Part shown: piece after piece, positions 1-35,813 of the stretch | Numbering within the stretch: the stretch's first letter is position 1 | Layout: each line of letters begins with the position of its first letter | Virus record (IMG/VR): IMGVR_UViG_3300037343_000102 | Coordinates: 1-35,813 of that record | Reading direction: 5' to 3' (one strand) | DNA length: 35,813 nt | DNA from: a virus | Notes under the pieces: generated by a model | The model's database searches: none | Told to the model about the DNA's origin: nothing | The model's input: the letters and a program-made list of their open reading frames with translations, nothing else | Made by a program: the position numbers and the translations under genes

Positions 1-188
1 TTAGAAATTCTACAATAAATATAGACTGGAACTTTACCGCACCGATTAACGGCTTGTTTTATTCTAAAGGTGGCAGCATGGCAAATGGCGAATTTAACAA
101 CGTCACAGTAAACTACTTGAATGGTAGCGCAGGCGGTCAACCTAATTGGGGTTTAATAGAAGCTGTTGGCGGTAGTGCGGGAAACTTA
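1..188 (+). repeat. Terminal direct repeat (left copy; right copy at 35626-35813)
   Basis: Bases 1-188 align without gaps to 35626-35813. All differences (16 by eye) fall within 31-61; the rest is identical. This is the signature of a circular or circularly permuted molecule assembled with an overlap, in which the two ends come from slightly different genomes. True terminal redundancy in a linear genome is less likely, because the repeat lies inside one coding frame. Confidence 0.85.
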
Positions 189-332
189 CCTAATACAATC
201 AGCTTTATAAACTGCATACTGACGGGCAGTAGTGGTACAGGCGCAATACAACGTCTAGGAACAGGCACACCAACAATCATAAATAGTTTCGGAGTAGTCA
301 ACGGAGTATCAACAGCAATAACAGTACAATAA
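1..332 (+). CDS. C-terminal end of tail spike/fibre protein (partial, continues from window end)
   Basis: The reading frame is open from the first base (first full codon at 3) and stops at 332. It encodes the last part of the beta-helix-like protein that begins at 33555. The first 188 bases repeat the last 188 of the window in the same frame, so the gene is cut by the contig ends. Joining them gives a protein of about 800 residues. The TTG at 54 and ATG at 78 are internal codons, not starts. The end is rich in Gly, Asn, Ser and Thr, as in beta-helical phage spikes. Residues encoded by 30-62 differ from the other copy (NFTAPINGLFY here, TSIAPITGLFI there). Confidence 0.85.
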   Translation, partial: RNSTINIDWNFTAPINGLFYSKGGSMANGEFNNVTVNYLNGSAGGQPNWGLIEAVGGSAGNLPNTISFINCILTGSSGTGAIQRLGTGTPTIINSFGVVNGVSTAITVQ

Positions 333-350
333 TTAATTAAATTTTAGATT

Positions 351-617
351 ATGACTATAAAAAAAACAGACACAAATGCAGAGTTTTTCTGGATTTTAAT
401 TTTTAGAGTAGCGGGTTTGGTTTTATTTTTCTTGCCATTTATTCCTATCACTTTAGGCTACATCCATTCAACAAGTGAAAAAATAAGACTTGATGGTGGT
501 GATTGGCAGTTATTGGGATTTGGTTTTTTCTTAGTCTGGGGCAGTTCTTACTTTGGAATATTAGGCAACAAATTAGGCAAATTATTATCTAACAAAATAG
601 GAATTACAAAGGAATAA
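351..617 (+). CDS. Small membrane protein, holin candidate
   Basis: This 88-residue protein has two strongly hydrophobic segments, about residues 13-37 and 52-72, joined by a short polar loop (HSTSEKIRLDGGD), and a Lys-rich C-terminus. The size, two-helix topology and position just upstream of the endolysin suggest a holin, the inner-membrane pore former that releases the endolysin. No holin family is recognised by sequence. The neighbour at 622 has similar properties, so it is unclear which is the holin, or whether they are a holin and antiholin pair. The start has no Shine-Dalgarno sequence, as usual for Bacteroidetes. Confidence 0.65.
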   Translation: MTIKKTDTNAEFFWILIFRVAGLVLFFLPFIPITLGYIHSTSEKIRLDGGDWQLLGFGFFLVWGSSYFGILGNKLGKLLSNKIGITKE

Positions 618-621
618 TAGA

Positions 622-828
622 ATGACAGATAGTATGATTAAAAGCTTTGCAATGCTTAGCATTTGGCTTATAAGTGTGGGATTGCCACAAGTTTTTTTTT
701 CAATTATGACAAGTATTATAGCTTTTATTTACTTTGGAAGTATGCTTAAAATTAACGTTATAGATGTGAAATACTCTGGAAGTTGGATCTTATTTTTTAA
801 GAGTTGGTTTAACATAAAAAAACAATAA
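622..828 (+). CDS. Small membrane protein, holin/antiholin candidate
   Basis: A 68-residue hydrophobic protein starting 4 nt after the previous stop, so translation is probably coupled. Hydrophobic residues run from about 8 to 42, long enough for two membrane helices, and the C-terminus is short and Lys-rich. It belongs to the lysis cluster by position. No family is recognised. It could be the holin, an antiholin or an unrelated membrane peptide. Confidence 0.6.
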   Translation: MTDSMIKSFAMLSIWLISVGLPQVFFSIMTSIIAFIYFGSMLKINVIDVKYSGSWILFFKSWFNIKKQ

Positions 829-831
829 AAC

Positions 832-939
832 ATGAAAAATTTAATTAATTGGATTAGCAGTAGCACATTGATACCTAATATATTTTTTGTATTGATAGGT
901 ATAATTTTATTAGGAGTTGTAGTGAACTGGATATTTTAA
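832..939 (+). CDS. 35-residue single-pass membrane peptide
   Basis: A short frame between 622-828 and the endolysin, 3 nt after one stop and 1 nt before the next ATG. It encodes an N-terminal polar part (MKNLINWISSST) and a hydrophobic helix of about 18 residues (residues 14-31). The tight fit in the operon supports expression. It may be an accessory lysis peptide. Too short for a family call. Confidence 0.5.
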   Translation: MKNLINWISSSTLIPNIFFVLIGIILLGVVVNWIF

Positions 940-940
940 A

Positions 941-1525
941 ATGCAAAACTTTATAATTAAATTGTTTGATTTTTTTACATCAAGCGATATAAAAGATTTT
1001 GAAGTTTTTGACCCTGAAATTGTGAAACCCAAAGAAGTTATGGAAAAATACAGATTAGCAAACACTAAGGAGTTGTTTAATATTTACGGCATACCAACTG
1101 AAAACCCTAAGTTTTTAGAAACAATAGATTTGCCATATCCTATGCGCTTAAATTGGGATAAAAAAATACTCGTTAATAAAATGAGGTGTCATAGATTAGT
1201 TGCTTCCGATTTTCAAAACATATTCCAAGAAATATTAAATCATTATGGTTACGATGAAATTAAAGAATTAGGGATTGACTTGTTTGGCGGTTGTTTTAAC
1301 TTTAGAAAAATGCGTGGTGGGAGCGATTTGTCAAGGCATAGTTGGGGTATTGCCATTGATTTAGACACAGAAAGAAATGGACTTAAAACACCATTCAATA
1401 AAGCTAACTTTTCAAAACCAGAATATAATAAATTACATGAAATATTCGAAAAGTATGGGTTTTTAAACTTAGGAAAGGAAAAGAATTTCGATAGTATGCA
1501 CTGGGAAAAGGGAATTAAATTATGA
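941..1525 (+). CDS. Endolysin, M15 family peptidase (L-Ala-D-Glu or D-Ala-D-Ala type)
   Basis: A 194-residue protein with the zinc peptidase M15 signature in its C-terminal half: SRHSWGIAID (about 131-140), supplying the zinc ligands His133 and Asp140, and MHWE (about 186-189), supplying the last His. The family cleaves peptide cross-links or stems of peptidoglycan. Phage members act as endolysins at the end of infection. No signal peptide is evident, which fits holin-dependent release. The first 75 residues are unassigned and could bind the wall. It overlaps the next gene by 4 nt (ATGA). Confidence 0.88.
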   Translation: MQNFIIKLFDFFTSSDIKDFEVFDPEIVKPKEVMEKYRLANTKELFNIYGIPTENPKFLETIDLPYPMRLNWDKKILVNKMRCHRLVASDFQNIFQEILNHYGYDEIKELGIDLFGGCFNFRKMRGGSDLSRHSWGIAIDLDTERNGLKTPFNKANFSKPEYNKLHEIFEKYGFLNLGKEKNFDSMHWEKGIKL

Positions 1526-2067
1526 AAAACATAGCAATAATAGCCTTAGGAATAATATGTGTATTTTTACTATTTAGGGGATGCAAAGAAAAAGAACCTA
1601 AAGTAATTACTAAAACAGTAATTGAATGGAAAAGGGACACGATTACCGTTGTAGAAATATCGAAGCCTAAAATAGTTTATGTTGAGAGATATATAAACAT
1701 TAAAGGAAAGGATAGTATAATTTATAGAGATAAGCCAACTACTAACACGACTACAGCTAACGATTACCAGACTATATTACTTAGCAATAAAGCTAAAGCA
1801 AATCTAAACATAATTACGACTGGTCAACTCATAGACGTTACAGGGGATATTGAATACCCAGAAACAACTAATACTATAACTATCACAAAGAAAGTTGCTA
1901 AAAGTGGCTTATTTGCATCCGTACAATCCGATCCTAGTTTCATAACATTTGGTGGCAATCTTGATTTAGTATTAAAAAATAAAATTATATTAGGTGCTGG
2001 AGTTTTAAAAGTGCCTGAAAATCCTAATCCATACGTTATATTCAAAGCTGGTATTAGAATATTTTAA
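1522..2067 (+). CDS. Membrane-anchored lysis accessory protein (DUF6808-like, spanin-like)
   Basis: A 181-residue protein with an N-terminal hydrophobic helix (about residues 4-18) followed by RGC and a long polar region. The middle is charged and Thr-rich. The C-terminal part (GLFASVQSDPSFITFGGNLDLVL...NPYVIFKAGIRIF) looks like beta strands of an outer-membrane-like domain. Proteins of this build (DUF6808) commonly lie beside endolysin genes in Bacteroidetes phages, and I infer a spanin-like role linking inner and outer membranes. The Cys after the helix only loosely fits a lipobox. It overlaps the endolysin stop and is the last gene before a convergent junction. Confidence 0.6.
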   Translation: MKNIAIIALGIICVFLLFRGCKEKEPKVITKTVIEWKRDTITVVEISKPKIVYVERYINIKGKDSIIYRDKPTTNTTTANDYQTILLSNKAKANLNIITTGQLIDVTGDIEYPETTNTITITKKVAKSGLFASVQSDPSFITFGGNLDLVLKNKIILGAGVLKVPENPNPYVIFKAGIRIF

Positions 2068-2092
2068 AAGGGTAATCCGTCTGCAACAAAGC

Positions 2093-2145
2093 CTTTGGCA
2101 ATTCTGGCACGGTTATTTTTTGCTCTAAAATAGCCAAAGTAACCG
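2093..2145. other. Interleaved inverted repeats (possible pseudoknot/terminator) at convergent gene junction
   Basis: CTTTGGC (2093-2099) pairs with GCCAAAG (2133-2139), and CGGTTA (2110-2115) pairs with TAACCG (2140-2145). The two stems interleave, the order needed for an H-type pseudoknot, and the distal arms are adjacent. The element lies between the converging lysis operon and accessory block, where a bidirectional terminator is expected. A six-T run (2115-2120) lies between the arms. Stems of 7 and 6 bp could be chance. Confidence 0.35.
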
Positions 2146-2204
2146 ACTTTACTGAGTCTGTCATAGGTTCAATTTATTGAATTAGTTATAGCCGCATGTT
2201 ATAG

Positions 2205-2606
2205 CTAATATAAGTCCTCGCTAAATAGCCTAGTCTTTAATTCTTTGGTTTGATTTGCTAAAAAAGCAATTTTACCAGCTCGATTTCTATCCACAAATAA
2301 ATCTGTATTTGTTAAAAATCCTTGTGTTTCTCGTTCTTCAAGCGTCACTCCTTTTTTAACTATTAATGTTTTATCATAACCAAGTGATTTTCCTATACTT
2401 TGGAAAGATGAATAACAGTTATGGTGTCTTCTACCAGCGATAACAAATCCAGATTTTATATTTTTTGGTTGGTGATTATGTTTTTTGCCATCATTAAACC
2501 AAATTGCTGAACAAATAATGTAAGTAATAGCTATAACACCATCTATAAATAATGGCGAGTTAGTGCTTAAATCGGTAGTCTGTGTGTCTTTATTTTGTTC
2601 TTTCAT
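2205..2606 (-). CDS. Prophage-type hypothetical protein (…LFSEDLY family)
   Basis: A 133-residue protein. From about residue 30 it resembles a small family common in prophages and mobile elements, recalled by the pattern ICSAIWF, GxRHHxC, QGFLTNTDLFVDRNRAGKIA and terminal LFSEDLY. Its biochemical function is unknown. The N-terminal 28 residues do not look like that family and are partly encoded by a 37-bp hairpin sequence (2532-2568) that also occurs in the gene ending at 5872, so the true start may lie further downstream. It is separated from its upstream neighbour by a hairpin (2634-2663). Confidence 0.7.
   Translation of the reverse strand: MKEQNKDTQTTDLSTNSPLFIDGVIAITYIICSAIWFNDGKKHNHQPKNIKSGFVIAGRRHHNCYSSFQSIGKSLGYDKTLIVKKGVTLEERETQGFLTNTDLFVDRNRAGKIAFLANQTKELKTRLFSEDLY
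2532..2568 (-). repeat. 37-bp repeat, copy 1 (inside the 5' part of an ORF)
   Basis: This matches 6037-6073 at 33 of 37 bases. Both copies are read in the same frame near the start of their ORFs and encode STNSPL. On the minus strand the repeat contains TAAC TCGC ... GTGTTATA, the same TAAC...GTTA core as the intergenic hairpins of this block. In this copy the inner stem is weaker than in copy 2. Confidence 0.6.
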
Positions 2607-2633
2607 AATTCAAAGTTTAGTACCTATTTAGTC

Positions 2634-2663
2634 GCCACTATTCATAGATTTAACGTTAGTGGC
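2634..2663 (-). repeat. Cassette-type intergenic hairpin
   Basis: Arms GCCACTA (2634-2640) and TAGTGGC (2657-2663) form a perfect 7-bp stem. The palindrome TAACGTTA (2651-2658) overlaps the distal arm. The TAG stop of the gene ending at 2663 overlaps the hairpin, as with other sites in this block. Downstream on the minus strand is a GTACTAAA leader similar to those after the sites at 5186 and in the 5544-5639 gap. Confidence 0.5.
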
Positions 2664-2866
2664 TATTTCACAGAACCGCCACGCTCAAGCTCAACTTTTA
2701 CAATTAGAAATGAATTATCTTCAAATTGCAATTCTTTTTTTTGCGAGAAAATATAACTTAAATTTTTCTCTTTTTTTTCGTCAAATCCAATGCTTTTGCA
2801 AAGAATAGGCAAAGAACCGAACAATCTGTATTGCTCGGTTTCTTTATTTTTTAAAATTAAAGGCAT
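2663..2866 (-). CDS. Hypothetical protein, 67 residues
   Basis: A small charged protein that begins at the last base of the preceding minus-strand gene, so the two are probably translationally coupled. The second half (FEDNSFLIVKVELERGG) suggests a beta strand. No family or function is recognised. It is transcribed from the promoter at 3111-3141 together with its neighbour. Confidence 0.6.
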   Translation of the reverse strand: MPLILKNKETEQYRLFGSLPILCKSIGFDEKKEKNLSYIFSQKKELQFEDNSFLIVKVELERGGSVK

Positions 2867-3066
2867 TAGTTTAATTTTATAGATGGAGCGTTAATTTTTG
2901 CTTTTTCGATAAAAACTTTTCCTAAATGTTTAAAAGCTATATTACTATCTGCATATCCTAATTCTCTAGCAATATTATCAAAATGCAATTGTCTTGGTGT
3001 TGATGCTTTTTTTACTTTATAAGTAATTCTGTTTTGTAAATTTTTAACGTCTTGATTAAGTTTCAT
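2866..3066 (-). CDS. Hypothetical protein, 66 residues
   Basis: A basic, mostly helical small protein; RELGYADSNIAFKHLGKVF looks like a small helical domain. It is the first gene after a strong Bacteroidetes promoter (3111-3141) with a leader of about 40 nt. It overlaps the next gene by one base. No family is recognised. It could be a regulator, but no clear helix-turn-helix is visible. Confidence 0.62.
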   Translation of the reverse strand: MKLNQDVKNLQNRITYKVKKASTPRQLHFDNIARELGYADSNIAFKHLGKVFIEKAKINAPSIKLN

Positions 3067-3110
3067 AATTTCTATTTTTTTATAAATAACGTTGTTGTTA
3101 TTTTCTTTAG

Positions 3111-3141
3111 CAAATATATAACATATTTTATAATAAACAAA
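3111..3141 (-). promoter_or_regulatory. Bacteroidetes-type promoter for 2866-3066
   Basis: On the minus strand TTTG (3141-3138) is followed after exactly 19 nt by TATATTTG (3118-3111), the consensus of Bacteroidetes primary-sigma promoters. The next gene starts 44 nt downstream. The surroundings are very AT-rich. Confidence 0.7.
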
Positions 3142-3198
3142 ACTTTTTAAAAAATATTTTACTTATTTACTAAAATATTTTTAAGAGTAGAAAAAACA

Positions 3199-3329
3199 GC
3201 CACTAACACTTGTTTTGCAAGATTGTGAGTTTTCTGTTAAGTTCATATTTTCATTTCGCATTGTAATTTATTTTAAGTTGAATAATTGTAGTTACGAAGT
3301 TCACAACCTCGCAAAGCACCAACGTTATA
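3199..3329 (-). repeat. Long cassette-type inverted repeat
   Basis: Arms at 3199-3231 and 3297-3329 (33 nt each) pair imperfectly. Outer cores are TAAC and GTTA. Inner parts share TTGTGA and TTTGC tracts with a few mismatches and unequal spacers. The hairpin fills the gap between genes 3337-3567 and 2866-3066. Its first TAACG lies just after the TAG stop of 3337-3567. This is the longest site of the series. Confidence 0.6.
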
Positions 3330-3336
3330 TTTAATG

Positions 3337-3567
3337 CTACATAACATCTAATTCAAACTTAACTTTTCTCCACCATTTCGCTTGATGTTTATATTCCATA
3401 TCAATATTGAATTTATCCATAAACTCTAATATTTCATCTACTGCAATATGTGAATTTTTAATAGCGATTAGTGAACATAGAATTTCATTACCACAATCGG
3501 TATCTTCATCCATCAATATCATTCTATACCTATTTACTAATTCTGCTGCTTTTTCTTTTGCTTCCAT
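3337..3567 (-). CDS. Small hypothetical protein common in flavobacterial mobile DNA
   Basis: A 76-residue acidic helical protein. The pattern KEKAAELVNRYR...AIKNSHIAVDEILEFM...WWRKVKFEL resembles small proteins (KAKELV...ALIAVDEI...YWQEVK) that I recall as frequent in flavobacterial prophages and islands; their function is unknown. It is flanked on both sides by cassette-type hairpins (3606-3665 and 3199-3329), so it looks like a single-gene cassette. Confidence 0.65.
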   Translation of the reverse strand: MEAKEKAAELVNRYRMILMDEDTDCGNEILCSLIAIKNSHIAVDEILEFMDKFNIDMEYKHQAKWWRKVKFELDVM

Positions 3568-3605
3568 TTTTTATATAATTTATTCGTTAATTAACCGCAC
3601 TAAAA

Positions 3606-3665
3606 TATAACACGGTATAAAATTCATTTCGTGCCTCAACGCATCTTATACTATACGTTACCTGC
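3606..3665 (-). repeat. Cassette-type intergenic hairpin after methyltransferase gene
   Basis: On the plus strand TATAACACGGTATAAAA (from 3606) pairs with TTATACTATACGTTACC (ending 3662) around a central loop. The cores are TAAC and GTTA, with unequal spacers (ACGG against G or GTATAG). The distal arm is part of a 28-bp exact repeat (3645-3672) shared with the site after the other methyltransferase gene (4458-4485). Confidence 0.6.
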
Positions 3666-3669
3666 AATA

Positions 3670-4398
3670 CTACGTTAGTACTCTTTTACAAGCAGTTTCA
3701 TAATGTTCAGGGTCTTGCTCCATCATAATAAAGTTTCTCCCAAGATTTTTTGCTCCAAGTCCAGTAGTTCCGCTACCACAAGTGTTGTCTAATATCAAAT
3801 CACCTTTATTAGTGTAAGTTCGTATCATATACTCAATTAAAGATAATGACTTTTGAGTTGGGTGTAAGCTGTTATGGTTTCCGTTACTGTATTGTATTAA
3901 ATTGCTTGGATAGTTTGTGTAGCTACTTTTATTACTGTGTTCTTTTTGCTCACCATAAATCTTTTCACCTTTTTTGTATTTAAAGTGGTTTGGTCTAAAA
4001 TTAGAAACCTCACACTTAATTAACCCTTGTGGGTTGTAAGTCGGTTGTTTTTTATAAAAAACACAAATATCTTCAACTTGTCTAAGAGGCTGTTTCTTTG
4101 CGTTTAAGTGGTTTGTTTTAGTTATTTTATCCCAAGTAAAAGAGTATTTAAACATTTTCAAGTTACTGCTAACTAAAATACTTGTAAAAGGTTGTGAAGC
4201 GAAAAGAACTATTGTGCCATTATCTTTAATTACTCGTTTATATTCTTTCCATAATTTATCCAAATCAATTACACTATCCCACTTACATTGAGTAGTACCA
4301 TAAGGTAAATCGCAAAAAATCATATCAACGCTTTTATCATCTACGTGTTTAGGCATTAACTCTAAGCAATCCCCTAAATATATTTCGTTTATCTTCAT
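3670..4398 (-). CDS. DNA methyltransferase, beta class (N6-adenine or N4-cytosine)
   Basis: A 242-residue enzyme transferring a methyl group from S-adenosylmethionine to an exocyclic amino group in DNA. Catalytic motif IV is DLPYG (about 31-35, a DPPY variant). The AdoMet motif I comes near the C-terminus as DNTCGSGTTGLGA (about 205-217), preceded by HPTQK. This order defines the beta class. No restriction endonuclease is adjacent, so it is an orphan enzyme, plausibly protecting phage DNA from host restriction. The next gene upstream is a second, different methyltransferase, and both are followed by the same 28-bp sequence. Target specificity cannot be read from the sequence. Confidence 0.9.
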   Translation of the reverse strand: MKINEIYLGDCLELMPKHVDDKSVDMIFCDLPYGTTQCKWDSVIDLDKLWKEYKRVIKDNGTIVLFASQPFTSILVSSNLKMFKYSFTWDKITKTNHLNAKKQPLRQVEDICVFYKKQPTYNPQGLIKCEVSNFRPNHFKYKKGEKIYGEQKEHSNKSSYTNYPSNLIQYSNGNHNSLHPTQKSLSLIEYMIRTYTNKGDLILDNTCGSGTTGLGAKNLGRNFIMMEQDPEHYETACKRVLT

Positions 4399-4422
4399 AA
4401 TTTTATCTTTTAAATCCGTACA

Positions 4423-4478
4423 GCAGGTAACAACGTATAAAGTGCATTAAAACGCACCTTATACTATACGTTACCTGC
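4423..4478 (-). repeat. Cassette-type intergenic hairpin between the two methyltransferase genes
   Basis: Arms GCAGGTAAC...GTATAAAGTGCATT (4423-4448) and AACGCACCTTAT...GTTACCTGC (4451-4478) form an almost complete hairpin with a tiny loop. The outer 9 bp (GCAGGTAAC with GTTACCTGC) are perfect. Extra unpaired bases lie on one side (AAC after the TAAC core, matching nothing opposite). It is the clearest member of the series. Confidence 0.7.
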
Positions 4479-4482
4479 AATA

Positions 4483-5163
4483 CTAAAAAAAGGTCAGTTG
4501 CTTTTTATGAGCTTCGAGCCTTTTGTTTGCTTTAATGTAGTAATCTTTATCAATTTCAAGTCCTACTAAATCATATTTTCGATTCCAACAGGCTTCCGCA
4601 ATGCTTCCACTTCCTAAATGCGTGTCAATTATTTTGCTTCCTTCTTTTACATAAGTATCTAATATCCATTCATAAAGCTGTACAGGTTTTTGTGTCGGGT
4701 GTATTTTTCTTTCTTTTTGAGGGTTGTTTAAGTAACCAAATCCTATCCAGTCATAAGTGAACCTTCTTAAAATTCCGTCACTACTTGTCCACGCAAGTTC
4801 ACCATCACTAAAGTTCATATTATTTGCATTTGTAATCTTTTTATCCCAGAAAATCCACCCTTTCTTTGGTGGTAATAAATCAGCAAAATAATTGCCACCC
4901 CACACAATTTGATTTTTAGATATTCTTATCAGCTCGGCAAAGTATTCAGGCGTTGGTCTGCAAGTGTCCCATCCTTTTTTTTCGTGATGTTGTTTATTTC
5001 CAAAGGTACTTGCTTTGCCTGCTTTGCCTTTTACGGTTGTATTGCCATCAAAGTTAATCCCATAAGGTGGGTCAACGATAGCCCAATCAAATTGTTTATC
5101 CTCGCATTGCTTCATATAAAGCAAACAATCTTGGTTTAGTAATTCTATATTAGGTTCAGTCAT
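4483..5163 (-). CDS. DNA methyltransferase, beta class (adenine-specific type)
   Basis: A 226-residue methyltransferase. Motif IV is VDPPYGINFDG (about 30-40), and HPTQKP (about 171-176) precedes motif I, DTHLGSGSIAEA (about 195-206). It belongs to the beta class, with the catalytic motif first. DPPYG is typical of N6-adenine enzymes of phages. At 226 residues it is short and has little room for a separate target-recognition domain. No cognate endonuclease is visible, so it probably acts in anti-restriction or regulation. It is flanked by hairpin sites at 5186-5246 and 4423-4478. Confidence 0.9.
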   Translation of the reverse strand: MTEPNIELLNQDCLLYMKQCEDKQFDWAIVDPPYGINFDGNTTVKGKAGKASTFGNKQHHEKKGWDTCRPTPEYFAELIRISKNQIVWGGNYFADLLPPKKGWIFWDKKITNANNMNFSDGELAWTSSDGILRRFTYDWIGFGYLNNPQKERKIHPTQKPVQLYEWILDTYVKEGSKIIDTHLGSGSIAEACWNRKYDLVGLEIDKDYYIKANKRLEAHKKQLTFF

Positions 5164-5185
5164 AATTCATTTTTTTAGTACAGTA

Positions 5186-5246
5186 GGTAACAATGTATAT
5201 AACCCATTGCCGAAAAAGGCAACGTGCCATATACTCAACGTTACCC
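5186..5246 (-). repeat. Cassette-type intergenic hairpin
   Basis: Arms 5186-5211 (GGTAACAATGTATATAACCC, ending ATTGCC) and 5218-5246 (GGCAACGTGCCATATACTCA, ending ACGTTACCC) pair imperfectly around GAAAAA. On the minus strand the stop codon TAA of gene 5241-5543 is itself part of the GGGTAACG arm, so gene end and site are fused, as in integron cassettes. Confidence 0.65.
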
Positions 5247-5543
5247 ACCATTTAAAAGCGAGTGACCCATATACAAACCTTCACAATAGCCAATAGCACG
5301 ATATTTAGATTTTGAAAATTCGTTTGTTCTTTCAGTGATAGCATCATCTTTATAATAAACACGCCACAACCAATGACCTTTATCCATTTGCTCAACTCTA
5401 AAAGTGTATTCGTCTATTTTGCAAATAAAGTCATCATCGCTATTGGCTTCCCACGGAAATTCTTCGGTAGCAAACGAAGGATAAAAACGGTGGGTAACAC
5501 CAGATATAGTGTATGGCTTTTCTGTTTTTGAAGGCTGTTTCAT
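5241..5543 (-). CDS. Hypothetical protein, 100 residues
   Basis: An acidic, aromatic-rich soluble protein with probable beta strands (DEYTFRVEQMDKGHWLWRVYY) and a Gly-rich tail. No family is recognised. Its stop codon lies within the hairpin site at 5186-5246. Upstream, on the minus strand, a leader with GTACAAAAC resembles the leader before gene 2205-2606. It appears to be a one-gene cassette. Confidence 0.62.
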   Translation of the reverse strand: MKQPSKTEKPYTISGVTHRFYPSFATEEFPWEANSDDDFICKIDEYTFRVEQMDKGHWLWRVYYKDDAITERTNEFSKSKYRAIGYCEGLYMGHSLLNGG

Positions 5544-5639
5544 TTTTGTAAAGTTGTTTATTAATCAAAGTTTTGTACTGTTTAAAAGGTCGCCACACAC
5601 CATATCCAAACCGCTAAGACCTCGGTATATAAATAATGC

Positions 5640-5882
5640 TTACTTCACTACTTCATCAATGGCTAGTTCCATCAACAAAAATGCTAAATCTCGGTTTCTA
5701 AATTGGCTTCTGTAATTTTCAACAATGATAGTAATACCTATTTCACTTTCTAGTTTAATGCCTACTGTCATAATTCCGCAGGATTGTCCGCCTGTTTTTT
5801 GTTCTGGATGCCTAGTAATTTTTACGCTTTCTAAAAGCATTTTTTTAGTTTCTGTTTTCATATACCAAGCGTTATAATTCAT
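5640..5882 (-). CDS. Mini release-factor-like protein (GGQ domain)
   Basis: An 80-residue frame; the better start is probably Met8 (ATG at 5861-5859), giving 73 residues. GGQ (about 31-33) is followed 16 residues later by a Gly-Ile pair, then by RSQ (58-60) and NRDLA. In class I release factors and ArfB-type rescue factors the domain reads GGQ, about 17 residues, GI, then RSQ..N..A, so spacing and anchors agree closely. GGQ catalyses peptidyl-tRNA hydrolysis in that family. The usual GPGGQ is TGGQ here and there is no codon-recognition or long basic tail. A ribosome-directed role is an inference from motif spacing only. Confidence 0.5.
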   Translation of the reverse strand: MNYNAWYMKTETKKMLLESVKITRHPEQKTGGQSCGIMTVGIKLESEIGITIIVENYRSQFRNRDLAFLLMELAIDEVVK

Positions 5883-6102
5883 TTCCTAAAAGCCATTCAA
5901 TAGCATCTTCAAAACCTATCTCATACATTTGCCTTTGTTTATAAGTCATTGGAAAACCTTGCTCCTTCCTAATTTTAACGTTTTTATTTACCCCATTTAT
6001 AACTGCCTGTATCTTGTCACGAAGTGACAACGAAATTATAACACTCGCTATAAGTAATGGCGAGTTAGTGCTTTTCTGATGTTCTGTGCTTTCTATATTC
6101 AT
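5872..6102 (-). CDS. Hypothetical protein, 76 residues
   Basis: The frame is open from a GTG at 6141, but the first ATG is at 6102, which I prefer. Residues about 11-25 (STNSPLLIASVII) are encoded by the 37-bp repeat shared with 2532-2568, so the native protein may start later. The C-terminal half (GFPMTYKQRQMYEIGFEDAIEWLLGNEL) is helical and resembles small flavobacterial mobile-element proteins, with no known function. The TAA stop lies in a TATAACG sequence and the next gene starts across it. Confidence 0.55.
   Translation of the reverse strand: MNIESTEHQKSTNSPLLIASVIISLSLRDKIQAVINGVNKNVKIRKEQGFPMTYKQRQMYEIGFEDAIEWLLGNEL
6037..6073 (-). repeat. 37-bp repeat, copy 2 (inside the 5' part of an ORF)
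   Basis: This matches 2532-2568 at 33 of 37 bases. In this copy TAACACTCGC (6039-6048) pairs with GCGAGTTA (6060-6067), leaving AC unpaired. The compact hairpin therefore has the TAAC...GTTA core plus asymmetric bases seen in the intergenic sites. It is translated in frame in the gene ending at 5872. Confidence 0.6.
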
Positions 6103-6120
6103 TGGTTCTAAATTTAAAGT

Positions 6121-6163
6121 GAGTAGTTCCAAATCCGCCACTACTCATGGCGGATGCCGCTAC
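6121..6163 (-). repeat. Intergenic hairpin, divergent member
   Basis: ATCCGCC (6133-6139) pairs with GGCGGAT (6149-6155), and GTAG (6122-6125) with CTAC (6160-6163). The stop TAG of gene 6160-6378 forms part of the outer arm. The core is GTAG...CTAC instead of TAAC...GTTA, so membership of the same series is uncertain. Confidence 0.45.
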
Positions 6164-6378
6164 CTAATATCATTTAAGAAATCATCAACATTCTTTATTT
6201 TATCCATATTCGGCTTTGCTTTTTCAATGGCTTGATGTAAAGTGGCATATGGTATATTTAGTTCTTCATTTAAATCTAGCTCACACTTTCCACAGTATTC
6301 GCCACCGCATAACCCTGATCTTATTAAAGGGAAATCGCATTCGCAAAGTGGGTTTCTTTCGTTTATTAAATCTTTCAT
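6160..6378 (-). CDS. Small Cys-rich (zinc-ribbon-like) hypothetical protein
   Basis: A 72-residue protein with Cys residues arranged CEC...C...CGKC in its first 32 residues, suggesting a bound metal, followed by a helical tail ending in DDFLNDIR. It begins 4 nt after the repressor stop and so is probably co-transcribed with it. No family is recognised. It may be a partner or modulator in the lysogeny switch, by position only. Confidence 0.6.
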   Translation of the reverse strand: MKDLINERNPLCECDFPLIRSGLCGGEYCGKCELDLNEELNIPYATLHQAIEKAKPNMDKIKNVDDFLNDIR

Positions 6379-6382
6379 TTTT

Positions 6383-6574
6383 CTAAAGTTTAAATAGATC
6401 CGAAATAGGCACTTCCAACTCGTTAGAGATAACCTCTATAAGCTTTACAGTTGGCGTTTTATGTCCTCTTTCAATCTGGCTCAGGTAAGGTTGTGTAGTA
6501 CCTATTAACTTACTAAACGCCCCTTGACTATAGCCTTTACTTATTCGCTCTAATTTAATATTTCTACCTAACAT
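6383..6574 (-). CDS. XRE-family repressor (cI/Cro-like)
   Basis: A 63-residue single-domain DNA-binding protein: LGRNIKLERISKGYSQGAFSKLIGTTQPYLSQIERGHKTPTVKLIEVISNELEVPISDLF is a full HTH_3 domain, with recognition helix around TTQPYLSQIERG. No peptidase or dimerisation domain follows, so induction would not be by LexA-type self-cleavage. It is transcribed away from the early operon, with back-to-back promoters in the 104-bp gap. This is the classical layout of a temperate phage switch. A close copy of its promoter drives the lipoproteins at 27337. Confidence 0.85.
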   Translation of the reverse strand: MLGRNIKLERISKGYSQGAFSKLIGTTQPYLSQIERGHKTPTVKLIEVISNELEVPISDLFKL

Positions 6575-6589
6575 AATATGTTTTATTTA

Positions 6590-6614
6590 CACAAAGATAA
6601 TAAATTTTATCTAA
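6590..6614 (-). promoter_or_regulatory. Repressor promoter with palindromic operator candidate
   Basis: On the minus strand the -7 box is TATCTTTG (6599-6592). The spacer carries AGATAAAATTTATTATCT, whose outer six bases form an inverted repeat (AGATAA and TTATCT) overlapping the -7 box. The -33 position is TTTC (6622-6619). The repressor starts 17 nt downstream of the box. Bases 6581-6622 match 27347-27388 at 39 of 42 positions. Confidence 0.6.
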
Positions 6615-6628
6615 TAATGAAAAAAAAG

Positions 6629-6659
6629 TTTGTTTATATCAAATATTTTATTAACTTTG
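6629..6659 (+). promoter_or_regulatory. Early promoter
   Basis: TTTG (6629-6632), 19 nt, TAACTTTG (6652-6659): an exact Bacteroidetes consensus, with the first early gene 19 nt beyond the box. The -33 element lies only 6 nt from that of the repressor promoter, so one operator between them could control both directions. Confidence 0.72.
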
Positions 6660-6678
6660 CTTTGTTAATAAAACGGAT

Positions 6679-6996
6679 ATGACCAAAAATATAAGTGAAG
6701 CGACCTTTTTAAAATTACTAGAAAACATCAAGTTGTTTAGCGGTGATGATTTAACCCAGATTGCATTTGATTCTAAATATAGAAATGTATTTTTAAGCAT
6801 TACAGGATATGAAGAAGATAATTATAAGCTAGTTATCGATGAACTTTACAACACCAATCTAAAAAAAGAAATGTCGTTAACTTCTAGGATGAAAGAAATA
6901 CTACAATCTATAATCTTAAACGAGGTTAAGCGACAGGAGAAAAATATTAAAGATGAAGCACAAGATATTGAACTAGATTACGAACAATTTAATTAA
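6679..6996 (+). CDS. First early gene, hypothetical acidic protein
   Basis: A 105-residue acidic, helical protein with no recognised family. As the first gene after the early promoter, by analogy with other temperate phages it may encode a regulator (Cro- or N-like) or a host-takeover factor. No helix-turn-helix is apparent. The C-terminal tail (IKDEAQDIELDYEQFN) is strongly acidic. Confidence 0.65.
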   Translation: MTKNISEATFLKLLENIKLFSGDDLTQIAFDSKYRNVFLSITGYEEDNYKLVIDELYNTNLKKEMSLTSRMKEILQSIILNEVKRQEKNIKDEAQDIELDYEQFN

Positions 6997-7002
6997 AACA
7001 AG

Positions 7003-7221
7003 ATGGAGAACATTCAAGACGAAACAATCAAATTTTTACAGCAAAAATTAACAGAACAGAACCTGTTAAAATGGACTTATTTAGCAAAGGGCAATTTACC
7101 AATATGGGAAGAAATAAACCTTAAAGAAGCCACTAGAGAAGTAGAATTCTACGCAGAAGCTTTAATAAGTATTAAGCTGTTAAAGAAAATTGAAACGGAC
7201 GGATTATTTAACAAAAATTAA
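7003..7221 (+). CDS. Early hypothetical protein, 72 residues
   Basis: A small helical protein (LQQKLTEQNLLKWTYLAKGNLPIWEE...FYAEALISIKLLKKIE), probably a helical hairpin. It lies 6 nt after the preceding gene in the early operon. No family is recognised. Confidence 0.6.
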   Translation: MENIQDETIKFLQQKLTEQNLLKWTYLAKGNLPIWEEINLKEATREVEFYAEALISIKLLKKIETDGLFNKN

Positions 7222-7222
7222 G

Positions 7223-7327
7223 ATGCTTGAGTGCTTAGTAATTTTACCAGTAGCGTTTATCTTATTTGCCAGCATTTACAAAACAATCGAATATATTATT
7301 TACGTAATTAAATCAAACTTAAAATGA
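7223..7327 (+). CDS. 34-residue membrane peptide
   Basis: One hydrophobic helix (about residues 5-17) followed by a second amphipathic segment and a basic end (KSNLK). It fills the gap between two early genes, starting 1 nt after one stop and overlapping the next ATG by 4 nt (ATGA), which supports it as a real gene. Function unknown. Confidence 0.5.
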   Translation: MLECLVILPVAFILFASIYKTIEYIIYVIKSNLK

Positions 7328-7560
7328 AAAAACTAGAAACAGGAATATCAACAGAGATTGTAAACGGACACATTCACGTTTACACCGAAAAAGAAACACT
7401 ACAGATCGAGCAGTTATCTTGGTGGCAAAAAGTCTTAAAAAAAAACGAACTAAACGAAGTTTGCGAAATGAGTAAATTTCTTGAATGGTATGAAAAAATA
7501 CAAAATGTAAATGTCATTACCAACGAGCAATTTGAACGCATAAATAAAAAGCTATGCTAG
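7324..7560 (+). CDS. Early hypothetical protein, 78 residues
   Basis: A soluble small protein with an N-terminal beta segment (IVNGHIHVYTEKETLQI) and a helical remainder rich in Trp and Glu. It overlaps both neighbours in the early operon. No family is recognised. Confidence 0.6.
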   Translation: MKKLETGISTEIVNGHIHVYTEKETLQIEQLSWWQKVLKKNELNEVCEMSKFLEWYEKIQNVNVITNEQFERINKKLC

Positions 7561-7700
7561 TAATATACTTTGCGATACCAATTTTCGCTGCCCTAATAGT
7601 AGCGATTGTAAAAATACATTTAGAAACGAACAGAGAAATTAGGTTCTTTAATATGTGCGGAATGGTAAAGTCGGAACCTAAAAAAAAAACTGCCAACTGA
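7554..7700 (+). CDS. 48-residue membrane peptide
   Basis: A hydrophobic N-terminal helix (LVIYFAIPIFAALIVAIVKI, residues 2-21) is followed by a basic cytoplasmic tail ending KKKTAN. The ATG lies inside the end of the preceding gene, a common coupling arrangement here. Possible roles include membrane anchoring of replication or host modification; neither is shown. Confidence 0.5.
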   Translation: MLVIYFAIPIFAALIVAIVKIHLETNREIRFFNMCGMVKSEPKKKTAN

Positions 7701-7784
7701 CCAAGAAACAACAGAATATTTAAGAAGTAAAATAAATCGGTAAGCTTATTTCCGAATCTAAATAAGCAAAAAAACAAATATATT

Positions 7785-8489
7785 ATGTCAAGATTAGAAC
7801 GACCTGAGGCGAAAAACACAAACCCAGCTACTAAGTTTTTAGAATGGAAATCAGATGAAAAATGTTTTTCATTTTATGATAAAGAAGCAAAGCAAAATGT
7901 ACTGGTAGATTTACCTTTAAAAGTTGCTTTTATCGAGCATTACCATACAGTAAAGGGTTGGCACGATGCAACGCAATCTGGTATTTACTCGAATGAAGTT
8001 TACGGAATTGGCTACGAGCATTTGACTGTAAAAACATTTAAAGGTTTAGAAATATCCAAAGGTCTTTACAAAGAGAATAAGGATAAAATAAACAATGCAG
8101 GCGGAAATTATTACCGTTCTATTTATTGCGCCTTAGATGATGGATCTATTATCAATATCGCTTTAAAAGGAGCTTGCATCGGTGGTATAAAAAAAGAGAA
8201 AGCGGTGGATTTAAAAGAACATCCCGGATATTCTGAATTTTCAAATAACAACTCCAACGCATTGGAATATCAATGGCTTGAAATTAATTCTTTTGCGGAA
8301 GCTAAAAGCGGAAAAATTAACTATTCAATTCCTATTTTTTCCCTAGGCGAAAAAATAAGTCAAAAAGAGGATAGCTTAATTAATGAGGCAGCTAAAAATT
8401 TACAAGAGTTTGTAAAATCCAGAAAAGAAACTGCCACAACAGGCGCAACAACTTTAAAGGAAGAAGTTAGTGATGATGATTTCTTATAA
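7785..8489 (+). CDS. Probable phage single-stranded DNA-binding protein
   Basis: A 234-residue protein with a conserved-looking body (ATKFLEWKSDEKCFSFYDKEAKQNVLVDLPL...GIYSNEVYGIGYEHLTVKTFKG...NYYRSIYCALDDG) and an acidic end, EEVSDDDFL. Acidic tails ending in a hydrophobic residue recruit partner proteins in bacterial SSB and T7 gp2.5-type proteins. The position, upstream of the initiator-like gene and origin, fits. The body does not match an OB-fold family I can name, so the function rests on tail and context. An 84-nt gap precedes it, and a hairpin terminator follows at 8500. Confidence 0.55.
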   Translation: MSRLERPEAKNTNPATKFLEWKSDEKCFSFYDKEAKQNVLVDLPLKVAFIEHYHTVKGWHDATQSGIYSNEVYGIGYEHLTVKTFKGLEISKGLYKENKDKINNAGGNYYRSIYCALDDGSIINIALKGACIGGIKKEKAVDLKEHPGYSEFSNNNSNALEYQWLEINSFAEAKSGKINYSIPIFSLGEKISQKEDSLINEAAKNLQEFVKSRKETATTGATTLKEEVSDDDFL

Positions 8490-8499
8490 TTAATTAATC

Positions 8500-8524
8500 A
8501 AGGGGGAGTTCGCTCCCCTTTTAA
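8500..8524 (+). terminator. Hairpin terminator after the SSB-like gene
   Basis: GGGGAG, loop TTCG, CTCCCC, then TTTT. A stable 6-bp GC stem with a UUCG-type loop and a short T run lies 11 nt beyond the stop. The T run is only four bases, so termination may be partial and allow downstream expression. Confidence 0.6.
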
Positions 8525-8534
8525 AATAACAATT

Positions 8535-8966
8535 ATGTCAAAAGATTTATTTTTAATGATGCGAGAAGAAGAAATTTCTACATCAAATTTTTTACCGACT
8601 AAAAAAGAAATTCATTTATCCTCTAAAAATTTTGCGGAAAAACTTATTGCAAATGGAAACCCAGAGGAGCTATTTGCGCAAGCTCTTAGACTTTCGGAAA
8701 GCTTAAACATAATTACTGAAGTTCTTAAAAAATCCCTCCCAGACGAAAACTTTGAAGCCTTTGGATTAAAGGGAACTTTCAGAAGCGGAGGCGATACTGT
8801 AAACTATTCGGAAGATCATATTTACTCAGCTTTAAAAGTTGACCTAGAAAATAGGGTGGAATTATTAAAACTAGCTATTAAACAGCCTGTAATTGATGCT
8901 TACGGTAACGATGTTCCAAAAGTAAGCACAACCCCTAGGAAATCATCTTTAGCAATTAGTTTTTAA
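8535..8966 (+). CDS. Early hypothetical protein, 143 residues
   Basis: A soluble, mostly helical protein (FAEKLIANGNPEELFAQALRLSESLNIITEVLKKSL...EDHIYSALKVDLENRVELLKLAIKQ). No family is recognised. It stands between the SSB-like gene and the DnaA-like gene, so a role in replication or recombination is plausible. Confidence 0.65.
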   Translation: MSKDLFLMMREEEISTSNFLPTKKEIHLSSKNFAEKLIANGNPEELFAQALRLSESLNIITEVLKKSLPDENFEAFGLKGTFRSGGDTVNYSEDHIYSALKVDLENRVELLKLAIKQPVIDAYGNDVPKVSTTPRKSSLAISF

Positions 8967-8967
8967 A

Positions 8968-9084
8968 ATGCAGACAAAAAAACAAAGCTCAGGAACGCAA
9001 AATTTAATAATAACAATCTACTTTACCTTAGTATCAATTTTAAGAGGTTATGTAATTAGGAGATATTTTAATAAAAAAAAATGA
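8968..9084 (+). CDS. 38-residue membrane peptide
   Basis: A basic N-terminus (MQTKKQSSGTQ), one hydrophobic helix (about residues 13-24) and a basic end (RRYFNKKK). It starts 1 nt after the previous stop and overlaps the next gene by 4 nt (ATGA), so it is probably translated. Function unknown. Confidence 0.5.
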   Translation: MQTKKQSSGTQNLIITIYFTLVSILRGYVIRRYFNKKK

Positions 9085-9446
9085 AAGACGAAAACTATTT
9101 AAAGCAAATTATAGAATATGTTAATTTAAATCTAAAGATTGACATAGGTAGCGATACCAGAAAAAGAGAATATGTCGAAGGTCGTTCCCTGTATTACACA
9201 CTAGCCAAAAAGCATACGATGTTCAGCGACCAAGAAATAGGTAAAAGTATTGATAAAAATCATGCAACTGTATTATGGGGTCGTACCAAAGTATTTACCC
9301 ACGCTCTAAAAGAAAATAAGTTAATTAAAAAAGCTTACGATGCTTTTATTTTTAAAGACTCAAACGAAATGGATAGACTTATTTACCTCACTAAAGAATT
9401 ACACGAATTAGAAACTAAAATACTTAAAGATTATGGATTGGAATAA
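9081..9446 (+). CDS. Stand-alone DnaA domain IV-like protein, probable origin-binding protein
   Basis: A 121-residue protein resembling the C-terminal DNA-binding domain of DnaA. The block RKREYVEGRSLYYTLAKKHTMFSDQEIGKSIDKNHATVLWGRTKV (about 27-71) matches the family pattern, in which a basic loop and a helix-turn-helix with the signature DHSTV (here NHATV) read the DnaA box. The AAA+ ATPase domains are absent. Next to it are four exact copies of an 11-bp iteron (9458-9776), which I infer to be its target. It would mark the origin and recruit the primase-helicase encoded downstream. A role as a DnaA competitor or transcription factor is also possible. Confidence 0.72.
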   Translation: MKDENYLKQIIEYVNLNLKIDIGSDTRKREYVEGRSLYYTLAKKHTMFSDQEIGKSIDKNHATVLWGRTKVFTHALKENKLIKKAYDAFIFKDSNEMDRLIYLTKELHELETKILKDYGLE

Positions 9447-9457
9447 ATAATGTTTTA

Positions 9458-9776
9458 ATGTGTTGCGTAAGACCCGAAAGGGTCTTTTTTTATGCTTAAA
9501 AATCACAAAATTATGTTAAAAAAAATAAATAAAAATAAATTTGCACAATTCAAAAAAAAGCTTATAAAACTTAAACGCCTTTAAATCAGCATTTTAAAGA
9601 AATCACTCGCAACACATTTTCGCTTTCCCCTATACTGCTATCTGTATAAATCACTATTAAAAATATAGACGGTCATACTTTTTCGCTTTTAAAATGTTGC
9701 AAGTGTTGCGAAATTATTTAAAATGCTTAAAACCAATACTTTAGCCGCAACACATTAAAACCAAACGCAACACATT
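9458..9776. other. Putative replication origin with 11-bp iterons
   Basis: CGCAACACATT occurs exactly at 9608-9618, 9746-9756 and 9766-9776 on the plus strand and at 9458-9468 on the minus strand. Two partial copies lie at 9693-9700 and 9701-9710. The last pair is spaced 20 bp apart. TTTTCGCTTT also occurs twice (9617-9626, 9680-9689). A run of almost pure A and T at 9497-9540 could unwind. There is no gene here, apart from the leader that follows. The region sits between a DnaA-like protein and a primase-helicase. These are the ingredients of an iteron origin; that function is inferred. Confidence 0.6.
9469..9491 (+). terminator. Rho-independent terminator after the DnaA-like gene
   Basis: AAGACCC, loop GAAA, GGGTCTT, then a run of T: a classical intrinsic terminator with a GNRA-type loop, 22 nt after the stop. 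It ends the early operon and abuts the first iteron (9458-9468). Confidence 0.85.
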
Positions 9777-9816
9777 GAACGTAATTGCGTAATATTTGCC
9801 TATAAATATGAAATAG

Positions 9817-9847
9817 TTGCATATTCAAAATGTTTTTTGTAATTTTG
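9817..9847 (+). promoter_or_regulatory. Promoter for leader RNA and primase-helicase
   Basis: TTG (9817-9819), 20 nt, TAATTTTG (9840-9847). Transcription would begin at about 9853-9855, exactly where the GGGAGCAAA arm of the leader structure begins. That agreement supports both calls. Confidence 0.55.
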
Positions 9848-9851
9848 ATTT

Positions 9852-9962
9852 ATGGGAGCAAATATTGATTACGAAAAAATTTATTATCAAAAGCCGCTTA
9901 CAGCTTCACTATTCTTTTTTGCTCCCAAGTTCTAAATAATACAACTGTAACGGCTTTTTTTT
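9852..9962 (+). ncRNA. Structured leader RNA with interleaved stems and terminator (attenuator or small RNA)
   Basis: GGGAGCAAA (9854-9862) is complementary to TTTGCTCCC (9918-9926). AAGCCG-C-TTACAG (9891-9903) is complementary to CTGTAACGGCTT (9945-9956), which is followed by a run of T (9955-9962). The stems are 9 bp and 12 bp (one bulge) and interleave, so they form either a pseudoknot or alternative folds. The second alone is a good intrinsic terminator. A 27-codon frame (9852-9935) covers the first three arms and could be a leader peptide. The primase-helicase starts 18 nt after the T run, so read-through would be needed. Confidence 0.55.
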
Positions 9963-9980
9963 AATTTACAATATTAAGAT

Positions 9981-12335
9981 ATGAAGGATGTAGAAATTAC
10001 AGTCTTTAGGAATCTTTATAAGTCAACTGATGTGCCTTATATTATAACTCTTGAAAATGTTATAAAAAGGATAAAAGAAGGTAAAAAGAAAGATACTATT
10101 GATCGCATAAGAAAAGTTATTGGTACTACGGAATATACTTCTTTAAAAAGTACATTACCAGCTATCTTATTTCAGGGTGTATTTTCTCAACGTAAAGACG
10201 ATGCCTGCAATTCGCCTTCTGGATTGATGATCCATGATTACGATAAATTTGAATCTATAGAAGAACTTCAAGAAACATTAATACTAATAAATAAAAATCC
10301 ATCAACTGTTTTTTCTTTTATTTCCCCAGGGGGTAACGGTATAAAAGCGTTGGTTAAAATACCAAAGTGCGATAAGAGGGATTATAAGAGATATTTTTCA
10401 GCTTACCACAAAGAATTTAACTATCCAAATTTTGATATTTCAAGTTCTAATATTAGTAGGGTTTGCTTTGAGTCTTATGATCCTGATTGCTATGTTAATT
10501 ATAAAGCAGAAACTTATAATCCTAAACTATTAGAAGAAGGTTATTCCTATACCGAGAAAACTCCAATTCTACCATTAAGTGATGAAGAGAAAATAATCAA
10601 TATGATTATGAAATGGAATTGGAAGTCCGATTTCGTTGAAGGTGAGCGGAACCAATATATTTTTAATCTTTCTAGTGCTTTTTGTGAATATGGAATAAGC
10701 AAAGAATATGCTAAAGGGTATATTGACAATAACATTCGTTTTGGTGATTTCTCCGAAAGGGAAATGAATACGGCAATCGAAAGTGCTTACAGGTCTAGAA
10801 GCTTTAAAAGTAAGTATTTCGAAGATTATGATAAGAAAAATAAAATACAATCCGATTTAGGGAGCCCAAAAGAAACTGTTTTAAAGAGGTATAATATTTC
10901 AGAAGATGTCTATGACGATTTAAAAAAAGAGTATGAGCATGATGATTTCTGGTATTATGAAGAAGATAAAAAAGGGGTTAAAATAAAATTAGATATTCTT
11001 AAATATAAATATTTCCTAGAGTCTAATGGATTTAAAAAATATTTCCTAGAAGGTAGTGATAAACCGACTTTTGTTTTTGTAGAATCCAACAAAGTGGAGG
11101 AAACAAGTGTTTCAAGAATTAAGGATTTTGTTTTAAACTACCTTCTTTTGAATGGCCATAACGACGTTTGGACCAAGTGTGTAAACTATCAAATATTGTT
11201 TAATGAAAACTACTTAAACCTTTTAGAAAGTATTGAGTTATCAATGTTAAAGGATAAAAAAGATAAATCATTTATTGCCTTTAGAAATGGTATTCTTGAG
11301 ATCACAAAAAACAATATAAAAATTGTTGATTATATCGATGTTGAAGGATATATCTGGAAATCACAAATTATAGAACGTGATTTTGTTTTAAGTTCTAATG
11401 ACAACCAATACAAAACTTTTATTTATAATATTTCTAATTCAGATCCTCTGCCTTTTGAATGTACTATTGGATATCTTCTACATGGTTATAAAAATAAAAT
11501 GAATAATAAAGCTATTATTCTGAATGACGAGATTATATCTGATAATTCAGAAGGTGGTACTGGTAAGGGTTTGGTTATCCAAGGTTTAAAGCAAATTAGA
11601 AAAACATCGATTTTAGACGGAAAATCTTTTGATGATAAAAAATCTTTTCCTTACCAAACAGTAAGCAGTGAAACACAGCTATTGGTTTTTGATGATGTGA
11701 AGAAGAATTTTGATTTTGAAAGCAAATTTTCTTTAGTTACCGAAGGAATGACTTTGGAACGCAAAAATAAAGATGCCATAAAACTAACCATAGAAGAATC
11801 TCCTAAACTAATTATAACAACTAATTACGCTATTAAAGGAGAAGGTAACAGCCACGACAGGAGAAGACACGAATTAGAAGTTTCACAATACTACTCAAAA
11901 AGCTTAACTCCGTACTTAGAATTCAACTGTCAACTTTTCGATGATTGGGATTTAAAGGAGTTTAAGAATTTCGACAATTATATGGCTAATTGTATTCAAT
12001 CCTATTTAAAAATAGGACTTCCACCGCAAAATGCTAAAAATTTAAAACTAAGAAAATTAATTGCTGAATCTTCAATGGAATTTTTTGAATGGATTTCAGA
12101 AGGTGAAAACTTTATTTTAAATAATAGAAACGAAAAAGGTAAACTATTTAGCAGTTTCACCAATGATTATAAAGATTTTCAAAAGTGGCTTAGTCGTAAA
12201 AAATTCAATATATGGATTCAAAAATACGCCTCTTACATCGATGCAAAATTTGAGCAAGGAAATACTCAGGGTATTCGATGGGTTATGATTATTGAAAAAG
12301 GAAAAAACGAATTAGAACCAACTGTAGATTTTTGA
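9981..12335 (+). CDS. Primase-helicase (BT4734/VirE-N-like primase plus SF3-type helicase)
   Basis: A 784-residue replication enzyme. The N-terminal part resembles the BT4734/VirE-N archaeo-eukaryotic primase domain: LMIHDYDKF (about 82-90) with acidic catalytic residues, SPGGNGIKALVKI (115-127) and DISSSNISRVCF (152-163). A PriCT-like helical segment follows (about 221-250). The C-terminal part is a helicase of the phage D5/SF3 type, with Walker A GGTGKG (525-530), Walker B LLVFDD (567-572) and a sensor TTN (613-615). It would unwind the origin and prime replication of phage DNA. It lies behind a structured leader and directly upstream of a second helicase. Confidence 0.85.
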   Translation: MKDVEITVFRNLYKSTDVPYIITLENVIKRIKEGKKKDTIDRIRKVIGTTEYTSLKSTLPAILFQGVFSQRKDDACNSPSGLMIHDYDKFESIEELQETLILINKNPSTVFSFISPGGNGIKALVKIPKCDKRDYKRYFSAYHKEFNYPNFDISSSNISRVCFESYDPDCYVNYKAETYNPKLLEEGYSYTEKTPILPLSDEEKIINMIMKWNWKSDFVEGERNQYIFNLSSAFCEYGISKEYAKGYIDNNIRFGDFSEREMNTAIESAYRSRSFKSKYFEDYDKKNKIQSDLGSPKETVLKRYNISEDVYDDLKKEYEHDDFWYYEEDKKGVKIKLDILKYKYFLESNGFKKYFLEGSDKPTFVFVESNKVEETSVSRIKDFVLNYLLLNGHNDVWTKCVNYQILFNENYLNLLESIELSMLKDKKDKSFIAFRNGILEITKNNIKIVDYIDVEGYIWKSQIIERDFVLSSNDNQYKTFIYNISNSDPLPFECTIGYLLHGYKNKMNNKAIILNDEIISDNSEGGTGKGLVIQGLKQIRKTSILDGKSFDDKKSFPYQTVSSETQLLVFDDVKKNFDFESKFSLVTEGMTLERKNKDAIKLTIEESPKLIITTNYAIKGEGNSHDRRRHELEVSQYYSKSLTPYLEFNCQLFDDWDLKEFKNFDNYMANCIQSYLKIGLPPQNAKNLKLRKLIAESSMEFFEWISEGENFILNNRNEKGKLFSSFTNDYKDFQKWLSRKKFNIWIQKYASYIDAKFEQGNTQGIRWVMIIEKGKNELEPTVDF

Positions 12336-12337
12336 TT

Positions 12338-13705
12338 ATGCAGCTAAGAGACTACCAGCATGAACTTATTACAAATGTAAGGAATGCACTTAGAGCGGAA
12401 AATAGGTTAGTTGTTCAACTACCCACAGGGGGGGGTAAGACAATTTGTTTTTCTTACATCGTTTCTAAAGCTTTAAAAAGTGGAAGAAATGTATTAGTCT
12501 TGACTGATAGGCTTGAGTTGTTTAATCAAGCCATGAGCGTTCTTGATTCTAAATCTAAGGACTTGAAGGTTATGATGGTTGAAACTTTAAATAGAAGATT
12601 GAAAAAACCAGAGTATCAAGATATAATTTCTAACTGCAATCTTATTATAATCGATGAATGCCACAAAAGAACGTTTGATAAAATTTTAAGTCGATTGAAT
12701 TCTAAAACCATAGTCCTTGGCTTTACAGCAACGCCCCATAGAGACGGAACTAAATCGCCTTTGATTGATTACTATAAATCAATAGTTTCGGGTGTAGAAA
12801 TCCCTTATTTAATAAAAATGGGTTTTTTGTCTAAGCCTAAATATTACGGTATACCTGTAGATTTATCGTCTGTAGGTCAAAAAGGAGGAGATTATAAATC
12901 TTCTGAATTAGGTAAAATGTACGGAGAAAGAAGAATATTTAAAGGTGTTATTGATAATTGGCAGACTCACACGCCAGACACTAAGACACTTATATTCTCT
13001 TCTACAATAGAAAACAGCAAAGAGATTGTTTCCGCTTTCCTAACGAGGGGTTATAATGTTAAGCACCTTGATTCAAAGATGAGTAAAAAATACCGGTCAG
13101 AAACTTTAAAATGGTTTAAAGATGAACCTAAAGGCATACTTTCAAATGTCGGTATTCTAACAACTGGTTTTGATGAGCCTAGTATTGAGACGGTAATACT
13201 CTACAGGGCTACTCGATCACTACCTCTATATCTTCAGATGATAGGTAGGGGTTCAAGAACTACTAAAGATAAAAAGGAATTTTCAATACTTGATTTTGGA
13301 AATAATATTACATCTTTTGGATTTTGGCACTCGAAAAGGGAGTGGAGTTTAGAAGGTCAAAAACCTAAACCATTAGGAGAAGCAATACTTAAAAACTGCC
13401 CTAGATGTGAATCTTTTATTCATGCTTCGGCAACAAATTGTAAGTATTGCGGATTTGTTTTTGCAAAACTCGTTAGAGAGCAAGAAATCGCAAATCTAAA
13501 ACTTTTAGATCCAAAGGAATTAAGGAGTTTAGCGATAAAAGGAGGTTTAAAAGAAATGGTAAAATTTAGCAAGGCAAAACTTATAAGCCCTTACTGGTGT
13601 TTGCATCAAGTAAAGCAAAGAAGTGAAGCGGAAAAATTCGTTTCTGCTATGGGTTGGAAATCTAGTTGGATTCACGTAAACGGTAACAGATATGGGTGGT
13701 ATTAG
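12338..13705 (+). CDS. SF2 DNA/RNA helicase (DEAD/DEAH, type III restriction-like) with C-terminal zinc finger
   Basis: A 455-residue protein from ATG 12338 (the frame opens at a TTG 6 nt earlier). It has motif I QLPTGGGKT (about 28-35), motif II DECH (105-108), motif III TATP (129-132) and motif VI QMIGRGSRT (about 297-305), which make a complete superfamily 2 helicase. A four-Cys zinc ribbon (CPRC...CKYC) follows at about 355-375. Phage relatives act in replication initiation, branch migration or recombination. It starts directly after the primase-helicase stop and overlaps the nuclease gene, so the three form a replication operon. Confidence 0.88.
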   Translation: MQLRDYQHELITNVRNALRAENRLVVQLPTGGGKTICFSYIVSKALKSGRNVLVLTDRLELFNQAMSVLDSKSKDLKVMMVETLNRRLKKPEYQDIISNCNLIIIDECHKRTFDKILSRLNSKTIVLGFTATPHRDGTKSPLIDYYKSIVSGVEIPYLIKMGFLSKPKYYGIPVDLSSVGQKGGDYKSSELGKMYGERRIFKGVIDNWQTHTPDTKTLIFSSTIENSKEIVSAFLTRGYNVKHLDSKMSKKYRSETLKWFKDEPKGILSNVGILTTGFDEPSIETVILYRATRSLPLYLQMIGRGSRTTKDKKEFSILDFGNNITSFGFWHSKREWSLEGQKPKPLGEAILKNCPRCESFIHASATNCKYCGFVFAKLVREQEIANLKLLDPKELRSLAIKGGLKEMVKFSKAKLISPYWCLHQVKQRSEAEKFVSAMGWKSSWIHVNGNRYGWY

Positions 13706-14027
13706 CGAGGAAAGATTGCAGCAAATAATTTTCACTTTCCATTGGAATAATTACCCAGAAGAAAGAAAGCTATTATTTATGGTTCACAATTCACCAAAAA
13801 ACAAAATTGACGGTGCAAGGTTAAAGGCTAAAGGGATGGTTTCGGGAGTTTCTGATTTGATTTACTTAAATCCTAGAAAGGGTAAACCGCAGTTTATCGA
13901 GGTTAAAACAGATTTAGGCCTTCAGTCAGAAAGTCAAATTTCATGGGAAGGCAAGGTGGTTGCTGAAGGATATGAATATCACTTAGTTAGAAGCCTTAAA
14001 GAAGCAAAGGAGGTATGTGGATGGTAA
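13692..14027 (+). CDS. VRR-NUC domain nuclease
   Basis: A 111-residue single-domain nuclease of the PD-(D/E)XK superfamily. GVSDLIYL (about 54-61) supplies the metal-binding Asp and FIEVKT (about 71-76) the E-x-K pair, with a downstream Gln in QISWEGKV. VRR-NUC proteins of phages are structure-specific nucleases, often compared with Holliday-junction resolvases. Overlap with the helicase gene (14 nt) suggests they work together on replication or recombination intermediates. Confidence 0.85.
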   Translation: MGGISEERLQQIIFTFHWNNYPEERKLLFMVHNSPKNKIDGARLKAKGMVSGVSDLIYLNPRKGKPQFIEVKTDLGLQSESQISWEGKVVAEGYEYHLVRSLKEAKEVCGW

Positions 14028-14188
14028 TCGAACATTTAATATTTACTAGGAAAAACGGAAAGAAATATCTTCATTTCGGGAGAGAAATAAAAGAAAATGG
14101 GGTAGTAATTGATTCTGTTAAAAGCTTGGAAACAAAAAAGAGAATGACCATGTCAGAACTTGAATTAATTGATTTTAAAAATGGGTAA
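14021..14188 (+). CDS. Small hypothetical protein, 55 residues
   Basis: A basic short protein overlapping the nuclease gene by 7 nt. It has beta-like segments (EHLIFTRKNGKKYLHFG, GVVIDSVKSL) and no recognised family. Its stop codon TAA is part of GGGTAACG, the same gene-end sequence seen in the accessory block of the other strand. Confidence 0.5.
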   Translation: MVIEHLIFTRKNGKKYLHFGREIKENGVVIDSVKSLETKKRMTMSELELIDFKNG

Positions 14189-14216
14189 CGATTCGCGATC
14201 ACCAATTAATTATATA

Positions 14217-14226
14217 CACGTGTTAG
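14217..14226 (+). repeat. CACGTGTTAG half-site after gene 14021-14188
   Basis: CACGTGTTAG recurs exactly at 15296-15305, and its GTGTTAG core again at 15582-15588. It lies 31 nt after the TAACG that contains the stop of 14021-14188. No long paired arm is visible here, so only the two TAAC/GTTA cores are present. It looks like a degenerate or different member of the cassette-type sites. Confidence 0.4.
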
Positions 14227-14321
14227 TTACTGTTATTTTGAGCGTTGTCAAATTGCGATAGCCAAATACCCGTGCTAAATGTTAAATTTTAAGTATAAAA
14301 TGAAAATAAAATAAAAAAAGC

Positions 14322-14352
14322 TTGTGAGATAATAAGTATATACTTATATTTG
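14322..14352 (+). promoter_or_regulatory. Promoter with palindromic operator candidate
   Basis: TTG (14322-14324), 20 nt, TATATTTG (14345-14352). The spacer contains AAGTATATACTT (14334-14345), a perfect 12-bp palindrome abutting the -7 box, which is a plausible operator. Gene 14397 starts 44 nt beyond the box, so this small-gene block has its own promoter. Confidence 0.6.
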
Positions 14353-14396
14353 TAGGGTAGAAAGGAAGTAACCTTATACGCTAACAGATAGAAATT

Positions 14397-14816
14397 ATGA
14401 TTTACTCACCAAAACAAATCGAAAACGCAAAAAGAAACTACAATACTTTTTTGAAGATTGAAACTCTTGCTGATTATGATGTTGAAACAATAGGAAGTAA
14501 TACGGCTTACCAAAGAATGGATTATCACAATCGTATTGTAAGTGAGATTAAAGCAGGAAACAAAGAATTAGAGAAAGAATGGAAGTTGTTTTTTTTAAGA
14601 GAAGAAGTAAAAGCTGACCAAAAAGATGACGAAAGCAAAGCAAAAAAAGCAGCTAACAAAGAAGCATCTTCCGATGTATTATCGGAAGTGAAAGGATTAA
14701 GAAAGATGGGAGATTTTGGAAAATGGCTAAACACTTCTGGAAATCCTTTTAGAAAACAACATTTTAATAAAAAATATAGTCAAGAAGCAGTTAACGGATT
14801 TTTACAAACACTTTAA
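14397..14816 (+). CDS. Hypothetical protein, 139 residues
   Basis: A highly charged, helical protein rich in Lys, Glu and Ala (EEVKADQKDDESKAKKAANKEASSDVLSEVKGLRKMGDFGKWL). No domain is recognised. It is the first gene after its own promoter and is followed at 10 nt by another small gene. The charge and absence of hydrophobic segments suggest a cytoplasmic binding protein. Function unknown. Confidence 0.65.
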   Translation: MIYSPKQIENAKRNYNTFLKIETLADYDVETIGSNTAYQRMDYHNRIVSEIKAGNKELEKEWKLFFLREEVKADQKDDESKAKKAANKEASSDVLSEVKGLRKMGDFGKWLNTSGNPFRKQHFNKKYSQEAVNGFLQTL

Positions 14817-14826
14817 AATAAATATT

Positions 14827-15066
14827 ATGAAACGATTTGATGCAATTTACAAAGATGAGAAAAAAAATAATCATATGCTAAGTGATGGCAAAATATACGC
14901 CACAGAAGTAAGATTTGATATTGTGTCAGAAAGCAAAGAACGTGCTTTAGAGTTGATTGAAAAAGAAGGGGAGAACCCAGATGATTTTGATGTGGAAGAA
15001 ACTTCGGGAGTTAAAGACCAGATGGGAAGGTATTTTTCTGAATCAATTAAGGATGCAAGAATATGA
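14827..15066 (+). CDS. Hypothetical acidic protein, 79 residues
   Basis: A compact protein with an alternating beta-helix pattern (ATEVRFDIVSESKERALELIEKEGENPDDFDVEET). No family is recognised. It overlaps the next small gene (ATGA), so both are translated from one message. Confidence 0.62.
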   Translation: MKRFDAIYKDEKKNNHMLSDGKIYATEVRFDIVSESKERALELIEKEGENPDDFDVEETSGVKDQMGRYFSESIKDARI

Positions 15067-15239
15067 TGACAATCCAGGAAGTAAAAAAAGAACTCGGAAT
15101 CTCAAATAAAGAGATAGCCGAGTTTTTCGGAATGAGTTACGGAAGCTTTGCCAATAGTTCTGCAAAGGAAAGATACGAGAATGCGCTATGCGGTTTTTAT
15201 TCGGTAATTAAAAAAGCGCAAAGGCAAAAAAAGTATTAA
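15063..15239 (+). CDS. Small HTH-like protein, 58 residues
   Basis: TIQEVKKELGISNKEIAEFFGMSYGSFANSSAKERYENALCGFYSVI has the helix spacing of a helix-turn-helix domain, with EIAEFFGMSYGSFANSSAK as the likely recognition unit. It overlaps the preceding gene by 4 nt. It may regulate the adjacent palindromic promoter at 14322-14352, which is inferred from proximity only. Confidence 0.55.
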   Translation: MMTIQEVKKELGISNKEIAEFFGMSYGSFANSSAKERYENALCGFYSVIKKAQRQKKY

Positions 15240-15295
15240 TTATGGGCAAATACAAACGAACCTTTGATAAAGCACGAACCGGATATGCACTATAC

Positions 15296-15305
15296 CACGT
15301 GTTAG
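15296..15305 (+). repeat. CACGTGTTAG half-site
   Basis: This repeats 14217-14226 exactly. The preceding TATGCACTATACC resembles one arm of the TATA-containing hairpins, and GTGTTAGCAA is shared with 15582-15591. The opposite arm is missing, so this may be a broken cassette junction. The 24-codon frame 15242-15316 that covers it is probably not a gene. Confidence 0.4.
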
Positions 15306-15324
15306 CAATTCGTTAAAAGTAGGA

Positions 15325-15465
15325 ATGCAAACATTTGATTTATGTGACTGCCCTTACGAAATAAACACTTGGATTGAGAAATATAATATACAATCCGACA
15401 ACATCATTTCTATAAACCAAGACAGCAAACAAGTAGTGATGTTCTACAAGGGTTTTAATTATTGA
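15325..15465 (+). CDS. Hypothetical protein, 46 residues
   Basis: A short acidic frame (QTFDLCDCPYEINTWIEKYNIQSDNIISINQDSKQVVMFYKG) that fits between a half-site and a full hairpin; its TGA is followed directly by TAACG, the start of that hairpin. The arrangement matches a one-gene cassette. No family is recognised. Confidence 0.5.
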   Translation: MQTFDLCDCPYEINTWIEKYNIQSDNIISINQDSKQVVMFYKGFNY

Positions 15466-15587
15466 TAACGTTTAGTATATGAAACGGCTTGTAAATAATC
15501 ATAAATTTTGAATTAAAAACGAACAAATTAAATAAACAATAACCACCGAGAAAGCAAGGAATTAAAGCTGTTTTATATACAGTGTTA
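15466..15587 (+). repeat. Cassette-type inverted repeat (plus strand)
   Basis: The left arm 15466-15490 begins TAACGTTTAGTATATGAAAC. The right arm 15565-15587 ends TTTTATATACAGTGTTA. They pair over about 20 bp with unequal spacers beside the TAAC and GTTA cores, and the 74 bases between them are AT-rich. The arm design equals that of the minus-strand sites at 3606-3665 and 4423-4478. The leader after it (CTGGGCGGTTTTAAAAACA) resembles the one before the methyltransferase start at 4398 (CTGTACGGATTTAAAAGATA). Confidence 0.65.
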
Positions 15588-15616
15588 GCAACTGGGCGGT
15601 TTTAAAAACAAAAATT

Positions 15617-15976
15617 ATGGCATTAGATTACGGACACACTTGCCCCGACATTGATAGAAGCATTACATCATTCAAATCTGATATTGAAAGTTATTTGAGT
15701 AATATGTTAGATGATTGTTGCCCTATACTTGAAGGAAAGCAAAAAGAAGATTTTATTAAAGATTACGCTGAACAAATGTATAGCGACTTTGAACCAAATT
15801 TTGAAGACGTTAGAAAAACTAATGAAGATATGCGAAAAGAAGCTGATAGACAAATAGACTATGCAGAAGAAAAAGCTTATGATGCAGAAGAAGAAATTAA
15901 AGATTTGAATGCGCGAATTAAAGAATTAGAGGGGCAAGTTTCTGAACTCGAATCTGAATTAGATGCAGTAACGTAG
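15617..15976 (+). CDS. Coiled-coil hypothetical protein, 119 residues
   Basis: The first half contains four Cys or His residues near CPDID and DDCCPIL. The second half (about 70-117) is an acidic coiled coil (DYAEEKAYDAEEEIKDLNARIKELEGQVSELESEL). No family is recognised. GTAACG immediately precedes the TAG stop, again linking the gene end with the TAACG motif. It is the last accessory gene before the packaging genes. Confidence 0.62.
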   Translation: MALDYGHTCPDIDRSITSFKSDIESYLSNMLDDCCPILEGKQKEDFIKDYAEQMYSDFEPNFEDVRKTNEDMRKEADRQIDYAEEKAYDAEEEIKDLNARIKELEGQVSELESELDAVT

Positions 15977-16095
15977 CCTTGTTGCTAACGTGCGGCTACA
16001 AGCCACAAATGTATTACAATCTATGAAAAAATTTAAAAAAACAATATATCGTATTTTATTATTTAGATTGATTAAAAATACATAAATTTGTCATT

Positions 16096-16599
16096 ATGGC
16101 TTATACCGAAATACAAATAGAAATAAGTAAAGAAATTATCATTGAAGAAATGATAAAAGGAAATAGCCTTGTTGCTATTATTAAAACACATTCAAATATA
16201 CCAAGTATAAGAACTGTTTTTAATTGGTTAAATTCAGAAAGTGATTACTTCGATAAACAGTTTTTGCACAACTACGCAAGAGCGCAAGAAATAAGAGCGG
16301 AAAATGAATTTGATCAAATACTAGAAATAGCAGATGCCACAACGGATGATATCATATTAGACAAAGATGGAAATCAAGTAATTAATCATAATGTAATTAA
16401 TCGTGATAGACTTCGTATTGATTCCAGAAAGTGGCGTATTTCAAAGATGCAGCCTAAAAAATATGGTGATAAATTAGACATAACCTCTAATGATAAAACT
16501 TTAGAAACCTCATTTAATTTAGGGTCATTAAATAAAATACAATTAGATGCACTAATACAGCTACATGAAGGAGACAATTCTAGTACCGAAGCTGAATGA
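16096..16599 (+). CDS. Terminase small subunit
   Basis: A 167-residue protein. The N-terminal half has a helix-turn-helix fold (IIEEMIKGNSLVAIIKTHSNIPSIRTVFNWLNSES). It is followed by a conserved stretch of phage small terminases (YARAQEIRAENEFDQILEIADATTDDI...RLRIDSRKWRISKMQPKKYGDKLD). The protein recognises phage DNA for packaging and delivers it to the large subunit. It overlaps the large subunit gene by 35 nt. A TAAATTTG box (16083-16090) ends only 5 nt before the ATG, so the message may be leaderless. Confidence 0.85.
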   Translation: MAYTEIQIEISKEIIIEEMIKGNSLVAIIKTHSNIPSIRTVFNWLNSESDYFDKQFLHNYARAQEIRAENEFDQILEIADATTDDIILDKDGNQVINHNVINRDRLRIDSRKWRISKMQPKKYGDKLDITSNDKTLETSFNLGSLNKIQLDALIQLHEGDNSSTEAE

Positions 16600-17968
16600 C
16601 CTTAAAGCGGAAAGATGCAGGCAGGAATTCTTCTATTTCCTGCAAGAGTTCTGGGATGTTATAATTCCAGAAACGCCAGTTTATAACTGGCATATACCTT
16701 ATTTGTGTAATGAGGTTCAAAAAGTAGTTGAAAAAGTAATTAAAAGAGAAGCTAAGGATTATGATCTAATAATTAATATAAGTCCAGGGGAAACTAAATC
16801 GACTATTATAACCGTTATGTTGCCTGTTTGGGCTTGGATTAAAGACCCTTCAATCAGAAGCTTAACAGCTTCCTATTCCGCCTCACTATCTACAGACCAT
16901 AGCGTAAAATCAAGGGATATTATTAGGAGTGATAAGTTTAAATCATACTTTCCTGAAATAGTACTAAAAACAGATCAAGACGGTAAAACCCACTATAAAA
17001 ACACTTTAGGCGGTGAACGTTACGCAACCTCGGTTACAGGTTCAATTACTGGATTTCATGCGCATTTACTTATAGTTGATGATCCATTAAACCCTAAAGA
17101 GGCAGCGTCCGAAGTAGAGCGCAAAAGAGCAAATGATTTTATGGATATTACTCTTTCTACCAGAAAAGTGAATAAAAGCGTTACACCGACTATTTTAGTA
17201 ATGCAAAGACTCCATCAAGACGATTGCACTGGTAATTGGCTAACTAAAGACAAGACCATTAAACACATTTGTTTGCCTGGGGAAATTTCAAAGGATATTA
17301 AACCAATAGAATTAAGAGAAAAATATACTGATGGATTAATGAACGCCACTAGGTTAACTAGAAATGATTTAGCTGAACTTAAAACTAATTTAGGTTCTTA
17401 CGGTTATTCTGGTCAAATAATGCAAACTCCTACGCCTTTAGATGGTGGTATATGGCAAAGGTGGATAATAGCCGTTCCAGATAGTGAATTCCCAAAAGAA
17501 CTTACAAAGATTGGTTCTGATTGGGATTTAGCATATACAGAGAAAGAAACTAATTCGGCTTGTGCTTATGTTACCGCTGGCTTATTTAATTCAAAAATGT
17601 ACATTGATGATATTGGCTGGGATTGGATGGAGTTTCCTGCATTAATAAATTATATGAAGATTAAAAAATCACCTCATTATATCGAAGCTAAGGCAAGCGG
17701 GAAAAGTGCTAAACAAACCTTATCAAATCAAGGCATACCCGCAATCGAGGTTAAAGTAGATGGAGGTGATAAGATTGCAAGAGCTATGCTTTCTACTCCA
17801 TTTGCGGAAGCTGGAATGATATATTGCAGACAGTCAATAATCGAAAAGCTATACAATGATGACAGACAAGGTATTCTTATTTTTCCAAATACTGGAACTG
17901 ATTTAGCCGATGCTTTAGCGCAATCTATTTATCGTTTACTTAACCAACCTCAAATGTTTTTCTTTTAG
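16565..17968 (+). CDS. Terminase large subunit
   Basis: A 467-residue packaging motor. The N-terminal ATPase has a Walker A variant SPGETKST (about 73-80) and Walker B LLIVDDP (about 167-173). The C-terminal nuclease starts at IGSDWDLAYTEKE (about 315-327), with metal-binding Asp residues. It cuts concatemeric DNA and pumps it into the prohead through the portal. The length is normal for the family. The ATG used lies within the end of the small subunit gene. Confidence 0.93.
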   Translation: MKETILVPKLNDLKAERCRQEFFYFLQEFWDVIIPETPVYNWHIPYLCNEVQKVVEKVIKREAKDYDLIINISPGETKSTIITVMLPVWAWIKDPSIRSLTASYSASLSTDHSVKSRDIIRSDKFKSYFPEIVLKTDQDGKTHYKNTLGGERYATSVTGSITGFHAHLLIVDDPLNPKEAASEVERKRANDFMDITLSTRKVNKSVTPTILVMQRLHQDDCTGNWLTKDKTIKHICLPGEISKDIKPIELREKYTDGLMNATRLTRNDLAELKTNLGSYGYSGQIMQTPTPLDGGIWQRWIIAVPDSEFPKELTKIGSDWDLAYTEKETNSACAYVTAGLFNSKMYIDDIGWDWMEFPALINYMKIKKSPHYIEAKASGKSAKQTLSNQGIPAIEVKVDGGDKIARAMLSTPFAEAGMIYCRQSIIEKLYNDDRQGILIFPNTGTDLADALAQSIYRLLNQPQMFFF

Positions 17969-17969
17969 T

Positions 17970-17994
17970 ATAGATAAAATTTATTAAATTTGTA
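17970..17994 (+). promoter_or_regulatory. Promoter before the portal gene
   Basis: A TAAATTTG box (17985-17992) lies 24 nt before the portal start. Upstream is TAGATAAAATTTATTA, the same spacer sequence as in the repressor promoter (6590-6614). The -33 region is only T-rich. Confidence 0.55.
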
Positions 17995-18016
17995 CATATT
18001 ATAAATAAAATCTATA

Positions 18017-19300
18017 ATGCCAAACATATTTTCAAGAATATTTAGCAATAAGCAAAATCAAGATATTAATAAATATGTTGATGCCTTTATAAAACACATA
18101 GGCGGGTCATATACCCAATATGACAGAAATGCAGAAACCTACATTGATAAAGGATTTCTATACAACCCAGACGTTTATTCAATCATTCAAGCGCAATCTA
18201 CAAAGGCCGCTTCTATACCTTGGAAAGTTAAAGTTAATGATATTCAAAAAGAATTTCCTTTAGAAAGACCTAATATTCTACAGACTTGGGAAGAGGTAAA
18301 AGCATTGCAAAAGATGTTTTTAAAGACAACAGGAAACATTTTCTTATATGTTCCTAAGCCAGTAGAGGGAGCAAACAAAGGCGTTCCTAATTCTTTATGG
18401 GTACTACCATCTCATCTTATTAAAATAGTTTTAAAGGATAACGTTGATATTACTTTAGGCGGCGAAAACCCGATTAAAAGCTATATGTTGATAAAGGGCA
18501 GAACATTTGTCGAATTTAATCAAGAGAATGTAATTCATATAAAATATTCAAATCCAGACTTTGATTTTAACGGAGCGCATCTTTACGGGCTAAGTCCTTT
18601 ACGTCCTTTGCTTAGAAATATACAAAGCTCAAACGAAGCTATTGACAACAATAATAGAACGCTCTTAAATAGTGGCGCATTTGGATTTATTACTGGTAAA
18701 AACGTTCCTCTTAATCCCCAACAAGCGCAAGAGGTCAAGGATAGGTTAACAGAAATGAGAGCAGGAACTAAGCCATTGTCACATATTCAAGGGGCTAGTG
18801 CAGAATTGCAATTTACTAACGTTGGATTAAACACTAAAGATTTGCAACCTTTTGAATTTTTAAAGTTCGATCAAAAGGCTTTATGTAACGCTTTACAATG
18901 GTCTGATAAGCTCTTAAATAACGACGATGGGGCAAAGTATGACAATGTTAATAACTTTAGAAAGCAAGTTATTACAGACAATATAATGCCCGATAACCGC
19001 CTAATTGATAATGCATATCAGAATGGATTTGTCCGATTGTTTAAAGGTTATGAAAATGCGGATTTGATGTCAATTTATGACAATCTGCCAGAAATGCAAG
19101 AGGACTTAAATACTCTTATGGTTAGAGTAGAAAAGGCAATTAACATCGGATTAATATCAAGAAGTCAGGGTTTAGAGTTGTTAGGGTGGTCGGAATATGA
19201 CGATGGTAGCTTAAACGAAAGAACAGTAAATCAAGATGTCATTCCGTTATCGGAAGCAATCGCAACAGATTTTACAGCAAATGACAACAGACCAATATAG
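18017..19300 (+). CDS. Portal protein (HK97 family)
   Basis: A 427-residue portal protein. Family traits include the N-terminal NPDVYSIIQAQSTKAASIPW, the middle NGAHLYGLSPLRPLLRNIQSSNEAIDNNN and the conserved helix GAKYDNVNNFRKQVITDNIMP. Twelve copies form the ring at one capsid vertex through which DNA passes. It lies between terminase and the head morphogenesis gene in standard order. The C-terminus overlaps the next gene by 20 nt. Confidence 0.92.
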   Translation: MPNIFSRIFSNKQNQDINKYVDAFIKHIGGSYTQYDRNAETYIDKGFLYNPDVYSIIQAQSTKAASIPWKVKVNDIQKEFPLERPNILQTWEEVKALQKMFLKTTGNIFLYVPKPVEGANKGVPNSLWVLPSHLIKIVLKDNVDITLGGENPIKSYMLIKGRTFVEFNQENVIHIKYSNPDFDFNGAHLYGLSPLRPLLRNIQSSNEAIDNNNRTLLNSGAFGFITGKNVPLNPQQAQEVKDRLTEMRAGTKPLSHIQGASAELQFTNVGLNTKDLQPFEFLKFDQKALCNALQWSDKLLNNDDGAKYDNVNNFRKQVITDNIMPDNRLIDNAYQNGFVRLFKGYENADLMSIYDNLPEMQEDLNTLMVRVEKAINIGLISRSQGLELLGWSEYDDGSLNERTVNQDVIPLSEAIATDFTANDNRPI

Positions 19301-20078
19301 AAGAAGATGGTTAAGGCTTCAGAAAGCTTACGAAAAAAGAGCCTTTACTATATTTAGAAAGGGATTTCAAACAACTGCAAATAAAGTGCCTTGGGATAAT
19401 CTACAGACATGGAACTACCTACAATTACTAGAGGCTAACATTCCATTAAACGCTTTAGATGATGTTTATTTTGATGCTTATTTTTTGATAGGTTTTAATC
19501 ACGGTCAATTAGTAGGTAAGTCGATTAACAAAGATACAAAGGCCTTTATACCAGAAACCTTTAGCCGTGTATTTAGAAACCTCATCATTGAATTTCTAAA
19601 ATCTAGTTTAGGGCAAAGGATTGCAAGCGTTAGACAATCTTTAATCGCATACCTTATAGAAGAAATAGAAAAAGGAATACGAGAGGGTTTAGATGTTCGT
19701 AAGATTGCCTCTAATATGAAAAACCTAGTTAATAGCCGTTCATTTTACCGTTGGCAAGCTTTACGCATAGCAAGAACAGAAACAACCGCAGCGGCAAACT
19801 ATGGGGCAATATCGGCAGCCGAAGAAAGTTCTTTTGTTATTGAGAAGATTTGGATTAGCGGTCAGGATGCGAGAGTAAGAAGAAGACCTAAAAGCGATTA
19901 TGATCACTTAGAATTGAATAATACAATCGTCGCTCAAAATGCTTTATTTGAAGATAATGGAGCTTTTTTATTATACCCAGGCGATCCATCAGCTCCAGCG
20001 GGTGCGGTTATAAATTGTAGATGTTCTGTAAATTTCATTCCTAAGAGAGATGCGATGGGTAGATTAGTTCCTAAATAA
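19281..20078 (+). CDS. Head morphogenesis protein (Mu gpF/SPP1 gp7-like)
   Basis: A 265-residue protein from ATG 19281 (an ATG at 19236 would overlap the portal gene by 65 nt and is less likely). The C-terminal half carries the family signature: ALRIARTETTAAANYGAISAAEES, KIWISGQDARVRRRPKSDYDH, then PGDPSAPAGAVINCRCSVNFIP. Such minor head proteins attach to the portal and are injected or help assembly. Confidence 0.88.
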   Translation: MTTDQYRRRWLRLQKAYEKRAFTIFRKGFQTTANKVPWDNLQTWNYLQLLEANIPLNALDDVYFDAYFLIGFNHGQLVGKSINKDTKAFIPETFSRVFRNLIIEFLKSSLGQRIASVRQSLIAYLIEEIEKGIREGLDVRKIASNMKNLVNSRSFYRWQALRIARTETTAAANYGAISAAEESSFVIEKIWISGQDARVRRRPKSDYDHLELNNTIVAQNALFEDNGAFLLYPGDPSAPAGAVINCRCSVNFIPKRDAMGRLVPK

Positions 20079-20105
20079 TTTACAATTAAAATTTATTTCA
20101 ATCAA

Positions 20106-20130
20106 ATAGATTTTTTTTATTATCTTTGGT
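20106..20130 (+). promoter_or_regulatory. Promoter before the prohead protease
   Basis: TATCTTTG (20121-20128) with TAGAT upstream. Bases 20117-20139 are an exact 23-bp copy of 23906-23928, before the major tail protein, and both boxes end 24 nt before their ATG. It belongs to the TAGAT...TTATTATCTTTG promoter group. Confidence 0.65.
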
Positions 20131-20152
20131 ATTATTATAGATTTTACTTATA

Positions 20153-20815
20153 ATGGAATTTAAACAATTAGGTTACGATATAAAGGATTTTGACGAAGCA
20201 AAAGGCATTGTACTGGCTTACGCTAACAACTATGACTATAAGGATGCAGACGGTGATATAAGTGCTCAGGGTTCTTTTACTAAGACGGTTTCCGAAAACT
20301 TTAAAAGAATAAGAGTTCTTAAAAATCACAATCCGACTATTTCTTTAGGCGTTCCATTAGAGATTAAAACAGATGATCCTTATGGATTGTTGACCACGAC
20401 AAAGTTTAATTTAAAAAAAGAAGAAAGTCGAGATATGTTTACCGACATTCAATTGATGAAGGAGAACGGTCTAAATGCGGAGCTTTCCATTGGTTATAAA
20501 GTAATCGATAGAGATAAAAAAAATGTATCTATTATTAAAGAATACCAATTATTTGAATATTCCTTTTTAACATCATGGGCGGCTAATGAATTAAGCACGG
20601 TTCAAGATATTAAGAGCATTAAAAGCCATTATGGAATATTACAACTTATAGAAAAATCATACAATCTTGACTATTCAGATACAAGATTGCGACAAATAGA
20701 AAACTTACTTATAGCACTTAAAACCGATAAGCCGTTAGACATAATTAACACTACAGATTTGAAGCCGCTACTTGACACGTTCAAACAATTTAATAACACG
20801 TTAATTAAAAAATAA
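20153..20815 (+). CDS. Prohead protease (HK97 family, S78)
   Basis: A 220-residue serine protease maturing the capsid. KNHN (about 62-65) supplies the catalytic His, ELSIGYKV (about 111-118) the Ser, and LFEYSFLTSWAANELSTV (about 132-149) the typical C-terminal block. It removes the N-terminal delta domain of the capsid protein during maturation. It overlaps the capsid gene by one base. Confidence 0.9.
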   Translation: MEFKQLGYDIKDFDEAKGIVLAYANNYDYKDADGDISAQGSFTKTVSENFKRIRVLKNHNPTISLGVPLEIKTDDPYGLLTTTKFNLKKEESRDMFTDIQLMKENGLNAELSIGYKVIDRDKKNVSIIKEYQLFEYSFLTSWAANELSTVQDIKSIKSHYGILQLIEKSYNLDYSDTRLRQIENLLIALKTDKPLDIINTTDLKPLLDTFKQFNNTLIKK

Positions 20816-22056
20816 TGACACCAGAAGAATTAAAATCAGAGTTAGAGACTCTACAGAAAAATATTGAAGGAAAAACCCAAATAGAGGTTAAATCTTCATT
20901 CGATGCTTTTGAAACAAAAGTAGGAAGTATTATCGATCAAAAGGCAAATGCTGTTTTTTTAGCACAATTTGAAAATGCTAAATTAGAAATGGAAAAGAAA
21001 TTTGCAATTGACATTAAAGTAGTTCAAGATCACGCAGATAAGCTTGATATTAAATTGCAAAAAAGTGATGTTAGAGAAACAAAAGGAAAGCATATTAATG
21101 AAGTTCTTGCAAAGGCGATTGAGGACAATACAGATGAATACGAGAAATTTGTACGTAAAGAAACAAAGTCTTTTGCACTTGAATTAAAAGCGGTTGGAGA
21201 TATGTCAACGGCTAATGTAACAGGTGGCACTAGATATGGTCAATTATTAGCACCTCAAATTATTGAAGCACCAAAAAGAAAAGTACACATGGAACAGATA
21301 TTGCCAGGCGGTAGTATTGGAGCTGGTAATACTTTTACTTTTATGCGTCAAAATGGAGTTGGTGAAGGAAATCCTGCTGCGGTTGCCGAAGGAGCTTTAA
21401 AGGCTCAATTTGATTTTGACTTGGAAGAAGCTACTGTTAATATTGAAACTATAGCGGGTTGGATGCGAGTTACTAGAAAAGCGATGACCAATATACCAGG
21501 ATTTGTTTCATTTTTACAATCGCAAATACCAGAGCGTTTTCAAAGAGTCCTTGATAACCAAATACTTTATGGTTCTGGTACAACTCCAAATCTAAGGGGT
21601 TTATTAGTTGCTGGGAACTTTGTTGCTTCAACTGCTCCGATTGCTAATGTATTAATCGAAAAATTGATTAAAGACATTGCATTACTAGAAGGCACTTATG
21701 AAAGAGATGCAAATGTTATTGTTTTAAGACCAGCCGATTATTATGGCTTCTTTTTAAACAAAGCATCTGGATCAGGGGAATATGATTTACCACAAGGCGT
21801 AACGTTTACAGAAGGTCAAATGAGATTGTTCGGCATTCCTGTTTTTGCGTCAACAGCTTTAACTGGAACTGATTACATGGTAGGAGATACTATGGGGTCG
21901 CAATTACTAACGCAAGAATCAATGCGCATTGAGTTCTTTGATCAAGACGGTATAAACGTTCGTGAGAATAAAGTTACAGTACGCGTAGAGGGTAATTATG
22001 CCTTACCCGTTTATGGAGCTGATTACTTCATAAAGGGAACTTCCGCTTTAGCATAG
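20815..22056 (+). CDS. Major capsid protein (HK97 fold)
   Basis: A 413-residue protein. Residues 1 to about 105 are a helical coiled-coil scaffold (delta) domain, expected to be removed by the protease. The capsid proper follows, with family features such as APQIIEAPKRKVHMEQILPGG, GWMRVTRKAMTNIPGF and DGINVRENKVTVRVEGNYAL. It forms the icosahedral shell. A strong terminator follows at 22085. Confidence 0.93.
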   Translation: MTPEELKSELETLQKNIEGKTQIEVKSSFDAFETKVGSIIDQKANAVFLAQFENAKLEMEKKFAIDIKVVQDHADKLDIKLQKSDVRETKGKHINEVLAKAIEDNTDEYEKFVRKETKSFALELKAVGDMSTANVTGGTRYGQLLAPQIIEAPKRKVHMEQILPGGSIGAGNTFTFMRQNGVGEGNPAAVAEGALKAQFDFDLEEATVNIETIAGWMRVTRKAMTNIPGFVSFLQSQIPERFQRVLDNQILYGSGTTPNLRGLLVAGNFVASTAPIANVLIEKLIKDIALLEGTYERDANVIVLRPADYYGFFLNKASGSGEYDLPQGVTFTEGQMRLFGIPVFASTALTGTDYMVGDTMGSQLLTQESMRIEFFDQDGINVRENKVTVRVEGNYALPVYGADYFIKGTSALA

Positions 22057-22084
22057 TTGATTGGTTTTTTTTAGTTTTAATTCT

Positions 22085-22113
22085 AGCCCTACCCATAAAG
22101 GGTGGGGCTTTTT
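22085..22113 (+). terminator. Rho-independent terminator after the capsid gene
   Basis: AGCCCTACCC, loop ATAAA, GGGTGGGGCT, then T residues: a 10-position stem with one mismatch, 28 nt after the capsid stop. It would lower expression of downstream connector genes relative to capsid. Confidence 0.85.
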
Positions 22114-22125
22114 AAATTTCAAATT

Positions 22126-22278
22126 ATGAAAGTACAGTTTTTGAAAAATCATATCGGATTTGTTAAAGATGATATTGCGGTAATTAACAAAGATATTGCA
22201 GATTATCTAGTGCGATGCAATGTTGTTAAGCCCGTTGTGGAACGTGTAGAAAAGCTAAAAAAGAAATCTAAAAAGTAA
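22126..22278 (+). CDS. Small basic hypothetical protein, 50 residues
   Basis: It has a beta-like N-terminus (KVQFLKNHIGFVKDDIAVINKDIADYLVRCNVVKPV) and a lysine-rich end. It ends at the A of the next ATG (TAATG). Small proteins of this form often stand between the capsid and connector genes of siphoviruses; their function is not established. Confidence 0.6.
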   Translation: MKVQFLKNHIGFVKDDIAVINKDIADYLVRCNVVKPVVERVEKLKKKSKK

Positions 22279-22721
22279 TGATTTATACTAATATAATCAG
22301 CATTGAAGAGGCTAAAGACTATCTAGGAATTGACGATAGTTCTAGAGATGTAGAAATAACCCGAATAATTGCGGCTGCATTAAGGTATGTAGAAAATAAA
22401 ACAGGGCATATTTTAGAACCTCGGGCAATAACTTATAATTTAATAAATGGGTCAGTTCGTGTTTTTGATTTTCCTATAATATCAACGGCTAACGTAACAG
22501 CAACAACAACAGCAAGTGGATTAAGTACTCTTTATCAAGATAGCAGCAATACTACTATCACCTTAACTGTTGGATATACAAGTAGTTCTGATATCCCGTC
22601 TGATTTATTAGAAGCAGGCTTTATGCTTATTAAGTTCTTTTTTTATGAGCAAGAAGGTAGCGGTAAGGTGCCTGATGTTATTAATTACTTATTGCAACAA
22701 CATCAAAGATTTATTGTTTAA
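22278..22721 (+). CDS. Head-tail connector protein (HK97 gp6-like)
   Basis: A 147-residue adaptor. The start, ISIEEAKDYLGIDDSSRDVEITRIIAAALRYVENKTGHIL, is the characteristic first half of gp6/gp15-type connectors, and the tail LLEAGFMLIKFFFYEQEG fits. Rings of this protein bind the portal and extend the DNA channel. Confidence 0.87.
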   Translation: MIYTNIISIEEAKDYLGIDDSSRDVEITRIIAAALRYVENKTGHILEPRAITYNLINGSVRVFDFPIISTANVTATTTASGLSTLYQDSSNTTITLTVGYTSSSDIPSDLLEAGFMLIKFFFYEQEGSGKVPDVINYLLQQHQRFIV

Positions 22722-23047
22722 TGAAAGCTAGAAAATACATCAATAGGATTGAGGTTTGGGGCATACCAGAAGTATTAGACGGCTTTGGCGGTGATACTTA
22801 TGGAGAGCCAATAAAAATATCTGAAAGTTGGTGTAATATTAAAACAGTAAACCCAGACAGTTTATCGGATTTAGGATTGCTAGATTTTAAATATGGCATT
22901 GTAATAAACCTAAGAAAAAGAAGTGATTTAAACTATTTTCAACCAGATATATATTTTGTTTATCAAGGGGTCGATTATATGACACAATCTATAGTAGAAG
23001 TTGATTTAAAAGGCTTTGAAATACAAATAATAGCTACAGCAAGATGA
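22721..23047 (+). CDS. Head closure protein (head-tail joining)
   Basis: A 108-residue beta-rich protein (INRIEVWGIPEVLDGFGGDTYGEPIKISESWCNIKTV...) with the pattern of SPP1 gp16/HK97 gp7-like head completion proteins. It overlaps both neighbours by 1-4 nt. It would close the connector and provide the tail docking surface. Confidence 0.78.
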   Translation: MKARKYINRIEVWGIPEVLDGFGGDTYGEPIKISESWCNIKTVNPDSLSDLGLLDFKYGIVINLRKRSDLNYFQPDIYFVYQGVDYMTQSIVEVDLKGFEIQIIATAR

Positions 23048-23478
23048 AGACTTTAAAAGGTTTAAAAGACGTATTAGAGGATTTACAAAAGTTTGGTCAA
23101 TCTATGCAAAAAAAAGTAAATGATGTAACTTATGCAAATGCTTTAGAATTACAAGAAAACGCAAAACAAAACGCACCATTTGACTTAGGTAAATTAAGAC
23201 AAAGCATAAAAACTATTAAATTAGAAGATAGTAGTTATTTAATATTAGCAAACGCAACAGGATTAGCGCCATATGCAGCCTACATGGAGTTTGGTACAGG
23301 TGGTAATGTCAGTGTTCCTTCGGAATTAGCCGATATTGCAATTAAATTTAAGGGCAAAGGAGTCAAAAAAATAGATTTAAGACCTAGACCATATATGTAC
23401 CCTGCCTTAGTTAGACAGCGACGTATATTTTTAGAGGATTTAAAACAACTTTTAGAAACTGAAACAAAAAAAGTATAA
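23044..23478 (+). CDS. HK97 gp10-like neck/tail-joining protein
   Basis: A 144-residue protein. Family signs are LKDVLEDLQKFGQSMQKKVNDVTYANALELQENAKQNAPFDLGKLRQSI, YAAYMEFGTGG and RPRPYMYPALVRQR. gp10-like proteins act at the head-tail interface. It begins 4 nt before the previous stop. Confidence 0.87.
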   Translation: MKTLKGLKDVLEDLQKFGQSMQKKVNDVTYANALELQENAKQNAPFDLGKLRQSIKTIKLEDSSYLILANATGLAPYAAYMEFGTGGNVSVPSELADIAIKFKGKGVKKIDLRPRPYMYPALVRQRRIFLEDLKQLLETETKKV

Positions 23479-23903
23479 TGGCAAAATTACCAGATAAATG
23501 GATTAGAAAAGCAATCAGCGACAGGATCAACAACATAGAAGTTCATACTTTAACTATCCCTTGCTTTGATACCAGAGTTAGTCGTGGCAATCCAGACCAT
23601 TATATTCTAATGACTACTCAAACAAACACCCAAACAAATAGTAAGTGCGGTAAAGGGTGGTTAAGCTCCATATTATTAGATGTGGTAACTCGCTATCAAA
23701 ATAGCGGAAACATAGGAAGTAGATTATTAGCTGATAACATTGCAAACGAAATATTAAACGAATTAGAGAACTTAACTTTAGATACTCTAAGCGGTTTAAA
23801 AATAAATAATATAAGCATTGATTTTCCTAATGACTTATCAAGTGTAACTAAAACAGAATTGATTTACAGGAAATTAATTCGATATGAATTAACTATAGAT
23901 TAA
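23478..23903 (+). CDS. Tail terminator/completion protein
   Basis: A 141-residue protein located where siphoviruses encode the tail terminator (DUF3168-like), directly before the major tail protein. It has a mixed alpha-beta pattern and conserved-looking segments ADNIANEILNELENLTLD and YRKLIRYELTID. The call rests mostly on gene order. Confidence 0.65.
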   Translation: MAKLPDKWIRKAISDRINNIEVHTLTIPCFDTRVSRGNPDHYILMTTQTNTQTNSKCGKGWLSSILLDVVTRYQNSGNIGSRLLADNIANEILNELENLTLDTLSGLKINNISIDFPNDLSSVTKTELIYRKLIRYELTID

Positions 23904-23919
23904 ATTTATTATCTTTGGT
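23895..23919 (+). promoter_or_regulatory. Promoter before the major tail protein
   Basis: TATCTTTG (23910-23917) with ATAGATTAAATTTATTA upstream, close to the repressor promoter sequence. A 23-bp exact repeat (23906-23928) is shared with the protease promoter at 20117-20139. It starts inside the end of the preceding gene and would boost the abundant tail tube protein. Confidence 0.65.
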
Positions 23920-23941
23920 ATTATTATAAATAAAAACTATT

Positions 23942-24394
23942 ATGGCAGGCGAAACAAAAATTAAAGGAGATCAAAACATATTATACATCTATGACGTTGC
24001 GGCTACGGCTTACAGACCTATAGCCTGTTTAACTTCTAACTCTTTAAGCTCAACAGTTGAGGTACTAGAAACTCAAACAAAATGCGATCCAGGAAACACT
24101 TCTAAGGATGCGGGTAATTTCAGTTATTCAATATCTTTGGAGGGCGAATATATTGATAGTACTTCGGTAGGCGGTGAAACAACTAAGGCTTCACATGACT
24201 ATTTATTCACACGTCAACAAGCCAAAACTAAAGTAACTTGGAAGTTAGACACAGGTTTAACTGATAATGTTGCTTATTATGGAACGGCTTTAATTACGGA
24301 TTTGACACTAGATTCACCCGCTGGGGATAAATCAACCTTTAGTGGTACTTTTGACGGCGATGGGGCTATTGTATTAGTAAATCCAATAGTATAA
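23942..24394 (+). CDS. Major tail (tube) protein
   Basis: A 150-residue protein of the TP901-1-type tail tube family. IACLTSNSLSSTVEVLETQTKCDPG is followed by FSYSISLEGEYIDST, HDYLFTRQQAKTKVTWKLD and LDSPAGDKSTFSGTFDGDG. It polymerises around the tape measure protein. Its own promoter stands before it and the tail chaperone genes follow. A paralogue lies at 29302. Confidence 0.87.
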   Translation: MAGETKIKGDQNILYIYDVAATAYRPIACLTSNSLSSTVEVLETQTKCDPGNTSKDAGNFSYSISLEGEYIDSTSVGGETTKASHDYLFTRQQAKTKVTWKLDTGLTDNVAYYGTALITDLTLDSPAGDKSTFSGTFDGDGAIVLVNPIV

Positions 24395-24397
24395 AAT

Positions 24398-24757
24398 ATG
24401 AATTATATTGAATTTGAAATAGGCGGTAAATTAAGAGGATTCAAACTAGGTTTAGGTTTTATAGGTGATATATTACAGCACTATGATACAGATATGATGG
24501 GTTTAGGTAAATTGCTAGTAAACAATCCATTTAGCGCAACTCCTACTATCTTATTTTTAGGACACAAACACGATAGTATAAGAAAGGGTTTGCCTTTTGA
24601 TATAAAAATGTTTGAGGTTGAGGATTGGGTTGAAGAGATAGAGGAAGGTTTACAAAACAAAAATATAGAGGCTTTAATGGTTCTTTTATTGGAAAGCGTT
24701 AAGAGACATTTACCACAAATAAAAGAAGTTGTAAAAACCACATCAAAAAAAAAATAG
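24398..24757 (+). CDS. Tail assembly chaperone (gpG-like)
   Basis: A 119-residue protein in the position of lambda gpG, before the tape measure gene. The frame ends in TCA AAA AAA AAA TAG. The ten-A run (24745-24754) is a slippery site that lets some ribosomes shift to the -1 frame and make a longer gpGT-like product ending at 25071. The pair coats the tape measure protein during tail assembly. Confidence 0.82.
   Translation: MNYIEFEIGGKLRGFKLGLGFIGDILQHYDTDMMGLGKLLVNNPFSATPTILFLGHKHDSIRKGLPFDIKMFEVEDWVEEIEEGLQNKNIEALMVLLLESVKRHLPQIKEVVKTTSKKK
24743..24757 (+). other. Programmed -1 frameshift site
   Basis: TCAAAAAAAAAATAG: ten A residues directly before the zero-frame stop. A -1 slip continues as AAA ATA GAT TGG and opens 105 more codons without a stop. 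Its place, between chaperone and tape measure, is where nearly all long-tailed phages have such a site. Transcriptional slippage on the A run could give the same product. Confidence 0.8.
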
Positions 24758-25071
24758 ATTGGGATATTGATGTTATAGGTTTCGCTGTTGGAGAATTACA
24801 ATGTACGCTACAAGAAGCGTACGACATGTCATGGGCGGAGTTTATACTTCGCTCTAATTATTTTAACCGTAAACGTAAGTATGAGGCTTTAATGATTAGA
24901 GAGGTAGCATATCAATCGCATTGCGCTCAATATGCTTTTAGCGATAAAAAGCCACCAACAAAGGAAAGGTTTTGGAATTTAGACGAACCTAAGCAAGGGG
25001 TTAATGATGAAAGAAAAGAAGCTTTTTTAAATGCAATGAAAATATTTGTAAATAATAAAAATAATGGCTGA
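24754..25071 (+). CDS. Tail assembly chaperone, frameshifted extension (gpT-like)
   Basis: This -1 frame is expressed only as a fusion with 24398-24757. It begins IDWDIDVIGFAVGELQCTLQEAYDMSWAEF, has a basic middle (NYFNRKRKYEAL) and ends in MKIFVNNKNNG. An internal ATG at 24826 exists but is probably not the main start. It overlaps the tape measure gene by 8 nt. The T domain links the G domain to the tail tube subunit during assembly in the lambda model. Confidence 0.78.
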   Translation: MDWDIDVIGFAVGELQCTLQEAYDMSWAEFILRSNYFNRKRKYEALMIREVAYQSHCAQYAFSDKKPPTKERFWNLDEPKQGVNDERKEAFLNAMKIFVNNKNNG

Positions 25072-26815
25072 ATTAAGTGTTGAACTAACGGCAAATATTG
25101 CGAGGTTAAAATCGCAATTAGTCCAAGCCGAAAAACTACTTGGTAACTATAGCGGTAACGTAGAAAAACAAGGTGCAGTTGCAGCTTCGGGTCTAAATAA
25201 AACATCCACAGCAATTAAGGGAACAACCCCTACAATATTAGAATTTAACAGAGTTATTCAGGATGCTCCGTTCGGAATACAGGGGGTGGCAAACAACCTT
25301 ACTCAATTAGTTTCAAGTTTTAGCGTATTAAAGAGTAACGCAGGCGGTACAGGAGCAGCATTCAAATCTTTAGCCGCTAATTTTTTAGGTACAGGAGGTA
25401 TTTTATTTGCTGTTTCATTGGTTACATCTGCTTTGGTATTTTTTGGAACAGGAATGTTCAAATCTAAAACCGCAGCGGAGAAATTAGCAGCGACAATAAA
25501 GGAGAATGCTGAAGCATTAGAAAAGTACGAATCCACTTTAATAGGTGTGAATAAGGCTCAATTAGCTGGCAACAAATCCGCAGCAGACGAACTTGTAACG
25601 CTTAGATTGTTAAGAACTCAAATCGAAAACACAAATCTAACACAAGAGCAAAGACTAGACGGAATTAATAAACTTCAAAAAGAATTTCCTGCCTACTTTC
25701 AGAACGTAGATAAAGAAAAGCTTTTAAACGGTCAATTATCCGCAACTTATGACACTTTAACAAGCTCAATATTAAAAAGAGCTAAAGCAACAGCAGCAAG
25801 TCAATTGTTAGTTGAAAATGCTAAACGTGAATTTGCTATAACTCAACAATTAAACACAGTTCAAGAAGAACTTGCAAATAATCGAGCTAAAAGAGCTGAG
25901 GAAATTTCAGGTGTTAATACAAGAAATAAAACAGGAGCTGGTCAAATAGCTGAATTAAACTCAAAAATTAATGACTCTTTAGAGTTGCAGCTAGGACTTC
26001 AAAAGCAGTTAGCAGATATATCAATAGAAAACGCTCAATTAGAATCTAATATTACATCAAATATTATTGTAATTCCAGAATTGACTATAGAACCAAAAAA
26101 AATAAAAATAAAGACTGGTAAATTTAAAAATGATTTTCGGGATTTAGGCGAAATTTTTGGAATAACAAAGCAGGGAGAAACTGCTTTAAATTCAAGAATA
26201 ACAGCTTTAGGTACATCAATACAAAACTCTTTAAACCTTGTTGCGGAAAGAAATATAAGACCTGCAGTTGATAATTTAACATTAAGGTTTCAAGAACTTA
26301 CATCAAACCTTAACGAACTGGCTTTAAATTCAATTAATGATGCTTTGGGTAATGTAGGTAATGCTATAGGAGAAGCACTTGCAAGTGGTGGTAATGTAAT
26401 ACAAGCGATAGGGGGATCGATATTGCAGTCTTTAGGTCAGTTTCTATCAAAAATGGGAGATATGTTAATTCAATATGGAACTTTAGCTGTAGTAAAAGGA
26501 AAATTAGATTTAGCAATACTTCTTGGCCCAGCTGCTTCGATAGGGGCGGGATTAGCAGCAATAGCCGTTGGAGTTGCTTTAAAAGCTGCTGGGGGTGCTT
26601 TAGGAACAGCCGCAAGAGGTGGAACAGGAGGCGGTGGAAATGTAGGCGGTCAAGGATCAAGTAACTTTAGTGGAGCTGGCGGGGGTGGTGGAGGTGGTGC
26701 AACTGGAAGCGGTGTCGTTGTGTTCGAAATAGCAGGAGAGAAATTAGTAGGAGTACTAAGTCGAACACTTGACCGCAATAAAAGATTAGGAGGTAATTTA
26801 GGTTTAGTTACTTAA
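25064..26815 (+). CDS. Tape measure protein
   Basis: A 583-residue protein. The N-terminal coiled-coil part (ELTANIARLKSQLVQAEKLL...VEKQG), hydrophobic segments (about 110-130 and 490-510) and a very Gly-rich C-terminus are typical. FNRVIQDAPFGIQGVANNLTQL is a motif often seen in tape measure proteins of Bacteroidetes phages. It sets tail length; 583 residues suggests a short tail of roughly 80-90 nm by the usual 0.15 nm per residue. Its stop overlaps the convergent lipoprotein gene by 12 nt. Confidence 0.85.
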   Translation: MAELSVELTANIARLKSQLVQAEKLLGNYSGNVEKQGAVAASGLNKTSTAIKGTTPTILEFNRVIQDAPFGIQGVANNLTQLVSSFSVLKSNAGGTGAAFKSLAANFLGTGGILFAVSLVTSALVFFGTGMFKSKTAAEKLAATIKENAEALEKYESTLIGVNKAQLAGNKSAADELVTLRLLRTQIENTNLTQEQRLDGINKLQKEFPAYFQNVDKEKLLNGQLSATYDTLTSSILKRAKATAASQLLVENAKREFAITQQLNTVQEELANNRAKRAEEISGVNTRNKTGAGQIAELNSKINDSLELQLGLQKQLADISIENAQLESNITSNIIVIPELTIEPKKIKIKTGKFKNDFRDLGEIFGITKQGETALNSRITALGTSIQNSLNLVAERNIRPAVDNLTLRFQELTSNLNELALNSINDALGNVGNAIGEALASGGNVIQAIGGSILQSLGQFLSKMGDMLIQYGTLAVVKGKLDLAILLGPAASIGAGLAAIAVGVALKAAGGALGTAARGGTGGGGNVGGQGSSNFSGAGGGGGGGATGSGVVVFEIAGEKLVGVLSRTLDRNKRLGGNLGLVT

Positions 26816-27061
26816 ACAAGCGTATTCACTATATTGTATAACTTTGCCATTTGCATCGTAAATGATATTAAATATTCTTTTGTTAAAACCACAATCTTCG
26901 GATGGTGCGGTTTGTTCAAATTTAATAAATACACCTTTATCGTTTAATGAATATACGATGACATTACAGCAAACCTCGTAATCTTGGTTTAAAAATAAAT
27001 CTTGATTATCGCAAGAATTAAAGGTAAAAAGTAAAGATAATGATAGTAATAATTTTTTCAT
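26804..27061 (-). CDS. Moron lipoprotein 2 (paralogue of 27080-27337)
   Basis: An 85-residue precursor with a signal peptide (MKKLLLSLSLLFTFNSC) and lipobox FNSC. The mature protein of about 69 residues is acidic, with three or four Cys. It shares its layout and C-terminal YACLSN with the neighbouring gene: a recent tandem duplication followed by divergence. It is oriented against the tail operon and driven, through its neighbour, by a copy of the repressor promoter. A role in superinfection exclusion at the cell surface, as known for phage lipoproteins such as T5 Llp, is inferred. Confidence 0.72.
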   Translation of the reverse strand: MKKLLLSLSLLFTFNSCDNQDLFLNQDYEVCCNVIVYSLNDKGVFIKFEQTAPSEDCGFNKRIFNIIYDANGKVIQYSEYACLSN

Positions 27062-27079
27062 TTTGTTGTTTTTATAAGT

Positions 27080-27337
27080 TTAATTACTTAAACAAGCGTA
27101 TCTTTTATAGCTTATTAAAGTACCGTTTGTGTTATAGACTTCATCAAATCGTTGTGAGTCCCAGCCTCCATTTTCAGAGAGTTCAGGGTCAAGGGTTGAA
27201 TGAAATCTACCGCTTTGGTGCAATCTGTAAATGTAAACATTAAAGCAAATTGTATCATAATCAATGTCCACTAATTCTTGTTTACAGCAGGAACTAAAGG
27301 CGAAAAGTAAAGCTAATAATAATAATAGTTTTTTCAT
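27080..27337 (-). CDS. Moron lipoprotein 1 (superinfection-exclusion candidate)
   Basis: An 85-residue precursor: signal peptide MKKLLLLLALLFAFSSC with lipobox FSSC, then a small mature domain (DYDTICFNVYIYRLHQSG...FDEVYNTNGTLISYKRYACLSN). The pattern YDxxCxNVxxY...YxxxGxxIxYxxYACLSN is shared with 26804-27061. It is first in a two-gene operon inserted between the tape measure and the next tail gene, on the opposite strand. The promoter is nearly identical to that of the repressor, suggesting expression in the lysogen. The function is not demonstrated. Confidence 0.73.
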   Translation of the reverse strand: MKKLLLLLALLFAFSSCCKQELVDIDYDTICFNVYIYRLHQSGRFHSTLDPELSENGGWDSQRFDEVYNTNGTLISYKRYACLSN

Positions 27338-27355
27338 TTTGTTTGTTTTTATTTA

Positions 27356-27380
27356 CACGAAGATAATAAATTTTAACTAA
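27356..27380 (-). promoter_or_regulatory. Lipoprotein promoter, copy of the repressor promoter
   Basis: On the minus strand the -7 box is TATCTTCG (27365-27358), one change from TATCTTTG, preceded by AGTTAAAATTTATTATCT, one change from the candidate operator at the repressor. The segment 27347-27388 matches 6581-6622 at 39 of 42 positions. The lipoprotein gene starts 20 nt beyond the box. Confidence 0.65.
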
Positions 27381-27391
27381 TAATAAAAATA

Positions 27392-29245
27392 ATGGCTCTA
27401 AAATATTTTTTTGAGTATAGAGATACTGTTAATAGTCTGTTTAGATGTGAAATATCTAACGATGATTTTTTAGGTTCAGCGGCAGAAATAAACGGAAGTT
27501 GTGTAATTGATTACCCAGAGGTTACAAGTCCAATCGAACCTATAAAAGGATTAGGATTAAAAATAGACTTAGAAGCGAGCGAAACATTGACATTAGAGGA
27601 CTTATACACCGAAGAAGAACGGAGTTATAAGGTTACTTTAAAAGCAGATAATAACATATTATTTAATGGCTTTTTAAATCCAGACGGTGTATTTCAGGAT
27701 TTTGTAAATGACAAATGGGTTATATCAATGGATTGCGTGGATGGTTTGGGCTTACTCGAAAATTTGTCATACGTAACAGATACAGGATTAGAATATGTAG
27801 GTAAGCAGTCAGAACTAGAAATAATATCAAACTGCCTTAGGCGTACAGGATTAGTTCAAAACATAAACACATCTATAAATATATTTTATACAGGACTTTC
27901 TACATCATTAAATCCTTTGTCAAATATCTATTTAGATACTGGTCGATTTTACAAAGACGAACAAAAAAACAACGTCATGCAATGTGATGAAGTTTTAAAA
28001 TCGGTGCTTGAAAAATATTGCGCTTGTATAACGCAACAAAATGGAGAATGGTATATTTATAGACCTAAAGAATTATTTATATCATCTACTCTTACTTTTT
28101 TTAGATATGATTCGGTAGGAGTTGCTTTGAGTCCTACGACTAAAACTAAGAATACAGCTATAACTATAGGTAGTCAAGTGAATGCCGTCTATCCACATCA
28201 TGCAAACGCAAATCAACGAATAGAAATAAAGGGAAGTTTAGCTGCTTTTCGGATCAACTATAAATATGGTGATGGGGTTCAATTAATATCAAATCCAAAT
28301 TTAGATCACAATGGAACAATCATAACAGATTGGGTGATTTTAGATTCTGGAAGGTTAACTTTACAGGCTGATGGGTCGGGTATTTCTTTGCTTTCCGATA
28401 ACTCACAGGAAGCAAGCCACACTAATATAACGCTTAGGTATGCCTTCATTATTGCAATGGTTACTGGATTAGCTTTTGAACTTAATGTTACTTTAAAAAA
28501 TGACAAACCGAACAACCTTGGTACAATACATTATGCCAGAATAAGAGTTAGATTAGTTGGCAATGCAGCTACCTATTATCTACTAGACAATGGTCAATGG
28601 ACTTTAGAAGATTCAAGTATATTAATAGAAACTATAAATACTTTAGTAACATACTCTTTTGTTGCTAATTCAGCCCCTATAAATGGTGATATAGCAATAG
28701 ATGTTTATAGAGCTTTTTACGCCTCAAATGTTTTTGTTGCTAGAAACATAGAAATTAACAACATATCAGTAACTACAACGGAGGGAACTATAAGAGGGGA
28801 GTTTCACACGGTTAATAGAATAACTAAGCCAAGTACAAACGTTAAAGAAGTTAAAGAAATATTTAACGGTGATAATCAATTCGCTATTTATATTGGTGCT
28901 ATTTATAAGTCTGATGAAATAAGCCCAACCTCAACATGGTTTAGGCAGGGGATAACAGAAGCAAAACCGATTTTAAGAATTATGGGAGAAGAAACCTTAC
29001 GGATCAGCGCAAACCCTGCCAGAGTATTTTCTGGGGATGTTTTTGGATATGTTCCTTATTTATCTTTATTTACAATCAATGGTGTAACTGGAAAATTTAT
29101 AGCAACCGCATATTCTTACAATACAGCTAAAAATATAACATCATTAAAATTACTGCAAATATTTGGAGCAGAATTAACTGATGATATTGATTATGAATTT
29201 ACTCTGGATTATGGCACAGTTGTTAAGCCAACAATTAGAGGATAA
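27392..29245 (+). CDS. Distal tail/baseplate hub protein
   Basis: A 617-residue protein after the tape measure gene, where siphoviruses encode distal tail and tail-associated proteins. The N-terminus (FFEYRDTVNSLFRCEISNDDFLGSAAEINGSCVIDYPEV...LYTEEERSYKVTLKADNNILFNGFLNPDG) is of a kind common in Bacteroidetes phages. A hub-like middle follows (DEVLKSVLEKYCACITQQNGEWYIYRP). It probably caps the tail tube and holds the receptor-binding proteins. No enzymatic motif is seen. Confidence 0.7.
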   Translation: MALKYFFEYRDTVNSLFRCEISNDDFLGSAAEINGSCVIDYPEVTSPIEPIKGLGLKIDLEASETLTLEDLYTEEERSYKVTLKADNNILFNGFLNPDGVFQDFVNDKWVISMDCVDGLGLLENLSYVTDTGLEYVGKQSELEIISNCLRRTGLVQNINTSINIFYTGLSTSLNPLSNIYLDTGRFYKDEQKNNVMQCDEVLKSVLEKYCACITQQNGEWYIYRPKELFISSTLTFFRYDSVGVALSPTTKTKNTAITIGSQVNAVYPHHANANQRIEIKGSLAAFRINYKYGDGVQLISNPNLDHNGTIITDWVILDSGRLTLQADGSGISLLSDNSQEASHTNITLRYAFIIAMVTGLAFELNVTLKNDKPNNLGTIHYARIRVRLVGNAATYYLLDNGQWTLEDSSILIETINTLVTYSFVANSAPINGDIAIDVYRAFYASNVFVARNIEINNISVTTTEGTIRGEFHTVNRITKPSTNVKEVKEIFNGDNQFAIYIGAIYKSDEISPTSTWFRQGITEAKPILRIMGEETLRISANPARVFSGDVFGYVPYLSLFTINGVTGKFIATAYSYNTAKNITSLKLLQIFGAELTDDIDYEFTLDYGTVVKPTIRG

Positions 29246-29301
29246 TATAGATAAAAGCTATTATAAAAATTATTATAATAGTTTTTTCTTATCTTTACGT
29301 T

Positions 29302-29796
29302 ATGAATTTCATTAGAGGACATACGAGGGTATTATTTATCAAAGTAAATACGGTATTTATACCTATTGGATGCCTTACGGATAATCCATTTTCAGAGAGT
29401 GCGGAGATGTTAGATACTACGACCAGAGAGTCAAATGGCTGGAGAACTTCAAGACCAACTTCTCAGGCTTATAATATTTCATTTTCTGGTTATCAAATCA
29501 ATACTGCCTTTGATGGTGGCGACTCAACCTATTTAAGCTATGACCGTCTAAAAATAATAAAGCGAACTAGAGTTTTAATAGAGTGGCGTTTAGCCTCTAA
29601 TGACGGTTTATTTGTAGATACTGGCTTTGGTTATATTACAAGTATTGGAGAACAAAATGAGGTAAATGATTTTTTACAATTCGATGGAGAAATTCAAGGT
29701 TTTGGAGAACCAACTTCGACAAGTGAAACGCAAAGTTACGTTTTTCAAGATGGTAACAACTTTGTCTTTTCAGACGGAAATAATTTTATATTTTAA
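29302..29796 (+). CDS. Tail tube-like protein (paralogue of the major tail protein)
   Basis: A 164-residue protein. FIPIGCLTDNPFSESAEMLDTTTRES parallels IACLTSNSLSSTVEVLETQTK of the major tail protein. Further matches are YNISFSGYQ with FSYSISLEG, LSYDRLKIIKRTRVLIEWRLA with HDYLFTRQQAKTKVTWKLD, and FDGEIQGFG with FDGDGAI. It is therefore a second tube-fold subunit, placed among the baseplate genes. The tail ends in a duplicated DGNNFVF/DGNNFIF motif. It may form the last ring of the tube or a fibre attachment collar. Confidence 0.65.
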   Translation: MNFIRGHTRVLFIKVNTVFIPIGCLTDNPFSESAEMLDTTTRESNGWRTSRPTSQAYNISFSGYQINTAFDGGDSTYLSYDRLKIIKRTRVLIEWRLASNDGLFVDTGFGYITSIGEQNEVNDFLQFDGEIQGFGEPTSTSETQSYVFQDGNNFVFSDGNNFIF

Positions 29797-29798
29797 TT

Positions 29799-30848
29799 AT
29801 GCCAGATCAAAAATTACCAGATAGACCAATAGCAACAAGCGCAGATGATGCCGACTTGATACATATTGTAGATGTTTCAGATACAACAGATAGCCCACAA
29901 GGAACTTCAAAACAAATTACAAGGGGCAACGCTTTTTCTCAATATCAAAAAAACAACCAGACTATAACTTTAAGTGGTGATGCTACAGGAAGCGGTACTA
30001 CATCGATAACCGTAACCGTTGTAGATAACAGCCACAATCATACGATAGGGAATGTAGCAGGCTTACAAGCGCAATTAAATCTTAAAGCTAATTTAAGCGC
30101 TATTAACAAGGCTTTGATTGATGCTTTAGGGGTTAATGCTGCTACTTTAGACGCTTTAGACTCTACAGAGTTTTTAAGAAGTGTAGCTGTAGATTATAGT
30201 GGAGACTTAAATTCTATAACTATAGACGGCAAACACCGAATTACAACAGGAGCTACAAATTTTCCTAGCGGAGCAGCTAATTTAGGTTCTATTCTATTGC
30301 ATTATAATTGGGATGCTAATGCAGCTAAACAAGTATATTATGAGTATAACACTAATAGAATTTTCACTAGAACGAAAGCAAATACATGGCAGCCTTGGGT
30401 AGAAACTTGGACTTCTGGAACTGACGGAGCGGGTTCAGGATTAGATGCAGATACTCTTGATGGCTTACAAGGCTCACAATTCTTACGTAGTGATATGGAT
30501 GATACTATGATTGGTAATTTCACCGCAACAGGAACGATTCAAGCACCTTTATTTTTAGAAGTTTCAGATAAAAGATTAAAAACTAAAATTAAAGATTTAC
30601 AACCAAATCATATTCCTGTAAAATGGAAAGAGTTTGAATTAAAATCTAATAAAGGTAAAAAAAGATACGGAGTAATTGCACAAGAACTTGAGAAAACAAA
30701 TCCAGAATTAGTACATACAAATGAGGACGGCTTTAAATCTATAAACTACATTGATTTTTTATGTATAAAATCAGCCGAACAAGAAAATGAAATAGAGCAA
30801 TTAAAAATATTAGTTAAACAATTAATTGATAATGGCACGACAAACTAA
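29799..30848 (+). CDS. Tail fibre with C-terminal peptidase S74 chaperone domain
   Basis: A 349-residue fibre. The middle contains repeats common in fibres (AATLDALDSTEFLRS, DADTLDGLQGSQFLRSD). The C-terminal domain (SDKRLKTKIKDLQPNHIPVKWKEFELK...KKRYGVIAQELEKTNPELVHTNEDGFKSINYIDFL) is the S74 intramolecular chaperone, in which Ser of SDKRLK is the self-cleavage nucleophile. It trimerises the fibre and is then released. It probably contacts the host surface. Confidence 0.85.
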   Translation: MPDQKLPDRPIATSADDADLIHIVDVSDTTDSPQGTSKQITRGNAFSQYQKNNQTITLSGDATGSGTTSITVTVVDNSHNHTIGNVAGLQAQLNLKANLSAINKALIDALGVNAATLDALDSTEFLRSVAVDYSGDLNSITIDGKHRITTGATNFPSGAANLGSILLHYNWDANAAKQVYYEYNTNRIFTRTKANTWQPWVETWTSGTDGAGSGLDADTLDGLQGSQFLRSDMDDTMIGNFTATGTIQAPLFLEVSDKRLKTKIKDLQPNHIPVKWKEFELKSNKGKKRYGVIAQELEKTNPELVHTNEDGFKSINYIDFLCIKSAEQENEIEQLKILVKQLIDNGTTN

Positions 30849-31548
30849 TGCAATCGCAACAGAACTAGACATAAAATTTGCAATAGATAATAATATTCTA
30901 TTGGAGAGATTTGCACTTCCTGAATATACAGGCAGATGTATAACTAAGCAAAGAGTTGGGGGATTAGTATTTGTTAATGAAACCGCATTATCAGGATTGG
31001 CAAACAATCAATTAGTAAAGTGGGATTTTTTGCAGAGCATATTTACGACCTCTTTAACGAGTATTACTTATGGTAGTGGTGGCGGTACATTCCCATATAA
31101 AATTGCATCACAAAATGGATTTACAAGTGCAGAAAGTGCTTCGTGGTTTAGTATAAGTCCAACCACAGGAGCCTCTGGAGTAGTTGATTTTGATTTAATA
31201 ATAAACGCAAAAACAGATACAGGCAACAGAAACGCAACAATCACATTTACTGAAAATGTGACACTTGCAACAATCGTTATAACGGTAACTCAAAATGGCA
31301 TCAATGCACCAGCTAACCAATCTATTACTTTATTTTCAAGTATTGCGCAACCAGACGTTTGCGGATCGACAACCAGTGGAACATTCTACATACCAACAGG
31401 ATTAAACTTTGGTTTGACCACAGTTTTATACACAAATTCGAACGGAAGCACAAATGCTCCATCGGGGTTTTATAGACAACAAATAGGAGATTGGAAAGAA
31501 TGGAATGGAACGTCGTTTGTAGATTCAGGAGTTTGTAATCCGTTTTAA
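30832..31548 (+). CDS. Tail fibre/receptor-binding protein with BACON-like domain
   Basis: A 238-residue protein; ATG 30832 is preferred over the TTG at 30826. About residues 75-155 look like a BACON domain: GGGTFPYKIASQNGFTSAESASWFSISPTTGASGVVDFDLIINAKTDTGNRNATITFT...ATIVITVTQNG, the Ig-like module of Bacteroidetes carbohydrate-active proteins and crAss-like phages. The C-terminus (VCGSTTSGTFYIPTGL...WKEWNGTSFVDSGVCNPF) resembles short surface-binding ends. A glycan-binding role is inferred. Confidence 0.65.
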   Translation: MARQTNAIATELDIKFAIDNNILLERFALPEYTGRCITKQRVGGLVFVNETALSGLANNQLVKWDFLQSIFTTSLTSITYGSGGGTFPYKIASQNGFTSAESASWFSISPTTGASGVVDFDLIINAKTDTGNRNATITFTENVTLATIVITVTQNGINAPANQSITLFSSIAQPDVCGSTTSGTFYIPTGLNFGLTTVLYTNSNGSTNAPSGFYRQQIGDWKEWNGTSFVDSGVCNPF

Positions 31549-31576
31549 CATCATTAAAATTAACAAATAAATAAAT

Positions 31577-31741
31577 ATGAAAACAATCGCATTAGTAGTA
31601 GTAGTATCAATCATAACAGCTATAGTAGTTGTAATGGTTAGAAAAATGAAAGAAAAACCTAAATCAGGTAAAGGTTCTGGGGGTGGTTCAAATGAAACAG
31701 AAACAGGGGGCAAACCGTCTGAAAATATCACAAAAAAATGA
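31577..31741 (+). CDS. Small membrane-anchored protein, 54 residues
   Basis: An N-terminal hydrophobic helix (MKTIALVVVVSIITAIVVVMV) is followed by a basic then Gly/Ser-rich tail. It lies among the receptor-binding genes with short gaps on both sides. It may be a virion-associated or membrane peptide. No family is recognised. Confidence 0.55.
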   Translation: MKTIALVVVVSIITAIVVVMVRKMKEKPKSGKGSGGGSNETETGGKPSENITKK

Positions 31742-31790
31742 TTAGAGAAATCATCAAGCTTTTAAAAATTTAACAAGAATATAAATAATT

Positions 31791-32135
31791 ATGATACCAG
31801 TTACTACTAATTTAGACGATATTTATAGCGGGGATAAATTTAAGCCTATTGAGTTTGTAATAGCTATTAATACAATAGCTTTAGATTTAACTGGTTGTTC
31901 CGTTAGAATGCAATTCCGAAAAAATTTATCGTTAATTACTGCTCCAGCTTTTGAATTTAGTACGGCAAATGGTAGAATTGATATTAGTAGCGGAACGATT
32001 AAAACAGTTTTTATACCAGCCTTAGAAATAGATGGAGGCTCTTACGTCTATGATTTAGAGGTAACAACAACAGCAGGCGAAGTAACAACGTATTTAAGAG
32101 GTTCGATAAAAGTAATAGAAGATATAACAAGATAG
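31791..32135 (+). CDS. BppU-like baseplate upper protein
   Basis: A 114-residue beta-sandwich-like protein: NLDDIYSGDKFKPIEFVIAINTIALDLTGCSVRMQFRK...GRIDISSGTIKTVFIPALEIDGGSYVYDLEVTTTAGEVTTYLRGSIKVIEDIT has the strand pattern of the N-terminal domain of phage baseplate upper proteins (BppU_N). Such proteins connect the baseplate with receptor-binding proteins. It is followed at 2 nt by the long fibre gene. Confidence 0.65.
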   Translation: MIPVTTNLDDIYSGDKFKPIEFVIAINTIALDLTGCSVRMQFRKNLSLITAPAFEFSTANGRIDISSGTIKTVFIPALEIDGGSYVYDLEVTTTAGEVTTYLRGSIKVIEDITR

Positions 32136-32137
32136 TC

Positions 32138-33553
32138 ATGGGAGATGTAATTAATGTAAGTATAAATAATAGCGGAGTACCTTCAGGAGGCACTACTGGT
32201 CAATTACTTGGTAAAAAATCGGGGTTAAGCTATGATTTAGAGTGGTTAAATGCAGGATCATCAACAGCTCAAACTCTTTCTTTAGGCGGAGCTGGCAATA
32301 GAGAACTATCTATAAGTGGTGGTAATACAGTTACTTTGCCAGTAGGCAACAATTCCGTAATAACTAATTTTAGTTTAACTGGCAACATTCTTACGTTAGA
32401 GTTAGACAATGCAAGTCCTGTTACAGTTGATTTAAGTACTATCGGTATTACTACAGCGCAGTCTAATGCGATTGTGGCGAACACTAATAAAGTAGGAATT
32501 ACCACGGGTCAAGCAAATGAAATATCCGCAAATACTTTAAAAATTGGATTAACAGACGGTTCAGTAACAACCGCAAGAATATCCGACAATGCTGTTACAA
32601 CCGCTAAAATATCCTCGAATGCAGTTACAACGGTAAAGATTTTAGACGCAAACATAACAACAGCAAAGATTGCGGATAATGCTATCACAACTGCCAAAAT
32701 ATTGAACGGAACAATACTAGAACAAGATTTAGAACCAGCAGTTATAACTAAGCTAAATCAAACAGGCATTCAAGTAATTGACATTACGCAAGCAGCTTTT
32801 GATTTACTTACAACAGCACAGAAAGGCGAAGGGACTTATTTTATATTACCCACAGCACCAACAGGCTACACAGTAGATATTACGCAAGCCAATATTGATG
32901 CAAGTAACCAAGATGCTGTAGGTTTTAGCATATTAAATGCAGAGGTAGGGGCATATTTTGATTACACTTTTAGCACAAGTGGTGACGCACAAACGGTGAG
33001 TGGTTTTGGTACAATTACGAATGCAACACAGGTTTTTACAGGAATTAATTTAACCGCTTTAGCTGATGGTACAATTACTTTAACAGTTTTACTTACAAAT
33101 GGTAATGTGGCTGGGAGTAATGTGACTGATACGGTGGTTAAAAGTACTGTTGTGGAAACTTTATTGACAGGAACAATAATATTTGAAAATGCTGCTGGAA
33201 GTCAAGCTAACGCTTTTGATGGTAATACCGACACGTTTTTTTTTAGCGCTGACTTTGCAGGACTTAAAAAAAGAATTGGTTTAGATTTAGGAGCTGGAAA
33301 TGAAAAATCAATAACCAGAGTTAGATTTTTCCCAAGGGGTGGTTTTTTTAGTAGAATGCACGATGTAGATATAGAGGTTAGTAATGACAATGTTAATTAT
33401 ACCACGGTTGCAAATACAGGCACAAATGCAATAGCTAATCAATGGTATGAATATTCGTTTACACCGACAGCACAATTTAGATATGTAAGGTTTACAAAGG
33501 TTGATGTAAATACTTCGTTCAATTTTAATGAGGCTGAAATTTACGGACAATAA
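32138..33553 (+). CDS. Tail fibre with repeat shaft and C-terminal F5/8 (discoidin-like) domain
   Basis: A 471-residue fibre. The N-terminus contains GVPSGGTTGQLLGKKSGLSYDLEW, a common fibre attachment motif. Residues about 144-193 are five 10-residue repeats of the TTAKIxDNAV type (32567-32716), forming a shaft. The C-terminal 140 residues (AAGSQANAFDGNTDTFFFS...IGLDLGAGNEKSITRVRFFPRG...DVDIEVSNDNVNYTTVAN...QFRYVRFTKVD...FNEAEIYG) form an F5/8 type C fold that binds glycans in many proteins. Its likely role is host receptor binding. Confidence 0.8.
   Translation: MGDVINVSINNSGVPSGGTTGQLLGKKSGLSYDLEWLNAGSSTAQTLSLGGAGNRELSISGGNTVTLPVGNNSVITNFSLTGNILTLELDNASPVTVDLSTIGITTAQSNAIVANTNKVGITTGQANEISANTLKIGLTDGSVTTARISDNAVTTAKISSNAVTTVKILDANITTAKIADNAITTAKILNGTILEQDLEPAVITKLNQTGIQVIDITQAAFDLLTTAQKGEGTYFILPTAPTGYTVDITQANIDASNQDAVGFSILNAEVGAYFDYTFSTSGDAQTVSGFGTITNATQVFTGINLTALADGTITLTVLLTNGNVAGSNVTDTVVKSTVVETLLTGTIIFENAAGSQANAFDGNTDTFFFSADFAGLKKRIGLDLGAGNEKSITRVRFFPRGGFFSRMHDVDIEVSNDNVNYTTVANTGTNAIANQWYEYSFTPTAQFRYVRFTKVDVNTSFNFNEAEIYGQ
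32567..32716 (+). repeat. Five 30-bp coding repeats in the fibre shaft
   Basis: Tandem units encode TTARISDNAV, TTAKISSNAV, TTVKILDANI, TTAKIADNAI and TTAKILNGTI. The DNA copies have diverged but keep the codon frame. Copy number may vary among relatives. Confidence 0.75.
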
Positions 33554-33554
33554 A

Positions 33555-35813
33555 ATGGGACAAGGAAAACTAATATATCGGGGTATTGTCATAAATGATG
33601 GCACTATCTATAAAGGATTGGCATTTAGGGGTATATTTTTAACCAAATTTATCGTTGGTAATTACAGCATTGGAAATCCTAATATAAATAATCCAGAATT
33701 AACAGCAACGCCTACAGTTACAAATATTCAACAAAATCAATTTACTGTAAATTGGCAAGTTAATAAATTAGTAACAGGTCAGGTTGAGTATGGCATTACC
33801 AATTCTTTAGGTAGTGCCACTATTTTGGATGCGGTTCGTAAAACATCATTTACGCAAACTATTGATGAATTAAACACCGCCACAAATTACTTTTTTAGAG
33901 TTAGTGGTACAGATATAGATGGGAATATTTACGTAAGTGCTACTCAACAAATTAACACTAGTGGTGTAGTTTCATCTGGTAATGCCAATTACTTTTCTTT
34001 GCCAACAGGGACAGCTCCGAATATTGTAGCAACTTATACACCTACAAGCGCAGCAGATTTAAGCAATGCTGCTAATGCTAATAGAATAGCAATTATAAGT
34101 AATTCATTTTCAGCAACAGGAGTAACGCTTGCAGCAGGACAAATTATAAGACCAGCGGGCGGTGTAATTTCAGGTACAAATATAAATTTGAATGGCGCGT
34201 TTATCGAAGAAGTTGCACAACAGGCGTTTAGCGCTAATGCTACTTTTACAAGTGTTTATAATAGAGGTTATATATTTTTAGAAACTTTGGGTGCTGTAGC
34301 TAATAATGCAGTTGATGATAGCGCCAGTATTACAACAGCCTTGCGTTTCTTTCAATTTACGAAAGGAATAGTCAATGGCGTTTACTTAAAAAATAGTCCT
34401 GAATTTGTAAATAGGGTGGGGGAATTTACACTTGATTTACAAGGTGGAAGAATAGAAATTACCAATAATTCAAATTATAGTTTAATAAATGACCAACAGT
34501 CTGCAATCTGGACTGGTAATTTAAGTTTAAAGTTTATTAACGGTACTTTTGATGGTAACGATAATTTTGGTAGGGCTTTTAGTTTGATAAGTCCAGAGGC
34601 TTATCACTTTGAAAATTTTACCATAGAAAATCTTTATGCAGTTAGTACAGCACAAGATGGACGGAGAAGCGTAGCTGTTCAAATTGATTTATGGAATGAA
34701 AGTGGACATACTTTTGTTTCTGGTCAACCTTTCGGAACGTCAAAAGCTGCAACGTCTTTATTTAGAAACGGCTATTGTGTAAACAGTACTTTTAGAGATA
34801 TAGACATTCTAGGGGATTGTCAATTTAATACCGCAATAGGAGTTAGTAAAGGATGGTGGATTCTTTACCACGAAATAGACCCGCTTTTGTCTGGTCAAAT
34901 TTATCATGCGAACAATGTTTATTTAAACATCGAGGGCGAAGATGCAGAAGGTGTTTATTTAAGTGATGAAACTTGGGCTAGTGGCAACAAAGTAATTACC
35001 CATTTAATTACTGCCACGTTTTACAGGGAGAGATTCGAAAATAACTCACGTAGAGCAATCAAAGCAGTTACCTCAAATGTAACCATAGACGAATGCGTGT
35101 TTATCATGCCAACCGCAGCACAAGCTACAGCAACAATTGCTAGTTTAGTTTCTATTTTTACCTTAATGAACGTTGGCAATCCCGCACCTAATGCAAACGA
35201 TTATTCAGAAAATATAATTATAAGAAATAGCACATTTACGCAGCCAGAAATTTTACCAGAATTTGATTTAGTAAGTGGTTGCAATAATGGTAATAGTTTT
35301 ATCCCCGATGTAAATTTATTAGACTTACAAAATGTTAGAAATTTCTTAGTTGAAGGAAATACATTTACACGACCTAGAGTTGATAATTATAATACTATTG
35401 TTTTAGGCAGCTCTGGAAGTGTGGGTAAAATGGGAGTTGGAACATTAAGGAATAATATTCACACAAACGCAGGATATGCAATTTCTGATAGTTACGATGG
35501 ACAAGGATTAGTAACAATTGAAAATGAAACCATAAACTTTACAAACTTTTCAGGCGGTAATGGTGGCGGTACTTTGGGTGCTTTTAGACTTGTAAGTCTT
35601 ACCGATAATTGGGATAATTTCATAGTTAGAAATTCTACAATAAATATAGACTGGACAAGTATTGCGCCCATAACGGGGTTATTCATTTCTAAAGGTGGCA
35701 GCATGGCAAATGGCGAATTTAACAACGTCACAGTAAACTACTTGAATGGTAGCGCAGGCGGTCAACCTAATTGGGGTTTAATAGAAGCTGTTGGCGGTAG
35801 TGCGGGAAACTTA
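33555..35813 (+). CDS. Tail spike: Fn3-like domain plus beta-helix (pectate-lyase-like), 5' part; runs off window end
   Basis: Open from ATG 33555 to the end of the window (753 codons), continuing in the same frame at position 189 through 332 if the ends are joined. An N-terminal attachment region is followed by a fibronectin III-like domain (about 50-135: TPTVTNIQQNQFTVNWQV...GQVEYGITNSLG...LNTATNYFFRVSGTD). After it come LETLGAVANNAVDDSASITTALRFF, typical of pectate-lyase-like spikes, and a long Asn/Gly/Thr-rich region of parallel beta-helix character. It probably binds or degrades surface polysaccharide. Catalytic residues cannot be assigned. Confidence 0.82.
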   Translation, partial: MGQGKLIYRGIVINDGTIYKGLAFRGIFLTKFIVGNYSIGNPNINNPELTATPTVTNIQQNQFTVNWQVNKLVTGQVEYGITNSLGSATILDAVRKTSFTQTIDELNTATNYFFRVSGTDIDGNIYVSATQQINTSGVVSSGNANYFSLPTGTAPNIVATYTPTSAADLSNAANANRIAIISNSFSATGVTLAAGQIIRPAGGVISGTNINLNGAFIEEVAQQAFSANATFTSVYNRGYIFLETLGAVANNAVDDSASITTALRFFQFTKGIVNGVYLKNSPEFVNRVGEFTLDLQGGRIEITNNSNYSLINDQQSAIWTGNLSLKFINGTFDGNDNFGRAFSLISPEAYHFENFTIENLYAVSTAQDGRRSVAVQIDLWNESGHTFVSGQPFGTSKAATSLFRNGYCVNSTFRDIDILGDCQFNTAIGVSKGWWILYHEIDPLLSGQIYHANNVYLNIEGEDAEGVYLSDETWASGNKVITHLITATFYRERFENNSRRAIKAVTSNVTIDECVFIMPTAAQATATIASLVSIFTLMNVGNPAPNANDYSENIIIRNSTFTQPEILPEFDLVSGCNNGNSFIPDVNLLDLQNVRNFLVEGNTFTRPRVDNYNTIVLGSSGSVGKMGVGTLRNNIHTNAGYAISDSYDGQGLVTIENETINFTNFSGGNGGGTLGAFRLVSLTDNWDNFIVRNSTINIDWTSIAPITGLFISKGGSMANGEFNNVTVNYLNGSAGGQPNWGLIEAVGGSAGNL
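35626..35813 (+). repeat. Terminal direct repeat (right copy)
   Basis: This aligns without gaps with bases 1-188. The first 30 and last 127 positions are identical, and 31 positions (35656-35686) hold all 16 differences. Both copies stay open in the frame of the tail spike. Confidence 0.85.

Follow-up and report, generated by a model that had tools for sequence, protein, structure and literature searches.

Results

Hairpin sites and small genes in the window

How does a phage come to carry a row of small genes separated by imperfect hairpins with TAAC and GTTA cores? The DNA considered here, a 35.8-kb stretch that we call the window, comes from a phage of a Bacteroidota bacterium, on which swappable gene cassettes, each a gene with its hairpin recombination site, stand in a row. 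Integrons, defined by the integrase IntI with its additional domain, are known from bacteria as devices for collecting genes. A preliminary description of the window had proposed an integron-type cassette system of flavobacterial phages, worked by a recombinase supplied by the host. Its observation of hairpin sites holds and is mostly right, and its interpretation is right in part. Given the evidence below, we think it very likely that the block is a phage-type integron cassette array, whose units are exchanged by a Xer-related tyrosine recombinase and enter at an attI-like half-site.

Counts of sites come from a rule-based finder (TAAC, 4-6 nt, helix, loop, helix, 2-4 nt, GTTA), chosen because our covariance model (R1) misses sites with long loops. 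Run over the window without regard to genes, it located six sites with a helix score of at least 8 (S1 to S5 on the minus strand and P1 on the plus strand), against 0.18 in dinucleotide shuffles. All six have spacers of 5 and 3 nt, and all are intergenic within two arrays of small genes. The covariance model, whose seeds include window sites, recovers the three short ones (S1, S2 and S3) at E~1e-12. A search with the 16-mer left arm at 0 mismatches found four, the main sites of the preliminary description. When TAGC was allowed as the left core, two more minus-strand sites appeared (S-1 and S0); the null of this widened search is 1.3 on average, so it is mainly their flanks that argue for these two. 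The features of the two arrays are as follows.

6039..6162, minus strand: S-1, degenerate attC-like site with TAGC as left and GTTA as right core; ORF 5872-6141 begins in its loop
5872..6141, minus strand: cassette gene starting at S-1, 89 aa
5495..5616, minus strand: S0, degenerate attC-like site (TAGC..GTTA); loop holds ATG 5543
5241..5543, minus strand: cassette gene, 100 aa; stop overlaps the S1 core
5188..5243, minus strand: S1, attC-like site; finder and covariance model; ssDNA fold z -4.5 on the minus strand
4483..5163, minus strand: cassette gene, N6/N4 DNA methyltransferase (Pfam N6_N4_Mtase, 1.5e-13)
4428..4473, minus strand: S2, attC-like site; finder and covariance model; fold z -5.2
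3670..4398, minus strand: cassette gene, N6/N4 DNA methyltransferase; unit in common with Cellulophaga phage phi13:2
3608..3660, minus strand: S3, attC-like site; finder and covariance model; weak in MFE folding
3337..3567, minus strand: cassette gene, 76 aa
3204..3327, minus strand: S4, long attC-like site; finder and flank complementarity
2663..3066, minus strand: two-gene cassette, ORFs 2866-3066 and 2663-2866
2534..2658, minus strand: S5, long attC-like site; fold z -2.5; loop holds the start of ORF 2205-2606
2205..2606, minus strand: last cassette gene, 133 aa
2185..2201, minus strand: attI-like end of the minus array, TAACATGCGGCTATAAC, by similarity to the phi13:2 array end
15466..15587, plus strand: P1, attC-like site of the second array; start GCAAC against own end GTTGC, 5/5
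15617..15976, plus strand: cassette gene behind P1, 119 aa, coiled coil
15986..16002, plus strand: attI-like end of the plus-strand array, TAACGTGCGGCTACAAG, by similarity

Most of the TAAC..GTTA hairpins of the preliminary description are thus real sites, but those placed at 2634-2663 and 6121-6163 are only half-sites, the former being the left arm of S5 and the latter the left half of S-1, with its degenerate TAGC core. The GTAC-AAA motif that it took for a leader exists, but is the outer part of the site; its partner in pairing is GTA..TT, at the opposite end of the cassette to which it belongs. In S-1, S0 and S5 the loop includes the next gene's start codon. Single-strand DNA folding favours the TAACG strand in S1, S2, S5 and P1, and S3 and S4 gave no significant fold by MFE. 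With a two-arm DNA pattern, the element was seen in 40 IMG/VR contig stretches and 17 bacterial-genome stretches, mostly of Bacteroidota. An Rfam scan of the window returned zero matches, and an IMG/VR search by portal protein found no close relatives of it. The earlier statement that the window holds no integron integrase is correct, as a PF00589 search of its 35.8 kb found no tyrosine recombinase at E<=1. With at least two attC sites and no integrase nearby, its arrays are CALINs.

Mosaic flanks

In integrons the outer bases of an attC site are part of the adjacent cassette, which predicts that the two ends of one cassette are complementary to each other. Across the six cassettes from 5616 to 2201 in the window, 29 of 30 bases are complementary between start and own end (permutation null: mean 7.1, maximum 17 in 20,000 draws), and complementarity within sites reaches only 12 of 30. 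The S0 cassette, for instance, starts with CCCAC and ends with GTGGG (5/5), and the right flank TAATT of S-1 is complementary to the AATTA that precedes TAAC at 5874-5871. The signal is likewise present in 21 pairs from the first loci examined, in viral arrays (3.85 of 5 bases against 1.94, sd 0.11; 89 pairs) and in host arrays (3.77 of 5 against 1.72, sd 0.24; 26 pairs). Pairing extends over about 10 nt, with five bases, a conserved G.T at position 7 and about three more. The sites are therefore mosaic in the integron sense, with outer bases that come from the neighbouring cassette. They have the hairpin, the YAAC/GTTR core and spacers of 5-6 and 3 nt, and the RYY/RRY part is not conserved and changes with the cassette.

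These flanks bear on a rival reading of the hairpins, as transcription terminators or processing sites between the genes of an operon, with no role in recombination. The hairpins do stand at gene ends. However, the complementarity is between the two ends of a cassette and not within a site, which terminators do not predict, and the sites often contain the start codon of the next gene. In addition, the borders of exchange are exact in the phages compared below (phi13:2/phi19:3, P12002L/P12002S and Freya). Mosaic flanks and exact borders together rule out intrinsic terminators, and we give this reading as a whole next to no credence.

Cassette units and their polarity in named phages

The window and Cellulophaga phage phi13:2 have in common, at ~83%, site S2, the methyltransferase gene 3670-4398 and the end up to the next TAAC. 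Phages phi13:2 and phi19:3 have in common a single 371-bp unit, a site with the gene that follows it, at 99.2%, with AAC at both borders and different neighbours. P12002L and P12002S, which are 99.7% identical, diverge exactly at T|AACAACGGATAA, i.e. T|AAC, and the sites of P12002L are matched by the covariance model. Phages phi13:2, phi18:3 and phi19:3 are alike only from the array end on, with TAACAATGTTATATAAC, a 78-aa ORF and then a recombinase; phi46:3 has the same post-array region at 87.5%, with AAC but not TAAC. The recombinase after attI in these four phages is a different one, weakly related; that of phi13:2 gives a weak PF00589/SAM_5 match and was considered as a possible integron integrase. 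The end of the minus array in the window is related to TAACAATGTTATATAAC, and it is followed by a leader and a shortened ORF that resemble those after the phi13:2 array.

The units that phi13:2 has in common with the window and with phi19:3, together with the start codons in the loops of long attC sites, indicate that a phage cassette consists of an attC and the gene 3' of it, so that the polarity of gene and attC is reversed relative to bacterial integrons. The same evidence excludes a cassette made of a gene and its downstream attC, and the layout of the preliminary description, a gene followed by its own attC, is inverted in phages. In host arrays attC does lie 3' of the gene. In an earlier set the polarities of hosts and phages were already opposite (43/54 versus 22/27). 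Among 148 sites upstream of viral recombinases, in the 44 loci with arrays described below, 146 have phage polarity, one has host polarity and one is symmetric; a count of host sites that admits either polarity gives 65 of 68 with host polarity and one with phage polarity. The TAACG strand is the coding strand in phages and the opposite strand in host arrays. As the phage genes point toward attI, a Pc promoter of the usual kind is not expected.

Gain and loss of cassettes in Freya and Danklef

Ten isolates of Polaribacter phage Freya were obtained from a single host strain; the authors who described them take the integrase for a sign of temperate potential and do not mention cassettes. We compared seven of the ten (1, 2, 5, 6, 8, 9 and 10), as short-read assemblies made by others. 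Freya_1 has an empty attI (..GTTTAC|AACACCCCTATAACAACAATAAG..integrase), to which Freya_2 adds an 842-bp cassette. Freya_5 is Freya_2 with 902 bp more, and Freya_6 is Freya_5 with a further 472 bp. Relative to Freya_5, Freya_9 has an extra block of 2891 bp; Freya_10 is Freya_9 plus 307 bp, and Freya_8 is Freya_10 minus the 902-bp cassette, one precise internal difference. Outside the inserts the array sequences are identical, and at most borders AAC is all that overlaps. The Danklef phages have 1169 bp in common with the array of Freya_9/10 (99.6% identity), with AAC at both ends. Danklef is a different species from Freya and was found on another host strain.

The clean gain, loss or swap of one gene plus one site that the preliminary description had proposed to look for in related phages is thus found in Freya, Danklef, phi13:2/phi19:3, P12002L/P12002S and window/phi13:2. 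The outcome that it said would count against cassettes, namely terminators and no precise exchanges, does not hold. Together with the mosaic flanks, these exact exchanges bear out its proposal of an integron-type cassette system in flavobacterial phages.

Phage genomes are mosaic in general, and Qi et al. 2023 (PMC9892861) put the 'divergent directions' of attC in P12002L down to mosaicism. That the swaps come from homologous or illegitimate exchange between repeated hairpins, and not from site-specific recombination, nevertheless seems very improbable to us. The overlap at the borders is no more than 3-4 nt (AAC) in most comparisons, adjacent sites are unlike in sequence, and an attI-like sequence stands directly before the recombinase gene in three named phage families. 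The inverted polarity may explain the directions seen in P12002L.

A clade of phage-encoded recombinases

A search of IMG/VR with an alignment of recombinases gave at least 586 related stretches, of which 80 were kept. Among 64 distinct viral loci, arrays lie directly upstream of the phage-encoded recombinase in 44; the rule-based finder detected no upstream site in the other 20. In a quick tree, 35 viral rows group as a clade of their own (SH-aLRT 98), separate both from the 22 rows of host integron recombinases (82) and from housekeeping Xer; three further viral rows are placed elsewhere, and a long branch makes the placement of IntI1 uncertain. Compared with IntI (2A3V), the Freya integrase has 50 aa where IntI has 94, and the IntI domain is absent. 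The phage attI, YAAC..TATAAC, lies just before the recombinase gene, at the point of the Freya insertions. Leef and Ingeline have a similar attI (TAACGCCCCTATATAC and TAACACCCACATAAC) before their integrase.

Integrons in Flavobacteriaceae

To judge from the genomes examined, Flavobacteriaceae carry integrons (recombinase, attI and cassettes) with a Xer-like recombinase that lacks the IntI additional domain. Among 149 sampled genomes, the attC model has matches in 40 and the recombinase (E<=1e-60) is found in 67. Where both are near each other on one contig, the sites are downstream of and antisense to the recombinase in 10 of 12 cases; several host contigs stop shortly after the recombinase. 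Arrays are downstream of the recombinase in 18 of 19 host loci, and the host attC sites fall in the same model family as those of phages. The host attI has a palindrome and GTTR immediately past the recombinase stop. In Aquimarina, attI-like GTTA|CCAGT directly follows the recombinase gene and matches the end of the first cassette, ..ACTGG|TAAC.

The host recombinase scores best with NF040815 (XerA/'integron integrase'), at 230 bits for a cut-off of 220. It has 22 aa where the IntI structure 2A3V has 65, hence the absence of the additional domain. The best matches to TIGR02249 (integron integrase) in site-bearing genomes stay below the cut-off and are split around the missing segment. The IntI-specific domain is thus lacking both in the host recombinase and in that of Freya. 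An attI beside the integrase, as the point of insertion, is present in hosts and phages, and the attI-like ends in the window are recognised by similarity only.

Discussion

The sites, the cassette borders, the position of attI, the exact gain and loss in Freya, the polarity and the phage recombinase clade can all be read from sequence comparison. In our reading, a cassette, made of an attC-like hairpin with a single gene or a small number of them, moves as one piece. The recombinase would cut at the YAAC edge of the site, on the side of the 5-6 nt spacer, and its substrate would be the folded TAACG strand. New cassettes are taken up at attI, where the gene array ends on its downstream side, immediately ahead of the recombinase gene; cassette genes are read toward attI, the reverse of host integrons. 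Since the window has no recombinase, its arrays would be served in trans by a host or phage enzyme, or may be inactive now. As for the proposal that the host supplies the recombinase, host integrons with a matching enzyme exist, but many related phages encode one of their own clade beside attI.

CALINs on virulent phages, including Polaribacter phage P12002L, have been published, and attC2 of P12002L was recombined into attI1 by IntI1 in an assay (Qi et al. 2023, PMC9892861). Given such CALINs, the missing recombinase in the window and the Flavobacteriaceae integrons with attC of the same model family, the array could be a CALIN captured from bacterial integrons, with passive host cassettes moved, if at all, by a host integrase. 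We consider this unlikely. Phages have their own recombinase clade, and cassettes are common to different phages (phi13:2/phi19:3 and Freya/Danklef). The polarities of hosts and phages are opposite (65:1 and 146:1, respectively), and cassette recombination cannot flip polarity; an origin of the cassettes in host integrons is disfavoured on this ground. Like the window, P12002L is a flavobacterial phage with a cluster of attC; its cassettes include methyltransferases, and an integrase is absent. The study of Qi et al. 2023 (PMC9892861) differs from ours in that it has no phage integrase of the clade, no attI and no series of gain and loss, and the inverted polarity is unrecognised.

Our reading, a phage-type integron array, has much in common with classical integrons (class 1 and Vibrio, with IntI): a tyrosine recombinase, an attI, tandem attC, AAC/GTT cores, mosaic R boxes and insertion at attI. 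The differences are that the recombinases here are without the IntI additional domain, that, where classical attC have RYY/RRY, the outer flanks here pair over ~10 nt and include a G.T at position 7, and that in phage arrays attC stands before the gene and the genes read toward attI. The host integron recombinase resembles XerC, XerD and XerA by its NF040815 score, whereas the housekeeping Xer of the same genomes form a separate clade and the integron recombinase adjoins an attI and an attC array. The genes of Freya, Leef and Ingeline are annotated 'integrase', as in temperate phages that use attP and attB, but the variable DNA of Freya is a ladder of phage cassettes at attI and not one prophage integration site.

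IntegronFinder 2.0 (PMC9024848) names one complete integron in Bacteroidetes proper, that of Salinibacter ruber M1, besides the earlier In0. These belong to the same phylum as the Flavobacteriaceae integrons found here, whose Xer-like recombinase would probably escape a search for the IntI domain. In searches of open-access full texts, with few subscription papers or preprints among them, we came across no account of a patch-less recombinase at work in integrons of Flavobacteriaceae, or of a phage that encodes an integron of inverted polarity with a patch-less integrase and natural gain and loss. One paper on crAss-like phages deals with DGR cassettes and has no bearing on these arrays.

From the perspective of phage biology, viruses appear to run their own version of bacterial integrons. 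We consider it likely that Bacteroidota phages have an integron class of their own, with a phage-encoded Xer-like integrase without the IntI domain, an attI at its 5' side and an attC before the gene, active in the sea today and leaving arrays of accessory genes that differ between otherwise identical phages. The window looks like a recombinase-less member of this widespread class. If so, a large clade of recombinases in phages and Flavobacteriaceae works without the IntI domain, and search programs, by the definition they use, overlook many integrons. For phages this would be a dedicated, directional device with which to gain and shed methyltransferases and other accessory genes. This would explain the single-gene mosaicism of flavobacterial phages, and it could be tested in the existing isolates Freya_1 to Freya_10.

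attC-like sites in the window

The right halves of two attC-like sites in the window (2532-2568 and 6037-6073) are 89% identical, and both stretches are also coding, each being part of the gene that follows its site. Given this identity, the sequence suggests that a single attC, with its gene start, served more than once and now precedes two different genes. The window also carries a half-site:

5874-5871, minus strand: left half-site TAACGCTTGGTATATG, behind ORF 5872-6141

The right arm of this half-site, around 5631-5615 (GTCTTA), appears decayed.

A G.T pair is kept in the inner stem (GTATAWG / TTATAC) of all attC-like sites, and another at flank position +7/-7; the opposite strand has an A.C mismatch where the G.T pairs stand. 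The conserved G.T pairs could mark the recombined strand.

Arrays and recombinases in other phages and hosts

Polaribacter phage P12002L resembles the window in having two arrays, each with an attI-like end. Its attI-like stretch TAACAACGGATAA is present twice (reverse-complement coordinates 11425 and 19451), as copies identical over 68 bp that both terminate small gene arrays.

On the viral contig IMGVR_UViG_3300028767_000092 (L141), an integron-type recombinase (5968-6807) lies directly after an array of phage polarity, in which each site stands 5' of its gene. The recombinase has a single in-frame stop codon, and this one match recurred in three contigs. Another viral locus, L177, has a second array of phage polarity, which lies downstream of its recombinase at a distance of 2.1-3.5 kb. 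A different tyrosine recombinase, with weak PF00589 and SAM_5 matches, occurs in Cellulophaga Baltivirus/Bacelvirus phages (L060 7118-8404 and L102-L104), directly behind a variable array, at its attI-like end; this enzyme may be either a cassette mover or a lysogeny integrase. In the Polaribacter phage Danklef_1 (L266 9349-9480), the annotated integrase is only ~44 aa long, yet the array is full, and so the enzyme may be broken or misannotated.

Among the Bacteroidota, contigs G152:C66, G063:C19, G089:C11, G142:C11, G013:C2 and others stop about 300 bp or less from the stop codon of the integron recombinase, and many arrays will therefore be hidden in draft genomes.
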